Positions 1 through 64,000 of a stretch of 64,000 nucleotides of DNA are shown here, piece by piece (position 1 is the stretch's first letter; every line of letters starts with the position of its first letter). The stretch is from Sinomicrobium sp. (GTDB taxonomy: Bacteria; Bacteroidota; Bacteroidia; Flavobacteriales; Flavobacteriaceae), in contig JAJUFH010000007.1 of assembly GCA_029266035.1 (NCBI GenBank), positions 38,383-102,382 of the forward strand. The letters run 5' to 3'. The notes below the pieces were generated by a model. That model ran no database searches and was not told the DNA's origin. It saw only the letters and a program-made list of their open reading frames with translations. The position numbers were made by a program, and so were the translations under genes.

Positions 1-407
1 ACATCTTCTATATCGTCGACATCGAAATCGGAGTCTACTACAAATTGGAATGAGGGTCCGATAAAGGCGTGTGCAAATCCGAGAAATTTTTTCCCTACCA
101 AAATGGGTACATCCAGTTTTTGCAGATCAAAATTGCCGCGTTGTCCGCCAAATTCGTATTGGCTGCTAATTTGGGTGTACATAAACTCAGGGCGTACATA
201 CAATCCGATAATCGGGACATTACCTCTGAGCCATACTCCTACGTGATATCCTGCTTTTCCTTTACCTCCGGAGAGAACATCAGAAGCTTGATCTTTTAGT
301 TTACCTGTCTTGTTGTAGTTAAATCCAGCTTTTACTCCAAAGTCTATCTGAGAATATCCGGCAGCATATACCAGTAGCGCAGCAATAATCAAAAGTGTTT
401 TTTTCAT
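1..407 (-). CDS. Outer-membrane beta-barrel protein, PorT-like (partial, C-terminus outside window)
   Basis: Reading leftwards from an ATG at 407, the frame stays open to the window edge (about 135 residues). It begins with a Sec signal peptide (MKKTLLIIAALLVYAAGYSQ, cleavage expected near the SQ) followed by IDFGVKAGFNYNKTG and alternating hydrophobic/polar strands (VGVWLRGN, GLYVRPEFMYTQ, KLDVPILVGKKF). This is the pattern of the small PorT/OMP_b-brl_2 family of outer-membrane barrels in Bacteroidota. The family includes one T9SS-linked member (PorT), but most members have unknown roles, so no specific function is assigned. A hairpin at 421-448 separates it from the transketolase genes upstream. 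The 3' end cannot be seen. Confidence 0.82.
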   Translation of the reverse strand, partial: MKKTLLIIAALLVYAAGYSQIDFGVKAGFNYNKTGKLKDQASDVLSGGKGKAGYHVGVWLRGNVPIIGLYVRPEFMYTQISSQYEFGGQRGNFDLQKLDVPILVGKKFLGFAHAFIGPSFQFVVDSDFDVDDIED

Positions 408-420
408 AGGTACAGTTTAA

Positions 421-448
421 ATTCCCCGGATGATTTCTCAGTCCGGGG
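421..448 (-). terminator. Probable terminator or attenuator hairpin after the transketolase genes
   Basis: Seven-base perfect stem (CCCCGGA at 424-430 with TCCGGGG at 442-448) and an 11-base loop, in the 51-base gap between the transketolase stop and the start of the barrel gene. The downstream T-run on the minus strand is weak, so termination may be partial. Confidence 0.5.
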
Positions 449-458
449 AGGTGTTCTG

Positions 459-1412
459 TTATTTTCTTTTCAGTACCTTTTCAACGGCATTTACAATAGC
501 TTTATTGTTCAGACCGTATTTTTCCATCAGTTGAGCAGGAGTACCACTTTCTCCGAAAGAATCTTTTACAGCTACAAATTCCTGTGGTACGGGACGGTTT
601 TGAGCAAGTACTCTGGATACACTTTCTCCGAGTCCGCCGTAGTAATTGTGTTCTTCTGCAGTGACGATACATCCGGTTTTGGCTACAGAATCCAAAATAG
701 CTTTTTCGTCCAAAGGCTTGATGGTGTGAATATCTATGACTTCTACAGAGATTCCGCGATTTTCGAGGGCTTCTGCTGCTATAAGAGCCTCCCATACCAA
801 ATGGCCGGTAGCTACGATGGTTACATCGGTACCTTCGTTGAGCATCAGCGCTTTTCCAATTTCAAATTTCTGATCTTCGGGAGTAAAGTTGGCCACGGCA
901 GGACGTCCGAAACGGAGGTATACAGGCCCTTCGTGCTCGGCGATGGCAATGGTAGCCGCTTTGGTCTGGTTGTAGTCGCAGGGGTTGATCACTGTCATTC
1001 CGGGCAACATTTTCATCAGTCCGATGTCTTCTAATATCTGGTGAGTAGCCCCGTCTTCACCTAGGGTGAGTCCGGCATGAGAAGCACATATCTTTACATT
1101 TTTGCCAGAGTAGGCAATAGATTGCCGTATTTGATCGTATACCCTTCCGGTAGAGAAATTGGCAAAGGTACCGGTAAACGGAATTTTTCCCCCTATGGTA
1201 AGTCCGGCCGCAATACCCATCATATTGGCTTCGGCTATACCCACCTGAAAGAAGCGCTCTGGATTTTCATCGATAAATTCTTGGATTTTTAGCGATCCAA
1301 TAAGGTCGGCACATAGGGCTACCACATTGGGATTAGTTCGCCCGAGAACCGTCATTCCCGCACCGTATCCACTTCTGGTGTCTTTTTTTCCTGTATCTGT
1401 ATATTTTTTCAT
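459..1412 (-). CDS. Transketolase, C-terminal subunit
   Basis: 317 residues covering the pyrimidine-binding and C-terminal domains of transketolase, the thiamine-diphosphate enzyme of the non-oxidative pentose phosphate pathway. The catalytic glutamate that activates the cofactor lies in GIAEANMMG (E61), and [21 protein letters not shown] is characteristic of the Pyr domain. The DxxG-type C-terminal domain follows ([20 protein letters not shown]). It is about half the length of a one-piece transketolase and needs the neighbouring N-terminal subunit, whose stop lies 24 bases upstream in the same operon. Two-gene transketolases of this kind occur in many bacteria. Could also be read as DXS-like by domain alone, but the paired N-subunit makes transketolase the better call. 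Confidence 0.93.
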
Positions 1413-1436
1413 TTCAGTTTTCTGTTTTGTGGATGA

Positions 1437-2282
1437 TTAATAATCCCCCAAGGTTTCGGGATTTTGCGCCAGTGCCTTTTCGAGTTGCTCGTCGTTTGGC
1501 GCTTTTCCGTGCCATGCATGAGTGTGCATCATAAAATCAACTCCATGTCCCATTACGGTATGTAGCAATACACAAACCGGTTTGCCTTTTCCCGTTCTGT
1601 TTTTAGCCTCTTTCAATCCCTTGATCACCGCTTCGATATCGTTTCCGTTTTCAACTTCCAAAACATCCCATCCGAATGCTTCGAACTTAGCTCTGAGATC
1701 TCCCAGTGGTAATACGTCGTCTGTGGCTCCGTCTATCTGTTTTCCGTTGTAGTCTACCGTTGCGATATAGTTGTCTACCTTGTTTCCGGAGGCATACATA
1801 ATGGCTTCCCAATTTTGCCCTTCTTGAAGTTCTCCATCGCCGTGCAAACTGTACACCAAATGCTCGTCTTTGTTGAGCTTTTTAGCCAGTGCAGCGCCTA
1901 TGGCAACCGACATTCCTTGTCCGAGAGAACCTGAAGCGATGCGTATTCCTGGCAGCCCTTCGTGTGTGGTAGGGTGGCCTTGCAATCGGGAATCGATCTT
2001 GCGGAAGGTGTTGAGTTCTTTTACCGGAAAATATCCTCTTCTAGCTAGTACACTGTAGTATACCGGAGAGATATGCCCATTAGAGAGAAAGAAGAGATCT
2101 TCTCCTATACCGTCCATGTCGAACTGATCGTTCAGTTCCATAATTTCGTTGTACAAAGCCACAAAAAATTCTGTACACCCTAAAGAACCTCCTGGATGTC
2201 CAGAATTTACTTGGTGTACCATTCGCAGTATATCTCTGCGAACCTGCGTTGCTAAGTCGTTTAGTTGTTGAATATTAGACAT
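1437..2282 (-). CDS. Transketolase, N-terminal subunit
   Basis: 281 residues forming the thiamine-diphosphate/Mg-binding half of transketolase. Seen: GHPGGSLG near residues 28-35, the substrate-binding QGHPTTHEGLPGI (101-113), GSLGQGMSVAIGAAL (118-132), and the ThDP motif starting GDGELQEGQ at 148 and closing with the VDYNGKQ asparagine near 179. It pairs with the C-terminal subunit immediately downstream and should form the active site jointly. A clear promoter lies upstream (minus-strand TATTTTTG at 2308-2315). The divergent gene on the other side is tgt. Confidence 0.94.
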   Translation of the reverse strand: MSNIQQLNDLATQVRRDILRMVHQVNSGHPGGSLGCTEFFVALYNEIMELNDQFDMDGIGEDLFFLSNGHISPVYYSVLARRGYFPVKELNTFRKIDSRLQGHPTTHEGLPGIRIASGSLGQGMSVAIGAALAKKLNKDEHLVYSLHGDGELQEGQNWEAIMYASGNKVDNYIATVDYNGKQIDGATDDVLPLGDLRAKFEAFGWDVLEVENGNDIEAVIKGLKEAKNRTGKGKPVCVLLHTVMGHGVDFMMHTHAWHGKAPNDEQLEKALAQNPETLGDY

Positions 2283-2307
2283 TTTGATGAGTTGAATTAA
2301 TTCCCGG

Positions 2308-2337
2308 CAAAAATAGCCTTAAAAAAGTATCCCTCAA
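2308..2337 (-). promoter_or_regulatory. Promoter of the transketolase operon
   Basis: On the minus strand a TTTG/TTG element (complement of CAA at 2335-2337) is followed after 19 bases by TATTTTTG (2315-2308). This fits the Bacteroidota TTG-N(17-23)-TAnnTTTG promoter and lies 26 bases upstream of the ATG. Confidence 0.7.
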
Positions 2338-2468
2338 AGGATTTCTAGGTTAGATTGAGTGCTTTGAACAATAATTTTCCGGTTTTTATTTTATTTTATT
2401 TGAAATTGTGGGCGAAAAGTGTAGTGGACAATAGTCACTAAAAAAGTATCTGTTGTAATGAGAAAGAG

Positions 2469-2502
2469 TTGACTTCTCATTTGTGCATAATCTGTATCTT
2501 TG
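2469..2502 (+). promoter_or_regulatory. Promoter of tgt
   Basis: TTG at 2469-2471, a 23-base spacer, then TATCTTTG at 2495-2502, matching the Bacteroidota promoter pattern. It lies 23 bases before the ATG at 2526. The upstream TTG codon at 2511 would sit too near the transcription start, which supports the ATG as start. Confidence 0.62.
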
Positions 2503-2525
2503 CCGCCTGATTGAATTTGTTTTAT

Positions 2526-3656
2526 ATGGAGTTTGAGTTATTGGCGAAAGATCCTGGTAGCAAGGCCAGAGCTGGGAAGATTACCACGGCACACGGGGTG
2601 ATAGAAACCCCTATTTTTATGCCCGTAGGTACTGTGGCATCGGTAAAGGGGGTGCACCAGCGCGAACTGAAGGAAGATATCAATCCAGATATTATTCTCG
2701 GGAATACCTACCATTTATATCTCAGGCCACAGACCGATATTCTTGAAAAAGCCGGAGGACTACACAAGTTTATGGGATGGGATAGAAATATACTGACCGA
2801 TAGTGGTGGGTATCAGGTGTATTCGCTTTCTGCCAATAGGAAGATCAAGGAAGAGGGAGTTAAATTTAAGTCGCATATCGATGGCTCTTACCATTTTTTC
2901 TCACCAGAAAGGGCTATGGAGATACAGCGAAGCATAGGAGGAGATATCATTATGGCGTTTGACGAATGTACGCCCTATCCCTGCGATTACAACTATGCCA
3001 AACGCTCTATGCATATGACTCACCGTTGGCTGGATCGCTGTATAGCACACCTCGGGAAGGTGCCGGAAAAATACGATTACAGCCAATCTCTTTTTCCCAT
3101 TGTTCAGGGGTCGGTATACAAAGATTTGAGAAGGCAGTCGGCAGAATACATTGCAGAAGCAGGTGCCGAGGGCAATGCCATAGGCGGTCTTTCGGTAGGA
3201 GAACCGGCAGAAGAGATGTACGCTATGACCGAAGTGGTCTGCGATATACTTCCCACCGACAAGCCGCGTTATCTTATGGGAGTGGGGACACCGGCCAATA
3301 TTCTCGAGAATATAGCTCTTGGGGTAGATATGTTTGACTGTGTGATGCCCACCCGAAATGCTCGTAACGGAATGTTGTTTACGGCCAATGGCATTATCAA
3401 TATCAAAAACAAGAAATGGGAGGACGATTTTTCTCCCGTAGACGAAATGGGTATTACTTTTGTAGACGCCCAATATTCTAAAGCTTATTTGAGACATCTT
3501 TTTGCTGCCAATGAATTTCTCGGTAAGCAAATCGCGACCATTCACAACCTCGGGTTTTACCTGTGGCTTGTGAGAGAAGCCAGAAAACATATTCTGGAAG
3601 GAGATTTTAACAACTGGAAAAACGTGATGGTGAGGAAACTCACAGAACGATTGTAA
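2526..3656 (+). CDS. tgt: tRNA-guanine transglycosylase (queuosine pathway)
   Basis: 376 residues. It exchanges guanine-34 of GUN-anticodon tRNAs for preQ1. Seen: PIFMPVGTVASVKGV near the N-terminus, ILGNTYHLYLRP, LTDSGGYQVYSL with the conserved active-site aspartate, GGLSVGEP and FDCVMPTRNARNG with the catalytic aspartate. An odd point: the C-terminal zinc site normally written CxCxxC has no cysteines here (the segment reads PVDEMGITFVDAQYSKAYLRHLF), while the later TIHN histidine remains. The protein matches the usual bacterial length. The ATG at 2526 is preferred to the TTG at 2511. The LptF/LptG-type gene follows 50 bases later and may be cotranscribed. Confidence 0.95.
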   Translation: MEFELLAKDPGSKARAGKITTAHGVIETPIFMPVGTVASVKGVHQRELKEDINPDIILGNTYHLYLRPQTDILEKAGGLHKFMGWDRNILTDSGGYQVYSLSANRKIKEEGVKFKSHIDGSYHFFSPERAMEIQRSIGGDIIMAFDECTPYPCDYNYAKRSMHMTHRWLDRCIAHLGKVPEKYDYSQSLFPIVQGSVYKDLRRQSAEYIAEAGAEGNAIGGLSVGEPAEEMYAMTEVVCDILPTDKPRYLMGVGTPANILENIALGVDMFDCVMPTRNARNGMLFTANGIINIKNKKWEDDFSPVDEMGITFVDAQYSKAYLRHLFAANEFLGKQIATIHNLGFYLWLVREARKHILEGDFNNWKNVMVRKLTERL

Positions 3657-3706
3657 TGAGGGATGAGCGCTTGTCAGTATCGGAGATTTAAACTGAATTT
3701 ATTCGC

Positions 3707-4783
3707 ATGAAGATATTAGACTGGTATATCATAAAAAGATACTTGGGAACTTTTACGGTAATGTTGTTGCTGTTTATTCCCATAGGTATTATGATCGACC
3801 TTTCAGAAAAGGTGGGCAAAATGATAGAGCAGGAGGCTCCTACTGCGGAAATTGTAAAATACTATATCAATTTTACCTTTTATTTTGCCAATCTCTTGTT
3901 TCCCATTTTTCTGTTTTTGTCTATAATTTGGTTTACCTCCAAACTTGCCAACAATACCGAGATTACGGCTATACTGAGTTCGGGGGTTCCCTATACCCGA
4001 TTTTTGAGACCTTATCTGCTAGGGGCAGCTGTTGTGGCTATGATAGCCTTTGTAATGGGAATGTTTATCGTTCCTGAAGCCAGTAAGGGGTATAAAGAGT
4101 TTTATTATAAATATCTCAAAAGAGGAGCACAAGACAGACAGACCACCAATTTGTACAATCAGATCAACGACAACGATTTTATTTATGTGAGCAGTTTTGA
4201 TCCGAAAAATAAAATAGGGTACAATTTTACTCTCGAACACTTTGAAGGTGAGCAGCTTATCTATAAATTGTCGGCTAGAAATATACGGTGGGTAGAAAAT
4301 GACAGTGTGTACCGCTTGTCGTCTTATGTAAAACGGGAGATAGGTCCTGAAGATGATATACTGCATAAAGAAAGTAGATTGGATACCTTATTCGAATTTA
4401 ATCTAGACGACCTTACCCCGGTATCTTATATCGCGGAGACCAAAAATCTTTTTGAGCTCAACGATTTTATTGAAAAGGAACAAAAGAAAGGATCGTCTAA
4501 TATCAACACCTACCTTTTGGTCAAGTACAAACGCTGGGGTCTGCCGGTTTCGGCTTTTATACTTACCATTATTGCGGTGGCGGTATCCTCGAGGAAGAAA
4601 CGAGGTGGGATGGGAGTCAATCTCGCTTTGGGGATTGCCCTGGCATTTATATTCATTTTTTTCGATAGAATATTCGGAACTATGGCAGAGCAGTCGGGCT
4701 TTTCGCCCTTTCTTGCTGCTGCTGTGCCTAACCTCATATTTGGTGTACTTGCTATTTATCTGCTGAACAATGCTAAACGATAA
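3707..4783 (+). CDS. LptF/LptG family LPS-export permease (YjgP/YjgQ)
   Basis: 358 residues with the LptF/LptG layout: an N-terminal cytoplasmic helix and three membrane segments (roughly 12-32, 55-85, 100-122), a periplasmic beta-jellyroll domain in the middle (about 125-265), then three more membrane segments (about 275-350) including the basic SSRKKRGGMGVNLALGIALAFIFIFFDR stretch typical of the family. In the LptB2FG complex this protein extracts LPS from the inner membrane. It starts MKILDWYIIKRYLGTF, which resembles LptG more than LptF, but the paralogues cannot be separated surely without a search. It overlaps the next gene by 14 bases. Confidence 0.9.
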   Translation: MKILDWYIIKRYLGTFTVMLLLFIPIGIMIDLSEKVGKMIEQEAPTAEIVKYYINFTFYFANLLFPIFLFLSIIWFTSKLANNTEITAILSSGVPYTRFLRPYLLGAAVVAMIAFVMGMFIVPEASKGYKEFYYKYLKRGAQDRQTTNLYNQINDNDFIYVSSFDPKNKIGYNFTLEHFEGEQLIYKLSARNIRWVENDSVYRLSSYVKREIGPEDDILHKESRLDTLFEFNLDDLTPVSYIAETKNLFELNDFIEKEQKKGSSNINTYLLVKYKRWGLPVSAFILTIIAVAVSSRKKRGGMGVNLALGIALAFIFIFFDRIFGTMAEQSGFSPFLAAAVPNLIFGVLAIYLLNNAKR

Positions 4784-5708
4784 TCAGAAAAACCATCTCC
4801 ACCTTCATTTTGTAGTCTTTATTTGGGGGTTTACGGCCGTGTTGGGAGCGCTTATTACCGTCGATGCCATACCTTTGGTGTGGTATCGCATGCTGTTAGC
4901 AGTAGCCTTTGTAGGGATGTATATGGGATACAACAAGCTTTCGTGGCGCGTTTCTCGAAAGGCATTGCTGGGTTTTATACTGGCCGGAATAGTACTGGCA
5001 TTACATTGGGTGCTGTTTTTTACAGCCATCAGATGGTCTAATGTTTCCGTGACTCTAGCTACCATATCAACAGGAGCTCTGTTTACAGCCATACTGGAGC
5101 CTATTTGGTATCGAAGGAAGCCTATTTGGTATGAAATGGCTTTGGGACTGGTGGTGATTTTCGGTCTCTATCTTATTTTTCGAGTAGAATCGTCGTATGT
5201 AGAAGGCATATTGTTAGCCTTGCTGGCAGCACTGTTGTCGTCCATCTTCTCATTGTTGAACGGCAAGTTTGCAAAACAGTACCGCCCTTCGGTAATCTCT
5301 TTTTACGAATTGCTCGCAGGAGTACTCTTTTTGTCGGTGGTACTTCCCGGTGATATTTTTACTGGAGATTTCTTTGTCTTATCTGTTTCAGATTGGATTT
5401 ACCTGCTTGTTCTGGCTTCTGTATGTACGGCCTATGCTGTGATTTCGTCGGTAAAAGTGATGAAGCATCTCAGTCCGTACACGGTGATGCTCACTATTAA
5501 TATGGAGCCTGTTTACGGTATATTATTAGCTTTTTTTGTGTTGGGGGATTCAGAGAAAATGAGTTCCGGCTTTTATATAGGAGGTATCATTATTTTATCG
5601 ACAGTAGTGGGAAACGCTATTCTTAAACAGCGCGATAATGTGAAAAAGAGGAAAGGATTGGGAGGTGATAAAAATATGGGAGGCTCTCCGGGAATGGGAG
5701 TGTGTTGA
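4770..5708 (+). CDS. EamA/DMT family transporter (RhaT-like)
   Basis: 312 residues with about ten hydrophobic segments arranged as two five-helix EamA repeats. The first begins HFVVFIWGFTAVLGAL and the second EGILLALLAALLSSIFSLLNGKFAK. The drug/metabolite transporter superfamily exports amino acids or other metabolites, but the substrate cannot be read from sequence. The C-terminus is short and basic (KQRDNVKKRKG), and the last 20 residues (GGDKNMGGSPGMGVC) look unconserved. Its ATG overlaps the upstream permease gene by 14 bases, which suggests translational coupling. Confidence 0.88.
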   Translation: MLNDNQKNHLHLHFVVFIWGFTAVLGALITVDAIPLVWYRMLLAVAFVGMYMGYNKLSWRVSRKALLGFILAGIVLALHWVLFFTAIRWSNVSVTLATISTGALFTAILEPIWYRRKPIWYEMALGLVVIFGLYLIFRVESSYVEGILLALLAALLSSIFSLLNGKFAKQYRPSVISFYELLAGVLFLSVVLPGDIFTGDFFVLSVSDWIYLLVLASVCTAYAVISSVKVMKHLSPYTVMLTINMEPVYGILLAFFVLGDSEKMSSGFYIGGIIILSTVVGNAILKQRDNVKKRKGLGGDKNMGGSPGMGVC

Positions 5709-5792
5709 TATTATAAATCGCAACCAATGGTAAAACAGACACAAAAAAATGCTTAAGTTTGTAGGCTCAATTAAATCAAAATATAAGAGATA

Positions 5793-6746
5793 ATGGAATA
5801 TCTGGATTTTGAACTACCCATCAAAGAGTTGGAGGAACAGTTGTCCAAATGCCGCGTTATTGGAGAAGAGAGTGATGTGGATGTTACCGAGACTTGCAAG
5901 CAGATAGATAAAAAGCTGGCACAGACCAAAAAGGATATATACAAGAATTTAACGGCATGGCAGCGGGTGCAGTTATCGCGTCACCCTTCGCGTCCGTACA
6001 CCCTCGATTATGTCAGGGCGATATGTGGAGATACCTTTTTGGAACTTCACGGCGATCGCACTGTAAAAGACGACAAAGCGATGATAGGGGGGCTCGGTAA
6101 GATAGAGGGCCAGAGTTTTATGATTATCGGTCAGCAGAAGGGATACAATACCAAAACCCGACAGTACAGAAATTTTGGAATGGCCAATCCCGAAGGTTAT
6201 CGCAAAGCCTTGCGGCTGATGAAAATGGCAGAAAAATTCGGTTTGCCGGTGGTAACTCTTATAGATACTCCCGGTGCCTATCCCGGAATTGAAGCAGAAG
6301 AGCGTGGACAAGGAGAAGCTATTGCCCGAAATATACTGGAAATGACTCGCCTCAAAGTGCCTGTTATAGTTGTGATTATAGGAGAAGGAGCTTCTGGAGG
6401 AGCTCTCGGAATAGGTGTGGGAGACAGAGTACTCATGTTGGAAAACACTTGGTATTCGGTGATATCGCCAGAATCCTGTTCGTCTATACTGTGGCGTAGT
6501 TGGGAATACAAAGAACAAGCGGCCGAGGCATTAAAACTCACGGCTAAGGATATGAAAAAATTACACCTCGTAGACGATATCATTAAAGAACCCCTTGGAG
6601 GTGCCCATTCAGATAGGGAAACTACCTTTAAAACCGTTGCTCAAGCTATTATTGAGAACTATGAAGACCTTAAAAAGCTGAGCCCGGAAGAGTTGGTAGA
6701 AGAACGTATGGACAAATATTCCAGAATGGGAGTGTACAAAGACTGA
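5793..6746 (+). CDS. accA: Acetyl-CoA carboxylase carboxyltransferase subunit alpha
   Basis: 317 residues, the family's usual length. With AccD it transfers carboxyl from carboxybiotin to acetyl-CoA, the first step of fatty-acid synthesis. Seen: the N-terminal helical region [75 protein letters not shown] and [17 protein letters not shown], which form the crotonase-like oxyanion and CoA-binding region. It stands between the EamA gene and dnaB, ending at a rho-independent terminator (6800-6828). Confidence 0.97.
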
Positions 6747-6799
6747 GTACTTTAAAATATTAACTTTTCATCTCGGGTGAATATCCGAGAAAACAGATA

Positions 6800-6828
6800 A
6801 ACCGGGGTAGTGAGCTTCGGTTTTTTTT
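6800..6828 (+). terminator. Rho-independent terminator after accA
   Basis: Stem AACCGGGG / CTTCGGTT (with two G-T pairs) and a seven-base loop, followed by a run of T to 6828. A second small hairpin (TCTCGG / CCGAGA) lies just before it. Confidence 0.75.
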
Positions 6829-6940
6829 ACGTTATGAACATAAAGTTGTAACTTGTTAACACCTTAAATGTTTATTAGCTGGTGATATTAATTATCCTTT
6901 TTTAGGGTGAGTTGAAATTGCATTTTTTACATTCGCATCT

Positions 6941-8503
6941 ATGGAAAAAACAGGCTCTGTATCGGGAATCAAAATAGGGAAAGCATTAGAGTTTTCGGGA
7001 AAGACAAACGTTATCCCATTGGAAAAGGGAAGGATACCTCCTCAAGCTGTAGACCTTGAAGAGGCAGTGCTTGGTGCAATGATGATCGACAAGAAGGGGG
7101 TCGATGAGGTGATAGATATGTTACACCCCGATGCCTTTTACAGAGATTCACACCGACTGATCTACGAAGCTATTGTCAAACTGTTTGAGAATACCGAACC
7201 CATAGATCTGCTCACCGTTTCCGCTCAGTTAAAAAAGGACGGAACACACGAGAGCGCCGGTGGAGATTATTACCTTATCCAGCTCACCCAAAAAGTATCT
7301 TCTTCAGCGCATATCGAATTTCACGCTCGAATCATACTTCAGAAGTTTATTCAGCGCAGTCTTATCAAGATTTCTGCGGAGATTATAGAAGAAGCCTACG
7401 ACGAGACTACCGATGTATTCGACTTGCTCGACAGTGCTGAGGCTAAATTGTACGAGGTGACTCAGGGCAACATAAAGAAATCCTCTGAGAGTGCACAAAG
7501 TCTCGTTATGCAGGCTAAGAAAAAGATAGAGGAGATATCGAATAAAGAAGGCTTGAGCGGAATTCCTTCCGGTTTTGACAAACTCGATAAACTTACGTCG
7601 GGTTGGCAGCCCAGCGACCTGATTATCGTTGCTGCCCGACCAGGTATGGGAAAAACGGCACTCACTTTATCTATGGCACGCAATATCTCGGTGAATTCCA
7701 ACATCCCCGTCGCTTTTTTCTCGCTCGAAATGTCGTCTGTACAACTCATTACCCGTCTGATATCTTCAGAAACCGGTTTGTCTTCTGAAAAGCTGCGTAC
7801 CGGTAAATTGGAAAAACACGAGTGGGAACAGCTCAATGTAAAGGTAAAGGCCCTGGAAAAGGCTCCGTTGTTTATAGATGATACCCCTTCGCTTTCGATC
7901 TTCGACCTTCGAGCCAAGGCCAGAAGACTGGCGTCTCAGCACGGAATCAAGTTGATCATTATAGACTACCTTCAGTTGATGACTGCTGGAGGTTCTCAAA
8001 AAGGGGGAAATAGAGAACAGGAGATTTCAACTATATCGCGTAACCTCAAGGCATTGGCAAAAGAACTGAACGTACCGGTGATAGCACTCTCTCAGTTGTC
8101 GCGAGCCGTTGAGACCAGAGGAGGAAGTAAGCGCCCCTTGCTCTCAGACCTCAGGGAATCAGGAGCTATTGAGCAGGATGCGGATATAGTGTCGTTTATC
8201 TATAGACCTGAATACTACAAGATCGATGAATGGGATGACGAAGAACGTTCGCCAACCGAAGGGCAGGGAGAATTTATCGTAGCCAAGCACCGTAATGGTG
8301 GTCTGGACAATATCCGCTTGAAGTTTATTGGACATCTCGGTAAATTTGACAACCTCGACGATTTCGATTCTCCTTTTGAATTCCAGTCCAAAATGAACGA
8401 TGCTGACGACAATGGCTTTAATCCCGGAGCTTTCCCTTCTGCGGAAGATGCTTTTGGAAGTTCGATAAACGACGCACCCGGAGATGATGATGTTCCGTTC
8501 TGA
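6941..8503 (+). CDS. dnaB: Replicative DNA helicase
   Basis: 520 residues. It is the hexameric 5'-3' helicase at the replication fork. The N-terminal domain (about 30-180) starts PPQAVDLEEAVLGAMMID. The RecA-like domain carries Walker A in AARPGMGKTAL (lysine at about 238), FFSLEMSS, the Walker B-like IIIDYLQLM and the DnaB H4 motif LSQLSRAVETRGGSKRPLLSDLRESGAIEQDAD with its arginine finger. The RNGGLDNIRLKFIG segment closes the core, and the last 60 residues are an acidic tail ending DDDVPF. There is no intein. The accA terminator lies upstream. Confidence 0.97.
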   Translation: MEKTGSVSGIKIGKALEFSGKTNVIPLEKGRIPPQAVDLEEAVLGAMMIDKKGVDEVIDMLHPDAFYRDSHRLIYEAIVKLFENTEPIDLLTVSAQLKKDGTHESAGGDYYLIQLTQKVSSSAHIEFHARIILQKFIQRSLIKISAEIIEEAYDETTDVFDLLDSAEAKLYEVTQGNIKKSSESAQSLVMQAKKKIEEISNKEGLSGIPSGFDKLDKLTSGWQPSDLIIVAARPGMGKTALTLSMARNISVNSNIPVAFFSLEMSSVQLITRLISSETGLSSEKLRTGKLEKHEWEQLNVKVKALEKAPLFIDDTPSLSIFDLRAKARRLASQHGIKLIIIDYLQLMTAGGSQKGGNREQEISTISRNLKALAKELNVPVIALSQLSRAVETRGGSKRPLLSDLRESGAIEQDADIVSFIYRPEYYKIDEWDDEERSPTEGQGEFIVAKHRNGGLDNIRLKFIGHLGKFDNLDDFDSPFEFQSKMNDADDNGFNPGAFPSAEDAFGSSINDAPGDDDVPF

Positions 8504-8533
8504 TAGACTGTAAGGTAAAAGATTATTAACCCA

Positions 8534-8566
8534 TTGGAAAAAGTTTAAACGAGTTCGTTAACTTTG
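8534..8566 (+). promoter_or_regulatory. Promoter of the 8582 gene, sharing a 30-base motif with the ftsY promoter
   Basis: TTG at 8534-8536, a 22-base spacer and TAACTTTG at 8559-8566. Bases 8538-8567 match 25585-25614 upstream of ftsY at 27 of 30 positions, including the core AAAAAGTTTAA and CGAGTTC. The apparent TTG start at 8564 lies inside the -7 box, so translation should begin at the ATG at 8582. Confidence 0.65.
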
Positions 8567-8581
8567 AGAAAAGTTTTGAAT

Positions 8582-9859
8582 ATGAATTTTGACCAATGGC
8601 TGAAAAAGGGCGTTTTCATCGTACTGCTGTGCAGTGGAATGTATTCTGCCTATGCGGCTCACGTGCTTATTCCAATGGATGCCGATTTGCAGAAAGACCA
8701 TCTCAAGGCCTATGGTATAGCCTATTGGAGTCTGTCTAAAAACGTCAAAGTACAGTGGTTGCTCAATTACAGAGGAGGGGCTTTTCTACTACCTGAATCT
8801 GAGGAGTTGAGAAAAGAATGTACCATACGAGGTGTTTCTTACGAATTGCTTTCCGACAGTGAAGCTGTCAATATTCTGAATGAGATAAGTAGTCCTGCAA
8901 AAAATCAGAATGCAGTGGTGTTGGAAAAGGCACCTAAAATCGTGGTCTATTCGCCCAAAGACAATCCGCCTTGGGACGATGCGGTAACCATGGTGCTTAC
9001 CTATGCAGAGATACCCTACGACTTAGTGTATGACGAAGAAGTTCTGGCCGACAAATTGCCGATGTACGATTGGCTTCATCTACACCATGAGGATTTTACG
9101 GGACAGTACGGAAAGTTTTACAGAGCCTATAAAATGGCTCCTTGGTATATTCAACAAAAAAAGGAAGAAGAAGAACGTGCAAAGCGATTGGGATATAGCA
9201 AGGTTTCCGACTCCAAACTCGCCGTAGCACTTAAGATACGCGATTTTGTGGTCGGTGGGGGCTTTATGTTTGCCATGTGCTCGGCTACCGATAGTTTTGA
9301 TATAGCTCTTTCGGCAGAAGGAGTGGATATATGTGAGCCTATGTTTGACGGAGACCCTTCTACACCCAACTATCAGTCGAAGATCGATTACAACAAAACC
9401 TTTGCCTTTACTGGCTTTACTTTAGAACGCAACCCAGACGTCTATGAGTTCTCGTCTATAGATATGACGGAAAAGCGGAGGGTTGCCAAAGAAGTAGACT
9501 ACTTTACACTGATGGAGTTTTCGGCCAAGTGGGATCCGGTGCCTACTATGTTATGCCAAAATCACACCGCACTGGTAAAAGGGTTTATGGGACAAACAAC
9601 CAGTTTTAATCGAACGGAAATCAAGTCGAATGTATTGATATTGGGAGAAAATAAGGCCAATGGTGAAGCGAGGTATATTCACGGTGTAAAAGGGAAAGGC
9701 TTTTTTACATTTTACGGAGGGCACGATCCGGAAGACTATCAGCACAGGGTGGGCGACCCTAAAACCGAACTCGAACTGCACCCAAACTCTCCGGGATACC
9801 GACTCATACTCAACAATATTCTTTTCCCGGCCGCAAAAAGGAAAAAACAGAAAACCTGA
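8582..9859 (+). CDS. Conserved secreted protein, often mislabelled asparagine synthetase B
   Basis: 425 residues from the ATG at 8582. A signal peptide (WLKKGVFIVLLCSGMYSAYAA) leads into HVLIPMDADLQKDHLKAYGIAYW. The family is common in Bacteroidota and is frequently named asparagine synthetase B in databases, but I see neither the Cys-1 glutaminase site nor the PP-loop of AsnB, so that name is not supported. Conserved-looking patches are KIVVYSPKDNPPWDDAV, YDWLHLHHEDFTGQYG, GGGFMFAMCSATDSFDIALSA and GKGFFTFYGGHDPEDYQH. The last may suggest a ThuA/glutamine-amidotransferase-like fold. Function unknown; location probably periplasmic. A weak hairpin (AAACC / GGGTTT) follows the stop. Confidence 0.85.
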   Translation: MNFDQWLKKGVFIVLLCSGMYSAYAAHVLIPMDADLQKDHLKAYGIAYWSLSKNVKVQWLLNYRGGAFLLPESEELRKECTIRGVSYELLSDSEAVNILNEISSPAKNQNAVVLEKAPKIVVYSPKDNPPWDDAVTMVLTYAEIPYDLVYDEEVLADKLPMYDWLHLHHEDFTGQYGKFYRAYKMAPWYIQQKKEEEERAKRLGYSKVSDSKLAVALKIRDFVVGGGFMFAMCSATDSFDIALSAEGVDICEPMFDGDPSTPNYQSKIDYNKTFAFTGFTLERNPDVYEFSSIDMTEKRRVAKEVDYFTLMEFSAKWDPVPTMLCQNHTALVKGFMGQTTSFNRTEIKSNVLILGENKANGEARYIHGVKGKGFFTFYGGHDPEDYQHRVGDPKTELELHPNSPGYRLILNNILFPAAKRKKQKT

Positions 9860-9926
9860 TGGGTTTGTGTTGTTTTTTAATCCGAAACCTCCGATATCAC
9901 AATAAGATTATTAGGAATAATACGTG

Positions 9927-9954
9927 TTGATACTTTCGGATATTTTTACTTTTG
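9927..9954 (+). promoter_or_regulatory. Candidate promoter upstream of the T9SS type B gene
   Basis: TTG at 9927-9929, 17-base spacer, TACTTTTG at 9947-9954. A perfect inverted repeat follows at once (9962-9993). If used for the gene at 10413, it gives a 5' leader of about 450 bases. Confidence 0.5.
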
Positions 9955-9961
9955 GCAACTG

Positions 9962-9993
9962 TATTCACCAAAAAGCCTTACTTTTGGTGAATA
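9962..9993. promoter_or_regulatory. 12-base perfect inverted repeat, operator-like
   Basis: TATTCACCAAAA (9962-9973) and its exact complement TTTTGGTGAATA (9982-9993), 8-base spacer, directly downstream of a TAnnTTTG element. There is no T-run, so an operator or 5'-leader hairpin is more likely than a terminator. Confidence 0.5.
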
Positions 9994-10412
9994 AGACGTA
10001 TTCTATGATAGAAAGAGTTATTCCGTGGAAGATTTCCGATAGGTTGTTCAAAGGGAAAACCATTCTTGTCTAGGAGCTACGGACTAAAATTGTATCTTAT
10101 TTCTCTGTATTTGAGATTACTTCTTCTTACTGTATTCCGTACTATACCGATATTTATTCCATTTGGTTACATTCTCAACATATTTAATGGGAAAGGTGTT
10201 TTTTTATATGCACTACCTGTCTTTGATTTGTGTATATTTGATTTTTTGTGATTATAGTTGATATATATTTAAAATCAGCAGTCGCAGAATAGCAATAACA
10301 TAATACTCTTGAAGTAGGTGCAGACCACATACTTCAAATCCCAGTACCGATTTCCAGAGAAACGGCCCCTGAGAAACCCGATCTATTCGGGGATAACAAC
10401 AAAAGTTGAAAT
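9994..10412. other. Long leader/intergenic region without a convincing gene
   Basis: About 420 AT-rich bases. It holds a second TATATTTG element (10233-10240), a small hairpin TTGAAGTA...TACTTCAA (about 10311-10338) and CCCGA...TCGGGG (about 10377-10392) just before the ATG at 10413. The only open frame (10066-10251) lacks a plausible start context and protein-like composition. Confidence 0.4.
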
Positions 10413-13400
10413 ATGAAGCAGAATACTGTGTTTGGGGCTGTCTTTTTTATCGTGGCCTTTCTGTTGACTTCCGCGCTTCAGGCTCAGGTACTAAAGCAGT
10501 TTAATGAGCAATATAAGGAAAAGGTAAGGGGAAATATGACCATGATTGCCAATGGTATATTAAACAGATATGTAGAGGGAGGAGCATCTCCCGAAACTCC
10601 TTATAGTGGTACTACCTTCAACGACAATCTGGATATGCGTTATATCGATATTGACGATGACCAGTTTACTTTTAGTTCCAGCAGTGCTACACTTTCTATT
10701 GTAGATAGTGACGGATGCTATAGTATTAAGTATGCCGCCCTGTACTGGTCTGGTATTTACCCTTTTGAAAACCAAGAGCAGACTGGTGTAAGACATGCGA
10801 TAGAAGAAGTGAAACTCAAGCTCCCCGGAGAGTCGGTCTACAGAGATATCACGGCGAAGGAAGTGGTTTTTGACGGGAAAGATTCAGATAGATCTAATGT
10901 GAGATTGAGAAGCCCTTATGCCTGCTATGCCGATATTACGGATCTTTTAGGAAATCTTCCCAATGTAGAAGGAGAGTATACCGTAGCCAATGTACACGCG
11001 GCAGAAGGGAAGTATAGTGGAGCCAGTACTATTTTTGGTACAGGTACCTCAGCGGGCTGGACCATCTTCGTAGTCTATGAAGATCAGTCGCTTCCGGCTC
11101 GTTTTATCACTACTTTCGATGGGTTTTCTTGGGTACAGTCTAGCGTGCCGTCTGTCAATGTTCCTATTTCAGGGTTCAGTACCAATCCTACCGGTCCGGT
11201 TAGGGTAGATTTGATGACCATTGCACTCGAAGGGGATCAAAATGCTGCGGGAGATAGTTTTTATCTAAATTCCGATCGCGGGAGTTTCCGGATTAGCGAT
11301 GAGGTCAGTGCTGCAAATAATTATTTTAACAGCAAAATATCCAAAAACGGTCAGAAGTTAACCGATCGAATTCCCAATAGCGAGAATACCTTGGGTTATG
11401 ATTCTAAAATTATATCTACAGTAGACCTCCTCAATAATAATGAAACTGAAGCCACGATGAGGTTTACCACTAATCAAGACTCTTATTTTCCCTTTTTTGT
11501 AGCCTTTAGTGCAGAGATTTACGAGCCGGATATACGAATGATGACATCGGTTCGAGATGCTTCAGGAGCTAATCTTTCCGACCAGGAGGTGGCTATGGGA
11601 TCTAAAATATACTATCACATAGAATTTGAAAATGCCGGAAACGACCACGCTCGTGATTTTACGATAAGAGACCTGCTTCCGGTAACAGTCAATAAGGATG
11701 TGCAGGTGGAGTCGACCAGTGAGGGGATTAGTTACCAGTACGATCAGGAAAGTGGCGAATTGTTGTTTAGCATAGCCGATAACGATGGAGAGTTTAAGGT
11801 GGGAGCACAAGGTAGTATTGTTATTTCGGTAAGTGTAGCGACGGACTGTAATAAATTTACAGCAGCCTGTTCTCATATTGTAAAGAACCAGGCTTTTGCC
11901 ACCTATACGGGTGTGGAGAGCGGAATTGTTCAGGAGGATGCCAGTTTTAGTGGAGTGGATGGATGTAATATAGGCAGAGAAGAGTCGGTGAATTTTCTGG
12001 TCAACACGGCTCATTGTATTTATGAAAGGGACGAGGTGTTACAATGTCTGCAAATGGAACTCGTTGCCGGAGAAGGCTTTTCTGCCTATACCTGGAAAGA
12101 CAACACGGGACAAGTGATTGGGAATACGAGAACCATTACGATAGATGAACCGGGGGTTTATACCGTTTTTAAGGAGTTGGAAGAAGGTTCATTGTGTTTT
12201 GATATGGAGGAGAATATTACCGTAACCGGGGTAGGAGGTGCAGCTGTTCTGAGTGACATACGGCTTATAGATCGTACTGATGTATTGTGCAATGGTGAGG
12301 CTACAGGAAGTATTACAGTACAGGCTAGCGGTGGTTTGGGAGAGTTGCGTTATGGCATAGCAGGGAAGGGAGTGTTCCAAACCTCTGGAGTATTCAATAA
12401 TCTCGAAGCGGGAATTTATACGGTAATAGTAAGAGATGAAAGGGAGTGTGAACTGAGTGTGGATGTTGAGATCTCCCAGCCCGATGCAATAAGTGTGCAG
12501 TTACAGGAGCAGAATGTTGATCAAGAAGTCTGTGTAGGCGACCGCGATGCCCGAGTGTTGATTGATATTTCGGGAGGAACACCGCCTTATGCTACCAGTC
12601 TTAATTACAAGGATAATTTTGTGGATAATCAATTTGAATTTTTCGGACTTTCGGGAGAAGAGCATAATGTAATCTATATCAGAGATGCCGTCGGTTGTGA
12701 GTACGCATACGAAATTCCACTTGCCAATCCGGTGAATATAATGCCTGTAGTGGATATCAGCTATGAATGTGAAGGTGCATATACGTCGAATAGGGTTGTT
12801 GTAGAAGTAAATCCCGAAGTGTCAGGACAGGTGATGTACAGCCTGGATGGGGCACCTTTACAAATGGGAAACAGCTATTCAAACCTCGGTTCGGGAGAGC
12901 ATGTGATAGAGGTTACCCATGCCAACGGATGTGTACAGGGAGTGTCGTTTATAATAGAGGATATAGCGCCACTAGAGCTCCGTCTTGAAGTGAACGAACT
13001 GAACGAAATTACAGCTGTGGCTTCCGGAGGTAGGGGAACTTATCGCTATGAGGTGAATGGGAATAGTTTGGGAGAAGTGAATACTTACCGCATATATCAG
13101 TCTGCAAATTATACGGTATCTGTAACTGATGCCAAGGGTTGTACACTCTCTTCAACTATAGCGATGGATTTTGTGGATATAGAGATTCCGAAGGTGTTTA
13201 CACCTAATGGCGATGGATATCAAGACAGTTGGACGATAAAGAATATCGAAGCATACCCCGGCATGAAGGTCATTATATACGACCGCTATGGAAGAGAGCT
13301 CGTAAAACTCCCTCCGGGTGCGGGATGGGATGGGGTTTACAAGGGTAGTCTCCTGCCTACAGGCGATTACTGGTATACCCTAAAACTGAACAATGAGAAA

Positions 13401-13442
13401 GATAACAGAGAATTTGTAGGCCACTTCACACTGTATAGATAA
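10413..13442 (+). CDS. Large secreted protein with DUF11- and SprB-type repeats and T9SS type B C-terminal domain
   Basis: 1009 residues. A signal peptide (GAVFFIVAFLLTSALQAQ) is followed by a beta-rich N-terminal region (about 30-370, with IKYAALYWSGIYP), a DUF11-like domain (about 375-500; YYHIEFENAGNDHARDFTIRDLLP), and SprB-like repeats (about 615-700; LCNGEATGSITVQASGGLG...LEAGIYTVIVRDERECE) plus related repeats to about 920. The C-terminus (about 925-1009) begins IPKVFTPNGDGYQDSW and contains IYDRYGRELV and GDYWYTLKL, the gliding-motility-associated type B sorting domain (CHU_C). It should cross the outer membrane by T9SS and stay on the surface. The PorP/SprF gene follows 83 bases later, the usual partner arrangement for type B cargo. 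Confidence 0.93.
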   Translation: MKQNTVFGAVFFIVAFLLTSALQAQVLKQFNEQYKEKVRGNMTMIANGILNRYVEGGASPETPYSGTTFNDNLDMRYIDIDDDQFTFSSSSATLSIVDSDGCYSIKYAALYWSGIYPFENQEQTGVRHAIEEVKLKLPGESVYRDITAKEVVFDGKDSDRSNVRLRSPYACYADITDLLGNLPNVEGEYTVANVHAAEGKYSGASTIFGTGTSAGWTIFVVYEDQSLPARFITTFDGFSWVQSSVPSVNVPISGFSTNPTGPVRVDLMTIALEGDQNAAGDSFYLNSDRGSFRISDEVSAANNYFNSKISKNGQKLTDRIPNSENTLGYDSKIISTVDLLNNNETEATMRFTTNQDSYFPFFVAFSAEIYEPDIRMMTSVRDASGANLSDQEVAMGSKIYYHIEFENAGNDHARDFTIRDLLPVTVNKDVQVESTSEGISYQYDQESGELLFSIADNDGEFKVGAQGSIVISVSVATDCNKFTAACSHIVKNQAFATYTGVESGIVQEDASFSGVDGCNIGREESVNFLVNTAHCIYERDEVLQCLQMELVAGEGFSAYTWKDNTGQVIGNTRTITIDEPGVYTVFKELEEGSLCFDMEENITVTGVGGAAVLSDIRLIDRTDVLCNGEATGSITVQASGGLGELRYGIAGKGVFQTSGVFNNLEAGIYTVIVRDERECELSVDVEISQPDAISVQLQEQNVDQEVCVGDRDARVLIDISGGTPPYATSLNYKDNFVDNQFEFFGLSGEEHNVIYIRDAVGCEYAYEIPLANPVNIMPVVDISYECEGAYTSNRVVVEVNPEVSGQVMYSLDGAPLQMGNSYSNLGSGEHVIEVTHANGCVQGVSFIIEDIAPLELRLEVNELNEITAVASGGRGTYRYEVNGNSLGEVNTYRIYQSANYTVSVTDAKGCTLSSTIAMDFVDIEIPKVFTPNGDGYQDSWTIKNIEAYPGMKVIIYDRYGRELVKLPPGAGWDGVYKGSLLPTGDYWYTLKLNNEKDNREFVGHFTLYR

Positions 13443-13525
13443 ATTGTGAAAGGAGGTAGGAACAATATTGAAAGGAGTGCAGCTATCAGGAGATGAAAAA
13501 CCTTTGTATTCCAAAAAGGAAGCCG

Positions 13526-14479
13526 ATGAAAATAAGATTAGGTTTACTCGCTATTTTTTGCACGGCGAAATTTTATGCCCAAGAGCTCTCACTTCCGGTA
13601 TATACCCAATATCTGGGGGACAGTGAGTTCCTGATATCACCTGCCTATGCCGGGATGGGGGAATATATCAAACTAAGAGCCAATGGCGTTGCACAGTGGG
13701 TGGGCATAGAAGATGCTCCGGCCACACAGTCGCTGGCAGGGGATGTGCGGTTGGGAATGCGATCGGGAGTTGGAATTATGTTCTTTAACGACAAAAACGG
13801 TTATACTCGCCAGTATGGAGGGCGACTTTCTTATGCTCATCACCTCACTCTCGATACCTATGAGAACCATTTTCTGTCGTTTTCCCTCTCTTATAATTTC
13901 AACCAGTTTAAGATTGATGTTTCAGAATTCGATCCTTCCGATCCTGGTATTCATGGCGATCATCTGGTAAACAATCACAATTTTGATATAGGTGTGCTGT
14001 ATCGCTACAGGAAATTTTACCTGAGCTTCAATGTCGCTAATCTCTTAAACAAGCCTACGGACCAGTTTACTGTAATGAGTTCGGGAATTTATAGAAATTA
14101 CTCTGTGTATACCGGGTATCGCTTTAGAAAGCACAAGAGAAGTGAGTTTGAAATAGAACCTTCACTTTATTTTCAGCTCTTTGAACACGACGGTCGATCG
14201 AGTACCGACCTCAGTATCAAATTTCGGAAATACGATTTTGAGGACTATTACTGGGCGGGTATTTCGTATCGCTTTCTGAACGATCAGCTGTTGAATCCGC
14301 TCAATATCGGACCTATGGCAGGGGTTAAAATAAGCAATTTTTATGCGGCCTATTCTTATCAGGTGGCTCTTAATTCGATAATGAGCTACAATGGCGGAAC
14401 GCATATGATTACACTGGGAGTGGATATTTTTCAGGGAATAGGTGAGTGTAAATGTACTCACAATACCGGGGGATGGTGA
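13526..14479 (+). CDS. PorP/SprF family type IX secretion membrane protein
   Basis: 317 residues from the ATG at 13526, which starts a clean signal peptide (MKIRLGLLAIFCTAKFYAQ); the ATG at 13493 would add eleven residues before it. The mature part starts ELSLPVYTQYLGDSEFLISPAYAG, the PorP/SprF hallmark, and continues as a 12-14-strand beta-barrel (FLSFSLSYNFNQFKID, YLSFNVANLLNKP, RKHKRSEFEIEPSLYFQL). Proteins of this family are needed for secretion or anchoring of the adjacent type B cargo, as SprF is for SprB. It forms an operon with the cargo gene at 10413. Confidence 0.92.
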   Translation: MKIRLGLLAIFCTAKFYAQELSLPVYTQYLGDSEFLISPAYAGMGEYIKLRANGVAQWVGIEDAPATQSLAGDVRLGMRSGVGIMFFNDKNGYTRQYGGRLSYAHHLTLDTYENHFLSFSLSYNFNQFKIDVSEFDPSDPGIHGDHLVNNHNFDIGVLYRYRKFYLSFNVANLLNKPTDQFTVMSSGIYRNYSVYTGYRFRKHKRSEFEIEPSLYFQLFEHDGRSSTDLSIKFRKYDFEDYYWAGISYRFLNDQLLNPLNIGPMAGVKISNFYAAYSYQVALNSIMSYNGGTHMITLGVDIFQGIGECKCTHNTGGW

Positions 14480-14511
14480 GTTGGTGATGGGAGAGGATTA
14501 GTGTAGAAGGC

Positions 14512-14543
14512 AAAAAAAATCCGGCCTTTTTCAAGACCGGATT
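14512..14543 (-). terminator. Rho-independent terminator of the thrS-infC-rpmI-rplT operon
   Basis: AATCCGG (14518-14524) pairs with CCGGATT (14537-14543). On the minus strand the stem is followed by a run of eight T (A12-A19 on the plus strand). It lies 32 bases beyond the rplT stop. Confidence 0.82.
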
Positions 14544-14574
14544 AAATAAGCGAAATATATCTTGTTAATAACGT

Positions 14575-14919
14575 TTACTTTACTTTGTCTACAACAGCCT
14601 TGAAAGCCTCTGGGTGGTTCATAGCCAGGTCCGCGAGTACCTTTCGGTTTAGCTCGATATCATTGGCTTTGAGCTTACCCATAAACTGGGAGTAGGAGAG
14701 TCCGTGCAATCTGGCACCTGCATTGATACGGGTAATCCAAAGTGCTCTAAATGTTCTCTTTTTGTTCCTGCGGTCTCTGTATGCATAGAGCATAGCTTTT
14801 TCAACCGCATTCTTGGCAACAGTCCAAACGTTTTTACGTCTTCCGTAGTAGCCTTTTGCCTGCTTCATAATTTTTTTTCTGCGGGCTCTTGAGGCTACTG
14901 AATTTACTGATCTTGGCAT
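14575..14919 (-). CDS. rplT: 50S ribosomal protein L20
   Basis: 114 residues, standard length. Basic N-terminal extension ([29 protein letters not shown]) and globular part [23 protein letters not shown] and [16 protein letters not shown] are diagnostic. It binds 23S rRNA early in 50S assembly. Last gene of the thrS-infC-rpmI-rplT operon, followed by a terminator. Confidence 0.98.
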
Positions 14920-15043
14920 AATCTTTTGTTTTTTGTAGCAGGCGATTCACACTTAAAAACGATAAATTCGCAATGGTGAATTCTTTAATAATTGGCCTGA
15001 CTCCAGGGTTGTACAATACTATAAAACCGGAACAAGCGCTTAA

Positions 15044-15241
15044 TTACTTAAGACGCAATTGTTCTTTAATGCTGTTAACGTCGTTGTCGTGTACCAAGGT
15101 ACTGTGCGTTAACGCGAGCTTACGCTTTTTACTCTTTTTAGTCAGAATGTGACTTTTAAAAGCGTGCTTTCTCTTAATTTTACCAGAACCTGTAAGCTTA
15201 AAACGCTTCTTAGCACTGGATTTGGTTTTCATTTTAGGCAT
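15044..15241 (-). CDS. rpmI: 50S ribosomal protein L35
   Basis: 65 residues. [25 protein letters not shown] is the family signature, followed by a very basic [12 protein letters not shown] core. Lies between infC and rplT as in most bacteria. The 124-base gap to rplT is rather long and might hold regulatory RNA structure, but no known element was recognised. Confidence 0.98.
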
Positions 15242-15269
15242 AATTTCCTAATTATTATGATTACTTCGC

Positions 15270-15833
15270 TTATTTCTTAACTTTCTTGGGAGCGATAAAC
15301 ATAGTCATTCGCTTACCTTCCAACTTTGGCATCTGTTCTACTTTTCCGTACTCTTCCAAATCCTGAGCCAAGCGGAGCAGCAATATCTCTCCCTGATCTT
15401 TGTACACTATAGAGCGTCCTTTAAAAAAGACATAAGCCTTTAGTTTGGCTCCGTCTTTGAGGAATTTCTCGCCGTGCTTCTTTTTAAACTCGTAGTCGTG
15501 TTCGTCGGTTTGCGGGCCGAAACGTATTTCTTTGACTACAATCTTGGCAGCCTTTGCCTTTAAAACTTTTTCCCTCTTCTTTTGTTCGTAGAGGAACTTC
15601 TTGTAGTCCATGATCTTACAGACAGGGGGGACTGCTTTAGGCGAAATTTCCACCAGATCTAGTTCTAGTTCTTCGGCTTTAGACAGTGCTTCCCTAGTGG
15701 GGTATACCCCGGTTTCTACGTTGTCGCCTACCAGACGAACCTCCGGCACTCGGATGTCCCGATTGGTTCTGTGCGGGTTCTTGTCCTCTCTCTGGGGCGG
15801 ACGATTTCTGTTAAATCTTCTTTTAATTGCTAT
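15270..15833 (-). CDS. infC: Translation initiation factor IF-3 with a non-ATG start
   Basis: About 187 residues. IF-3 stops premature 70S formation and checks the start codon. The N-domain ([50 protein letters not shown]) and C-domain ([25 protein letters not shown]) are clear. The first ATG (15749) falls inside the conserved N-domain. The frame is open upstream with coding-like sequence ([27 protein letters not shown]) back to a stop at 15837-15839, and the only initiator-like codons there are ATA (15833) and ATT (15827). A rare AUU-type start is the basis of infC autoregulation in E. coli, so the same control is likely here. I chose the ATA; the ATT six bases later is equally possible. Confidence 0.93.
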
Positions 15834-15876
15834 GGCTTACAAATTTTTAATTAAACTTCTCTGTTGCTGACCTTGC

Positions 15877-17817
15877 TTAAAACTGCTTTAAAGTTCGGTT
15901 TATCTCTTCTTGCACTATTTTTGCAAATGCCTCTACACTGATACTTCCTAGATCTTCTCCTCCGTGTTTTCTAACGGAAATAGTACCTTCCTTCTCCTCA
16001 TTCTCACCTACGATAAGCATATAGGGAATTTTTTTCATCTCTGCTTCCCTAATCTTCTTACCTATGGTTTCACTTCGGTTATCGGCTAGGGCGCGAATTT
16101 CGTAATTTTCTAATGAATTTAAAACTTTTTCGGTATATTTTTCGTATTTCTCACTGATAGAGAGAATAATAGCTTGCTCGGGCATTAGCCACAAGGGGAA
16201 GTTTCCGGCAGTGTGCTCTAAAAGGATGGCTACAAATCTCTCCATACTGCCAAAAGGGGCTCTGTGTATCATTACAGGTCGGTGCATTTCGTTATCGCTA
16301 CCCTTGTAGGTCAGATCAAAACGCTCCGGAAGGTTGTAATCCACTTGTATGGTGCCTAACTGCCAGTTTCTGCCTAGTGCATCTTTTACCATAAAGTCGA
16401 GCTTAGGACCGTAGAATGCCGCTTCTCCTGTTTCTATAACGTAATTGAGTCCTTTTTCTTTTGCGGCATTGATAATGGCGTTTTCTGCTTTTTCCCAGTT
16501 TTCGTCACTTCCGATATACTTTTCTGGAGTTTCGGGGTCGCGAAGGGATACCTGAGCGGTAAAGTTTTCAAATCCGAGCGATCCGAATACGTAGAGTACC
16601 AGGTCTATGACGTTTTTAAACTCTTGGTCTAGCTGATCGGGGGTACAGAAAATATGTGCATCGTCTTGTGTGAATCCCCTAACTCGAGTGAGTCCGTGTA
16701 GCTCACCACTCTGTTCATATCGGTATACCGTGCCAAACTCGGCATAGCGTTTTGGCAGTTCTCTGTAACTCCACGGCCTTACATTGAATATCTCACAGTG
16801 ATGCGGACAGTTCATCGGTTTTAGCAAAAACTCCTCTCCTTCGTGAGGTGTGTGTATAGGCTGAAAGCTGTCTGCGCCGTATTTGGCGTAGTGTCCGGAG
16901 GTTACATAGAGTTCTTTTTGACCGATATGAGGAGAGACGACCTGTTCGTATCCTGCTTTTTTCTGTGCTTTTTTCAGGAAATTTTCCAGACGTTCGCGCA
17001 ATGCAGCTCCTTTGGGAAGCCAGAGGGGAAGTCCTTGTCCTACTTTGTTTGAAAAGGCGAAGAGTTCCAACTCTTTTCCGAGTTTTCGGTGATCTCGTTT
17101 TTTGGCTTCTTCAAGCAACTGAAGGTATTCGGTGAGCTCCTTCTGTTTTGGGAAAGAGATACCGTATATTCTGGTGAGCTGAGTGTTGTTTTCGTCACCT
17201 CGCCAATAAGCTCCGGCTGTATTGAGCAGTTTTACAGCCTTAATAATTCCGGTATTGGGGATATGTCCGCCCCGACACAAATCGGTAAAGGTGTCGTGGT
17301 CGCAAAAGGTGATAGTGCCATCTTCAAGATTTTCTATCAGCTCTAGCTTGTATTCGTTGTTTTGTTTTTTATAGTATTCTAGAGCTTCGGCTTTAGTGAC
17401 CGACCTCATATTGTAATTGTGTTTTCCTCTGGCAATCTCGAGCATTTTTTTCTCGATATCCGGGAAGTCTTTTTCCGAAATGGTGTGGTCGCCCGGATCT
17501 ATATCGTAGTAAAAACCGTGATCTATAGCCGGACCAATAGTCAGTTTCACACCTGGGTAGAGCTCTTCTAATGCTTGAGCGAGTACGTGGGCAGTGGAGT
17601 GCCAGAATGCTTTTTTGCCTTCGTCGTTGTTCCAAGTGTACAATACGAGATTACCGTTTGAGGTAAGCGGAGTTGCCGTTTCTATCGTGGTGCCGTTAAA
17701 GCTTGCAGATATCACATTTCGCGCCAATCCTTCACTGATACTTTTGGCAACATCCATAGGAGTAGTGTTTTTGGGATACTCCTTAACAGACCCGTCGGGT
17801 AAGGTAATCTCGATCAT
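15877..17817 (-). CDS. thrS: Threonyl-tRNA synthetase
   Basis: 646 residues from the ATG at 17817 ([19 protein letters not shown]). Domains in order: TGS (1-60), editing/SAD domain with [20 protein letters not shown], class II catalytic core (about 245-540) with motif 2 and the zinc-site [10 protein letters not shown], and the anticodon-binding domain (about 545-646). It charges tRNA-Thr and edits mischarged serine. The upstream ATG at 17874 would add an unconserved extension. First gene of the operon with infC, rpmI and rplT; 44 bases separate it from infC. Confidence 0.97.
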
Positions 17818-17906
17818 TGAATTCCAGTTTTTAGGGTGCAAAGATAAGCGTAACTGCCGAAGCGTGCAATACACAGAGGTGTTTTAAGTGATACAGACAA
17901 TGGTTT

Positions 17907-19400
17907 TTACATTACTTGTGTTTCGGGTAAATTGTTTTGTTTTTCTTCTTGAGATCTTCTGCTTGTGTCCAACAAGAGAAGTAGTCCGAAAAAGGTGATG
18001 GCGCCATTGAGGATGAGGATAAAGAAACCAAAGTCGAATCCAAATCGCTCTGCGACTGCATCTGAGATAAAATAAGACAGCACGGGAGCAGCAATGGCCA
18101 CAAGGGGCACCCATTTGTCTTTTACATTCCAGCGGGTAAACAATCCGAATGTGTATAGCCCTAATAGTGGTCCGTAGGTGTATCCGGCAAAGACGAAGAG
18201 TTTTGCGATAACGCTTTCGTCTTTGATAACGTATTTGAATATCACAATGACCAGTATGAGCACAGCGGAGATGAGTATGTGTACCCTTTTTCTGATGCTG
18301 ACCTGCTTTTGTTTGTCTTTGTGTTTTTCAATATTTAGTATATCTACGCTGAAAGAGGTTGTGAGTGAGGTGAGGGCACTATCGGCGCTGCTGTATGCTG
18401 CAGCGATCAATCCGATGAGAAAGGTGACAAATATCCAAGGACCGAGATGGTCTTTGGCTAGAACAGGAAAGAGCTCGTCTCCGCGGGCGTCTACCCCATT
18501 TTTTCTGGCGTATATTGTAAGCAGTAGTCCGAGAACCATAAAAAAGAAGTTGACCATAATGAGTACCACTGTAAACCAGAACATATTTTTTTGTGCGTCC
18601 TTAAGACTTCGACAAGTGAGGTTTTTTTGCATCATATCCTGATCCAGTCCGGTCATGACGATGGCGATAAAGGCTCCTGAAAAAAACTGTTTCCAAAAGT
18701 AGTCAGCACTTTTGTAATCATCGAAAAAGAATATCTGTGAGAGCTCGCTTTCCGAAACGTAGGAGATGAGCCCCTTTTCTGAAATACCCAAATCGCCATA
18801 CACAGAAAGCAGGGCTACACCAACAGCGATAAGCATAAACAGCGTCTGAAGCGTATCGGTCCACACTATGGTTTTTATACCCGATTTAAAGGTGTACAGC
18901 CAGATAAGTAGTATAGCCATAGTGACTGTAGCCCAGAAAGGGATACCCAATTCGTCAAACAATATAACCTGTAAAACATTGGCGATGAGGAATAGTCTGA
19001 AGCTGGAACCTATAATTCTCGAAATAAGGAAAAAGGAGGCTCCTGTCTTGTAGCTGTAATCGCCAAATCGCTCGCCGAGGTAGGTGTATATGGAGGTCAG
19101 ATTGAGTCGATAATACAGTGGTAGGAGTACGGTGCCTATCACCAGATATCCGAGGATATAGCCGAATACCACCTGCATATAACTGAACTGGGAGGCCTCG
19201 ACCCATCCCGGAACTGAGATAAAAGTGACCCCACTCAGGGATGCTCCTATCATTCCGAAGGCTACAACATACCAAGGTGACTGTCTTTTGGCTTTGAAAA
19301 AGGTGTCGTTGTCGTTGTCATCTGTTCCGGTGAAGTATGAAATCAGAATGAGAAGTCCGAAGTAAGCAGCTATGATTAAGAGGATATAAGCGGGTTGCAT
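17907..19400 (-). CDS. Sodium:solute symporter (SSS family)
   Basis: 497 residues with about thirteen membrane segments. Typical family stretches are DTFFKAKRQSPWYVVAFGMIGASLSGVTFISVPGWV near the N-terminus and FLIGLIAAAYSSADSALTSLTTSFSVDIL, which carries the Na+-site serines. Members move sugars, proline, pantothenate or other solutes with sodium; the substrate cannot be read. The start is set at the ATG at 19400 (MQPAYILLIIAAYFGLLIL, first helix) rather than the TTG at 19424. The gene is next to thrS but 89 bases away and probably a separate unit; it is divergent from recR. Confidence 0.92.
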   Translation of the reverse strand: MQPAYILLIIAAYFGLLILISYFTGTDDNDNDTFFKAKRQSPWYVVAFGMIGASLSGVTFISVPGWVEASQFSYMQVVFGYILGYLVIGTVLLPLYYRLNLTSIYTYLGERFGDYSYKTGASFFLISRIIGSSFRLFLIANVLQVILFDELGIPFWATVTMAILLIWLYTFKSGIKTIVWTDTLQTLFMLIAVGVALLSVYGDLGISEKGLISYVSESELSQIFFFDDYKSADYFWKQFFSGAFIAIVMTGLDQDMMQKNLTCRSLKDAQKNMFWFTVVLIMVNFFFMVLGLLLTIYARKNGVDARGDELFPVLAKDHLGPWIFVTFLIGLIAAAYSSADSALTSLTTSFSVDILNIEKHKDKQKQVSIRKRVHILISAVLILVIVIFKYVIKDESVIAKLFVFAGYTYGPLLGLYTFGLFTRWNVKDKWVPLVAIAAPVLSYFISDAVAERFGFDFGFFILILNGAITFFGLLLLLDTSRRSQEEKQNNLPETQVM

Positions 19401-19481
19401 AAGGTGAAATTTTAAGGAGACCAAAATACAAAACTTAAACAGTACCCTAATATCTGTTGCGAATTTTTTACTTTTGTGCTT

Positions 19482-20099
19482 ATGGAATTCTCTTCAGGCT
19501 TATTGGAAAATGCGGTCAGGGAAATGTCTCAGCTTCCGGGTATAGGAAAGCGCACAGCCCTGCGATTGGTACTTCATTTGCTGCGACAACCCTCGGAGCA
19601 AACGGAGCGTCTCACTTATGCTCTTAGGAGTTTGAGGGATGAGGTGAAGTACTGTTCCAATTGTCACAATATTTCGGACAGCGACCTGTGTGAGATATGT
19701 GCCAATCCGAAAAGAGACAGCTCGTTGGTGTGTGTGGTAGAAGATATTCGCGATGTGATGGCGATTGAAAACACAAGTCAGTACCGCGGGCACTATCACG
19801 TATTGGGAGGCAAAATATCTCCTATGGATGGTGTTGGACCTAATAATCTGACTATTTCCTCGTTGGTAGATAAGGTGAAGGAAGGAAAGGTAAAAGAAGT
19901 TATTTTTGCCTTGAGCTCTACCATGGAGGGGGATACTACTAATTTTTATATTTATCGGCAGATAGAGGCTTATGGGGTGACGACCTCCACTATAGCGAGG
20001 GGTATTGCTGTAGGGGATGAACTGGAATATGCCGACGAAGTGACACTGGGTAGAAGTATACTGAATCGCATCCCTTTTGAGAATTCGCTAAAACGTTGA
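19482..20099 (+). CDS. recR: Recombination mediator protein RecR
   Basis: 205 residues from the ATG at 19482. N-terminal HhH region [17 protein letters not shown], zinc finger [16 protein letters not shown] (about 58-73), Toprim domain starting [16 protein letters not shown], and a C-terminal Walker-like [16 protein letters not shown]. With RecO (and RecF) it loads RecA on SSB-coated DNA. A TACTTTTG promoter element (19469-19476) lies six bases before the ATG and overlaps the alternative GTG start at 19476, so the ATG is used, on a nearly leaderless transcript if this box is right. Confidence 0.96.
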
Positions 20100-20277
20100 A
20101 AGTGGTAAATGGAGAGCCAATATCTTGAAAGAAGAAGCTGAGGATTTCGATTTTTTAAACATCGAAATTTGATGATTTGACGATTGAGGGCTATTTTTTC
20201 GAGGTTAGAATACTTTTTTTTCAATGAAATACGTTTTTTTTAATTAATTTCGCAACAATAAATTTTAAATCGGTACT

Positions 20278-21588
20278 ATGGCAAAATTTGAACTCAAGTT
20301 GCCCAAAATGGGTGAAAGTGTCGCTGAGGCAACGATTACTTCGTGGTTGAAGGAGGTAGGAGACCGTATAGAGATGGATGAAGCTGTTTTGGAAATAGCT
20401 ACCGACAAGGTCGATTCTGAGGTGCCTAGCGAGGTAGAAGGGGTGTTGGTAGAGCAGTGTTTTGGAGTAGATGAGGTAGTTCAAGTAGGGCAAACCATAG
20501 CGATTATAGAAACAGAAGGAGGAGACGTAGCGAGCAGTGAAGAAGTTGAGACGGTTGATGAGGGTTCTGTGACTGAAGTAGAAAAAGCTGTAGAAACTGC
20601 AAAAGCTTCAGTGTCTGTAGTAGCTCCCGGAACCTCAAACCTGCCAACTTCGGGGAGGTTTTATTCTCCTTTAGTAAGGAATATAGCCCGGGAAGAAGGG
20701 ATATCTTTTGAGGAACTCGAAAAAATATCCGGTACTGGAAAAGACGGAAGGGTGACTAAAAGCGATATGCTGAGCTATATCGAAAACAGGACAGCGGCTC
20801 CGACAAAAGAAAAATCGGCACCACAGAAGGCGGTGGCGGCAGTCTCTACTGCTGTGAGCTTGACGAATACGGCTACCGGAGAGGATGAAATCATAGAAAT
20901 GGATAGGATGCGAAAACTTATTTCGCACCATATGATACAAAGTGTGCAAACTTCGGCCCACGTTCAGAGTTTTGTGGAGGTCGATGTGACCAATGTTGTA
21001 AACTGGCGCAACAGAACTAAGGTGGCATTTGAAAAACAAGAAGGAGAAAAGCTCACTTTTACTCCTATTTTTATGGAGGCGATAGCCAAGGCCTTACGCG
21101 ATTATCCGATGATGAATATCTCGGTGGATGGAGACAAGATTATCAAAAAGAAAAATATCAATCTCGGTATGGCTACAGCTTTGCCGAGTGGTAACCTCAT
21201 AGTTCCGGTAATTCGGAACGCCGATCAGCTGAACTTGGTGGGGCTGGCCCGACAAGTAAACGATCTTGCCCGAAGAGCGAGAGAGAATAAACTGAAGCCC
21301 GATGAGGTTCAGGATGGAACTTATACGGTGACTAATGTGGGTACCTTTGGCAGTATTATGGGAACACCGATTATCAATCAGCCGCAAGTGGGTATATTGG
21401 CATTGGGAGCTATAAGAAAAGTGCCGGCAGTTATCGAAACCCCCGAAGGAGATTTTATAGGAATAAGACATAGAATGTTCTTGTCTCACAGTTACGATCA
21501 CAGGGTGGTAGACGGCGCTCTCGGCGGAATGTTTGTAAAGCGTGTTGCCGAGTATCTCGAAGCTTGGGACACGGATAGAACAGTGTAG
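20278..21588 (+). CDS. Dihydrolipoamide acyltransferase (E2 of a 2-oxoacid dehydrogenase complex)
   Basis: 436 residues. Lipoyl domain 1-76 with lipoyl lysine K44 in EIATDKVDSEV, a flexible Ala/Glu/Val-rich linker, a peripheral-subunit-binding domain (about 133-168; PLVRNIAREEGISFEELEKISGTG), a second linker, and the CAT-fold catalytic domain (about 200-436) with the active-site HRVVDG. Domain order and IATDKVDSEVPSEVEG fit the branched-chain type (BkdB-like), but pyruvate or 2-oxoglutarate E2 cannot be excluded. E1 and E3 are not adjacent, so the gene stands alone. A terminator follows at 21661. Confidence 0.93.
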   Translation: MAKFELKLPKMGESVAEATITSWLKEVGDRIEMDEAVLEIATDKVDSEVPSEVEGVLVEQCFGVDEVVQVGQTIAIIETEGGDVASSEEVETVDEGSVTEVEKAVETAKASVSVVAPGTSNLPTSGRFYSPLVRNIAREEGISFEELEKISGTGKDGRVTKSDMLSYIENRTAAPTKEKSAPQKAVAAVSTAVSLTNTATGEDEIIEMDRMRKLISHHMIQSVQTSAHVQSFVEVDVTNVVNWRNRTKVAFEKQEGEKLTFTPIFMEAIAKALRDYPMMNISVDGDKIIKKKNINLGMATALPSGNLIVPVIRNADQLNLVGLARQVNDLARRARENKLKPDEVQDGTYTVTNVGTFGSIMGTPIINQPQVGILALGAIRKVPAVIETPEGDFIGIRHRMFLSHSYDHRVVDGALGGMFVKRVAEYLEAWDTDRTV

Positions 21589-21658
21589 AGGAGTAATGGT
21601 ATAGACGAACAGATGCATATACCCGAAAAAGCAATATTAGCACTCTTAGATTTATTGG

Positions 21659-21693
21659 AAAAAAGCCCCGGCATTGTCCGGGGTTTTCTTTTA
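21659..21693 (+). terminator. Rho-independent terminator after the E2 gene
   Basis: AAAGCCCCGG / CCGGGGTTTT stem with a CATTGT loop, followed by CTTTT. It is 70 bases beyond the E2 stop. Confidence 0.82.
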
Positions 21694-21742
21694 CAATTTT
21701 TATCTTTACCGATATTTATACACAGAAATTTTTATCGTATTC

Positions 21743-22519
21743 ATGGAACTTAAACTCACCAGACCCATCTGTTTTTTCGACCTGGAAACCACAGGTACTG
21801 ATGTGGCAAAAGATCGTATTGTAGAAATATCGGTACTCAAAGTATACCCCAATGGAAATAAAGAGAGCAGAACTTGGCTGGTTAATCCCGGAGTTCCAAT
21901 ACCTCCCCACTCTTCGGCTATTCACGGGATTACCGACGATAAGGTAGCTGGAGAACCGCTTTTTAAGGATTTGTCTAAAGAGGTTTACAATATGATAAAA
22001 GACAGCGATTTGGCAGGGTATAATTCCAATCGTTTCGATATTCCTCTACTCGCAGAAGAGATGCTGCGTGCAGGAGTAGACTTCGATATGAAAAACAGAT
22101 TTGCCGTAGATGTGCAAACTGTTTTTCACCAGATGGAAAAAAGGACGCTCGAAGCAGCTTACAAATTTTATTGCGACAAGACCCTAGAAAATGCACATTC
22201 TGCAGAAGCCGATACTACAGCTACCTACGAAGTGCTTAAGGCACAGTTGGATCGCTATGATGAATTGCAAAACGACATCGCTTTTCTCTCTGAATTTACA
22301 ACCCGTAAGCAAACTGCAGATTTTGCGGGCTATATAGTGTATAACGAAAATAAGGAAGAGGTTTTTGGTTTCGGAAAACACAAAGGCAAATTGGTGGAGG
22401 AAGTCTTGGAAAAAGAACCCGGATACTTCGGCTGGTTGCTCAATGCCGATTTTCCCCTGTACACCAAAAAAGTGCTCACAGGAATAAAACTTCGCAAGCT
22501 AAACAACAAATTGTCTTGA
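21743..22519 (+). CDS. DnaQ-like 3'-5' exonuclease
   Basis: 258 residues from the ATG at 21743 (MELKLTRPICFFDLETTGTD). DEDDh exonuclease motifs are visible: Exo I FFDLETTGTD, Exo II YNSNRFDIPLL, Exo III HSAEADTTATYEV. The C-terminal 80 residues include FGFGKHKGKLVEEVLEKEPGYFGWLLNADFP, which is the DUF3820-type module often joined to these nucleases in Bacteroidota. It may be a stand-alone proofreading or repair exonuclease; which polymerase it serves is unknown. The in-frame ATG at 21674 lies within the terminator and is unlikely to be used. Confidence 0.9.
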   Translation: MELKLTRPICFFDLETTGTDVAKDRIVEISVLKVYPNGNKESRTWLVNPGVPIPPHSSAIHGITDDKVAGEPLFKDLSKEVYNMIKDSDLAGYNSNRFDIPLLAEEMLRAGVDFDMKNRFAVDVQTVFHQMEKRTLEAAYKFYCDKTLENAHSAEADTTATYEVLKAQLDRYDELQNDIAFLSEFTTRKQTADFAGYIVYNENKEEVFGFGKHKGKLVEEVLEKEPGYFGWLLNADFPLYTKKVLTGIKLRKLNNKLS

Positions 22520-22563
22520 GAAGATCAAACCGCAACCATAAATCACAAACTACAAACTAAACC

Positions 22564-23172
22564 ATGAAAACTATATGTGTAGGGCGAAATTATACCGAAC
22601 ATATTGAAGAGTTGGCTAATGAAAGGCCACAGAATCCGGTATTGTTTATGAAGCCAGATACGGCTCTTTTAAGGGAGAGGGATTTTTATATTCCAGAATT
22701 CAGCAAGGAAGTGCATTACGAAGTGGAAGTACTCGTCAAGATAGGAAAAGTAGGGAAGTATATAGACGCCCGTTTTGCGCATAAGTATTACGACGAGGTG
22801 GGGCTTGGGTTGGATTTTACCGCCAGAGATCTTCAGAGTAGGCTGAAGGAGAAAGGTTTGCCGTGGGAAATAGCAAAGGGTTTCGACGGTTCTATGGTAG
22901 TGGGTAAATGGTATCCCAAAGAGCGTTTTAAAGATCTGAATGATATCCGTTTCCGATTAGAGAAGAACGGGGAGGTAGTTCAGCTGGGGCATACCGCTCT
23001 TATGTTGTGGAAAATAAACGAACTTATCGCCTATATATCGCAGTATTTCACCTTGAAAAAGGGAGATGTTATTTTTACCGGAACTCCCTCTGGGGTAGGA
23101 CCGGTAACGGCTGGAGATCGTCTGGAAGGCTTTCTTGAAGACGAAATGTCTTTTTCTCTCGGGATAAAATAA
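22564..23172 (+). CDS. Fumarylacetoacetate hydrolase (FAH) family protein
   Basis: 202 residues, a compact single-domain FAH protein. Seen: ICVGRNYTEHIEELAN, PVLFMKPDTALL, the metal-binding EVHYEVEVLVKIG, GLGLDFTARDLQ, AKGFDGSMVVGKW and DVIFTGTPSGVGPVTAGDRLEG. The family includes acylpyruvases and oxaloacetate decarboxylases. The exact substrate cannot be told. It lies 44 bases after the exonuclease gene and 50 bases before the Hpt gene, possibly one transcript. Confidence 0.93.
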   Translation: MKTICVGRNYTEHIEELANERPQNPVLFMKPDTALLRERDFYIPEFSKEVHYEVEVLVKIGKVGKYIDARFAHKYYDEVGLGLDFTARDLQSRLKEKGLPWEIAKGFDGSMVVGKWYPKERFKDLNDIRFRLEKNGEVVQLGHTALMLWKINELIAYISQYFTLKKGDVIFTGTPSGVGPVTAGDRLEGFLEDEMSFSLGIK

Positions 23173-23222
23173 AGCAATTTCAATACTGGTGAAATGAAGG
23201 GCGATGCCCGATCTTTTAGGAT

Positions 23223-23561
23223 ATGATGTATAATCTGGAAAAACTACAAGAGCTGTCAGAGGGAGATCAGGAGTTTATAAACTCGATTGTCACTGTTTTT
23301 GTAGACGATACTCCTGCCGATCTCGCGGACTTGAAGCTGGCGGTGGCGTCGGGAGACTTTGAGGAGATATACCGGAAAGCGCACAAGATAAAACCCAACC
23401 TCGATCTGTTGGGGATGGAAGAAGGAATAGAGTTGATTCTCGAAATTGAGAAGGACGCCAAGAATAGCGCCCCTCTTTCGGCTATAGAAGAGAAGACTGA
23501 GCGCGTTGGCAAAGTGATAGAAGAGACGATAAAAAAATTAATCGCTGATTTCGGAAACTGA
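23223..23561 (+). CDS. Hpt-domain phosphotransfer protein
   Basis: 112 residues forming one four-helix Hpt domain. The phosphoacceptor is H54 in YRKAHKIKPNLDLLGM. The usual AHxLKGxS has become AHKIKPNL, a known variant. Such proteins relay phosphate between hybrid kinases and response regulators, but neither partner is near here. The stop overlaps the start of cinA (TGATG), so the two are translationally coupled, although their roles have no obvious link. The second codon is also ATG (23226). Confidence 0.88.
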   Translation: MMYNLEKLQELSEGDQEFINSIVTVFVDDTPADLADLKLAVASGDFEEIYRKAHKIKPNLDLLGMEEGIELILEIEKDAKNSAPLSAIEEKTERVGKVIEETIKKLIADFGN

Positions 23562-24808
23562 TGCAAGCTGAAATAATAACTATAGGCGATGAGCTGCTGA
23601 TAGGGCAGGTAGTGGATACCAATGCCACTTTTGTTGCAGGTGAACTCAATAGTATTGGAATTTCTGTATGTCAGATTACCTCTGTGCAAGACGAGGAACA
23701 GCACATATTAACCACCTTGAAGGAAGCCGGAGAGAGAGCGGATATTATTGTGATTACAGGAGGTCTAGGGCCTACCAAAGACGATATTACCAAACGCACC
23801 TTATGTCGCTTTTTTGAAGATAGCCTGGTTCAGAATAAGGAGGTATTAAGGCATATAGAAGAATTGTTTAAAGGACGTGTGAACGGTGAGTTATCCGAAT
23901 TAAACCGCAGTCAGGCTCTAGTGCCTTCGAGAGCTGAGGTATTGACAAACCGCTTTGGAACCGCTCCCGGAATGTGGATGGAGAAGGCTGGTAAAGTCTA
24001 TATTTTTCTGCCCGGAGTGCCTCTGGAAATGGAGGCGCTTGTAAGGGATGAGGTGTTGCCTAGATTGCAAGATGCTTTCGAACGCCCATTTATACTACAT
24101 CGCACCCTTATCACCTATGGTATGGGGGAAAGTGATATTGCCAATATGTTGGAAGCTTGGGAAGATGCACTTCCCGACTTTGTGAAACTGGCCTATCTTC
24201 CGGATATAGGAAAGGTTCGATTGCGACTCACCGCCAAAGGAAGTGATAGAGAACAGATAGAGGCAGTTGTAGACCAGAAGTTGAAAGAACTATACGCTAT
24301 ACTTGGCGATGTGATTTTCGATGTGGAACAGGGGCAACCATTGGAAATACTGCTCAAACGATTGCTGACTGAAAAAGGGAATACCCTAGCTTTGGCGGAG
24401 AGTTGTACCGGTGGGCGAATCGCTGCACAGCTGACCTCCGTTCCGGGAGCTTCGGCTTATTTTAAAGGAGGAATAGTGAGTTATGCCACCGAGCTCAAGA
24501 AGGATATACTCGGCATACCATCTTCTCTTATCGATAAGTACAGCGTAGTCAGTGAAGAAGTAGCATGTGCCATGGCAAAGAGCATTCGCAAGTTGCTAAA
24601 AACCGACTATGCCTTAGCGACTACAGGAAATGCAGGTCCTTCAAAGGGAGAATCCGACGCTGCTGTTGGAACGGCCTTTATAGGACTAGCTACTCCAGAA
24701 CGAGTGTATGCCCAAAAATTTAACTTCGGAAACCACCGGGAGAAAGTTGTGAACAGAGCTGTGACCAAGGCTTTGGAAATACTCGGAAAAGAAATTTTAA
24801 AAAATTGA
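23561..24808 (+). CDS. cinA: CinA family nicotinamide-nucleotide amidase / ADP-ribose pyrophosphatase
   Basis: 415 residues, usual for full-length CinA. N-terminal COG1058/MoCF-like domain (1-170; IITIGDELLIGQVVDTNA, VITGGLGPTKDDITK, FGTAPGMW, LPGVPLEME), a middle linker domain, and the C-terminal amidase domain (about 260-415; LALAESCTGGRIAAQLTSVPGASAYFKGGIVSY, TTGNAGP). It takes part in NAD salvage by deamidating NMN. The reading frame overlaps the Hpt stop by one base. Confidence 0.94.
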   Translation: MQAEIITIGDELLIGQVVDTNATFVAGELNSIGISVCQITSVQDEEQHILTTLKEAGERADIIVITGGLGPTKDDITKRTLCRFFEDSLVQNKEVLRHIEELFKGRVNGELSELNRSQALVPSRAEVLTNRFGTAPGMWMEKAGKVYIFLPGVPLEMEALVRDEVLPRLQDAFERPFILHRTLITYGMGESDIANMLEAWEDALPDFVKLAYLPDIGKVRLRLTAKGSDREQIEAVVDQKLKELYAILGDVIFDVEQGQPLEILLKRLLTEKGNTLALAESCTGGRIAAQLTSVPGASAYFKGGIVSYATELKKDILGIPSSLIDKYSVVSEEVACAMAKSIRKLLKTDYALATTGNAGPSKGESDAAVGTAFIGLATPERVYAQKFNFGNHREKVVNRAVTKALEILGKEILKN

Positions 24809-24818
24809 TTGGTCTCTC

Positions 24819-24849
24819 TTGTCCGTCACTAAAAAAATTCGTTAATTTG
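24819..24849 (+). promoter_or_regulatory. Promoter of the rpmB-rpmG-bL38 cluster
   Basis: TTG at 24819-24821, 20-base spacer, TTAATTTG at 24842-24849 (one mismatch to TAnnTTTG), just after the cinA stop and 36 bases before the rpmB ATG. Confidence 0.55.
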
Positions 24850-24885
24850 CACCCTGTTTTAAATAAACACAAAAGTATAGAAGAA

Positions 24886-25122
24886 ATGTCAAGAGTTTGT
24901 GAGCTTACCGGAAAAAAGGCAATGGTGGGAAACAATGTTTCTCACGCTATGAATAAGACGAAGCGTAAATTCGATATCAACCTTACCAAAAAACGCTTTT
25001 ACATTCCAGAAGAAGATCGTTGGATTACGCTGAAGATATCTACCGCTGCGTTGAAAAACATCAACAAGAAAGGAATTTCAGCCGTGCTGAAAGAAGCCAG
25101 AGCTAAAGGATATTACAAATAA
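24886..25122 (+). CDS. rpmB: 50S ribosomal protein L28
   Basis: 78 residues from the ATG at 24886. Begins MSRVCELTGKKAMVGNNVSHAMNKTKRKF and continues as a normal L28. Only one cysteine remains, so this is the zinc-free form. It is followed by rpmG and the DUF4295/bL38 gene, the conserved Bacteroidota order. Confidence 0.98.
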   Translation: MSRVCELTGKKAMVGNNVSHAMNKTKRKFDINLTKKRFYIPEEDRWITLKISTAALKNINKKGISAVLKEARAKGYYK

Positions 25123-25149
25123 TCGTTTTTTTAAGAAAAGCATAGAGAG

Positions 25150-25332
25150 ATGGCAAAGAAAGGTAATAGAATACAGGTAATATTGGAGTGCACTGAGCAC
25201 AAGGAGTCTGGTATGCCTGGAACGTCGAGATATATAACAACCAAGAACAAGAAGAATACGCCCGATAGGTTGGAGATTAAGAAATTCAACCCTATCTTGA
25301 AGCGAATGACTGTTCACAAAGAAATAAAATAA
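25150..25332 (+). CDS. rpmG: 50S ribosomal protein L33
   Basis: 60 residues. [21 protein letters not shown]...[24 protein letters not shown] is L33 of the zinc-free type (single Cys). Lies 27 bases after rpmB and 8 bases before the bL38 gene. Confidence 0.98.
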
Positions 25333-25340
25333 TCTGAGTC

Positions 25341-25490
25341 ATGGCAAAGAAGACCGTAGCAACCTTACAGACCAAGTCTAAGAGACTGACTAAGGCCATT
25401 AAGATGGTGAAATCTCCTAAAACAGGAGCTTATACTTTTGTGGAATCAGTTATGGATCCTACACAGGTCAATGACTGGTTAAACAAATAA
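25341..25490 (+). CDS. DUF4295 protein, Bacteroidota-specific ribosomal protein bL38
   Basis: 49 residues, too short for most ORF lists. It starts MAKKTVATLQTKSKRLTKAI and contains MVKSPKTGAYTFVESVM and ends DWLNK. The family is restricted to Bacteroidota and nearly always follows rpmB-rpmG. As I recall, the Flavobacterium johnsoniae ribosome structure shows it as a 50S component named bL38; I could not check this here. A strong terminator follows. Confidence 0.9.
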   Translation: MAKKTVATLQTKSKRLTKAIKMVKSPKTGAYTFVESVMDPTQVNDWLNK

Positions 25491-25519
25491 TAGAAAAGAT
25501 CACAATACTTTTATATATT

Positions 25520-25553
25520 AGCTACTTCCAAATTGGAAGTAGCTTTTTGTTTT
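25520..25553 (+). terminator. Rho-independent terminator of the rpmB-rpmG-bL38 cluster
   Basis: Eleven-base perfect stem AGCTACTTCCA / TGGAAGTAGCT with an AAT loop, followed by TTTTGTTTTTTG. Confidence 0.88.
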
Positions 25554-25561
25554 TTGTTCCC

Positions 25562-25613
25562 CTTAAACTTTTTGGCTTCAATCTAAAAAGTTTAAGCGAG
25601 TTCTTTATCTTTG
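25562..25613 (+). promoter_or_regulatory. ftsY promoter region with a 12-base inverted repeat
   Basis: TATCTTTG at 25606-25613 is the -7 box. Upstream, CTTAAACTTTTT (25562-25573) and AAAAAGTTTAAG (25585-25596) form a perfect inverted repeat with an 11-base spacer. The right arm belongs to the 30-base motif shared with the promoter at 8538-8567. Confidence 0.55.
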
Positions 25614-25703
25614 ATGGGAAAAGTCGTTAAATATTTTTCTGGTAGCTGATATTGTAACACAGCATTACAGTATCAAAGTATATCAACTCAATAGTCTTAT
25701 TAA

Positions 25704-26657
25704 ATGAATTTGTTTAAGAAAATATTCTCCTCAGAGAAAAAAGAAACCCTAGATAAGGGATTGGAGAAGACCAAGACCAGTTTTTTCAGCAAGTTGAGTA
25801 AGGCCGTAGCGGGCAAGTCGAAGGTAGATGACGAAGTTCTCGACAATCTGGAAGAGGTATTGGTGAGCAGTGATGTTGGCGTAAATACAACCTTGAAAAT
25901 TATAGAGCGCATAGAAGAGCGAGTTTCTAAAGACAAATATCTCGGGACCGACGAACTCAATCGTATTTTACGTGAAGAAATAGCTGGTTTGCTCTCCGAA
26001 ACCAATATAGGTGAAGCCACCGATTTTTCTATTCCTTCAGACAAAAAACCTTATGTGATTATGGTGGTTGGGGTAAATGGCGTAGGTAAAACTACTACCA
26101 TAGGTAAGCTCGCCTATCAATTTAAGAAGCAGGGTAAAAAAGTAGTGCTGGGAGCTGCAGATACTTTCCGTGCAGCAGCAATCGACCAGTTGCAGGTATG
26201 GGCAGATCGGGTAGAGGTGCCTATTGTAAAGCAACAGATGGGAAGCGACCCGGCCTCCGTGGCTTTCGATACCCTTAAGTCTGCCGTAAACCAGGATGCC
26301 GATGTGGTGATTATCGATACAGCTGGAAGGCTGCACAATAAGGTCAACCTGATGAATGAGCTCACCAAGGTTAAACGAGTGATGCAAAAAGTGGTAGACG
26401 ACGCTCCTCACGATGTTCTTCTTGTACTCGACGGATCTACCGGACAAAATGCATTTGAACAAGCGAAACAGTTTACAAAAGCTACTGAGGTGACTTCACT
26501 TGCCGTGACCAAACTAGATGGTACCGCCAAAGGAGGAGTGGTTATCGGTATATCCGATCAGTTTCGCATCCCGGTAAAGTATATCGGCGTAGGTGAGGGG
26601 ATAGAAGATTTACAGGTGTTTAACAAATACGAGTTTGTAGATTCTTTCTTTAAGTAA
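25704..26657 (+). CDS. ftsY: Signal recognition particle receptor FtsY
   Basis: 317 residues. The GTPase brings SRP-ribosome complexes to the membrane. N-domain helices (about 20-95), then G-domain motifs: G1 GVNGVGKTTTIGKLA, DTFRAAAIDQL, G3 DTAGRLHNKVNLM, G4 TKLDGTAKGG and the closing GEGIEDLQVF. The acidic A-domain found in E. coli is reduced to a short basic/amphipathic N-terminus (MNLFKKIFSSEKKE), as is common in Bacteroidota. Has its own promoter. Confidence 0.97.
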   Translation: MNLFKKIFSSEKKETLDKGLEKTKTSFFSKLSKAVAGKSKVDDEVLDNLEEVLVSSDVGVNTTLKIIERIEERVSKDKYLGTDELNRILREEIAGLLSETNIGEATDFSIPSDKKPYVIMVVGVNGVGKTTTIGKLAYQFKKQGKKVVLGAADTFRAAAIDQLQVWADRVEVPIVKQQMGSDPASVAFDTLKSAVNQDADVVIIDTAGRLHNKVNLMNELTKVKRVMQKVVDDAPHDVLLVLDGSTGQNAFEQAKQFTKATEVTSLAVTKLDGTAKGGVVIGISDQFRIPVKYIGVGEGIEDLQVFNKYEFVDSFFK

Positions 26658-26746
26658 AAGTCTCCTCGGTTAAAATTTTAGCACAAAGAGATGACGATAG
26701 GAGTCGACGCTGAGATTTTTTGATCCGTATCCGCTGACCAAAAAGC

Positions 26747-27565
26747 CTACAGCCCGTTTATCGTTTTTCTGATACTTACTAAATTGGTCATCAGTTTTTC
26801 CAAGTGATCCAGGTGAAGCATATTGGCTCCGTCGCTTTTGGCATTGGCAGGATCGAAATGTGTTTCTAGGAAAATTCCGTCTACATTGTTAACCACACCT
26901 GCTCGAGCTATGGTTTCTATCATGTCGGGTCTTCCACCTGTAACCCCACTGCTTTGGTTGGGTTGTTGTAGTGAGTGAGTCACATCCAATACCACTGGTG
27001 CATACTGTCGCATAGTGGGTATGCCTCGGAAGTCGACTATCATATCTTGATAACCAAACATGGTACCTCTATCGGTAATTACTACCTGTTCGTTTTGGCA
27101 ATCCAATACTTTTTGTACAGCGTGCTGCATACTTTCGGGACTCATAAACTGTCCCTTTTTGAGGTTTACTGTTTTTCCCGTCTTTGCTGCGGCAACCACG
27201 AGGTCGGTTTGGCGTACAAGAAATGCAGGGATCTGCAGTACATCGACGTATTCGGCAGCCTTGGCGGCATCTTCTACTTCGTGAATATCAGTAACTGTAG
27301 GTATGTGAAAAGTCTCAGAAACCTTGTGTAGTATTTTGAGCGCTTTTTCGTCGCCAATACCAGTAAAACTGTCTATACGGCTTCGGTTGGCCTTTTTAAA
27401 ACTCCCTTTAAAAACATAGGGTATCTGCAGCTTGTCGGTAATGCCGACTACTTTTTCTGCAATGCGAAGCGCCATATCTTCTCCTTCGATGGCACAGGGG
27501 CCGGCGAGGAGAAAGAAATTTCCGGAGGCGGTGTGTTTTATCTGAGGGATGGCATTGATGTTCAT
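26747..27565 (-). CDS. kdsA: 3-deoxy-8-phosphooctulonate (KDO-8-P) synthase
   Basis: 272 residues. It condenses phosphoenolpyruvate with arabinose-5-phosphate to make KDO-8-P for lipid A-core. Motifs: LAGPCAIEGEDMA, VFKGSFKKANRSRIDSFTGIGDEKAL, DIHEVEDA, QIPAFLVRQTDLV, GQFMSPESM and DVTHSLQQPN. Faces ftsY convergently, with rlmB directly upstream on the same strand (36 bases). Confidence 0.97.
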   Translation of the reverse strand: MNINAIPQIKHTASGNFFLLAGPCAIEGEDMALRIAEKVVGITDKLQIPYVFKGSFKKANRSRIDSFTGIGDEKALKILHKVSETFHIPTVTDIHEVEDAAKAAEYVDVLQIPAFLVRQTDLVVAAAKTGKTVNLKKGQFMSPESMQHAVQKVLDCQNEQVVITDRGTMFGYQDMIVDFRGIPTMRQYAPVVLDVTHSLQQPNQSSGVTGGRPDMIETIARAGVVNNVDGIFLETHFDPANAKSDGANMLHLDHLEKLMTNLVSIRKTINGL

Positions 27566-27601
27566 AAGTACGATTTTAAAAGTGTTGTCGCAATGTCAAA
27601 T

Positions 27602-28345
27602 TTACAGTTTATTTTGCCTTTGTCTGACCGTTTCGTATAAAAATACTCCACAGGCTACCGATACATTGAGAGAGCCTATATTGCCATACATAGGAAGTTT
27701 AGCCTTGTGGTCTACAACTTTGAGGATGGAGGGAGATATTCCCTTGTCTTCGGCTCCCATAACGATGGCTGTGGGTTGCGATAAAGGAGTGTCGTATACA
27801 GAGGTCTCTGTTTTTTCGGTAGCCGCTATTACCTGTATCCCCGATGCTTGTAGGTAATATACAGCGTCTTTTATATGGGACACTTTACACAGTGGAACAT
27901 TAAAAACAGCTCCGGCCGAAGTTTTTACAGTGTCTGCCGTAACCGGAGCACCACCTTTATTTGGGACGATGATGCCGTGTACTCCTGTGCATTCGGCGGT
28001 GCGTATAATGGCTCCGAAATTCCTTACGTCAGATACCTGGTCGAGGAGCAGAAAAAGAGGAGTGTCTCCCGATTCTATCGTCTGCAGAACAAGATTTTCA
28101 AGCTCATAAAATTCTACAGGAGATATGTGAGCCACTACTCCTTGATGGTTTTTGTTGCCAAAGCGATTGAGTTTTTCAACGGGAACAAACGACATATTGA
28201 TTTGTTCTCGTCGCAACAGTGTTTCCAATTCGGTGAACAACGGACCTCTAAGTCCTTTCTGAAGGAATACTTTGTCTATTGATTTGCCGGCATTTACAGC
28301 TTCTATTACTGCCCTGATGCCAAATATCTGATGGTCTTTTTGCAT
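27602..28345 (-). CDS. rlmB: 23S rRNA (guanosine-2'-O-)-methyltransferase RlmB (TrmH/SpoU family)
   Basis: 247 residues. N-terminal RNA-binding domain (FGIRAVIEAVNAGKSIDKVFLQKGLRG), then the SPOUT knot with motif 1 NFGAIIRTAECTGVHGIIVPNKGGAPV, motif 2 VMGAEDKGISPSIL and motif 3 NIGSLNVSVACGVFLYE. It methylates a guanosine in domain V of 23S rRNA. Shares the divergent intergenic region with idi. Confidence 0.94.
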   Translation of the reverse strand: MQKDHQIFGIRAVIEAVNAGKSIDKVFLQKGLRGPLFTELETLLRREQINMSFVPVEKLNRFGNKNHQGVVAHISPVEFYELENLVLQTIESGDTPLFLLLDQVSDVRNFGAIIRTAECTGVHGIIVPNKGGAPVTADTVKTSAGAVFNVPLCKVSHIKDAVYYLQASGIQVIAATEKTETSVYDTPLSQPTAIVMGAEDKGISPSILKVVDHKAKLPMYGNIGSLNVSVACGVFLYETVRQRQNKL

Positions 28346-28516
28346 AGGTGCAAAGGTAGGAAAAAGAAGTTGTGGTTGTGTATTCCCGCTGCAAATCTAA
28401 AAGAGCTCTTAATTCGTTATGACAGCTGGATGGGGTTTTGTATTTTTGAATTCCACTCAGAGAAGGAGGTGAAAACCCTCTTGTCTGAGAAAGTGTCAAC
28501 GGATAAAAGTACAGCT

Positions 28517-29047
28517 ATGCGAGAAGAACGAGTGATTCTGGTTAATGAAAATGACGAGCCTCTAGGGCTTATGCCAAAAATGGAAGCCCATGAAAAGGGA
28601 TTGTTACACCGCGCCTTTTCCGTATTTGTGATGAACGACAAAGGGCAGACCATGATGCAGCAAAGAGCGGAAGGAAAATACCATTCGCCGGGACTGTGGA
28701 CCAATACCTGTTGTAGCCACCAAAGAGAAGGCGAGAGCTCAGTAGAAGCCGGAAAGCGAAGATTGGTAGAAGAGATGGGGTTTACTACCGAATTGGAAGA
28801 GGTGTTCTCGTTTATATACAAAGCTCCGTTCGACAACGGACTTACCGAACACGAATACGACCATGTATTGGTGGGAAAATACGAGGGAACTCCTCGTCTC
28901 AACCCTGATGAGGTAGCAAACTGGAAGTGGGTGTACCCCGAAGAGGTGAGGAGAGATATGGAAGCCCACCCCGAACGGTATACGGCTTGGTTTAGGATTA
29001 TATTTGGAAAATTTTACGATCACCTAATGCAAAATGTACCGCTATGA
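28517..29047 (+). CDS. idi: Isopentenyl-diphosphate delta-isomerase (type I)
   Basis: 176 residues from the ATG at 28517 (MREERVILVNENDEPLG). It interconverts IPP and DMAPP in isoprenoid synthesis. Catalytic cysteine in WTNTCCSHQREGE, Nudix-like box GKRRLVEEMGF, metal-binding and catalytic EHEYDHVL. The longer in-frame reading from 28331 overlaps the rlmB start and has no homology-like content. Its TGA overlaps the ATG of the next gene (ATGA). Confidence 0.95.
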   Translation: MREERVILVNENDEPLGLMPKMEAHEKGLLHRAFSVFVMNDKGQTMMQQRAEGKYHSPGLWTNTCCSHQREGESSVEAGKRRLVEEMGFTTELEEVFSFIYKAPFDNGLTEHEYDHVLVGKYEGTPRLNPDEVANWKWVYPEEVRRDMEAHPERYTAWFRIIFGKFYDHLMQNVPL

Positions 29048-29454
29048 GGGTTAAAGTAAGCCGGAGGGCACATTTTAATGCTGCTCATAAATTGTATAAT
29101 TCAAACTGGACAGCGAAAAAAAATGAAGAAGTATTTGGCAAGTGCAGCAGTCCAAATTATCACGGACACAATTACGAACTCGTTGTAAGTGTTACCGGAG
29201 AAATTGATGAGGAAACAGGTTTTGTAATAGATATTAAGGTGCTCAAAGATCTTATAGCCGATAAGATAGAGACAGCTTTCGACCATAAAAACCTCAATCT
29301 CGATGTGCCCGATTTTGCCAATTTGAACCCTACGGCCGAGAATATTGCTGTGGTAATTTGGAACAAATTGAGGCCTTCTATAAAAAAAGAACACGATTTG
29401 GAGGTTGTTTTATACGAAACAGCCCGAAATTTTGTCACCTATTCTGGCGGGTAG
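29044..29454 (+). CDS. 6-pyruvoyltetrahydropterin / 6-carboxytetrahydropterin synthase family protein
   Basis: 136 residues. Zinc ligands H15 (AHFNAAHKL), H40 and H42 (NYHGHNYEL), catalytic cysteine C34 in FGKCSSPNYHGH. The spacing between Cys and HGH resembles PTPS (pterin synthesis) more than E. coli QueD, but bacterial members of both layouts can act in the queuosine pathway. A tgt gene elsewhere in the window shows that queuosine is used. Translationally coupled to idi through ATGA. Confidence 0.9.
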   Translation: MRVKVSRRAHFNAAHKLYNSNWTAKKNEEVFGKCSSPNYHGHNYELVVSVTGEIDEETGFVIDIKVLKDLIADKIETAFDHKNLNLDVPDFANLNPTAENIAVVIWNKLRPSIKKEHDLEVVLYETARNFVTYSGG

Positions 29455-29502
29455 TAAAATCTCGAAGAAAAAATCAAGGTATTATATTTAACCATTTAAA
29501 TT

Positions 29503-30474
29503 ATGGAATCTTATCCTATAAAGTTTATTCCCATTCTCAAGGAGCGTCTTTGGGGAGGTACCAAATTGCGCGACGAATTCAAAAAGGAGATTGAAAGTGA
29601 GATTACAGGAGAGAGTTGGGAGCTCTCTGCTGTAGAAGGAGATGTGTCTGTAGTGATGAATGGGGTGTATAAAGATAAAAGCTTGCAGCAGCTGATTGAT
29701 ACCTACAAAGGAGAATTGCTAGGAGAACAGGTCTACAAACGGTTTGGTGCAGAATTTCCTATTCTCATCAAATTTATCGATGCCAAACAAGACCTGTCTA
29801 TACAGTTGCACCCCAATGACGAGCTGGCTCGCAAGCGTCACAATTCCTTTGGGAAAACGGAGATGTGGTATATTGTACAGGCCGATGAAGGAGCTGAGCT
29901 TATCGTGGGTTTTAACAGAGATGTGAGCCGTGAAGTATACACCACTCACCTAAACAACAATACACTTTCGGAAATTCTAAATTATGAGAAAATAGAGTCG
30001 GGAGATACCTTTTTTATCAATACTGGAAAGGTACACGCCATTGGGGCAGGGGTATTGCTGGCCGAAATACAGCAAACATCCGACATTACCTACCGCATAT
30101 ACGATTTTAATCGGAGAGATAAAGAAGGAAAACTGAGAGAACTACATACCGAATTGGCTTTAGACGCTATAGATTACGCGCAAAAAGACGATTTTAAGGT
30201 AAACTATACCCGAGAGAAGAACGTGTCGAACAAAATGGTACACTGCCCGTATTTCAACACCGATTATATGGAAGTAGAAGGACATTTGGAGCACGATTTG
30301 TCTCAAAGAGATTCCTTTACCATCTATATGTGTGTAGGGGGGAAGACTACAGTAGTTGCGGGAGGAGTGAGTGAACAGATGAACAAAGGAGAGACCATCC
30401 TTATTCCAGCAAGTGTCGATAAAGTAGAAATTATTGCCGAAGGAGCTAAACTTCTCGAGGTATTTATCGGATAG
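29503..30474 (+). CDS. manA: Type I mannose-6-phosphate isomerase
   Basis: 323 residues. It converts fructose-6-P and mannose-6-P. Zinc-binding residues fall in QLHPNDELA, GKTEMWYIV and GKVHAIGAGVLLAEIQQTSDITYRIYDFNRRD, which also carries the active-site arginine. Start MESYPIKFIPILKERLWGGTKL is typical of the short Bacteroidota/Firmicutes form. Stands alone between PTPS/QueD and a small helical protein. Confidence 0.95.
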   Translation: MESYPIKFIPILKERLWGGTKLRDEFKKEIESEITGESWELSAVEGDVSVVMNGVYKDKSLQQLIDTYKGELLGEQVYKRFGAEFPILIKFIDAKQDLSIQLHPNDELARKRHNSFGKTEMWYIVQADEGAELIVGFNRDVSREVYTTHLNNNTLSEILNYEKIESGDTFFINTGKVHAIGAGVLLAEIQQTSDITYRIYDFNRRDKEGKLRELHTELALDAIDYAQKDDFKVNYTREKNVSNKMVHCPYFNTDYMEVEGHLEHDLSQRDSFTIYMCVGGKTTVVAGGVSEQMNKGETILIPASVDKVEIIAEGAKLLEVFIG

Positions 30475-30521
30475 GATAGATTAATTTGATGTAACTTTGC
30501 AGGAAAATAAATAGTGTAATT

Positions 30522-30791
30522 ATGGCAAGTGTAAAAGACCTTAAAAAGAATATCAACAACGTTCTAGGCGATATAATAGAAGCAGTATATCTCTGGGAGG
30601 CCGCTACCGGAAACCACAATTCGGAAGCTGGCAATGCTATTATAGACGAATCGATAGAAGTCTTTGATAGCCTGATCGAAAAAGTAAACGACAGAAATCA
30701 AGAGAACAGAAAAGCCCATTTAAAGGAGGTAAATCAAGAGCTTGAAAAGCGCGCTAATGCGCTCATAGAAAAAGTAAATGCTTTGGCGTAA
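30522..30791 (+). CDS. Small conserved helical protein, unknown function
   Basis: 89 residues, mostly alpha-helical and acidic. MASVKDLKKNINNVLGDIIEAVYLWEA is followed by a heptad-like C-terminal helix (IEKVNDRNQENRKAHLKEVNQELEKRANALIEKVNALA). A TAACTTTG promoter element sits at 30492-30499, 23 bases before the ATG. I recognise the sequence as typical of Flavobacteriia but know of no role. No signal peptide or membrane segment, so cytoplasmic. Confidence 0.85.
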   Translation: MASVKDLKKNINNVLGDIIEAVYLWEAATGNHNSEAGNAIIDESIEVFDSLIEKVNDRNQENRKAHLKEVNQELEKRANALIEKVNALA

Positions 30792-30809
30792 TTTTTTTTC
30801 TAAAAAAGG

Positions 30810-30840
30810 TTGGTAAAAAATAAAAACCATTTTATATTTG
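30810..30840 (+). promoter_or_regulatory. Promoter of tRNA-Thr
   Basis: TTG at 30810-30812, 20-base spacer, TATATTTG at 30833-30840; it lies 22 bases before the tRNA. An almost identical layout precedes the tRNA-Ser gene. Confidence 0.75.
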
Positions 30841-30862
30841 CCACCGCTTTTAAAGCGTAGAA

Positions 30863-30936
30863 GCCGGCATAGCTCAGTTGGCCAGAGCACGTGATTTGTA
30901 ATCTCGGGGTCGTGGGTTCGAATCCCTCTGCCGGCT
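30863..30936 (+). tRNA. tRNA-Thr (anticodon TGT)
   Basis: 74 bases. Acceptor GCCGGCA with matching 3' GCCGGC, D-arm AGCTCAGTTGGC, anticodon loop TTTGTAA giving TGT, T-arm GTGGGTTCGAATCCC. The anticodon stem (CGTGA / TCTCG) has a T-T mismatch in the middle, an unusual but tolerable feature. CCA is not encoded. Confidence 0.95.
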
Positions 30937-30938
30937 CA

Positions 30939-30968
30939 AAAAACCCTTCGGAAACGGAGGGTTTTTTG
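30939..30968 (+). terminator. Rho-independent terminator after tRNA-Thr
   Basis: Stem AAAACCCTTCG / CGGAGGGTTTT with GAAA loop, followed by TT and then GTTTG. Confidence 0.85.
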
Positions 30969-30995
30969 TTTGGGACTATTTGGACTTAAACGGAC

Positions 30996-32027
30996 TCAGG
31001 GGTAATACCTTTTCTTTAACCACAAGCTCGCCTTTACCAATAGTATGAGTACGGGAACTTCTACCAGCGGACCAATAACTCCTACAAATGCCTGAGGTGA
31101 GTGAATGCCGAATACAGCGATAGCTACGGCTATAGCCAATTCAAAATTATTTCCCGTAGCTGTAAATGCTACAGACGCGTTCTTGTCGTATGGAATCTTC
31201 ATGGCCTTGCCTATAAAGAAACTCACAAAGAACATCAAGACGAAATAGATGATCAATGGGACGGCAATCTTTATCACATCTGTAGGCAACTCCAGTATCT
31301 TGTCACCTTTCAAGCTAAACATCAACACTATAGTAAATAGCAGAGCGTACAAGGTGATTGGCGATATTTTGGGTACAAATTTAGTGTTGTACCAGCGTAT
31401 TCCCTTTGCTTTGACGAGGAGATAGCGGCTTATAAACCCCGCTAAAAAGGGAATGCCGAGGTATATCAGGACGCTTTCGGTAACATCGCTCATCGATACG
31501 CTTACATCAAAATTGGCCAAGCCCAGTTTGTTTGGTAAGACATTGATAAACAACCAGACCAAAAAGCTGTAGCTCAATATTTGGAAGATACTATTCAAAG
31601 CCACCAATAAGGCCGTGTATTCTCTGTTGCCCTTTGCGAGATCGCTCCATACAATAACCATTGCAATGCACCTTGCCAACCCAATCAGTATGAGTCCGCT
31701 CATATAGTCGGGTTCGTCTCTCAAAAACAAGATAGCAAGGCCAAACATCAGCACCGTGCCGACCACCCAGTTTAGAAGTAGCGATAGACCGATAAGCTTC
31801 TTGTCCTTGAATGCTGCGGGAAGCAAGGAGTAATCAACTTTCGCAAGGGGAGGGTACATCATCAGTATCAGTCCGATGGCGAGGGGAACATTAGTGGTGC
31901 CCACCGACAGACTGTTTGTGATGTTAGAGATGTTCGGAAAGAAATATCCCAGTCCTACACCAATGGCCATTGCGAGAAATATCCACAGCGTGAGATAACG
32001 GTCGAGAAATTTTAGTTTAGGTTGCAT
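30996..32027 (-). CDS. arsB: ACR3-type arsenite efflux transporter
   Basis: 343 residues with ten hydrophobic segments. [32 protein letters not shown] at the start and [33 protein letters not shown] with the conserved transport cysteine are ACR3 hallmarks. It exports As(III)/Sb(III). The name arsB is used loosely; it belongs to the ACR3 (BASS) family, not the E. coli ArsB family. Last gene of the arsR - arsC-like - acr3 cluster; only three bases separate it from the arsC-like gene. Confidence 0.94.
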
Positions 32028-32030
32028 AGA

Positions 32031-32642
32031 TTATTTATTGATGGAGGAAAAGACGTAAAACATTTCGGCGGCTATCTGCAAACTCCTTTCGGTATATACT
32101 TTTGTCTGTTCAGGAGTACTGTCGGCAATTTTGGGATCTTCGTAGGTGACGGGGATTCTCTTTTCTGCACCTGCGATAAACGGACAGCCAGCATCGGCCT
32201 GAGAACACGTCATAACCGCCGCAAATGCCGATACAGGATTAAAAGGATTGTCGTATTTCTTTGAAAAACCGATAATCGGCAGGGCATTCTCATCGTATTT
32301 GACAGCATATACAGGATTGTCTTTTTCCGTGAGCTTTGCAATAGAAAAACCCTGACCGCTCAGTGTTTCCACTACTTTGGGAAATAAGGCTGTTTCTTCC
32401 GTTCCGCCCGAATAACAATGCAGGTTGGGAATGTGGTAATAAGCACTTGCCGTCTGTGCCCATACTTGGGCGAGATGACTTCTACGCGAATTATGAGTGC
32501 AGATAAAATTCAGGTTGATCTCCTGGTTGTCGTCTACTTTTTGCTGTACAAAATCAATCAGTGGCCTTAGGACGGCCTTGCGCTCTTCGCTGATATCTTG
32601 AACTTGTAGCTGCCCGATGGTTTGCGATAGTGTTTCAAACAT
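32031..32642 (-). CDS. Arsenate reductase-like low-molecular-weight phosphatase fold protein
   Basis: 203 residues. The phosphatase loop CX5R is C48-THNSR-R54 followed by Ser (ICTHNSRRS), in the fold of LMW protein tyrosine phosphatases and thioredoxin-coupled ArsC. Further motifs: FSKKYDNPFNP and VMTCSQADAGCPF, which supply the resolving cysteines. An N-terminal 40-residue helical extension is typical of the Bacteroidota arsC-like group. It should reduce As(V) to As(III) for export by the adjacent ACR3 pump. An operator-like site lies upstream at 32670-32690. Confidence 0.9.
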   Translation of the reverse strand: MFETLSQTIGQLQVQDISEERKAVLRPLIDFVQQKVDDNQEINLNFICTHNSRRSHLAQVWAQTASAYYHIPNLHCYSGGTEETALFPKVVETLSGQGFSIAKLTEKDNPVYAVKYDENALPIIGFSKKYDNPFNPVSAFAAVMTCSQADAGCPFIAGAEKRIPVTYEDPKIADSTPEQTKVYTERSLQIAAEMFYVFSSINK

Positions 32643-32669
32643 TTTGACTGTAGATATTTGTAGTTTATG

Positions 32670-32690
32670 TATTGTGATATTGCGATAATA
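32670..32690. promoter_or_regulatory. ArsR operator upstream of the arsC-like gene
   Basis: TATTGTGATATTGCGATAAT(A) at 32670-32690, matching the site upstream of arsR at 17 of 21 positions (shared core ATATT.CGATAATA). Lies 28 bases before the arsC-like start. Confidence 0.65.
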
Positions 32691-32705
32691 GACGCTAAAA
32701 AAACA

Positions 32706-33038
32706 CTATGTGCAGCATTGAGTTATTTTGACCTCCTGATCAAAAAACGCATTTAATTTTTTCTGGATTTCTCCCCAGACCAGCTCGTCTATACAGTAAC
32801 AAATTGACTTGCCTTCGGTTGATCCTTTTATAATACCAATGCTCTTGAGTTCTTTTAGATGCTGTGAAATAGTAGCTTGTGCCAATCCCAATTCTTCCAC
32901 CAGATCGTTGCAGATACAGGCTTGCTGATTGATGATGTGCTGCAGTATGGCTATCCTTGCAGGATGCGCTAAAGCCTTAAACAGAGAAGCTAAACTGTTT
33001 TGTTCGTCCGTAAAAATTTCCGATTTAGTGAGTCCCAT
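32706..33038 (-). CDS. arsR: ArsR/SmtB family metalloregulator
   Basis: 110 residues. Winged helix with recognition helix LAQATISQHLKELKSIGIIKG. Metal-sensing pair C41-I-C43 in the alpha3-like segment QACICNDL and a CC pair at the C-terminus (ITQCCT). It should repress the ars genes until As(III) binds. Two copies of the same palindromic box, one before arsR and one before the arsC-like gene, support autoregulation and operon control. Confidence 0.94.
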   Translation of the reverse strand: MGLTKSEIFTDEQNSLASLFKALAHPARIAILQHIINQQACICNDLVEELGLAQATISQHLKELKSIGIIKGSTEGKSICYCIDELVWGEIQKKLNAFFDQEVKITQCCT

Positions 33039-33052
33039 AACTCTATTTTTTA

Positions 33053-33073
33053 TATCGCAATATTACGATAATA
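33053..33073. promoter_or_regulatory. ArsR operator overlapping the arsR promoter
   Basis: TATCGCAATATTACGATAAT(A) at 33053-33073. On the minus strand a TTTTG element is followed after 20 bases by TAATATTG, a near-consensus -7 box inside the operator, so ArsR binding would block RNA polymerase. Confidence 0.65.
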
Positions 33074-33212
33074 AAGTAAAAGAGACAAAACTTTAGATTA
33101 TAATTTGTCTTCGGAAGAAAAAATACACACATTTGCGGCTTATACTCCTTGTTTTGGACAGAGATTTTTATCATTTCTCATGTGGTAAGTAACAGATAAG
33201 TATCAACTGGCG

Positions 33213-33719
33213 ATGACAATAACAAACAGTACAGATAGCGATATAGCCGAAATATTCAGGCTTTACAAATTGGCTACTGAATTCCAAAGAGAGCGATTTC
33301 CGGGAAATCTATGGCCGGAGTTTGAGAGAGAGCTCATAGAAAATGAAGTTGCGGAAAAGCGGCAGTTTAAGTTGATCATCGACGGTGAGATTGCCTGCGT
33401 ATGGGCCATAACTTACAGCGACCCGGAGTTGTGGGCAGACGATGACGGTGTATCTTCAGTCTATATTCACAGAATAGCTACAAACCCCGATTTTAGAGGG
33501 AATAATTACGTGAAGATAATCGTCGATTGGGCCAAGGCATTTGCCAAGGATAAAAAATACATCCGGATGGACACCTGTGGCGACAACAAGAAGCTAATCG
33601 CTCATTACCAGAGTTGCGGGTTTGACTTTTTGGGTATGAAAAAACTCGAAGAAGCCGGAAACTTACCATCGCATTATCACGATGCAGATGTTTGTTACTT
33701 CCAAATAAAACTGAGTTAA
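33213..33719 (+). CDS. GNAT family N-acetyltransferase
   Basis: 168 residues. GNAT fold: VWAITYSDPELW, motif A VYIHRIATNPDFRGNNYVKIIVDWAKAFA with an acetyl-CoA loop in which the usual RGxGxG/A reads RGNNYV, and IRMDTCGDNKKLIAHYQSCGFDFLG near the C-terminus. The weakened glycine loop is a little unusual. The substrate is unknown. Divergent from arsR, so it is not part of the arsenic unit. Confidence 0.9.
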   Translation: MTITNSTDSDIAEIFRLYKLATEFQRERFPGNLWPEFERELIENEVAEKRQFKLIIDGEIACVWAITYSDPELWADDDGVSSVYIHRIATNPDFRGNNYVKIIVDWAKAFAKDKKYIRMDTCGDNKKLIAHYQSCGFDFLGMKKLEEAGNLPSHYHDADVCYFQIKLS

Positions 33720-33734
33720 GCATCGGGCTTTGAC

Positions 33735-34316
33735 TTAATCGTTTATACCCTTGCCGTTTAGAATGTGGGTGTAGTACCTTTCAATTCTCGCCTCTCTTGT
33801 TTTAGCTTGTTTAGCTTGGTTGAAGTAGAAGAGGTAGGCCTTTTGCCTCCCCAGACTCAATGCGTAAAATGCTGCGTTTAGGTTGTGGTCTCCATCTAAT
33901 ACCCTCTGAAATTCTTCAGGCATAGGGTAGTCTGAGACCTTTTTTACCGCCACTTTCTTTCCCGACTTTTCGTTTTCGATAGCCTCATTAATGTATGCGG
34001 CAATGGTAGTGCTCAATGTTGAAATCTGTTCTACACTGGTAAACCTGATTTGTCTGGCCGACTGAACATTTTCGGTTTGCCGTATCAAAACGCCATCAGG
34101 GTCTTTGAGCAAAGCGCCTTTGTGAAACAACAAGGCGCAATACTCTTTAAACCCGTGAATGAGCACTATATTTTTACCTTTAAAAGTATAGCAAGGGTGC
34201 ATCCATTTATAATCTTCTTCAAGCAATTTGTTTTCACTTACGATTTCGCGCAATAACAGAAATTCATCTTTCCATTTTTTCGCATTCGTAAAAAATTGTT
34301 CCGCTTGTCCGTTCAT
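33735..34316 (-). CDS. YdeI/OmpD-associated family protein (DUF1801 plus YdeI C-terminal region)
   Basis: 193 residues from the ATG at 34316. N-terminal DUF1801/YdhG-like domain (EDYKWMHPCYTFKGKNIVLIHGFKEYCALLFHKGALL), then the bacteriocin-protection YdeI-type C-terminus (DYPMPEEFQRVLDGDHNLNAAFYALSLGRQKAYLFYFNQAKQAKTREARIERY). Role poorly known; some relatives affect stress resistance. It is convergent with the GNAT gene (stops 15 bases apart). Confidence 0.88.
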   Translation of the reverse strand: MNGQAEQFFTNAKKWKDEFLLLREIVSENKLLEEDYKWMHPCYTFKGKNIVLIHGFKEYCALLFHKGALLKDPDGVLIRQTENVQSARQIRFTSVEQISTLSTTIAAYINEAIENEKSGKKVAVKKVSDYPMPEEFQRVLDGDHNLNAAFYALSLGRQKAYLFYFNQAKQAKTREARIERYYTHILNGKGIND

Positions 34317-34424
34317 AATAGTCAATTAAGTATTTTTCAGTTAATTGGAGAAAGTCTTGGTGTGATTAAAATATAAATGTAAGCATTTGGAAATTGTCAA
34401 GCTGTAAAAAGCCCAAAAAATCTC

Positions 34425-34455
34425 TTGTTTGAAAAAGAAAAGCTTTCTATATTTG
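34425..34455 (+). promoter_or_regulatory. Promoter of tRNA-Ser
   Basis: TTG at 34425-34427, 20-base spacer, TATATTTG at 34448-34455, 33 bases before the tRNA. Confidence 0.72.
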
Positions 34456-34488
34456 CACCCGCTTGTAAGACAAAGGCAAGATTGTTCA

Positions 34489-34576
34489 GGAGGAATGGCA
34501 GAGTGGTCGAATGCGGCGGTCTTGAAAACCGTTGAGGGTCACACCTCCGGGGGTTCGAATCCCTCTTCCTCCGCCA
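34489..34576 (+). tRNA. tRNA-Ser (anticodon TGA), CCA encoded
   Basis: 88 bases with a long variable arm as in class II tRNAs. Acceptor GGAGGAA / TTCCTCC, anticodon loop CTTGAAA giving TGA, T-arm GGGGGTTCGAATCCCTC, discriminator G at 34573 and a genomic CCA at 34574-34576. The encoded CCA contrasts with the tRNA-Thr of this window and fits an integration event at this gene's 3' end. Confidence 0.95.
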
Positions 34577-34697
34577 ATGAGAACAAAACCTCGCGAATAG
34601 CGGGGTTTTGTCGTTTATAGCCGCGCCAAGTTTTCACTTGAGCACGGCTATAAACGACAAAACCACACACGCAGTGTGCCAGGTTTTGCTCTCATTA
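34576..34697. repeat. Nested palindromic element after tRNA-Ser
   Basis: An inner perfect 20-base inverted repeat (34604-34623 and 34645-34664; arms read GGTTTTGTCGTTTATAGCCG and its complement) is enclosed by imperfect outer arms AATGAGAACAAAACCT (34576-34591) and AGGTTTTGCTCTCATT (34682-34697). A small CACAC-GCA-GTGTG hairpin lies in between. Read as RNA it would make a long branched structure. Confidence 0.7.
34585..34609 (+). terminator. Hairpin terminator directly after tRNA-Ser
   Basis: AAAACCTCGC / GCGGGGTTTT stem with a GAATA loop. The T-run is only four long. Its right arm is the start of the larger inverted repeat at 34604-34664. Confidence 0.6.
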
Positions 34698-34772
34698 AAG
34701 CCTCCCTCTTAGGGATCACCGGAGCCTTGCGTAGGTAATCCCGTCTTATCCGATCGCACATAAATTACAATC

Positions 34773-34922
34773 TTATCTCTTTAAATTTTGATGATACAAT
34801 CCCCATTTTTCCAACTCGTTTATCATTGGCTTTATAGACCTGCCCACCTTTGTCAATTTGTACTCAACAGTTGGAGGTACGGTTGCGTATACTGTCCGTT
34901 CTACCAAACCGTCTGTTTCCAA
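34773..34922 (-). pseudogene. Remnant of an HxlR-family transcriptional regulator (C-terminal part)
   Basis: On the minus strand a frame reads LETDGLVERTVYATVPPTVE, continues YKLTKVGRSIKPMINELEKWG and ends at TAA (34773-34775). This is the wing and C-terminus of HxlR regulators. The N-terminal half with the recognition helix is absent: upstream the frame runs into a stop four codons before this part. Next to it on the plus strand (34929-34988) a short tail ending DIADFVNN-stop looks like the C-terminus of some other lost gene. No functional product is expected. Confidence 0.72.
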
Positions 34923-34993
34923 ACTGATATTGATTCAGAAGTATCGAAAGAAACACTGCAAGATATTGCTGATTTCGTAAACAATTAATCCTT

Positions 34994-35203
34994 CCCCATA
35001 TTGAATTACACGAATACGTTATCATGGCAGACCATTTTCACGGATTATTGCAAATCGTAGGGCGCCCCTCATGGGCGTCCAAAATGGGGAGGGGAACCCA
35101 CAAGGGGTTGCCCCACGGTTTCTCTATGGCCGACCTGATCAAGTTGATTAAATCCAATTTTAACGGTGAAAATATTTTTATTTGTGTAAGCCCCATTTGT
35201 TGA
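34994..35203 (+). pseudogene. Degenerate REP-associated tyrosine transposase (Y1/RAYT) fragment
   Basis: Frame reads PHIELHEYVIMADHFHGLLQ, then IVGRPSWASKMGRGTHKGLP, then HGFSMADLIKLIKSNFNGE and stops at 35201. HEYVIM.(D/N)HFHG is the HUH metal-binding motif of the Y1 transposase family, and the LIKLIKSNF segment fits the next conserved helix. The N-terminal part and the catalytic tyrosine helix are missing, so it is inactive. The middle of the frame is made of two REP-like hairpins (35060-35114). Confidence 0.78.
35060..35114. repeat. Two REP-like hairpins inside the transposase remnant
   Basis: GGGCGCCC (35060-35067) pairs with GGGCGTCC (35073-35080), and GGGGAACCC (35091-35099) pairs with GGGTTGCCCC (35105-35114). 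Similar GC-rich intergenic hairpins are known as REP elements mobilised by Y1 transposases. Confidence 0.7.
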
Positions 35204-35426
35204 CACTTTTAAAACTGAACGTATTAATGGTTTTGTACAATCATTCAGTAATAATAAAAGTTTCAACCTTATAGCCGACATATCAGAAAGAAAAGGCGAA
35301 TGGAATGGAACCAATTGGTCGAGAGTAATATGAGTGTTTAAATGCTCAGTTTATTAACTTTTATTTTTAAGACTACTTAAGCTCATCCATAAACGTCAAA
35401 AACGGAATAAGGTGTTCGACTGTAAT

Positions 35427-35440
35427 CTCTCTTCCTCCGC
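35427..35440 (+). repeat. Partial copy of the tRNA-Ser 3' end (candidate att site)
   Basis: CTCTTCCTCCGC here repeats the acceptor end of tRNA-Ser (34562-34573); with flanks, GTTCGA...ATCTCTCTTCCTCCGC parallels the T-arm and acceptor. It is followed at once by a terminator hairpin. This is the layout left when an element integrates into a tRNA 3' end. Confidence 0.55.
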
Positions 35441-35441
35441 T

Positions 35442-35475
35442 GAGAGGGGCTTCATCAAGAAGTCCCTCTTTTTTT
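35442..35475 (+). terminator. Rho-independent terminator, probably the original one of tRNA-Ser
   Basis: GAGGGGCTTC / GAAGTCCCTC stem with an ATCAA-type loop, followed by seven T. It sits directly after the partial tRNA 3' end and has no gene of its own. Confidence 0.78.
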
Positions 35476-35517
35476 CTTTCATTTTCAAAATGGTTAAGGG
35501 GGGTAAATCAGCTCAAC

Positions 35518-36168
35518 TTACTTCCGTTCCAGATCGGTAATCAATAGTTTGTTGTTTTGCTGAAGTTTATCAATAAGCTTTTCAACCTCGGTGGTTGTTG
35601 GATTTTTTTTCAGCTCCTGAAATTCGGCTGTGGTTAAACCCACGATCTGCAAGAACGCAACCTCGCCGTGAGGAGTGTCAATTTTGCCTAACTCGGGGTC
35701 GGACACAAATGCCAAGGCGGTTATTTCTGAGTCGGAGTCCATTTTTATAGGCGCTCCTGCCGGTAGGAAATGAAATGGTTCAAACCATTTTCCGGTTTGG
35801 AATACATATCTCGCAATGTTTTGCAGCATATTGTAAACCCAGCCAATTTCATCGTCCTCTTCACTCTCCAATTTTAGCCGGAAAGTCAGTTCAAAACCAA
35901 ATTTGCTGTACTCCGATCCTGCACTGTTCTCGTCGTAATAAAGTTCTGAAAACCCATAAGTGACAAAATGAAAATGTGGTTGCTGTTTTGCGCTGGTATA
36001 AAAACTCACCCCGTTTAACGGGTCTTCCCCTCCAAGTTCATAAGGCAGCTCTGCGGCGTAATGACCTGGTTCCTGCTCTCCGTATATATCAGCCAGTTTT
36101 TCGTCAATACAGTCCCATCCCACAGCGTCGTCTTCGGTAAATTGCTTTTTATAAGTTTCTAAGTCCAT
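35518..36168 (-). CDS. Suppressor of fused (SUFU) domain protein
   Basis: 216 residues from the ATG at 36168 (MDLETYKKQFTEDDAVGWDCIDEKL). The SUFU domain fills most of it: AVGWDCIDEKLADIYGEQEPGHYAAELPYELGGEDPLNGVSFY, FHFVTYGFSELYY, GFELTFRLKL, WVYNMLQNIARYVFQTGKWFEP, FVSDPELGKIDTPHGEVAFLQIVGLT. Bacterial SUFU proteins often act as immunity proteins of polymorphic toxin systems, but no toxin gene is adjacent, so here the role is open. The longer frame from 36273 adds an unlikely N-terminus. Confidence 0.9.
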   Translation of the reverse strand: MDLETYKKQFTEDDAVGWDCIDEKLADIYGEQEPGHYAAELPYELGGEDPLNGVSFYTSAKQQPHFHFVTYGFSELYYDENSAGSEYSKFGFELTFRLKLESEEDDEIGWVYNMLQNIARYVFQTGKWFEPFHFLPAGAPIKMDSDSEITALAFVSDPELGKIDTPHGEVAFLQIVGLTTAEFQELKKNPTTTEVEKLIDKLQQNNKLLITDLERK

Positions 36169-36496
36169 AGCATTATATTTTAGTTTTATCCATTGTTTAA
36201 TAATTGATGTGAAAATAGAAAACCTGTCTGAAACAACATAGTGACATTGTCTCAGAACGAGAAAGATAACCATTTGTTTACTGAGAATTTACAAGTTGGG
36301 GGAGCTGTTGCCCCGACGATATACGAGCGCATATCACAATACATTATTAACAATCCTCAAAATGGTCAAACCACAAATTGAAGATATTGTTTTTCTGTAA
36401 AAAACTTTATGTTAGGGAAATAATATGGTTGTAACATAGAAATTACCGCAAGAGCAAAACATATTATAGGTATTTGTCCTGCGAAAGTTATGTGTT
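36169..36496. other. Intergenic region, nothing recognised
   Basis: About 330 AT-rich bases between two minus-strand genes. No RNA gene, terminator with a good T-run, or protein-like frame was found. Confidence 0.4.
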
Positions 36497-36982
36497 TTAC
36501 AAGCCAATTTTAAAATCGTGAAAGGCCGCAATATTCACTTCCAACGACATATAATGTTTTCCTAAGTTTGGAAAACCATCCATTTCGTGAAATATATGAT
36601 AGCCGTAATACACTCTCACGATGGAGAACAGGTTTAAACCAATTTTAGGAGTGACCATCCAGGTGGTCTGTGAAAAATCGGTAGGTAGCGATACATTTAC
36701 CCCTCCGGCCAGCAGTCCGACCCCAAAGTCAAAATTGAGCTTAGGAGCCATAGTAAAGGGTTTGGTGAAATACGACTCCACACCGAGCGAAATATCGTAG
36801 TATTTAAGAGCTCCGCGTTCGTTGTATTGGTTAAATGAGATCAGCCCTACATCTATACTTGTGGTCTGTTGGACGGATACTCCCAATCTACTCGGGAATA
36901 TAAATCCCATTTCCTGAGCAAGGGAAGCGGAAGTACTGCACAGTACAACAATCGAAAAGCATATCTTTTGTATGGATTTCAT
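36497..36982 (-). CDS. Secreted hypothetical beta-rich protein
   Basis: 161 residues from the ATG at 36982. Signal peptide MKSIQKICFSIVVLCSTSASLAQ, then strands that resemble a small outer-membrane barrel (DVGLISFNQYNERGALKYYDISLGVESYF, MAPKLNFDFGVGLLAGGVNV, TWMVTPKIGLNLFSIVRVYYGYHIF). No family was recognised. The upstream ATG at 37090 would place 36 polar residues before the signal peptide and is rejected. Confidence 0.78.
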   Translation of the reverse strand: MKSIQKICFSIVVLCSTSASLAQEMGFIFPSRLGVSVQQTTSIDVGLISFNQYNERGALKYYDISLGVESYFTKPFTMAPKLNFDFGVGLLAGGVNVSLPTDFSQTTWMVTPKIGLNLFSIVRVYYGYHIFHEMDGFPNLGKHYMSLEVNIAAFHDFKIGL

Positions 36983-37275
36983 AGAGGTGATTTTCAACAA
37001 AGATATCGGCTTGTCTGCACAAATAAAATCCCTGCTTTCCGCTATATCGCTCTGATTTGATTTTTGAGAAGATAGTATACAATTCTGCAAATTGTATAGC
37101 TAAAGGAGAGTGATTGACTGCCTATTTACTCATCGCATTTGTACTCATGGTGCTCCCCGAAAATATTTATGCAGCCCTACATCGAGTAGATTATCAAAGT
37201 ACCACATTCCGGGGGAGTGGCTTACCTATGGTTTAGGATTCCCCTGTAAACTCGTTGTCTACAGGGAGGTATTAG

Positions 37276-37670
37276 TGGAGTCGGAGAGAATCGAACTCTC
37301 GTCCAAACAGGCAACCAAAAAGCTTTCTACATACTTAGTTTCCGTTTGATTTTCGACATGGGGCTGACCGGAAACCGCCCACCCAATGCTTAGCTTCTAA
37401 AGGTTTGAAACACCGGCGAAGCTACAGTGTTCCTATGTTGACTTTTATGGTGCCTCCTTGCAGACCGCCGTCAACAAGGGCTGTCTGGAGACATCTCGCT
37501 TTTCCGCCTTGCGGAAACGTGGCTAAATCCTACTGTAATTCAGATTAGGCAGCAAGAGCGTAGTTATTCTCGCCATTTAAAAGGTTTGAAACATGATATT
37601 TAAGAGCTGTATTTCAGCGCTCTGTATGCTTACAATTCAATTCGACCCGCTGTCAAAACCAGTCGACCCC
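37276..37670 (-). ncRNA. ssrA: Transfer-messenger RNA (tmRNA)
   Basis: 395 bases on the minus strand. 5' end GGGGTCGACTGG with TTGACAGCGGGTCGAATTG, 3' end GGACGAGAGTTCGATTCTCT plus CCGACTCCA; GGGGTCG pairs with CGACTCC in the acceptor stem. CCA is not encoded. The tag reading frame (37574-37545) gives GENNYALAA-stop, the tag usual in Flavobacteriia, after a GCG/GCA-type resume codon region. tmRNA with SmpB frees stalled ribosomes and marks the product for proteolysis. A TAACTTTG element lies upstream (37716-37709). Confidence 0.96.
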
Positions 37671-37812
37671 AATAAGTATAGAACGTAGTTGTAACTTGAA
37701 CAACACTGCAAAGTTACGACAAAAATTATTCACCGGAAACCTTGTAGAAAATATTTACAACGGTTACATTTGAAACAAATAGTGTGCCATAAAGTTATAA
37801 AATTACATCTAT

Positions 37813-39018
37813 ATGAAGATAGGAATCATCAGGGAGCGAAAAAATCCGCCCGACAGAAGGGTGGTATTTTCTCCTTTAGCCTGCGACAGGATTAGACGAC
37901 GGTTTCCGGAAATAGAGTGGTATGTGGAGCCATCTGAAATACGAGTGTTTAGCGATGAAGAATACGAGGCTGTCAATATTCCGATTACCGAAAATATGCA
38001 GGATTGCGACGTACTGCTCGGGGTAAAAGAAGTCCCTGTCGATGCCCTGATCGAGGGAAAGAAGTATTTTTTCTTTTCACATACTATAAAAAAACAACCC
38101 TATAACCGCGAATTGTTGCGCGCTATCCTCCAAAAGAACATAGAGCTCTACGATCACGAGTTGATTACGGCACCTTCGGGACAGCGTTTAGTGGCTTTTG
38201 GGCGTTATGCCGGTATTGTAGGTGCCTACAACGGTTTTAGAGCCTACGGTTTGAAATTTGATCTTTTCGAATTGCCCAAGGCGGAGACTTTGTCTGATAT
38301 GGAGGCATTGCTGACTGAGTTAAGGAGTGTACAACTTCCAAATATGAAAATACTACTTACCGGAAAAGGCAGAGTAGGTGGCGGTGCAAGAGAGATCCTG
38401 GAAGGAATAGGAATTAAAGAGGTGGGGTATGAAGAATATCTGACTTCTGAGAGTGATGGCCCTGTATATTGCCAAATTGATGTAGCGGAATACAACAAGA
38501 GAAAAGATGGGAAGGAGTTTGATTCAAGCGATTTTTACAAAAATCCAAGTGATTATGTCTCCGATTTTTTTCGTTTTGCCAAAACGACCGATTTATATAT
38601 TGCGGGACATTTTTACGGTGAGGGAGCGCCTTCTATTATCACGCGACAAGAGATGCAGTCGCCCGATTTTCGCATTCGGGTGATTGCCGATATCAGTTGT
38701 GATATAGACGGACCAATAGCCTCGACCATCAGAGCATCTACCATAGCCGATCCACTGTACGGATACGACCCCAACAGTGGGGAGGAGGTGGAGTACAATG
38801 CCAAAAATGCCATAGCTGTAATGGCGGTAGACAATCTGCCTTGCGAACTGCCGCGTGATGCCAGTGAAGGCTTTGGGAAGATGTTTGAAGAACACCTTAT
38901 ACCGGCCTTTTTTGACGGTGATAAAAATGGGATACTCGATCGGGCAAGGATGACATATCAAGGTAGGTTAACACCTACTTATACCTATCTCCAGGATTAT
39001 GTAGACGCAGAGGAATAA
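37813..39018 (+). CDS. LYS1-like NAD(P)-dependent dehydrogenase (saccharopine / alanine dehydrogenase fold)
   Basis: 401 residues. N-terminal AlaDh/PNT-type domain (MKIGIIRERKNPPDRRVVFSPLACDRI, ILLGVKEVP-like LLGVKEVPVDAL, YFFFSHTIKKQPYNRELL), a Rossmann segment ILLTGKGRVGGGAREILEGIGI near residues 180-200, and ADISCDIDGPIASTIRASTIADPLYGY. Relatives include saccharopine dehydrogenase (lysine-forming) and alanine dehydrogenase. Since other genes of the saccharopine route are not seen here, the substrate stays open. Confidence 0.88.
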   Translation: MKIGIIRERKNPPDRRVVFSPLACDRIRRRFPEIEWYVEPSEIRVFSDEEYEAVNIPITENMQDCDVLLGVKEVPVDALIEGKKYFFFSHTIKKQPYNRELLRAILQKNIELYDHELITAPSGQRLVAFGRYAGIVGAYNGFRAYGLKFDLFELPKAETLSDMEALLTELRSVQLPNMKILLTGKGRVGGGAREILEGIGIKEVGYEEYLTSESDGPVYCQIDVAEYNKRKDGKEFDSSDFYKNPSDYVSDFFRFAKTTDLYIAGHFYGEGAPSIITRQEMQSPDFRIRVIADISCDIDGPIASTIRASTIADPLYGYDPNSGEEVEYNAKNAIAVMAVDNLPCELPRDASEGFGKMFEEHLIPAFFDGDKNGILDRARMTYQGRLTPTYTYLQDYVDAEE

Positions 39019-39027
39019 GGGTAGACC

Positions 39028-40122
39028 CTATAGGTATTGGGTGTTGTCTTTTTTGCGTACTGGTTCTGCCTTTTCTATCTTTTCGTCTGCCAGCTCCCTA
39101 TCTTCTCTGTCAGCTTCAGGCTCTTTCTGCGCTTTTTCAGCGATTGGTTTATACTGTAAATCGACGTAAATAGGAAAGTGATCAGAGCCTATGCTGGGCA
39201 AACGCTTTATGTTGTTTAGCATAAAGTCGTTGGAGTGGAATAGATGGTCTAAGGGCCATCTCAAAAAAAAATACCCGGCGTGAAAAGTACTGAACATGCC
39301 TCTGCCTATCCTGGGGTCGAGCAATCCACTTATTTTGCGGAACAGCACTGTAGAATTCGACCAAGCTACATCGTTGAGGTCACCAAAAACAAGAGTGGTT
39401 TCATCGCGTTTACTTATCTTTTTTCCCACCAATAGCAATTCGGCATCCCGATCGGTAGAGGTGTCGCTTTCGGTAGGGCTGGGCGGCATGGGATGCAGGC
39501 AGTATATTTTAACTCTTTTACCGGAGTTCAATTGTACATAAGCCTCAATCGACGGTATATCGTCTTTGACGAGATACATGGTTTTGGCCTCTTCCAATTC
39601 GAGTTTTGAATACAGATGCATACCGTAGAGATTGTCGAGCGGAATTTTTACAGTATATGGATAGTGTTTTTCCAAAGGGGCTAATTGCTCTTCCCACCAG
39701 GAGTCCGATTCTAAGGTGAGCACTATATCGGGTTGTTTTCTGTCTACTAGTTGCAACAGTTTGTAGGCATTTCGGTTTGGGGTAAGCACATTACTTACCA
39801 GTACAGCAATGCGGTTGTTCTTGTCCTCTTTTCCCTTAAAGCGATACACTTCTTTTCGGTGCAAAGGGGTGTATGGCCATATTTTTACCCCTTGATATAC
39901 CAAGAGTAGTACAACTACTGCAGATATGATATAGAGCCATGGAGAAACGGAGCTGAAAGAATACACAGTAAAAATAAGTCCAATCACTCCCATACACCAC
40001 AGCTGTACTCTGGGGAAATCGAATATGCGTATCCACCAGTTGTCCCACCGAATACGCGAGGCCAGTGTGGCAAATACAAAAAAAGATGAGAGTACAATGG
40101 AGATTATTTGCAGGATTGTCAT
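39028..40122 (-). CDS. Endonuclease/exonuclease/phosphatase family membrane protein
   Basis: 364 residues from the ATG at 40122 (MTILQIISIVLSSFFVFATL). Two to three membrane segments in the first 90 residues (about 1-20, 42-60, 62-80), then an EEP domain (about 105-330): VLVSNVLTPNRNAYKLL, DIVLTLESDSWW with the metal-binding glutamate, VYCLHPMPPSP-type histidine, LVFGDLNDVAW with Asp/Asn, and SIGSDHFPIYVDL with the catalytic aspartate-histidine. A charged Lys/Glu-rich tail closes it. The catalytic part should face the periplasm or cytoplasm depending on topology; the substrate is unknown. Confidence 0.9.
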   Translation of the reverse strand: MTILQIISIVLSSFFVFATLASRIRWDNWWIRIFDFPRVQLWCMGVIGLIFTVYSFSSVSPWLYIISAVVVLLLVYQGVKIWPYTPLHRKEVYRFKGKEDKNNRIAVLVSNVLTPNRNAYKLLQLVDRKQPDIVLTLESDSWWEEQLAPLEKHYPYTVKIPLDNLYGMHLYSKLELEEAKTMYLVKDDIPSIEAYVQLNSGKRVKIYCLHPMPPSPTESDTSTDRDAELLLVGKKISKRDETTLVFGDLNDVAWSNSTVLFRKISGLLDPRIGRGMFSTFHAGYFFLRWPLDHLFHSNDFMLNNIKRLPSIGSDHFPIYVDLQYKPIAEKAQKEPEADREDRELADEKIEKAEPVRKKDNTQYL

Positions 40123-40323
40123 AGTGTTTTTAATAGTGTTAGTACATGGGGGCAAATCTATAGCTTAATTAATCTAAGATACGGTATTCTAGGTAAGTGA
40201 GCAATATTCGAACATTATTACCGATAAGGGATGTGTTAAAGAGTGTTAATTTAAAGGTTTTGATGTAACAGAATTACGGTTTTGATGTCTATTGTTATAA
40301 TTTCACAACCTTAATTAATTTAA

Positions 40324-43300
40324 ATGACCAACTTCATGAGGAAAATTACTATAGCTTTTGTTTTTTGCCTTTTAAGTGGATGGGTCGGAGCACAGGAAAC
40401 CGCTCATTGGTTGCGATATCCGGCTGTTTCCCCTGACGGGCAAACCATTGTTTTTGGGTACATGGGAAATTTATACCGTGTGAGTACATCTGGAGGTGCC
40501 GCTATCCCTATCACTGTAGGGGAGGCCTACGATATGCGCCCGGTATGGAGTCCGGATGGAAAGACTATTGCTTTTGCCAGTGATCGCTACGGTAACTTCG
40601 ACGTATTTACCATGCCGGCAACGGGAGGTACGCCGCTTCGGCTTACCTATCACAGTGCAGCAGATTACCCATACGATTTTACTCCCGACGGCAGCAAAGT
40701 GCTTTTCGGAAGTGGAAGAGCCGCTCCGGCATCGAGTGTGCGTTTTCCGAGTACAGGACTTTTTAAAAACCTCTATACCATAGAAGTTAACGGAGGCAGG
40801 CCGCTTTTACTCACTGCAGCAGGTGCGGACGAGGCGCATTACAGTACCGATGGTAAGCGCATCGTTTTTGAAGACCGCAAAGGCTATGAAGACGCCTTGA
40901 GAAAGCACCATACATCTGGGGTGACTAGAGATATTTGGATATACGACACAGAAGCTGATACTTATCAGCAAATCACCGATTTTAAAGGTGAAAACCGCAA
41001 TCCGGTTTTTGATCATTCCGGAGGAGTGGTATATTACCTCAATGAAAAAGACGGTACTCAAAATCTGTATAAACGATCACTTTCTGATAGTAGCGAAGAA
41101 CAGATTACTTCGTTTACCGATTTTCCGGTACGCCATCTCAGTATAGCTGACAACAATACATTGGCCTTTACTTGGAAAGGAGATATCTATGTCCAACCCC
41201 CTGGAGAGCAAGCCCGAAAATTGGAGGTCAAGATAATGGACGATGCAGCTTATCAGGTGGTAAAGAATACCGATATTTCCAACGCTACCGAATTTGCAGT
41301 CAGTCCGAATGGCAAGGAGATTGCCTTTGTAAACCGCGGAGAGGTATTTGTAACCGGGATGGATGACAAGCGCAGCAAGCGCATCACCAATACACCCGAG
41401 CAGGAGCGTATGATCAGTTGGTCACCCGACGGAAAGACACTACTTTTTTCAGGTGAACGAGACGGGAGTTGGAATATTTATAAGGCTACTTTGAGCAGAG
41501 CTGACGAAAAATATTTCTACGCTGCGACAGTGGTCAATACCGAAGCCGTGGTAGCTACCGAAGCCGAAGAATTTCAGGCAGAATACTCCCCCGACGGAAA
41601 AAAGATAGCCTTTATAGAAGAGCGCAATATCCTCAAGGTACTCGATCTCGACAGCAGGAAGAAAGTTACGGTATTCCCCGAAGGGAGAAACTATTCCTAT
41701 TCCGATGGAGACTGGTCTTATCAGTGGAGTCCGGATAGCAAATGGCTGTTGGTAGACGACAGTCGTGGATATTTTATGCAGACCAATGCCGCACTGATAA
41801 AGGCCGATGGTTCGGGTGAAATTTTTCACCCTGTAAACGGAGGTTTTGGAGAAGATAGTCCGAAGTGGGCGATGAAAGGAAAGATGATGACCTATATGAG
41901 TAGTCGGGAAGGAAGAAAATCTCTGGCATACCAAGGAAGTCGAGAGTCGGATATATACGCGGTTTTCTTCGATAGGGATGCTTACGATCGCTATACGCTT
42001 AGTAAAGAAGAATTTAAACTTCTTAAAGACAAAGAGGAAGACGAGAAGAAAAAAGAGGAGGAAGAGAAGGAGAATTCCAAAAAGAAAAATAAAAAATCAG
42101 ACAAGAAAGATAAGGTCGAAACTCTAGTGCTGGATCTTGAAGATCTCGACACTCGAAAAGTGAAACTCACTATAAATAGCTCTAGTATCAGCGATTATGT
42201 ATTGACTAAAGAAGGGGATAAGGTCTTTTATCTCGCGGCTTTTGAAAAAGGATACGACCTCTGGGTTACTGAACCTCGCACTCGCGAAACTAAAATCCTA
42301 GCAAAACTAGGAGGGAGTCCGAGTGGAATAGAAATCAGCGACGATGGAAAAACCCTCTATCTAAGCAATAGAGGGCGACTGGTCAAGGTGGATGCTGAGA
42401 GTGGAAAAGTGAGCAATATCGCTATCGATGCCGATATGGCAGTAGATCACAGCGCAGAGCGAAGCTATATATTGGAACACGCTTGGAGACAGGTGAAAAA
42501 GAAATTCTACGACCCTGAGATTCACGGCGTAGATTGGGATATGTACTATAGAGAGTATACCAAGTTTTTACCGCATATCAACAATAATTACGATTTCCAG
42601 GAGCTGTTGAGTGAATTCCTTGGCGAACTCAACGCTTCGCATACCGGTGGGCGTTACTATGCATCTAATAAGAATGCAGACCGAACTGCATCTCTAGGAT
42701 TACTGTTCGACGAGACCTTCGAAGGAGAGGGGATCAAGGTATCTGAAGTGATTAAAGGAGGACCCTTGCACAAGTCGGAGAGCAAAATACAAGTTGGAGA
42801 TGTCATTGTGAAAATCAACGGTAAGGATATAAAGGCCGATGAGAATTGGAACAAATATTTGCTCAATCTGCAGGACGAGAATGTACTGCTTACTGTAAGG
42901 GGAAAATCAGGAACTTTTGAAGAGCGCATAAAACCGGTTTCACTCGGAATGGAAAACAATCTGATGTACCGGCGATGGGTGCAAACCATGGAAAAAATGG
43001 TAGACTCTTTGAGTGGAGGTCAGTTGGGTTATGTGCACGTACAAGGTATGAACGACGGTAGTTTCCGGGATGTATACGAAAATGTACTCGGGAAAAATAT
43101 TGACAAAAAAGCCTTGGTAGTAGATACCCGATTTAATGGTGGAGGATGGCTTCACGACGATCTCAATACATTCCTCAGCGGAAAAGAATACCTGAAGTTT
43201 TCTCCACAGGGCAATGTGATAAAAGGAGGAGAGCCTGTGTCGAGATGGAGTAAACCCAGTATAGTGGTAATGAGTGAAGGCAATTATAGCGATGCCTTTA

Positions 43301-43575
43301 TCTTTCCCTATGTGTACAAACAGAACGGTATAGGCAAATTGGTGGGAATGCCCGTAGCCGGTACCGGAACAGCTGTGTGGTGGGAACGTCAGATAGACCC
43401 TACCATCGTTTTCGGTATCCCTATGATAGGCACTATCGGAAAGGAAGGTAGAACTACTGAAAACATGGAACTTCATCCCGATATAAAGGTGACACTTCCC
43501 TACAACGATTTTCTCAAAGGCAAAGATCCGCAGCTAAAAACCGCTGTCGACGAATTGCTAAAAGACTTGAAGTAA
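40324..43575 (+). CDS. Secreted tricorn-like S41 family peptidase
   Basis: 1083 residues. Signal peptide (ITIAFVFCLLSGWVGAQ; ATGs at 40324 and 40336 both possible). WD40-like/PD40 beta-propeller repeats fill about 30-560 (AVSPDGQTIVFGYMGNLYRV, WSPDGKTIAFASDRYGN). A very charged Lys/Glu linker follows (about 571-600), then a second propeller part, the C1 helical domain (about 715-770), a PDZ domain (about 790-860) and the S41 core. The likely nucleophile is S989 in GNYSDAF, with GVPVAGTGT-like MPVAGTGTAVWWER after it. Tricorn-type proteases degrade peptides; this one is probably periplasmic. A terminator follows. Confidence 0.93.
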   Translation: MTNFMRKITIAFVFCLLSGWVGAQETAHWLRYPAVSPDGQTIVFGYMGNLYRVSTSGGAAIPITVGEAYDMRPVWSPDGKTIAFASDRYGNFDVFTMPATGGTPLRLTYHSAADYPYDFTPDGSKVLFGSGRAAPASSVRFPSTGLFKNLYTIEVNGGRPLLLTAAGADEAHYSTDGKRIVFEDRKGYEDALRKHHTSGVTRDIWIYDTEADTYQQITDFKGENRNPVFDHSGGVVYYLNEKDGTQNLYKRSLSDSSEEQITSFTDFPVRHLSIADNNTLAFTWKGDIYVQPPGEQARKLEVKIMDDAAYQVVKNTDISNATEFAVSPNGKEIAFVNRGEVFVTGMDDKRSKRITNTPEQERMISWSPDGKTLLFSGERDGSWNIYKATLSRADEKYFYAATVVNTEAVVATEAEEFQAEYSPDGKKIAFIEERNILKVLDLDSRKKVTVFPEGRNYSYSDGDWSYQWSPDSKWLLVDDSRGYFMQTNAALIKADGSGEIFHPVNGGFGEDSPKWAMKGKMMTYMSSREGRKSLAYQGSRESDIYAVFFDRDAYDRYTLSKEEFKLLKDKEEDEKKKEEEEKENSKKKNKKSDKKDKVETLVLDLEDLDTRKVKLTINSSSISDYVLTKEGDKVFYLAAFEKGYDLWVTEPRTRETKILAKLGGSPSGIEISDDGKTLYLSNRGRLVKVDAESGKVSNIAIDADMAVDHSAERSYILEHAWRQVKKKFYDPEIHGVDWDMYYREYTKFLPHINNNYDFQELLSEFLGELNASHTGGRYYASNKNADRTASLGLLFDETFEGEGIKVSEVIKGGPLHKSESKIQVGDVIVKINGKDIKADENWNKYLLNLQDENVLLTVRGKSGTFEERIKPVSLGMENNLMYRRWVQTMEKMVDSLSGGQLGYVHVQGMNDGSFRDVYENVLGKNIDKKALVVDTRFNGGGWLHDDLNTFLSGKEYLKFSPQGNVIKGGEPVSRWSKPSIVVMSEGNYSDAFIFPYVYKQNGIGKLVGMPVAGTGTAVWWERQIDPTIVFGIPMIGTIGKEGRTTENMELHPDIKVTLPYNDFLKGKDPQLKTAVDELLKDLK

Positions 43576-43580
43576 TACTA

Positions 43581-43622
43581 AAAACTCCCGATGGTACGAC
43601 CTGCAATCGGGAGTTTTGTTTT
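43581..43622 (+). terminator. Rho-independent terminator after the S41 peptidase gene
   Basis: Twelve-base stem AAAACTCCCGAT / ATCGGGAGTTTT with a loop of about 12 bases, followed by GTTTTTT. Confidence 0.85.
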
Positions 43623-43633
43623 TTGGGCATTAC

Positions 43634-43665
43634 TTGTAAAATGTCGCTTATCTTCCTTACTTTTG
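43634..43665 (+). promoter_or_regulatory. Promoter of rimO
   Basis: TTG at 43634-43636, 21-base spacer, TACTTTTG at 43658-43665, 23 bases before the ATG. Confidence 0.68.
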
Positions 43666-43688
43666 CAATCCTTTAAAACGGCGAATAT

Positions 43689-44990
43689 ATGAGAACCAAG
43701 TCTCTGAAAAAGAATAAAATAAATGTAGTAACCCTAGGGTGTTCTAAAAATGTTTACGACAGTGAGGTGCTGATGGGGCAGTTAAAGGCCGGAGGAAAAG
43801 AGGTGGTTCACGAAGAAGAAGGAAATATTGTCGTTATCAATACCTGTGGGTTTATCAACAACGCCAAAGAAGAAAGTGTCAATACCATACTCGAATACGT
43901 TCAAAAAAAGGAAGTAGGGGAGGTAGACAAGGTCTTTGTTACCGGTTGCCTTAGCGAGCGTTATAAACCCGATTTGGAAAAGGAAATCCCCGATGTGGAT
44001 CAGTATTTTGGTACCTCTGATCTTCCTATATTGCTCAAGGCGTTGGAAGCAGACTATCAGCACGAGCTAATCGGAGAGCGAATCACCACAACTCCTAAAA
44101 ATTACGCCTATCTAAAAATAGCCGAAGGCTGCGACCGTCCTTGTTCGTTTTGTGCTATTCCTCTAATGAGGGGAAAACACCGAAGTACTCCTATGGAAGA
44201 CTTGGTGAAGGAAGCTGAAAAACTCGCAGCAAACGGAGTGAAAGAGCTGATCCTTATTGCACAAGACCTGACGTATTACGGACTCGATCTCTATAAAAAA
44301 CGCAATCTAGCCGAATTGCTCCGCAAACTGGCAGCTGTAGAAGGAATTTCTTGGATTCGCCTGCACTATGCCTTTCCTACTGGCTTTCCCATGGATGTGT
44401 TAGAAGTGATGCGAGAAGAGCCCAAAATATGTAACTATATGGATATTCCCCTCCAGCATATCGCCGATCCTATACTCAAATCAATGCGAAGGGGAACTAC
44501 GAGAGAAAAGACCACTCGACTGTTACAGGAGTTCCGAAAAGCAGTGCCGGGAATGGCTATCCGTACCACGCTTATCGTGGGTTATCCCGGAGAAACTGAA
44601 GAAGATTTTCAAGTACTGAAAGAATGGGTAGAGGAAATGCGTTTTGAAAGGTTAGGCTGTTTCACTTATTCGCACGAAGAGAACACACATGCTTATAGCT
44701 TGGAAGACGATGTCCCCGAAGAAGTAAAACAACAGCGAGCTTCAGAGATTATGGAAATACAGTCTCGTATCTCTTGGGAGCTCAATCAGGAAAAGATAGG
44801 AAATACCTACCGCTGTATCATAGACCGCAAAGAAGGAAACTACTTTGTGGGACGTACGGAGTTCGATTCGCCCGATGTGGATAATGAGGTGCTTATCGAT
44901 GCGAGCCTACACTATCTGAGAATAGGAGAGTTTGCCGATATAAAAATTACAGATGCTTCCGATTTTGATCTGTACGGAGATCCTGCCTGA
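43689..44990 (+). CDS. rimO: Ribosomal protein S12 methylthiotransferase RimO
   Basis: 433 residues. N-terminal UPF0004 domain with three cluster cysteines (VTLGCSKNVYDSE, INTCGFINNA, VTGCLSERY), radical-SAM domain with CxxxCxxC in AEGCDRPCSFCAIPLMRGKHRS, and a C-terminal TRAM domain (about 370-433). LGCSKN and MRGKHRSTPMEDL separate it from MiaB. It adds methylthio to the S12 aspartate. Its own promoter lies just upstream. Confidence 0.95.
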   Translation: MRTKSLKKNKINVVTLGCSKNVYDSEVLMGQLKAGGKEVVHEEEGNIVVINTCGFINNAKEESVNTILEYVQKKEVGEVDKVFVTGCLSERYKPDLEKEIPDVDQYFGTSDLPILLKALEADYQHELIGERITTTPKNYAYLKIAEGCDRPCSFCAIPLMRGKHRSTPMEDLVKEAEKLAANGVKELILIAQDLTYYGLDLYKKRNLAELLRKLAAVEGISWIRLHYAFPTGFPMDVLEVMREEPKICNYMDIPLQHIADPILKSMRRGTTREKTTRLLQEFRKAVPGMAIRTTLIVGYPGETEEDFQVLKEWVEEMRFERLGCFTYSHEENTHAYSLEDDVPEEVKQQRASEIMEIQSRISWELNQEKIGNTYRCIIDRKEGNYFVGRTEFDSPDVDNEVLIDASLHYLRIGEFADIKITDASDFDLYGDPA

Positions 44991-45036
44991 GAATAATTTG
45001 TCTTATCTTGTAGGCAATTTTTAAAATGTCTGAGCT

Positions 45037-46107
45037 ATGAAGAGCTTGCTTTTTGCAGGAGCCCTATTATTACTGCTTAGCTGTGGTAACTCTACCCAGA
45101 ACTATGAGCTCCGAGATATATCAGGAATTGAGGTGAATACGATATGGGAAGATTCTATGAGTGTCAGAGCCGTCGAAATAGCTCGAGATGGAAGCCTGTG
45201 GTTTGCCGACAACAGGGGGAGGTTTGGTTATTTCGACTATAAGGATAAGGTGGTTATGGACTCTGTAAAATACGATACCATAGTGCCTCATTTTAGAGCA
45301 ATAGCATCAAATGGCGAGAATATCTTTCTGTTGAGTATAGGCAACCCCGCGCTATTGTACAAGATTGATGACAAATTAGAAGCTACCCTAGTGTATCAGG
45401 AAAAAGATTCGGCGGTTTTTTACGATGCGGTGAAATTTTGGAACAGTGAAGAGGGAATAGCGATGGGCGATCCCGTTGAGGAGGGATGTCTTTCGGTATT
45501 GATTACCCGCAACGGCGGAAATTCTTGGTCGAAAGTGCCTTGTGATCTCCTGCCTCCTTTAGCAAAAGGAGAAGCTGCCTTTGCTGCCAGTAATACCAAC
45601 ATCGCCATTTCGGGTGAGTATACTTGGCTGATTACCGGAGGAGTGCGAAGCAGGGTTTTTTATTCCCCCGACAAGGGGCGTAGCTGGAAAGTGTACGATA
45701 CACCGGTAGTTCAAGGAGAACCTACTATGGGGATGTATTCGGTAGATTTTTGGGACAAAGATCACGGATATGCCATAGGAGGAGATTATACTCGACCGGA
45801 ATATCATACCGCCAATAAGCTGCGCACCGAAGATGGCGGAAAAACTTGGCAACTCGCAGCCAATAACAGAGGTCCGGGATATAGATCGTGTGTGCAGTAC
45901 GTTCCCAACCAAAAAGGTAATGAGTTGGTAGCTGTGGGCTTTGAGGGAATAGCCTTTTCTCAAGATGGAGGAGCGTACTGGAAGCAATTGTCGGATGAGG
46001 GCTTTTACACCATAAGGTTTCTCAACGATTCCACAGCCTATGCTGCTGGTAAGGGGAGGGTGGCGAGAGTATTGCTCCGCAAAAATGGTGTAAACACGAG
46101 CAATTAG
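45037..46107 (+). CDS. YCF48/BNR-repeat beta-propeller lipoprotein
   Basis: 356 residues. Lipobox LLLLLSC16GNS after a short hydrophobic start, so a lipid-anchored envelope protein. Repeats of the DGGxxW type: ITRNGGNSWSKV, YSPDKGRSWKVYD, RTEDGGKTWQLA, FSQDGGAYWKQL; these are the YCF48/sialidase-like blades of a beta-propeller. Databases often call the family oxidoreductase, which the sequence does not support. The function is unknown. Confidence 0.87.
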   Translation: MKSLLFAGALLLLLSCGNSTQNYELRDISGIEVNTIWEDSMSVRAVEIARDGSLWFADNRGRFGYFDYKDKVVMDSVKYDTIVPHFRAIASNGENIFLLSIGNPALLYKIDDKLEATLVYQEKDSAVFYDAVKFWNSEEGIAMGDPVEEGCLSVLITRNGGNSWSKVPCDLLPPLAKGEAAFAASNTNIAISGEYTWLITGGVRSRVFYSPDKGRSWKVYDTPVVQGEPTMGMYSVDFWDKDHGYAIGGDYTRPEYHTANKLRTEDGGKTWQLAANNRGPGYRSCVQYVPNQKGNELVAVGFEGIAFSQDGGAYWKQLSDEGFYTIRFLNDSTAYAAGKGRVARVLLRKNGVNTSN

Positions 46108-46231
46108 TGAGAAGGTTGCATTGCAAGTCTGAGCAAATCAATTGCCCCCTGAATAATAAAATATCATTTTACACAATGGTGTCATAATAACTTTTGATTG
46201 TCTTTTATGACTATTACTATATAAATTATTC

Positions 46232-46239
46232 TAATTTTG
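46232..46239 (+). promoter_or_regulatory. -7 element of the trxB promoter
   Basis: TAATTTTG at 46232-46239. It overlaps the alternative TTG start at 46237, which makes the ATG at 46267 the real start. A clear -33 TTG was not found. Confidence 0.5.
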
Positions 46240-46266
46240 TTAGGTACAATAAATAAGAAAACAGCT

Positions 46267-47235
46267 ATGTCAGATCAAGTAGAAAAAATCAAATGTCTTA
46301 TTATAGGGTCTGGTCCGGCCGGATATACGGCGGCCATCTATGCGTCGAGAGCCGATCTCAAGCCTGTGATGTATACAGGAATGGAACCGGGCGGACAGCT
46401 TACTACCACTACAGAAGTAGATAATTTTCCCGGATATCCGGAAGGGATAGACGGTCCTACTATGATGTTGCAATTGCAAAAACAAGCAGAGCGTTTCGGG
46501 ACGGAAGTGAGAATAGGAATGGTGACTGAGGTTGAGCTCAGCGAAGAAAGAGGAGGAATACACAAGGTTGTGGTAGACAACGACAAGCAAATAGAAGCTG
46601 AAGCCATTATCATAGCTACAGGAGCATCTGCCAAGTACCTGGGACTCCCCAGTGAGCAGCGCCTTAGAGGAGGTGGAGTTTCTGCCTGTGCCGTTTGTGA
46701 TGGCTTTTTCTACAAAGGGCAAGACGTTGCCATCGTAGGAGGAGGGGATACCGCTGCCGAAGAAGCTACCTATCTCGCCAATATCTGTTCCAAAGTGACT
46801 ATGTTGGTGCGCAAGGGAGAGATGAGAGCCTCCAAAGCTATGCAGCATAGAGTTAACAGTACGCCCAATTTGGAAGTGAAGTATTTTTCAGAAATTGACG
46901 AAGTGCTCGGAGATCAAGTGGTGGAAGGACTGCGAATTGTAAACAATCAAACCGGAGAAAAAGAAGAAATCTCGATCACCGGACTCTTCATCGCTATCGG
47001 TCACAAACCGAATACGGATGTGTTTAAAGGGCAGTTGGATATGGACGAAACCGGTTATATACTCACTTCAGGAAAAACCACTCAAACCAGTAAACCGGGA
47101 GTATTTGCCTGTGGCGACGTACAAGACAAAGACTACCGTCAGGCCGTTACAGCCGCCGGAACAGGATGTATGGCCGCACTCGATACCGAGAGATACCTAG
47201 CTGAAGTAAAAGCTCCGGAAGAAGTAGAAAGCTAA
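46267..47235 (+). CDS. trxB: Thioredoxin-disulfide reductase
   Basis: 322 residues from the ATG at 46267. FAD-binding GSGPAGYTAAIYASRA near the N-terminus, redox CxxC in SACAVCDGFFYKG, NADPH-binding VAIVGGGDTAAEEATYL, and the C-terminal FAD motif GVFACGDVQDKDYRQAVTAAGTGCMAAL. It keeps thioredoxin reduced. A terminator follows 18 bases after the stop. Confidence 0.96.
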   Translation: MSDQVEKIKCLIIGSGPAGYTAAIYASRADLKPVMYTGMEPGGQLTTTTEVDNFPGYPEGIDGPTMMLQLQKQAERFGTEVRIGMVTEVELSEERGGIHKVVVDNDKQIEAEAIIIATGASAKYLGLPSEQRLRGGGVSACAVCDGFFYKGQDVAIVGGGDTAAEEATYLANICSKVTMLVRKGEMRASKAMQHRVNSTPNLEVKYFSEIDEVLGDQVVEGLRIVNNQTGEKEEISITGLFIAIGHKPNTDVFKGQLDMDETGYILTSGKTTQTSKPGVFACGDVQDKDYRQAVTAAGTGCMAALDTERYLAEVKAPEEVES

Positions 47236-47252
47236 AATATTACGCTATAATC

Positions 47253-47302
47253 AAAAAACTCCTTCCTGTTTGTCCGGTGGACAAAATGGGAGGAGTTTTT
47301 TA
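47253..47302 (+). terminator. Rho-independent terminator after trxB
   Basis: Outer stem AAAAAACTCCTTCC / GGGAGGAGTTTTTT enclosing a second hairpin TTTGTCC / GGACAAA. Confidence 0.8.
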
Positions 47303-47427
47303 TTACTGTATAATAGGAATAATATGTATGAAGCCGGTGTCCTGAGCCTGTCCCTGCCAGCCGGCAGGCTGGGAAGAATCTCTTCTCCAGCTCAAAGCAT
47401 CTTAAGGTCAAACTGTAAGCTTGGGTA

Positions 47428-47450
47428 CCTCCCTTTGTCTAAAGGGAGGA
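47428..47450. repeat. Dispersed palindromic hairpin repeat, copy 1
   Basis: Stem CCTCCCTTT, loop GTCT, stem AAAGGGAGG, followed by AGTCTTTTTT. Near-identical copies are at 53064-53086 and 63789-63811. Just upstream (47352-47372) is another palindrome, CCTGCC-AGCC-GGCAGG. Confidence 0.75.
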
Positions 47451-47538
47451 GTCTTTTTTATAACTATTAAGCAAAAAACACTAAGAACTTCGAACTAATC
47501 AACTACAAATGGTACCACACTAATTCGTCTATGGGGGG

Positions 47539-47560
47539 GAGACGCAAAATTTTGCGTCTC
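47539..47560. repeat. 22-base perfect palindrome, REP-like
   Basis: GAGACGCAAAA followed directly by its exact complement TTTTGCGTCTC, preceded by a G-run. Lies in the gene-free stretch between trxB and the PLP gene. Confidence 0.72.
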
Positions 47561-47569
47561 TACAGCGTC

Positions 47570-47692
47570 TGGTTTATATCGTATCGCTGTTCTACACATC
47601 GCCCTGAAAAGGTAGTTGAAGCCAACTATAAACCATAAACCCCAAACTCCAAACTCCAAACTTCAACCCCCAAACTCCAAACTCCCCAAAGC
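47570..47692. repeat. Low-complexity AAACTCC-type repeat
   Basis: From about 47620 the sequence consists of AACTCCAA / AACCCCAA-like units and runs into the 3' end of the PLP-enzyme gene (stop at 47663). The remaining part of 47303-47662 holds two palindromes and no gene. Confidence 0.55.
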
Positions 47693-48715
47693 ATTACACA
47701 GCATTGCTATATCCTCTTCTTCATGGGCGGCCGATAGCACTATGCGCTGTACCATAGGAGTGGTATTGTCCGGATAGTGAAATGCAGTGATCACTATATT
47801 GTTGTTTATCAGATGATGGGTGAGGACGTCCTGATTGTGAGCGTATACTGGATGTCCTTCTATACGGTTGAAAGCAATATCGGAGTCGGCCAGAAACCGG
47901 TCGAATACCTTCATATTGCGCTGTAGCTTTTCCCGTTGTTTGTCGTATAAAGGTAACGCGTCGACAAAGCTGGCCATGGCAGCGGGAGCTGCCGGACTGG
48001 CACCGGCGTAGAAGGGGTGATTCTGTAAATTTTTGATACGGGATGAAATCCCGCATATTACCCCTGCCTGTATTCCAAATCCCTTGCCTGCGGATGCACA
48101 TACCAGAAGTTCGCGAAAGGGTGTTTTTTGCAGTTTTTTAAAAACACCACCTCCTCGTTCGCCCATCACCCCCAATCCGTGAGAGTCATCGGCTACAAAA
48201 ACAGTTTGTTTTAAGGGTAATTTGGTATACCAGTCGTTTTCGTAAAGATTGTTTTTGGTGCTGACCGAATCACATAGCACCACGGCAATCTTATCGGGAT
48301 GGGAAGAGGCAAAGGTATTTACCGAGCTTATAAGATCTTCTACTGTAGTTGCTACGATTGTATTTGGATGATAAAGTGCTGGATGCGTTCCCTTTAGGCT
48401 AAATAAGGAGTAGATGTCTTCTTCAAAAGCCTTGAGCGTGAGTTGTCCTGCGAGAAATCCGGAAGATACCGAAAGAGTCGATTCACTTCCTATGAGTGTG
48501 GCAAACTCCGCTTCCGATGTTTCGTAAATATCGATGCTTACATTAGCTTTTCGCGATGCAGCATAGCCCGAGCCATAGCGGTGGATATTCCGAATTAGGA
48601 TATCGCGAAAATCGGGTAGGGTAGTGAGTCCCAGATAGGCAGTACCTCCAAAATAGAGGTATTGTTTTCCCCCGGACACCAGCAGGCGGCCGGGAGAGGA
48701 ATCAATGGTAAACAT
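47663..48715 (-). CDS. PLP-dependent aminotransferase class I/II-fold enzyme (BioF/KBL-like)
   Basis: 350 residues of alpha-oxoamine synthase type. Start FTIDSSPGRLLVSGGKQYLYFGGTAYLGL, pyridoxal-contact VFVADDSHGLGVMGE (D and H) and Schiff-base lysine in CASAGKGFGIQAG. It resembles 8-amino-7-oxononanoate synthase and glycine C-acetyltransferase but is shorter (350 against about 390). Its ATG overlaps the stop of the epimerase gene (TAATG), so the two are coupled. The C-terminal end runs into AAACTCC repeats. The substrate is unknown. Confidence 0.9.
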   Translation of the reverse strand: MFTIDSSPGRLLVSGGKQYLYFGGTAYLGLTTLPDFRDILIRNIHRYGSGYAASRKANVSIDIYETSEAEFATLIGSESTLSVSSGFLAGQLTLKAFEEDIYSLFSLKGTHPALYHPNTIVATTVEDLISSVNTFASSHPDKIAVVLCDSVSTKNNLYENDWYTKLPLKQTVFVADDSHGLGVMGERGGGVFKKLQKTPFRELLVCASAGKGFGIQAGVICGISSRIKNLQNHPFYAGASPAAPAAMASFVDALPLYDKQREKLQRNMKVFDRFLADSDIAFNRIEGHPVYAHNQDVLTHHLINNNIVITAFHYPDNTTPMVQRIVLSAAHEEEDIAMLCNALGSLEFGG

Positions 48716-49728
48716 TATATATTGAGCGTTATTCCCGATCCTGGTATTTTCGGGAAGATGACTTTTCCGTTATCTTCTATAACTACTCCGGTAGCGATAT
48801 CTCCTTTCAGCAACATAGCTCCATCCATATCTACATAGTCCAGTTGTGGCAGCAGTTGTGCAATGGCAGAAATTCCAACAGTAGATTCTGTCATACAGCC
48901 TACCATAACCTTCAACCCAAAAGAACGCCCTTTCTCTATCATTCGCAGCGCAGGGGTTAGTCCGCCGCATTTGGTGAGTTTAATATTGATTCCGTGAAAG
49001 TAATCCTTACACTTTTCCACATCGCTCTCCACTATACAGCTTTCGTCGGCAATCACCGGAAGAGCCGACTCTGTCAGAACCTTTTTCATACCCTCCCAGT
49101 TATCGGCTTTTAAAGGTTGTTCTATAAACTCTACTCCGAGTTCTTTGAGTTGGTGAGAGTTTTCTATGGCTTCTTCCGGAGTCCAGGCGCAGTTGGCATC
49201 TACCCTAAAGGTTGCATCGGTGTGTTTGCGAAGTGCCTGTACAATGGCCACATCGCGATCGGTACCCAGCTTTATCTTGTACAACGGCCAGGGTTGTTCC
49301 TGCATTTTTGCCACCATTTTTTCTATGGTGTCAATACCTATAGTATAGTTGGTAATGGGGTATTTGTCGGTATTGGTTCCCCATATTTCAAAAAGAGGTT
49401 TCCCCTGTAATTTTCCGTAGAGGTCATGAGCTGCAAGGTCGAGTGCACAGATGGCAAAATTGCTCAAATTTTCTTTGGTAAGAAATTCGTGAAAAGCTTC
49501 GGGAGTACTATATTCAAAGTTTTTGATGCGATCTTCTATGGTCAGAATTTCGCGGGTCATAGAGTCCAAGGTAATATTGTAATAAGGGTTGGAAGTCGCC
49601 TCACCGTAGCCTGTTTTTCCGTTTAGAGACAGACAGACAATAAGAGTATCTTGAAAGTCGTGAGATTCTCTGGAAATATTGAAAGTATGTTTTAGTTCCA
49701 GTTGGTGTTTTTTTAGTGTAATCTCCAT
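48715..49728 (-). CDS. Dipeptide epimerase (enolase superfamily, L-Ala-D/L-Glu type)
   Basis: 337 residues. N-terminal capping domain (HTFNISRESHDFQDTLIVCLSLNGKTGYGEATSNPYY) and TIM barrel with catalytic lysine in LYKIKLG, metal ligands D in FRVDANCAW, E in EFIEQPL and D in IADESC, and second lysine in INIKLTKCGGL. Known relatives epimerise Ala-Glu and other dipeptides from peptidoglycan. It is coupled to the PLP enzyme downstream, which may use the released product; that link is inference. Confidence 0.92.
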   Translation of the reverse strand: MEITLKKHQLELKHTFNISRESHDFQDTLIVCLSLNGKTGYGEATSNPYYNITLDSMTREILTIEDRIKNFEYSTPEAFHEFLTKENLSNFAICALDLAAHDLYGKLQGKPLFEIWGTNTDKYPITNYTIGIDTIEKMVAKMQEQPWPLYKIKLGTDRDVAIVQALRKHTDATFRVDANCAWTPEEAIENSHQLKELGVEFIEQPLKADNWEGMKKVLTESALPVIADESCIVESDVEKCKDYFHGINIKLTKCGGLTPALRMIEKGRSFGLKVMVGCMTESTVGISAIAQLLPQLDYVDMDGAMLLKGDIATGVVIEDNGKVIFPKIPGSGITLNI

Positions 49729-49774
49729 AATGCCAATTTAAGTTTGTGGATTTATTGGTTAATTTCTTTATTTC

Positions 49775-51211
49775 TTAATCGCAGTTATATCCGAACAATT
49801 TTTTTTCTTTGATGAGTTGAGCAACACCTTTTGGAAGCATATTTTCCCAGCCGCTCTTGCCTTCCGATATCATTTTGAGCACCTCTTTAGAATAGATGTC
49901 GAGGGTATCGGGGTCAAAATCAGTTATATCCGCCACCTTGTCGTGCAACTTGAAATAATGGTATAAGTCTTCCATATCAGGATGCACTTTCAGGCTTTCA
50001 CTGTTTAAAATTTCTCCGGTTTCCGCATCTTTCATGGGGTAGAGGTATATTTTTAAGTTTTTGAAAAAAAGCTTTCCAAAACCTTCAAACATACCACCGC
50101 TAAGGTGCCTGTAATATTTTTCATCAAAAATATTCACCAAGCTACTTACGCCCATAGACAGCCCCATGCGATGTTTGGTGTGTTTGGAGAAGTATTCTAC
50201 TAGCCTGTAATACTCTCTAAAATTTGATATCATAACGGTTTGACCGAGAGAACACAGCAATTCTGCTCTATCCATAAAATCCTGTTCGTCGATCTCACCT
50301 TCCGCACTTAAATTAGACAAGGTAATCTCAAAAATAACTTCGGTGTTTTTTCGGTCTACCTTGTTTTCTTGTATAAACATTTCGTAGGCCTTCTTGTACA
50401 TGGTCATATTTACCTTGGTAACCGGTCTAAAACTGCCTCGTAGTGTGAGCAGGTTTTTCTTGTAGAGCAATGCTTCGGGAAAGATATTGTTTCCGTCGGG
50501 ACCAAACATTACTGCTTCTGTCATTTCATTTTTTAGCAGTTGCAAGCTCATCAATCGGTTGTCTACCTTTAGAAACCTCGGTCCCGAAAAATTGATCAGA
50601 TCGATCTCCAAGTCGTCTTTATCTATATTGTCGTACAGGCTTTTTAGCAACTTCTTGGGTTGATCGTGCATATAATAAGCCCCGTAAATCAGGTTTACCC
50701 CCAAAACACCAAGGGTCTCCTGTTGCATCTGCGTATCGGTTTGGTGAAATCGGATATGAATGATAATCTCGTTGTAGTTCTCCGTGGGGTCGGCCTGAAA
50801 CCGCAGACCTACCCAGCCGTGTCCTTTGTACTTCTTGCTGAAATCTATGGTAGCAACGGTATTGGCATAGGTGAAAAACAATTTATTGGGATGCCTTTTT
50901 CTCGAGATGCGATCTTCAACCAGCCGTATCTCGTGATCCAGCATTTTTTTTAGTCGCGACTGAGTGACATAGCGACCGTCGTCTTCAAGTCCGTATATAG
51001 CGTCACTAAAATCCTTGTCGTAGGCACTCATCGCCTTGGCAATTGTACCGGAAGCCCCTCCAGCTCTGAAAAAATTGCGGACTGTTTCCTGACCTGCACC
51101 GATCTCTGCAAAGGTGCCATAGATATCCTTGTTAAGGTTTACCCTAAGGGTTTTGGATTTGGTAGATGGAATGTGTTCTATCTCTTTGTCTCCCTTTAAA
51201 ACAATCGTCAT
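49775..51211 (-). CDS. Conserved protein of unknown function
   Basis: 478 residues. Strongly conserved-looking stretches: STKSKTLRVNLNKDIYGTFAEIGAGQETVRNFFRAGGASGTIAKAMSAYDKDFSDAIYG, VTQSRLKKMLDHE, FFTYANTVATIDF, HGWVGLRFQ, LGVNLIYGAYYM, NFSGPRFLKVDNRLMSLQLLKNEMTEAVMFGPDGN, LTLRGSFRPVTKVNMTMYKKAYEMF. No signal peptide or membrane segment. Homologues in Bacteroidota carry doubtful names such as TonB-dependent receptor or nicotinate-nucleotide adenylyltransferase, and neither is supported by any motif I see. Genes downstream on the same strand are the epimerase and PLP enzyme, 47 bases away. Confidence 0.9.
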   Translation of the reverse strand: MTIVLKGDKEIEHIPSTKSKTLRVNLNKDIYGTFAEIGAGQETVRNFFRAGGASGTIAKAMSAYDKDFSDAIYGLEDDGRYVTQSRLKKMLDHEIRLVEDRISRKRHPNKLFFTYANTVATIDFSKKYKGHGWVGLRFQADPTENYNEIIIHIRFHQTDTQMQQETLGVLGVNLIYGAYYMHDQPKKLLKSLYDNIDKDDLEIDLINFSGPRFLKVDNRLMSLQLLKNEMTEAVMFGPDGNNIFPEALLYKKNLLTLRGSFRPVTKVNMTMYKKAYEMFIQENKVDRKNTEVIFEITLSNLSAEGEIDEQDFMDRAELLCSLGQTVMISNFREYYRLVEYFSKHTKHRMGLSMGVSSLVNIFDEKYYRHLSGGMFEGFGKLFFKNLKIYLYPMKDAETGEILNSESLKVHPDMEDLYHYFKLHDKVADITDFDPDTLDIYSKEVLKMISEGKSGWENMLPKGVAQLIKEKKLFGYNCD

Positions 51212-51581
51212 CGTCTAAGTGTTTTGTTGTCGAGTTGAATCTGAGTTCTGTAACTGCAACTGCTACAGTGTAGATCCTTTGTAAACGTTCTACGGTCAAA
51301 TAGTTGGTTTGTTAAGTTGTTGATTTTTATTGGAATAACCAATAGTTTCAACAACTGTATAACTGTTGCAAAATCACTCTCTTTTTTTAACTAAAACCAT
51401 TAAGTTAGGAGCGTTTTTGGTCAGACAAAGTTAAAAATTATCGCCAAGTATTGCGGTGAATATAGTGCAAAAAAAGGGTAGCTGAATTGAATAATCCGCA
51501 CTTGGAGAAACGACTTATTGTGTTAAAGTGAATTTTGCTGTGTATCCGTTTTCCAGTCGCTGTTTTTTTGTAATTTAGCCT
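51212..51581. other. Intergenic region between divergent genes
   Basis: About 370 bases. It contains several TTG/AACTG-rich imperfect repeats (for example CAACA / TGTTG near 51350-51372) and probably both divergent promoters. No RNA gene or open frame was recognised. Confidence 0.4.
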
Positions 51582-52400
51582 ATGGTTTTACAAAGTCTGC
51601 AAAAAGACATTAATCACGCAAAGGCTTCTCCGTTGAAAATTACATTTTTAGGTACAGGCACCTCACAGGGTATTCCGGTAATCGGGAGCAGTCATCCCGT
51701 TTGTCTCAGTACAGATTTGAGAGACAAACGTCTTCGGGTGTCTGTATTGGTAGAGTGGGATGACTTCTGTTTTGTGGTAGACTGTGGCCCCGATTTCAGG
51801 CAGCAGATGCTCAGGGCAGAAGTTAGTCGTATAGACGGGATTCTCTTTACTCACGAACACGCCGATCACACTATGGGGCTCGACGATATTCGCCCCTTCT
51901 TTTTTCGCCAGGGCGATATTCCTATCTACGCTCATAAAAGAGTGCTGGGCGAACTCAGAAAACGCTTCCCCTATATTTTTGTAAGTGGATCTGAAAAATA
52001 TCCGGGAGCACCGGGCGTAAAGGAAATCGAGGTAGTCGACAATCGCCCCCTCCAACTCGGAGGTATTTCCGTAGTGCCGATAAGTGCTATGCACAACCAA
52101 CTCCAAGTATTCGGCTATCGCTTTGGGGATTTTGCCTATCTCACCGATGTAAAGACCATTTCAGATGAGGAGATGGAAAAAGCTAAGGGGCTAAAGGTAT
52201 TGGTGATCAATGCCCTTCGTACAGAGCCACATCCCTCTCATTTAAACCTTGAAGAAGCCCTCCAACTTATAGAAAAACTAAAACCCGAAAAAGCCTATAT
52301 TACTCATATCAGCCACTTGCTCGGATTTCATGCTGAAGTGGAAAAGGAACTGCCCGAAGGTGTGTTCTTGGCCTACGACAATTTGCAATTACAGCTCTAA
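51582..52400 (+). CDS. MBL-fold metallo-hydrolase (PhnP-like)
   Basis: 272 residues. Metallo-beta-lactamase fold: FLGTGTSQGIPVIGSSHPVC, FVVDCGPDFRQQML, metal motif THEHADHTMGLDDIRPFFF (HxHxDH), histidine in ISAMHNQLQVFGYRFGDFAYLTDV and final YITHISHLLGFH. It resembles PhnP/RNase Z-like phosphodiesterases acting on cyclic phosphates or nucleotides. No phn genes are nearby, so a general role is likely. Confidence 0.92.
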   Translation: MVLQSLQKDINHAKASPLKITFLGTGTSQGIPVIGSSHPVCLSTDLRDKRLRVSVLVEWDDFCFVVDCGPDFRQQMLRAEVSRIDGILFTHEHADHTMGLDDIRPFFFRQGDIPIYAHKRVLGELRKRFPYIFVSGSEKYPGAPGVKEIEVVDNRPLQLGGISVVPISAMHNQLQVFGYRFGDFAYLTDVKTISDEEMEKAKGLKVLVINALRTEPHPSHLNLEEALQLIEKLKPEKAYITHISHLLGFHAEVEKELPEGVFLAYDNLQLQL

Positions 52401-52428
52401 GGATACACTGTCGAGTGCAGGGATATCG

Positions 52429-52436
52429 TATCTTTG
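52429..52436 (+). promoter_or_regulatory. -7 element before the 52489 gene
   Basis: TATCTTTG at 52429-52436, 52 bases before the ATG and 29 bases after the MBL stop. Confidence 0.45.
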
Positions 52437-52488
52437 CAACTGCCATACTCGAAACAAATAAGCTTCTGGCAATTGTAATATTATAACT

Positions 52489-53001
52489 ATGAAAAAAAGT
52501 TTGTTTTTATACCTGTTTGTGTTCACTGCTCTTCTAGCTCTTTTTCTGTATGTTAGTTCAAACGGTATGTTGAAGGCGAAGGACACAGAAATAGAACGAC
52601 TACAGACAAAGATTTCCAATTTGGAAAACGATGCAGAGAAGCTGTTAGATTCCACCCAATCTCTTTTGATTGACACTGCAGATTTACAGTACTTTTCATT
52701 GGAAAACAACGATGAAGCACTGGCTTATTTCGACGATTACGACGTAGAAAACCCCGCCGGATATATAGCAGATAAACTTCTGGAAACCAATGAAAGGGAA
52801 GGGGATAACCCCTTAGTGCCCTACGCAGGTATGGAAGGACCGGTAAAAATTAACAAGATCAAGGTGTTGAATCACCGGTGGATAATAGCCGACTTTTCAG
52901 ATGGGAAACACTGGGGGGAGCTCTTTATACGCTACGAACTCAAAAAAGATCTCGGTGTCGACTTTACGCTGGTAGATCACCTTTTATACGCAAAAAAATA
53001 A
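52489..53001 (+). CDS. Membrane-anchored protein with coiled coil, unknown function
   Basis: 170 residues. One N-terminal membrane segment (FLYLFVFTALLALFLYVSS) works as signal anchor, followed by a short coiled coil (DTEIERLQTKISNLENDAEKLLDS, about 32-57) and a C-terminal globular part (KINKIKVLNHRWIIADFSDGKHWGELFIRYEL). The body should be in the periplasm. I recognise it as a conserved Flavobacteriia type without a known role; the database name hydrolase has no visible support. Confidence 0.85.
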   Translation: MKKSLFLYLFVFTALLALFLYVSSNGMLKAKDTEIERLQTKISNLENDAEKLLDSTQSLLIDTADLQYFSLENNDEALAYFDDYDVENPAGYIADKLLETNEREGDNPLVPYAGMEGPVKINKIKVLNHRWIIADFSDGKHWGELFIRYELKKDLGVDFTLVDHLLYAKK

Positions 53002-53063
53002 CCTGCAATCTTCTCTTTGAGAAGCCAATGTGATCCTGTGTTCGCAGGAGTGTAACAAAAACT

Positions 53064-53086
53064 CCTCCCTTTGTCTAAGGGGAGGA
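53064..53086. repeat. Dispersed palindromic hairpin repeat, copy 2
   Basis: CCTCCCTTT, loop GTCT, AAGGGGAGG; one G-T pair in the stem. It lies 62 bases after the stop of the previous gene and could also serve as its terminator. Confidence 0.72.
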
Positions 53087-53703
53087 GCTGTGAAAGGATG
53101 TCCAATTTATTTTGGGAATAGTACATAGAAGTCTGACGACTACGAACTGCGAACTAAGAACTAAGAACTAATCAACTACCCCACCTCCCCATCCCCTAAT
53201 CTCTATGTCTCCAAGTCACAACACACGTCCATTAAAAAAACAATATTTATAAGGGTAATATTGTTAAATATTTGTTTATTGGGGTTTTATTTATGATTTT
53301 TGAACCCTTGGAGGTCTGATATGTTTTTGTGGCAAACAGCTTAATTCTTGTTTTTGATACGGATATAAAGATGCGGTAAACCCTGCCAATCCAATTAGAA
53401 TTCCGGAAAAAATCTCAACCTAAACCTGTATTTATGAAAATAAAACTACTCATTTTACATTCATTAAACTTTTTGGAAAAACAAGGCCAACTGTCAGCTA
53501 TTATTAGATAGAAAGCTTAGAGATGGGGTGTTTTATTGATAATTCCCCAAGCCTTAGGAGTGTGCAGCAATTTTAAACTCATCACTCTATCAATAGAGAT
53601 ATCGTTGTTTATAAATTGTGCTCCCAAGGTTTTATTTAAATTGTGGTTTTCTCCATGGTTATCAGTAAATACTCGTGCTGTGCCGAAAATCTTAAAAGTT
53701 GAT
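53087..53703. other. Gene-free accessory spacer
   Basis: About 600 bases. At 53138-53215 it contains GAACTAAGAACTAAGAACTAATCAACTA-like repeats and a C-rich ACCTCCCCATCCCC stretch resembling the spacer at 47475-47510. The frame from 53536 to 53703 is in phase with the next gene but lies before the real start and signal peptide. Confidence 0.45.
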
Positions 53704-55083
53704 ATGAATCCAATCTACCTGAATAAAAGAAAGATTGTAAGATCAAAATTGCAGCAGCAGTACAGTACTATTTTTATAGTTGTTTTTACTTTGTGTATAG
53801 GTTCGGTGTTACACGCTCAGAAGATGAGTTCGACTGAACTTATTCAAAAGCGGCAAATTACGGGATTAGAGCAAACTACAGCAGCTGAAAAAACCTATAC
53901 AGATCTAAAAACAGAATACAACCCTCAAGCCTTAGCCAAAAACATCTCCGAAGTAAAAGCCTATCTCGAGCAGCATCCCGATACTCGACTGTCTATTCGC
54001 CTGACGATGTATGAATTCTTGAGTAAGTTTGAGAGTGGAGAAGAAAGGGAAACTGAAATAGATATTTCGCGTCTGTTTATAGAAGCGGAGCGTTTAAAAG
54101 ACGAACAGCTCCTTTCCGAGCTCTACTCCCTCCACAGTCAAGACAGAAAAGGAACCTTAGAAGACCGTCTTTTTTACATCGTTCAAGCCATTGAAATACA
54201 GGAGAAAATAGGTGCCCAATACTTTCCTAAGTTCTACCTCAGATTGCTTTCAGCCGGTATCAGTTATTACAATCTATCTCTTTACAACGAGAGTTTGAGC
54301 TATACTCAAAAAAGCCTCGAAAACTTAGGAGCTCCCGAAAAAAATATCAAAATTTACATTCTCAACTCCGATTTGATTGGGGCTGCAAGTTATGAATTGG
54401 GTAAAGTAGACCAAGGTATAGAGGCCTATGAAAATATTTATAAGGAGTTGGAGAAATACGCTGTAAATTACAAGAATTACAAAGAAGGCTATGATACTTA
54501 CGATTCTAAGCTATATGAGATATGGACTGGAATTTCAGAAGGAGGGATTGGAAGAGGTTTGGTGATGCAGAAAAAGTATGAAGAGGCTATTCCTTATCTA
54601 AAGCACAATATTGAGAAGAGTGAGCAACACCGTTTATTTGGTGATCTTGCAAAAGCCCAAAACTTACTCGCCGAGGTTTATGAACAGCAAAATAGTCTGG
54701 ACTCGGCTGTGCTGATGCGAAAAAAGGCCTATAGTAATGCCTCAAAAGCTCCCCGACTTCGCGAACTTATAGTGGCAACCCGTGGAATCGAAAATCTGTA
54801 TATACAACAACAGCGATACGACAGCGCCTATTTTTACAGCAAAAAGCTACACGCATTTGAGAGTCAGTCTAATCAGGCCATAAACAACAGTATGCTTCTA
54901 TCGGTAGAAAGTCGGCTGCAACACGAAAAAACACAAACAGCTATAAGTCAGGCAGAGAGCAAGGCCAATCGTCAGAAAAACATACGAAACCTTATACTTG
55001 CCGCCAGTCTTCTAAGCCTGGCTTTGGGAGGGTTCTTCTATTACCGTTACCGGCAAAGACAACAGATTAAAATCCTCAAATAG
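53704..55083 (+). CDS. TPR sensor part of a LuxR-type regulator, ended by an in-frame TAG
   Basis: 459 residues from the ATG at 53704, which gives MNPIYLNKRKIVRSKLQQQY and a signal segment FIVVFTLCIGSVLHAQ. TPR-like helices cover about 120-390 (for example YYNLSLYNESLSYTQKSLENLG, EAIPYLKHNIEKSEQH, DLAKAQNLLAEVYEQQNSLDSAVLMRKKAY). A membrane helix follows (NLILAASLLSLALGGFFYYRYRQRQQ, about 430-450), and the frame ends at TAG 55081-55083. The same frame then continues for 16 codons to the ATG at 55132 and on through the HTH part. In related proteins the TPR, membrane helix, coiled coil and HTH form one chain, so this is probably a nonsense-interrupted gene of 626 codons (53704-55584). Confidence 0.82.
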   Translation: MNPIYLNKRKIVRSKLQQQYSTIFIVVFTLCIGSVLHAQKMSSTELIQKRQITGLEQTTAAEKTYTDLKTEYNPQALAKNISEVKAYLEQHPDTRLSIRLTMYEFLSKFESGEERETEIDISRLFIEAERLKDEQLLSELYSLHSQDRKGTLEDRLFYIVQAIEIQEKIGAQYFPKFYLRLLSAGISYYNLSLYNESLSYTQKSLENLGAPEKNIKIYILNSDLIGAASYELGKVDQGIEAYENIYKELEKYAVNYKNYKEGYDTYDSKLYEIWTGISEGGIGRGLVMQKKYEEAIPYLKHNIEKSEQHRLFGDLAKAQNLLAEVYEQQNSLDSAVLMRKKAYSNASKAPRLRELIVATRGIENLYIQQQRYDSAYFYSKKLHAFESQSNQAINNSMLLSVESRLQHEKTQTAISQAESKANRQKNIRNLILAASLLSLALGGFFYYRYRQRQQIKILK

Positions 55084-55131
55084 AATCAAAAACACCAAAT
55101 CGCCAAAGAAAACTACCGCAAGAGTCAGGAA

Positions 55132-55584
55132 ATGATAAAGGAAGCGAGAGAGCAACTTCAACTTTTCCGTACCAAATTAAAACAAAATAGTGAGCTGATC
55201 GCAAAGCTTAAAAGAGACAGTCAAAAATTCGATGAGTCAGATTATGCTGAAATCAGAACCTTTACAATACTCACCAAAGAGGATTGGAACAATTTTAAAA
55301 AGCAGTTTAACAAAGTTTACCCTAACTACTATTATTTGCTGAGAGAAACTTACCCTCAACTCTCCCGATCGGAACTTCGTTATCTGTGTTTGGTAAAGCT
55401 CAACCTGAGTCAAAGCGAAATCGCTTCAGCTCTGGCTGTGTCCGACTCCACCATAAGAGTTACCTGGCATCGAATACGCAAAAAGCTCAAAATAGACAAG
55501 ACTAAAACACCGGAAGAATTTCTCAAACGCTTTGAAAAATTGGATAAACAGTCGTCTATGCAAACCGAAAAACCTCAAAATTAG
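55132..55584 (+). CDS. LuxR-type helix-turn-helix part of the interrupted TPR regulator
   Basis: 150 residues in the same frame as the TPR part. N-terminal coiled coil (IKEAREQLQLFRTKLKQNSELIAKLKRDSQKF), a linker (LTKEDWNNFKKQFNKVYPNYYYLLRETYPQLSRSELRYLCL) and the HTH LVKLNLSQSEIASALAVSDSTIRVTWHRIRKKLKID. If the TAG is real, this DNA-binding half may be made alone from the ATG at 55132, freed from the membrane. It lies directly upstream of the ubiquitin-headed protein gene and may control it. Confidence 0.8.
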   Translation: MIKEAREQLQLFRTKLKQNSELIAKLKRDSQKFDESDYAEIRTFTILTKEDWNNFKKQFNKVYPNYYYLLRETYPQLSRSELRYLCLVKLNLSQSEIASALAVSDSTIRVTWHRIRKKLKIDKTKTPEEFLKRFEKLDKQSSMQTEKPQN

Positions 55585-56009
55585 AGCAATCTCTTATCTT
55601 TTTAGAATAAAGGAATTGGTTTTTAAGGCACTTGTAATCAGTGTGTTGTGAAATGTAACGCTTTTGTAACGCTCGAAATATTACATTTTTTAGGTTTTTT
55701 ATGGACTATTGCACAACAAATGTTACATCCAAAAATCTAAACATGTGAAAAATACTTTACGCACCCCAATTCAGCTACTCTTTTGGAGAGTGTTTTTTGT
55801 ATTTCATCTCTTATCTAGTATCAGCAGTAGAGTTCGCTATAGGCATGCCGCTACCATATTGTCAATTGTGGTAGGCATAGTCGATATTACTGTAAAATAA
55901 GTTGGTTCAGATACTCTAAAATTCAACTTAAACACCAATTACAACTAACAACTGCTACAGTTTTGACTGGGCTTTGGAATATTGGGTGTTTGTAAATGAG
56001 TAAAAAATT
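55585..56009. other. Regulatory gap before the ubiquitin-headed gene
   Basis: About 425 bases without a convincing gene; the 63-codon frame at 55709-55900 has poor composition. At 55654-55662 and 55665-55673 there is a direct repeat TGTAACGCT with 11-base period, suitable for a regulator binding on one face of the helix. Confidence 0.5.
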
Positions 56010-59000
56010 ATGATAAACAGCTACCTCTTAAAACTGAAATACACCAGTCTTTTAATTTTGTTATTGGCTTCAGGAATTCGAGCCGAAGCCATGGAAATTT
56101 TTGTAAAAACACTGACAGATCATACCTTTACTCTGGAGGTGGAGAGCGGTGATACTATTGAACAAGTCAAACAGAAAATACAAGATAAAGAAGGTTTTCC
56201 AGTAGAGCTGCAGCGGCTCATTTTTGATGGAAAACTGTTGGAAGACGAACGCACTTTGTCGGATTACAACGTACAAAAGGAGAGCACGCTACATTTGGTG
56301 ATATACGATCAAGGGGATGCTTTTATCACCACTTGGGAAGTTACTGATGAAGATCGAATGGTTGAGATTATTGTCAATCCCAATGTGTCAGGTTATAATT
56401 TTACCGTGGATTGGGGTGATGGCAATGTAAGCGAAAACCAAAATGGCAATCTAAACCACCACTATGCCGATGGAGCTAATGAATATACCATAACCATCAG
56501 TGGAGACTTCCCTGCATTGTATCAACCCGGGCCAAAGTTGAAAACCATTGAGCAGTGGGGAAATTTGGAGTGGAAATCTATGGAAGGTGCGTTTTCTGCC
56601 ACGGTCGATCTGCTTATCAAGGATACAAGAGCACCAAACCTGAGCCATGTGACCAATATGATCCGGATGTTTGCAAATTCAGAGGGCTTCCAGGGAGACC
56701 TGGGTAATTGGGATGTATCCAAAGTGACTACGATGATGGAGCTATTTGCAGGTGCAAAGAATTTTAGTGCGAATATCCGCGATTGGCAGCCAGTATCGGT
56801 AACCAATATGACCCGGATGTTTGCAAGTACAGAAGGTTTTCAGGAAGACCTGAGTAGTTGGGATGTATCCAAAGTGACGACGATGGAGGAGATGTTTGCA
56901 GGTGCAAAGGACATCAATGGTTCGTTGGCAGGCTGGACGCCAGGACTGGCATTGGATGCTGGCTGTGATTTAAGCAATATGTTCCTTCAAGCAGAATCTT
57001 TCAACCAGGATCTGAGTACCTGGGATGTATCTAAGGTAAGCAATATGTTCCAAATGTTCCGAGGTGCCAAGGCTTTCAATGGTTCGTTGGCAGGCTGGAC
57101 ACCGGGATTGGCATTGGATGCTGGCTGTAGTCTAAGCGGTATGTTCTTTGATGCAGCATCCTTCAACCAGGATCTGAGTACCTGGGATGTATCTAAGGTA
57201 AGCAATATGTTCCAAATGTTCCAGGGTGCCAAAGCTTTCAATGGCTCGCTGTCAGGCTGGACACCGGGATTGGCATTGGACGCTGGCTGTACTCTAAGCG
57301 GTATGTTCCTTGATGTAGCATCCTTCAATCAAGATCTGAGCAGCTGGGATGTATCTAAGGTAAGCAGTATGTTCCAAATGTTCAGGGGTGCCAAAGCTTT
57401 CAATGGTTCGCTGTCAGGCTGGACACCAGGACTGTCATTGGACGCTGGCTGTACTCTAAGCGGTATGTTCTTTGACGCAGCATCCTTCAACCAGGATCTG
57501 AGCAGCTGGGATGTATCTAAGGTAAGCAGTATGTTCCAAATGTTCAGGGGTGCCAAAGCTTTCAATGGTTCGCTGTCAGGCTGGACACCGGGGCTGTCAT
57601 TGGATGCCAGCTGTACTCTAAGCGGTATGTTCCTTGATGCAGCATCCTTCGACCAGAACTTGGGAACTTGGGATATATCTAAGGTGAACAATATGTTTAC
57701 AATGCTTAATAGATCGGGTATGTCGACCGCAAATTACGATGCCACCTTAACGGGTTGGGCAGGGCAGGAGGATATACCGCAGGGAATCACTTTTGGGGCA
57801 TCCGGTGTCGCCTATTGTGCCAGTGCAGTTGCCCGGGCGACGCTGGAAACAGAACACAATTGGACATTCACCGATGGGGGACAGGCAGCGGATTGTGATG
57901 GCACAATTCCCGTTAACCCCAACAACAAAGGTGTTGTCTTCGTGGATATCAATGTGGATACCGATGCTGTGGACTATATCGGCGATGGCAGCAGTTGGAC
58001 AAATGCCATACCCGAGCTGGCCGATGCCCTAAAGTGGGCCCGGGAGCAATACGATGCCGACAACACCTGGTTGCAAAACGACAGTCTGCAGATATACGTA
58101 GCCGAAGGAATCTATAAACCTTTGTACAGAGCCGAAGATGGCAATTATACCACAGCCACTCCCAATGACCGCAACAATGCTTTTGTAATAGTGAATAACG
58201 TACAGCTCTACGGTGGTTTTCCCAAAGGAGGAGCCAGTTTTGAGAACCGCAATCGGGAAATGTACAAAACGACACTTAGTGGTGATTTGAATGGCGATGA
58301 TGCAGCGGATTTTACAAATTACGAAGATAACGCCTATCATGTGTTGATTGCTGTCGGTGAGATGCAAAATGCTCTGATCGATGGCTTTACGGTAGAGGGA
58401 GGAAATGCCAATGGAAGCTTTAATAGCCCCATCACTGTAGGAGGTGTGGAAGGGATTATCCCTGCCGTAGGTGGGGGAATGATCAATGCCAGTACTATTG
58501 AGGTAGTCTATACCAATTTCACAAAAAACAGAGGAACGATTTGCGGCGCATGGGGGAATTTGATAGGTGATCCGGTATTGAAATATGTAGAGATCTCAGG
58601 AAATCAAGGAAATAATTCCGGTGGATGGTATAATAATGACGGCAACGCCAGTCTGACCAATGTGTTGTTTAAAGATAATGGTGTAAGCTGGTATCACGCC
58701 AATGGTAGTCCTAATTTGACCAATGTTACTATGCTCGACAATTGGACCATAGGGACATCAAACCAGCCGGTAGCCCCGAAGATATACAATAGCATTGTAC
58801 AAGGAGATGAAAATCAGGAGTCCTTTCCCACAGAATACATCTTGAGAAATACCGTGGTCAACAACACTTTGTACGATCAAGCGGGAGACCAACAAACACT
58901 TTCGGGTAGTGTAGTGGATGAAGCAACGGGTCATTTGTTTCTCGAAAGCCCCGCTGTTAACGCCGGAGACAACCAACTATTGGCAGAGGCTCTTTACGGT

Positions 59001-62000
59001 AATGGAGGAACATTAAATGGAGCCGAAGCTGATCTAGACGGCGAACTTAGGGTATATGACTTTGACAACGGTGGGATTGTCGATATAGGCGCCTACGAAT
59101 ATCAGGGAACCCCTGTGACGATCACCCCCGACAACAACATCCTCTATGTCGCTAAAAAAGCTCCCAATAGCGATGGCAGTGGTCGTAATTGGGATAACGC
59201 CATACTCGAACTTAGCGATGCCTTGGCCTGGGCCAAAGAAAACGAAGAGCGATGGACGGAAACAGAACCGCTTCAAATATGGGTAGCTGCAGAAACCTAC
59301 CAACCCGAGCAAGGCGCGTCCTTTACTATGGTCAATAACGTAAAAATATACGGCGGTTTTCCCGCAGAAGGAGGCAGTTTTGAAGACCGCGATTGGGAAA
59401 ACAATAAAACCACCTTACAGGGCAATAGTAGTGGTGTGATTCACAATGAGTACACCGAAGACAATCCTTTGACCGATACCGCCGTATTGGACGGTTTTAC
59501 TGTTACGGGAGGGGATTCAAACAGCGGTGGTGGTGTGTATAATAGATATAGTTCTGCAGTTTTGACTAATGTGGTGATTACGGATAATGTGGCTAATGGT
59601 AATGGCGGCGGTGTGTATAATATGAGAAGTTCTCCCGTTTTGACCAATGTGGTGATTACGGGGAATAATGCTGATGGTCGTGGCGGCGGTGTGCGTAATT
59701 TGAATAGTTCTCCCGTTTTGACCAATGTGGTGATTACGGGTAATGAGGCTAATAATCAAGGGGGTGGTGTGTATAATTTTAATAGTTCTCCAGTTTTGAC
59801 CAATGTGACCATCACAGCCAATACAGCCGATGGTGGTTCGGAATGGTATAATGGTAGTGGTACTCCAGTAATTCGCAATAGTATTATTTGGGGCAATGGT
59901 GTCGATGGGCAGCTATATAATACACAATATAGTCTGGTGCAGGGACAGACCGGGGGGTACCTTGATGAAGCTAACCACAATCTCGCTCCGGATACTGACC
60001 CGGGCTTTGCCAATCCTTCCAGCGGTGATTTTAGTTTGCTTAATACCAGTTTGGCCATCAATGCCGGAGACAATCAAGCCTATCTCGATGCCGGAGGAGA
60101 TTTGGATAATGACCTCGATTTAACGGGCAATCCTCGTCTATACGATGGCCTGGCCGATAGTGATATCATCGATATGGGCGACTACGAATATCAAGGGGAA
60201 CCGGTTCCTATTGTAAAAGAGGTGACACCTCTGGAATCCATTGAGGTAGCCTATGGTACGGAGCTGGATGCTGTAGAAAACCTTCCGGAAGAAGTTGAAG
60301 TTGTTTTAAGTGATGATACACCGCTAGTTGTAGCGCTTTCCGAACCCTCTCTTTGGACGGTTACCAGTCCCGAAGGAGGTAGTTACGACGCCCAAGTAGC
60401 CGGTACCTACGAGTTTTCTATACCTCTTGTATTACCGGAGGTAGACGAGACCCCTTATTTTACCAATCCCAATCATCTGACCGCCGAGTTGACCATCACC
60501 CTAAGTAAAGGACTTCCCGAGCTTTCAGTCGCCTGGAAGGGTACAGGTATATCTCCCGAAGACGGCCTTGCACTTACCTATGGGGATATCGGAGCGTTGA
60601 CGTTTGAGACGACCAATGAAGAAGTACCACTAAGCTATACTTTGGGTACAGAAGACCCGGAAATACTGGATATGAGCGATCTCACTAATGCAGCTGCCAT
60701 ACAGGCGGGAGCAGCCACCCTGACCATAGCCCAAGAGGCTACGGCTAATTATGAGGCGGTCACTGTTGAGATTCCTCTTACGGTAGCGCCTAAGGCTATT
60801 AGCCTGCAAGCTGTAGTGGGCGAAAAGGTATACGGCGAATCAGATCCTGATACTTTCGATTACCAGCTTTCAGAAGATACGCCCTTGGCCTTTAGCGATG
60901 TACTTTCAGATATCGTTTCAGAGGTATCACGAGAGGAAGGAGAAGCTGTAGGGGAATACGATATCCTGTTGGTATTTGAAGGTTCAAAAGCCGCCAATTA
61001 CGCTATTGACTTTGAACAGGACAACAATGCCTTTACAATTCTCCCTGCGGTGATCAGTGGTATTACCTTGGTAGACGGCAGCTATGAATACGACGGCACA
61101 CCAAAATCGTTGGAAATCACCGGCGACTTACCCGAGGGTACTGTGGTAGCCTATACTATAGACGGAGAAACAGGCAACAGCGCTACCGACGCGGGAGTTT
61201 ACAGTGTAACCGCTACGATCAGCGGATCAAATTATCAAACCCAAGAATTGATTGCTACCCTTGAAATAAGCCCTGCAGCGATCAGCGGTATTACTTTGGA
61301 AGACGATAGCTATGAATACGATGGCACGTCCAAATCACTGGAAATTACAGGTACCCTGCCCGAGGGCAGTACGGTGAGCTATACCATTGATGGCATTTCG
61401 GGTAATACCGCTACCGATGTGGGAGTTTATAGTGTAGTAGCTACCATTAGCGGATCAAATTATCAAACCAAAGAATTGATTGCTACCCTTGAAGTAAGCC
61501 CTGCAGCGATCAGCGGTATTACTTTGGCAGACGACAGCTATGAATACGATGGCACGTCCAAATCACTGGAAATTACAGGTACCCTGCCCGAGGGCAGTAC
61601 GGTGGCCTATACCATTGATGGCATTCCGGGTAATACCGCTACCGATGTGGGAATTTATAGTGTAGTAGCTACCATTAGCGGATCGAATTATCAAACCCAA
61701 GAATTGACCGCTACCTTAGAAATAAGTGCAGCCACGACTACGGAGGTGACTGTAGTGATAGAAGGTCAAGTTTTTTACCCGCATCCCGATGAGGAAATCA
61801 ATTACCTTGTGGATTGCAGTTCGGATACGGAAGTTGCGATAAGCATTACGGCAACACTTGGCGCCACAGTATCTCCGTCACCGGAGTTTACTATATCTAC
61901 TCCCCAGGCAGGTATCTACATCCGTGAGCTGAGTGTGACCACCCAAGACGGGCAGCATATACAGAGGTACACCATTCGTGTAGAAAAGCGATTTAGCTTT

Positions 62001-62501
62001 GCGGATATTGTAGAGCAGAAGTTTAACAACGTACTGTTGGTGAACAACAATCCCGCTACCAACGGTGGCTATAATTTTGTTTCGTACACCTGGTATCGCA
62101 ACGGCAGTGTAGTGGGTAATGATCAGTACTATTCGGCAGGGGATAGGGCTTCTGATTTATTAGACCCCAATGCACTCTATGAGGTAGAACTCACCACTTC
62201 CGATGGAAGCGTGCTTCGCAGCTGTGTCGGTCAGGTGGAATTGGAGCGCAGCGGAGAGATAGTGGTATATCCCAACCCTGTTATCAGTGGGGATGTAGTA
62301 AACATCCGCGCCGATCTTTCTCGTGAAGAACTCAAGGATATGCAGGTACAGTTATTTGACCAGAGAGGAAGGGAAGTCCACCGCTACACGACCAGTGATG
62401 TAAAAAGTAAACTTTCGGTGTCAAACTTGCTTCCGGGAGTGTATATTGTGAGATGTACTACCGCCGGAAGGCAGGAGACCTTCAAGATAATTGTGAGATA
62501 G
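56010..62501 (+). CDS. Giant T9SS-secreted repeat protein with N-terminal ubiquitin domain
   Basis: 2163 residues. Signal peptide 1-27 ending AEA; ubiquitin-like domain 28-98 (MEIFVKTL start, [25 protein letters not shown]), identical to human ubiquitin at 54 of the first 70 positions by hand count, but ending IYDQGD instead of RLRGG. Then a PKD-like TVDWGDG domain (about 105-195), DUF285/BspA-type repeats (about 205-575; [18 protein letters not shown]), two right-handed beta-helix regions (about 638-1040 and 1040-1400), further beta domains, MBG repeats (about 1600-1908) and a T9SS type A sorting domain (2082-2163; [25 protein letters not shown]). It should be exported and attached to the cell surface, with the ubiquitin fold at the outer tip. 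The barrel gene follows. Function unknown. Confidence 0.92.
56091..56303 (+). other. Segment coding the ubiquitin-like domain
   Basis: Codes residues 28-98. Lysines equal to ubiquitin K6, K27, K29, K33, K48 and K63 are kept, K11 is His. The hydrophobic patch L8, I44, H68, V70 is kept. The diglycine tail is missing. Codon choice looks like the rest of the gene, so a transfer, if any, is not recent. Confidence 0.88.
56847..57656 (+). repeat. 162-bp tandem repeats in the DUF285 region (five units)
   Basis: Unit starts (GAC/GAT-CTG) at 56847, 57009, 57171, 57333 and 57495, an exact 162-bp period (54 codons); a diverged sixth begins at 57657. The middle units differ by only a few bases, which points to recent duplication or gene conversion. 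Confidence 0.93.
59559..59870 (+). repeat. 78-bp tandem repeats in the second beta-helix (four units)
   Basis: Units start at 59559, 59637, 59715 and 59793 (VLTNVVIT...NSSP, 26 codons), each one coil pair of the beta-helix. Confidence 0.9.
61052..61735 (+). repeat. 228-bp tandem MBG-domain repeats (three units)
   Basis: Units start at 61052, 61280 and 61508 (ISGITL...YEYDGT...SGSNYQT, 76 codons). Units two and three are almost identical at DNA level. Confidence 0.92.
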
Positions 62502-62646
62502 GAGGAGGTTTTGAGATAGAGAGATGTGGTGTAGTGGTGAAGGAGAGATGAGGAGACAAAGGTTCATTCAGAGCACAGTGCAGAATCTCTTTGCGAGCTC
62601 AAAAAGAACAGTAAAAAAAACTAAAAACCAAACAAGAACAACAAAC

Positions 62647-63510
62647 ATGACAACAACATACTCATTCCGAATTGGTGTATTGCTATTACTCTGTGTGTTG
62701 ACTTTCTCTCAAAGCTATGGTCAGCAACGCCACGAATTGTCTGCCCATGTGAGTGGGGTGTTTGCCTCCTTACAGTACAAAGTACATCAAGGCAAGCGCA
62801 GCGGAGACGACAATATGGGAGTGGGGCTTGCTTATGCGTATTTCCTTAACGAGTACTGGAGTTTAGGGCTTGGTTTAGAATATCAGACCTACAATACCCG
62901 AATGTTGCTTCAAAACTTCGAGGGGAGTCAGGCTGTTACCGATAGTGAAGGAGATGCTTTTGAGTTCCGATACCGCAGCAGTGGGTATAAGGAACAGCAA
63001 GAAGTGAGCTATTTGAATATTCCGCTTACGGTAAGCTATCAGACCAAAGGTCAATACACCCGTTTTTACGCTTCTGCCGGAGTTCAACTCGGACTAGCCT
63101 TGGCGTCGGAATATCAAAGCAGCATTAGTAAACTACGTACCGGCGGCTACTATCCGGAGTGGAATGCCTTTCTGGAAGCGCCAAAGTTTATGGGTTTTGG
63201 AAATTTTGGAGATCAGCAATCTGCTGCAGCCGATTTGGAATTGGACAATTCTTATAGTCTGCTTGCAGAGGTTGGTATCAAGCAACTTATCGGCAATAAG
63301 AGCGCTATTTATCTCGGTGTTTTTATCACCTACGGACTCAATACCATCAACACCACGGGCGATGCTTCACTCGTAGAGTACAGTCTAGCAAACCCCGGAG
63401 AATTCCTTTATAATCCCGTCTTTAATTCCACCTCCAACAGCCAACGATACACCGACGATGTACGCACCTTTGCCACAGGAGTGAAATTGAGGTACGGATT
63501 TGGTTGGTAA
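62647..63510 (+). CDS. Outer-membrane beta-barrel protein next to the ubiquitin-headed gene
   Basis: 287 residues from the ATG at 62647, which begins a signal peptide (MTTTYSFRIGVLLLLCVLTFSQSYGQ). Mature strands: HVSGVFASLQYKV, VGLAYAYFLNEYWSLGLGLEYQTY, YLNIPLTVSYQTKGQYTRFYASAGVQLGLAL, SLLAEVGIKQLIGNKSAIYLGVFITYGL and final VKLRYGFGW, so about ten to twelve strands of the OMP_b-brl type. The in-frame ATG at 62524 lies in a GAGATGAGG-type repeat and is rejected. It is 145 bases after the giant gene and may be its outer-membrane partner, by analogy with cargo-PorP pairs, but it is not itself a PorP/SprF protein. Confidence 0.85.
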   Translation: MTTTYSFRIGVLLLLCVLTFSQSYGQQRHELSAHVSGVFASLQYKVHQGKRSGDDNMGVGLAYAYFLNEYWSLGLGLEYQTYNTRMLLQNFEGSQAVTDSEGDAFEFRYRSSGYKEQQEVSYLNIPLTVSYQTKGQYTRFYASAGVQLGLALASEYQSSISKLRTGGYYPEWNAFLEAPKFMGFGNFGDQQSAAADLELDNSYSLLAEVGIKQLIGNKSAIYLGVFITYGLNTINTTGDASLVEYSLANPGEFLYNPVFNSTSNSQRYTDDVRTFATGVKLRYGFGW

Positions 63511-63535
63511 AGCTTGAAGATCGGGATTTTGAGAC

Positions 63536-63604
63536 TGGGAGATGAGGAGATGGGGTGAAATGGAGAAGGGGAGATGAGGAGACGTGGAGATGAGGAGACG
63601 TGGG
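63536..63604. repeat. Purine-rich GAGATGAGGAGACGTG repeats
   Basis: Two exact 16-base units at 63571-63586 and 63587-63602 plus degenerate copies before them. The 13-base core GAGATGAGGAGAC also occurs at 62545-62557, before the barrel gene. Confidence 0.75.
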
Positions 63605-63866
63605 ATGTCATTCAGAACGGAGCCCTAGCGTAGTGCCAGCCGGCGTGCAGGTTCAGACGAAGGGAGGTACCCGAGCGCAGCGATGGGGGAGGGTTTTGAT
63701 AGCCTGAATTTCTGGAGTAGCATTAAAGGTTTGGGATATCGGGATGGTCTGGGTTTTCAGAACCCTCCGTCATACCTTCGGTATACCACCTCCCTTTGTC
63801 TAAAGGGAGGAGTTGAGTTGTTTTGACTACGCCTGAAATAGGTTGCCCTTTTTCGCAAGATACAAC
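63605..63866. other. Gene-free spacer with palindromic repeats
   Basis: Includes the hairpin repeat copy 3 at 63789-63811 and a partial inverted relative at 63657-63672 (GACGAAGGGAGG) next to an AGCCGGC motif, similar to the spacer after trxB. Confidence 0.5.
63789..63811. repeat. Dispersed palindromic hairpin repeat, copy 3
   Basis: CCTCCCTTT, loop GTCT, AAAGGGAGG followed by AG, identical in stem and loop to the copy at 47428. Confidence 0.75.
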
Positions 63867-64000
63867 ATGAAAAAATCAGGAACCCGACGAGTTTTTGACT
63901 TGGATTTAAAATTAAGTTTGGTAAGTCAGATTGAAAAGGGAGAATTAAAAGTATCAGAGGTATGTGCAGTTTATGGACTGAGTTCTACAGCGGTTTACAA
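63867..64000 (+). mobile_element. Start of a transposase gene (IS3-type OrfA-like, partial)
   Basis: From the ATG at 63867 the frame reads MKKSGTRRVFDLDLKLSLVS, then QIEKGELKVSEVCAVYGLSS and TAVY to the window edge. LDLKLSLVSQIEKGELKVSEVCAVYGLSSTAVY is a helix-turn-helix of the kind found at the N-terminus of IS3-family OrfA transposases. The rest, including the terminal inverted repeat on the right, is outside the window, so the family is not certain. Confidence 0.65.

What the first reader, a model, noticed from the sequence alone, without database searches (positions are those of the whole stretch)
56010..62501. A surface protein headed by a ubiquitin domain about 77% identical to human ubiquitin
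Residues 28-97 match human ubiquitin at 54 of 70 positions (counted by hand against the sequence I remember). The fold core, six of seven lysines and the L8/I44/H68/V70 patch that most ubiquitin receptors bind are kept. This is fused to DUF285 repeats, beta-helices, MBG repeats and a T9SS type A sorting domain. One secreted bacterial ubiquitin is known from Bacteroides fragilis (BfUbb), but I know of no described case of ubiquitin as tip domain of a giant T9SS protein. A possible role is binding to, or decoying, eukaryotic ubiquitin-binding proteins, or a structural cap. Function is inference.
Basis: partly seen in the sequence, partly recalled or inferred. Interest (0 to 1): 0.95.

Follow-up and report, generated by a model that had tools for sequence, protein, structure and literature searches.

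The report
Ubiquitin-headed bacterial surface protein
A flavobacterium carries a gene for a very long protein, predicted to be displayed on the cell surface, that begins with a close copy of the eukaryotic protein ubiquitin; the same ubiquitin head sits behind a predicted export signal in other bacteria of many phyla and in a few archaea, and there it likely serves as a binding tip rather than as a tag put on other proteins.

Summary
The 2163-aa ORF at 56010-62501 has a predicted 27-aa signal peptide, then ubiquitin residues 1-71 (54 of 71 identical to human; 95 bits to PF00240; model pLDDT 95-98, matching solved ubiquitins), DUF285 repeats, a beta-helix-like part, MBG repeats and a T9SS type A tail. 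The diglycine tail is absent. It is not unique: profile surveys gave 31 distinct ubiquitin domains (seeds and one duplicate left out), 28 directly behind a predicted signal peptide (chance about 6%). A pattern search placed such domains in 11 phyla by record title. They are joined to T9SS tails, IPTL-CTERM, autotransporter barrels, SLH domains or nothing. Six flavobacterial proteins are only signal peptide, ubiquitin and T9SS tail, so the ubiquitin is probably the working part. Best reading: a displayed protein-binding head working through the F4 face, probably against neighbouring bacteria as secreted BfUbb does; the partner is unknown. BfUbb makes secreted bacterial ubiquitin a known kind; ubiquitin as interchangeable head of anchored surface proteins was not seen in ten paper searches.

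The parts
56010..62501 (+). Whole ORF, 2163 aa, ubiquitin-headed T9SS-type surface protein
56010..56090 (+). Predicted signal peptide (27 aa, hydrophobic core, AEA before Met28)
   Evidence: sequence; hydropathy score 2.86 and A at -1 by my own criterion; no dedicated signal-peptide program was on hand
56091..56303 (+). Ubiquitin domain, human residues 1-71 (protein residues 28-98); no RLRGG tail
56304..57917 (+). Stalk part 1: PKD-like start (FITTW...DWGDG, named by eye) and DUF285/PARCEL repeats; similar stalks in 10 of 39 other genomes searched, and none of the eight starts looked at has ubiquitin before it
57918..59108 (+). Stalk part 2: beta-helix-like region (fold not tested) ending in a choice-of-anchor Q stretch; 35% identical to the stalk of another ubiquitin-headed protein (L087)
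61290..61472 (+). Best of three MBG_3 repeats
62265..62498 (+). T9SS type A C-terminal sorting domain
   Evidence: SprA present in the same genome
62524..63510 (+). Downstream gene, weak matches (under the cut-offs) to outer-membrane beta-barrel proteins, 22 bases after the stop; role unknown

Best explanation
This is a giant protein, predicted to be carried to the cell surface by the type IX secretion system, whose first domain after its predicted signal peptide is a ubiquitin domain that most likely works as a protein-binding head and not as a conjugated tag. Shown by sequence: the ubiquitin domain, the lost diglycine tail, the T9SS tail, the SprA gene in the genome, and ubiquitin domains behind signal-peptide-like stretches elsewhere with unrelated anchors or none. 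Inferred: the signal peptide is cut so that ubiquitin Met1 becomes the mature N-terminus; the T9SS anchors the protein with the head outward on a DUF285/beta-helix-like/MBG stalk; the head binds a partner through the F4 face (Q2, F4, T12, T14, E64, T66), the surface conserved in the class. My choice of partner is a protein on neighbouring, probably related bacteria, because the one studied relative (BfUbb, same phylum, same signal peptide-Met1 layout) acts on other bacteria. That last step is the weakest.
For: Fold and identity. Not conjugable by the known route: RLRGG absent here; GG at 75-76 in 0 of 28 profile-found domains and in 3 of 64 unique domains (pattern-found plus early survey loci). 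Ubiquitin itself is displayed: six of six short flavobacterial proteins (169-176 aa) are signal peptide, ubiquitin and a T9SS tail over the curated cut-off, and L006 is signal peptide, ubiquitin and IPTL-CTERM. Head is modular: window relatives L093 and L091 have a predicted signal peptide leading straight into the same stalk without ubiquitin; L087 has ubiquitin on a region 35% identical to the window's second stalk part. F4 face more conserved than random surface sets in 28 profile-found domains (P 0.0014; F4 in 28 of 28), in its Bacteroidota part (P 0.025) and Verrucomicrobiota part (P 0.0008) and, more weakly, in 58 pattern-found domains (P 0.015-0.031; four of these domains are also in the profile set), and not in 95 eukaryotic-type units of like divergence (P 0.36). 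Purifying selection: median dN/dS 0.144 in 143 of 2080 pairs, those with dS under 1.5. Precedent: BfUbb, secreted, mature protein starts at ubiquitin Met1, inhibits other B. fragilis strains (PMC5705921, passages).
Against: No partner is known for any anchored member. The stringent F4 set (Q2, F4, T12) is weaker: P 0.03 in the profile set, 0.09-0.14 in the pattern set; I changed the F4 group from 3 residues (2, 4, 14) to 6, and four groups were tested. Sequences are related, so the P values are not strict. The 20 closest pairs have dN/dS from 0.06 to 0.50. The window has E in place of Q2. BfUbb's C-terminal cysteine is missing here, and a free 76-residue secreted protein is a different thing from an anchored 2163-aa protein. 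Archaea, Cohnella and Prochlorococcus with such heads do not obviously fit interbacterial killing. F4-face residues may be kept for stability near a fresh N-terminus.
Confidence: 0.4

Rival explanations
1. Eukaryote-facing mimic or decoy: the displayed ubiquitin binds ubiquitin-binding proteins of protists, algae or animals, through the I44 patch or another face.
For: This protein keeps L8, I44, G47, K48, H68 and V70. High overall identity to eukaryotic ubiquitin (mean 0.77 in profile-found domains). A few record titles name faeces or rectum (L006, L055). BfUbb inhibits in vitro ubiquitination and forms a covalent complex with human E1 (PMC3352274, passages). The F4 patch itself is bound by some eukaryotic receptors (passages), so F4-face conservation does not exclude this rival.
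Against: I44-patch positions are less conserved than other surface positions (P 0.013-0.016 in the profile set; 0.011-0.024 in the pattern set); K48 kept in 50%, Q49 in 36%. The C-terminal tail is lost. Extracellular display does not meet cytosolic ubiquitin receptors unless membranes break.
Confidence: 0.25
2. Structural head: a stable, fast-folding cap that protects the N-terminus or aids export and folding, with no ligand.
For: Core residues are the best kept group apart from the F4 face; the head is fused to very different partners.
Against: Proteins made only of signal peptide, ubiquitin and anchor have nothing to cap. Stalk relatives do without it. Constraint on a defined surface patch is not expected.
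Confidence: 0.2
3. Recent passenger: ubiquitin genes picked up from eukaryotes that happen to be exported, with little selected use.
For: Patchy distribution: 6 of 395 Bacteroidota, 8 of 397 in the family, 2 of 398 Pseudomonadota (seed included), 14 of 387 Verrucomicrobiota (seed included); none in the 5 other genomes of the same genus.
Against: Synonymous sites are near saturation (median pS 0.89) while proteins stay alike (median pN 0.15); repeated fusion to real anchors; a single origin of the bacterial domains is not rejected (p-AU 0.50), though 70 columns cannot show it.
Confidence: 0.12
4. Assembly chimera or eukaryotic contamination.
For: A few other hits in the set look cytosolic or eukaryote-like (for example L022, L025, L029).
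Against: Single open frame through signal peptide, ubiquitin and bacterial stalk on a 102-kb contig, no N; same layout in 14 strain-level records by title and on a complete plasmid of Ruminococcus albus 7.
Confidence: 0.01

Closest known systems
BfUbb (ubb) of Bacteroides fragilis, secreted bacterial ubiquitin
   Same: Signal peptide followed directly by ubiquitin Met1, no diglycine, same phylum (PMC5705921 and PMC3352274, passages seen). A Bacteroides locus that I take to be of this type, L075, was found by the same search and keeps Q2, F4, T12, T14 and T66.
   Different: BfUbb is a free 76-residue protein with a C-terminal cysteine and known antibacterial activity; the window protein is 2163 aa, has a T9SS tail and no such cysteine, and no activity is known. 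The periplasmic isomerase target (Jiang 2023) is recalled; I saw only the reference. Uptake by a SusCD transporter (Tong 2024): only the title seen.
Eukaryotic ubiquitin (PF00240)
   Same: Fold, 54 of 71 residues, six of seven lysines
   Different: Predicted to be exported, no RLRGG, fused by its C-terminal end to a stalk, no conjugation possible through the missing glycines
DUF285/PARCEL-repeat surface proteins with T9SS tails
   Same: Stalk and sorting tail
   Different: L093 and L091 start with the stalk after the predicted signal peptide; here ubiquitin is placed between. Whether those relatives have T9SS tails was not tested
Secreted ubiquitin effectors of plant-parasitic nematodes (Globodera)
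   Same: Signal peptide plus ubiquitin (mentioned in PMC5705921, passage)
   Different: Eukaryotic; 12-residue C-terminal extension cleaved off in the plant

Membership tests
Ubiquitin family (PF00240) | Profile score over the curated cut-off | tested here: met
   95 bits against 25.4; 101.5 bits in the genome search
Ubiquitin family (PF00240) | Beta-grasp fold superposing on solved ubiquitin | tested here: met
   Predicted model only: pLDDT 95-98 over residues 1-70; target-normalised TM mostly 0.87-0.97 with single ubiquitin chains
Conjugable ubiquitin modifier | C-terminal diglycine | tested here: not met
   YDQGD in place of RLRGG, and the chain continues into the stalk. So it is ubiquitin by descent but not a modifier of the usual kind
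Conjugable ubiquitin modifier | E1/E2/E3 enzymes in the same organism | not tested
   No search for these was made; only one PF00240 match in the genome
BfUbb-type secreted bacterial ubiquitin | Signal peptide with ubiquitin Met1 directly after it | tested here: met
   AEA then Met28; hydropathy criterion; predicted only, cleavage not shown
BfUbb-type secreted bacterial ubiquitin | Free 76-residue protein ending in cysteine | tested here: not met
   2163 aa, no cysteine in the domain
BfUbb-type secreted bacterial ubiquitin | Growth inhibition of related strains | not testable with these tools
   Needs protein and strains
T9SS type A cargo | C-terminal sorting domain over cut-off | tested here: met
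   TIGR04183 53 bits, cut-off 23
T9SS type A cargo | T9SS translocon in the genome | tested here: met
   SprA 2911.8 bits, one copy; other parts not searched
DUF285/PARCEL-repeat surface protein | DUF285 repeats | tested here: met
   387.7 bits, five stretches; TIGR02167 78.9 bits

The most novel reading that the evidence does not exclude
Ubiquitin left the eukaryotes and became a general-purpose surface head in prokaryotes: a mobile module, cut free at Met1 by signal peptidase, that has been set on every major kind of cell-surface anchor in eleven phyla, archaea included, and that binds its partners through the F4 face instead of the I44 patch and without any conjugation. The window protein is the giant, T9SS-borne form of this class.
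Probability: 0.4. Interest if true: 0.92.

Novelty: new variant of a known kind. Interest (0 to 1): 0.8.

Why it matters
Ubiquitin is the textbook eukaryote-only modifier. A class of surface-displayed, non-conjugated ubiquitins across prokaryotes would mean that its surface has a second, extracellular use under its own selection, with a different face preserved. It gives a direct test (what binds the F4 face of these heads?), a possible new group of interbacterial or microbe-eukaryote contact proteins, and a caution for annotation: the start codon of such genes can be placed at ubiquitin Met1, hiding the signal peptide. PMC5705921 reports this for ubb (passage), and P0306 of Pseudalgibacter alginicilyticus is listed with 154 aa against 173 aa for the matching L122, the difference being the 19-aa predicted signal peptide.

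Tried and rejected
Assembly chimera: rejected. I44-patch retention as evidence of receptor mimicry: rejected for the class, because it is among the less conserved surfaces; but I also had to drop my own first idea that this laxity is peculiar to the bacterial proteins, since divergent eukaryotic-type units show it too (P 0.024). A28Q (VKQKIQDKE) as a bacterial signature: dropped, because 47 of 58 pattern-found domains carry the very search word KQKIQDKE, and profile-found domains have Q in only 12 of 28. Tree of bacterial against eukaryotic-type domains (57 rows against 31; every second pattern-found domain and a sample of the units): unresolved with 70 columns, one origin neither shown nor rejected. 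Phage or virus origin: no match in 50,697 phage records and one weak locus in the viral contigs (40% identity). Pseudomonadota survey: besides the seed genome only one weak match without signal peptide (L102), so carriers such as the 22 loci of that phylum are rare there. Structure of the stalk: low confidence, not used. The first homologue search and the last returned mostly eukaryotic polyubiquitins; the bacterial rows were picked out by their other Pfam domains and not studied further.

One search was ungapped, so some rows with insertions are out of register (lowest identity 0.07), and so is, where this can only raise pN; one search was realigned. One search left out L084 (the same gene as L051) and the seed loci L101 and L103; domains not behind a signal peptide by my criterion (L102, L107, L125) were dropped before the conservation count. 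The profile and pattern sets share four domains (L105 is in L019, L110 in L058). One search dropped pattern-found rows under 50% identity to human over the first 70 ungapped positions. A1 took 60 of the 64 plus-strand references listed plus the window, left out three minus-strand ones (L002, L083, L085), counts L051 and L084 (one gene) twice, and cut L011, L054 and the window to 1000 aa. One search also counts overlapping loci twice (L086/L088, L051/L084). The label 'not MAG' did not work (titles had lost the prefix); I counted strain-level titles by eye instead. Core, I44, F4 and TEK residue lists are from memory.

Full report
WHAT IS THERE. The ORF at 56010-62501 (+) encodes 2163 aa. Pfam finds ubiquitin (95 bits, aa 30-98), five DUF285 stretches, three MBG_3 stretches and a Por_Secre_tail; NCBIfam adds PARCEL repeats, a choice-of-anchor Q stretch (aa 974-1032) and the T9SS type A tail at 53 bits. 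Residues 28-98 align without gaps to human ubiquitin 1-71, 54 identical. Differences include Q2E, K11H, I36F, A46D, Q49L and the loss of RLRGG. Residues L8, I44, H68 and V70 are kept. AlphaFold2 gives pLDDT 95-98 for the domain and under 50 for most of the stalk; Foldseek returns ubiquitins. The genome has one PF00240 match only, a full-length SprA and three T9SS type A tails. By a neighbouring 478-aa protein the nearest named relative is Sinomicrobium sp. M5D2P17 (84%), followed by other flavobacteria among the named rows, so I take the host for a flavobacterium.

NOT A ONE-OFF. A pattern scan of genome contigs found 88 relatives, of which 80 loci were kept. Among 100 domains in 88 loci (eight of them from genome searches; some overlap), 68 have a hydrophobic stretch and A, G or S just before ubiquitin Met1. 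The 56 such loci from the pattern scan fall into 11 phyla by record title, three loci being archaeal; many are metagenome bins, 14 have strain-level titles, in six phyla (counted by eye). That scan is biased towards the words used: 47 of 58 domains hold the word KQKIQDKE. I therefore used Pfam-profile surveys: Bacteroidota 6 of 395 genomes, the own family 8 of 397 (8 of 237 genera), Verrucomicrobiota 14 of 387 and Pseudomonadota 2 of 398, the last two including the seed genome. Relatives nearest to the window: 2 of 60 including itself. These gave 31 distinct domains besides seeds and one duplicate; 28 of 31 sit directly behind a signal-peptide-like stretch. The same criterion passes 6.0% of positions 18-39 aa after the first Met of long ORFs and 4.0% of internal positions. 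No dedicated signal-peptide predictor was available.

MANY ANCHORS, ONE HEAD. In 61 such proteins scanned one by one (one gene counted twice), 9 match the autotransporter barrel, 6 IPTL-CTERM, 3 SLH, 3 fn3, 2 dockerin at E up to 0.01. Six short flavobacterial proteins in five genera of the window's family (L002, L121, L122, L123, L124, L126; 169-176 aa) are nothing but signal peptide, ubiquitin and a T9SS type A tail over the cut-off (27.4-47.1 bits). L006 is signal peptide, ubiquitin and IPTL-CTERM; L048, L050 and L069 end in a hydrophobic stretch and basic residues without a sorting family over its cut-off. Others end after ubiquitin: L043, L075, L086 (two tandem genes), L120. L075, one of the two L086 genes and L120 carry a cysteine near the end, as reported for BfUbb. 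Relatives of the window's first stalk part occur in 10 of 39 other genomes; none of the eight starts looked at has ubiquitin before it, and in L093 and L091 a predicted signal peptide leads straight into the stalk. L087, from another Bacteroidota family, carries ubiquitin on a region 35% identical to the window's second stalk part (161 of 461 columns). So the head behaves as a module placed between signal peptide and stalk. Ruminococcus albus 7 has such a gene on plasmid pRUMAL01 (26 residues with A at -1, then Met1), and a Pseudoalteromonas plasmid has a giant Ig-like protein that starts the same way with a more diverged domain.

WHAT IS SELECTED. Among 65 domains median pS is 0.89 and pN 0.15; in 143 of 2080 pairs with dS under 1.5 the median dN/dS is 0.144, and the 20 closest pairs range from 0.06 to 0.50. 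Surface groups were compared with random sets of non-core positions. In the 28 profile-found domains (mean identity to human 0.77) the I44 patch is less conserved than chance sets (P 0.016) and the F4 face (Q2, F4, T12, T14, E64, T66) more conserved (P 0.0014), F4 being invariant; GG is present in 0 of 28. The F4 result repeats in the Bacteroidota part (13 domains, P 0.025), the Verrucomicrobiota part (15, P 0.0008) and, more weakly, in 58 pattern-found domains (P 0.015-0.031), four of which are also in the profile set. With only Q2, F4 and T12 it is weaker (P 0.03 and 0.09-0.14). The I44 patch reduced to L8, I44, H68 and V70 gives P 0.05-0.14 for lower conservation. Control: 95 eukaryotic-type units of like divergence, one per protein, cut out of the proteins (most unnamed or metagenomic), also have a variable I44 patch (P 0.024) but no F4-face excess (P 0.36); the entropy gap between the two groups is 1.17 (0.70-1.41) in the bacterial and 0.50 (0.27-0.68) in the eukaryotic-type set. 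The F4 and I44 patches and the TEK box as binding surfaces are named in PMC4134136 and PMC4197637 (passages); the residue lists are from memory. In yeast the hydrophobic patch and C-terminus are the sensitive parts and the opposite face is extremely tolerant (PMC4862753, passages). The F4 group was changed after and four groups were tested, so this is a strong hint, not proof.

HOW IT MOST LIKELY WORKS. I take it as a displayed binding head. The minimal proteins show that ubiquitin is what would be exposed; the missing tail excludes conjugation by the known route; the preserved F4 face suggests where a partner sits. In eukaryotes the F4 patch is bound by the UBAN of NEMO and by the HOIL-1L NZF (passages), so the face can bind proteins, which also keeps the eukaryote-facing rival alive. 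The partner is unknown. BfUbb, a free secreted ubiquitin of the same phylum with the same Met1 layout, inhibits other B. fragilis strains (PMC5705921, passages); its target is recalled and its uptake known to me from a title only. I therefore lean to neighbouring bacteria, at about 0.4 for the whole chain; a eukaryotic partner is the main rival (0.25), a structural cap next (0.2).

NOVELTY. Ten paper searches in an open-access library that lacks most subscription papers listed BfUbb work and, in the listings I saw, no account of ubiquitin as a head of anchored bacterial surface proteins; PMC3352274 calls its gene unique in the title and says ubiquitin had been found only in eukaryotes (passage). 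The beta-grasp survey PMC1949818 showed no such case in the passages seen. The two later BfUbb papers were not held, and one of them, on Bacteroides ubiquitin homologues, may mention more members. I rate the finding a new variant of a known kind.

Noticed in passing
L012, L017, L044, L047, L049, L053, L061, L064, L065, L067, L070, L073, L076: A second bacterial ubiquitin class, mostly in bins titled as Actinomycetota and in Actinobacteria bacterium IMCC26207 (L064): ubiquitin near the start, no signal peptide by my criterion, in most followed by a shared GVVTY-type segment; six of these 13 loci hold two or three such domains.
   Followed up: no
L027:9920-11209 and L028:9920-11212: Two Prochlorococcus genomes carry ubiquitin behind a signal peptide at the head of a protein that looks like a porin; two members of the set match the iron uptake porin model, which I take to be these.
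   Followed up: no
L005, L009, L016, L024, L033, L052, L056, L060, L063: Beta- and gammaproteobacterial members share a long N-terminal extension before the signal peptide with a loosely similar F-x-S-type motif, seen by eye.
   Followed up: no
L128:2938-3678 (Ruminococcus albus 7 plasmid pRUMAL01): Signal peptide-ubiquitin gene in a run of short hypothetical genes near a phospholipase C-domain gene and a dockerin gene.
   Followed up: partly
L043:9917-10228: A Burkholderiales bin encodes signal peptide plus ubiquitin ending exactly in LRLRGG, the full eukaryotic tail.
   Followed up: no
window 62524-63510; L129:2140-2814: A gene with weak outer-membrane beta-barrel matches lies directly after the window gene, and an annotated outer membrane beta-barrel gene lies directly before the ubiquitin-headed giant on a Pseudoalteromonas plasmid; may be coincidence.
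   Followed up: no
G000: The window's genome is 3.05 Mb while five congeners are 4.6-5.6 Mb, and it has only three T9SS type A tails.
   Followed up: no
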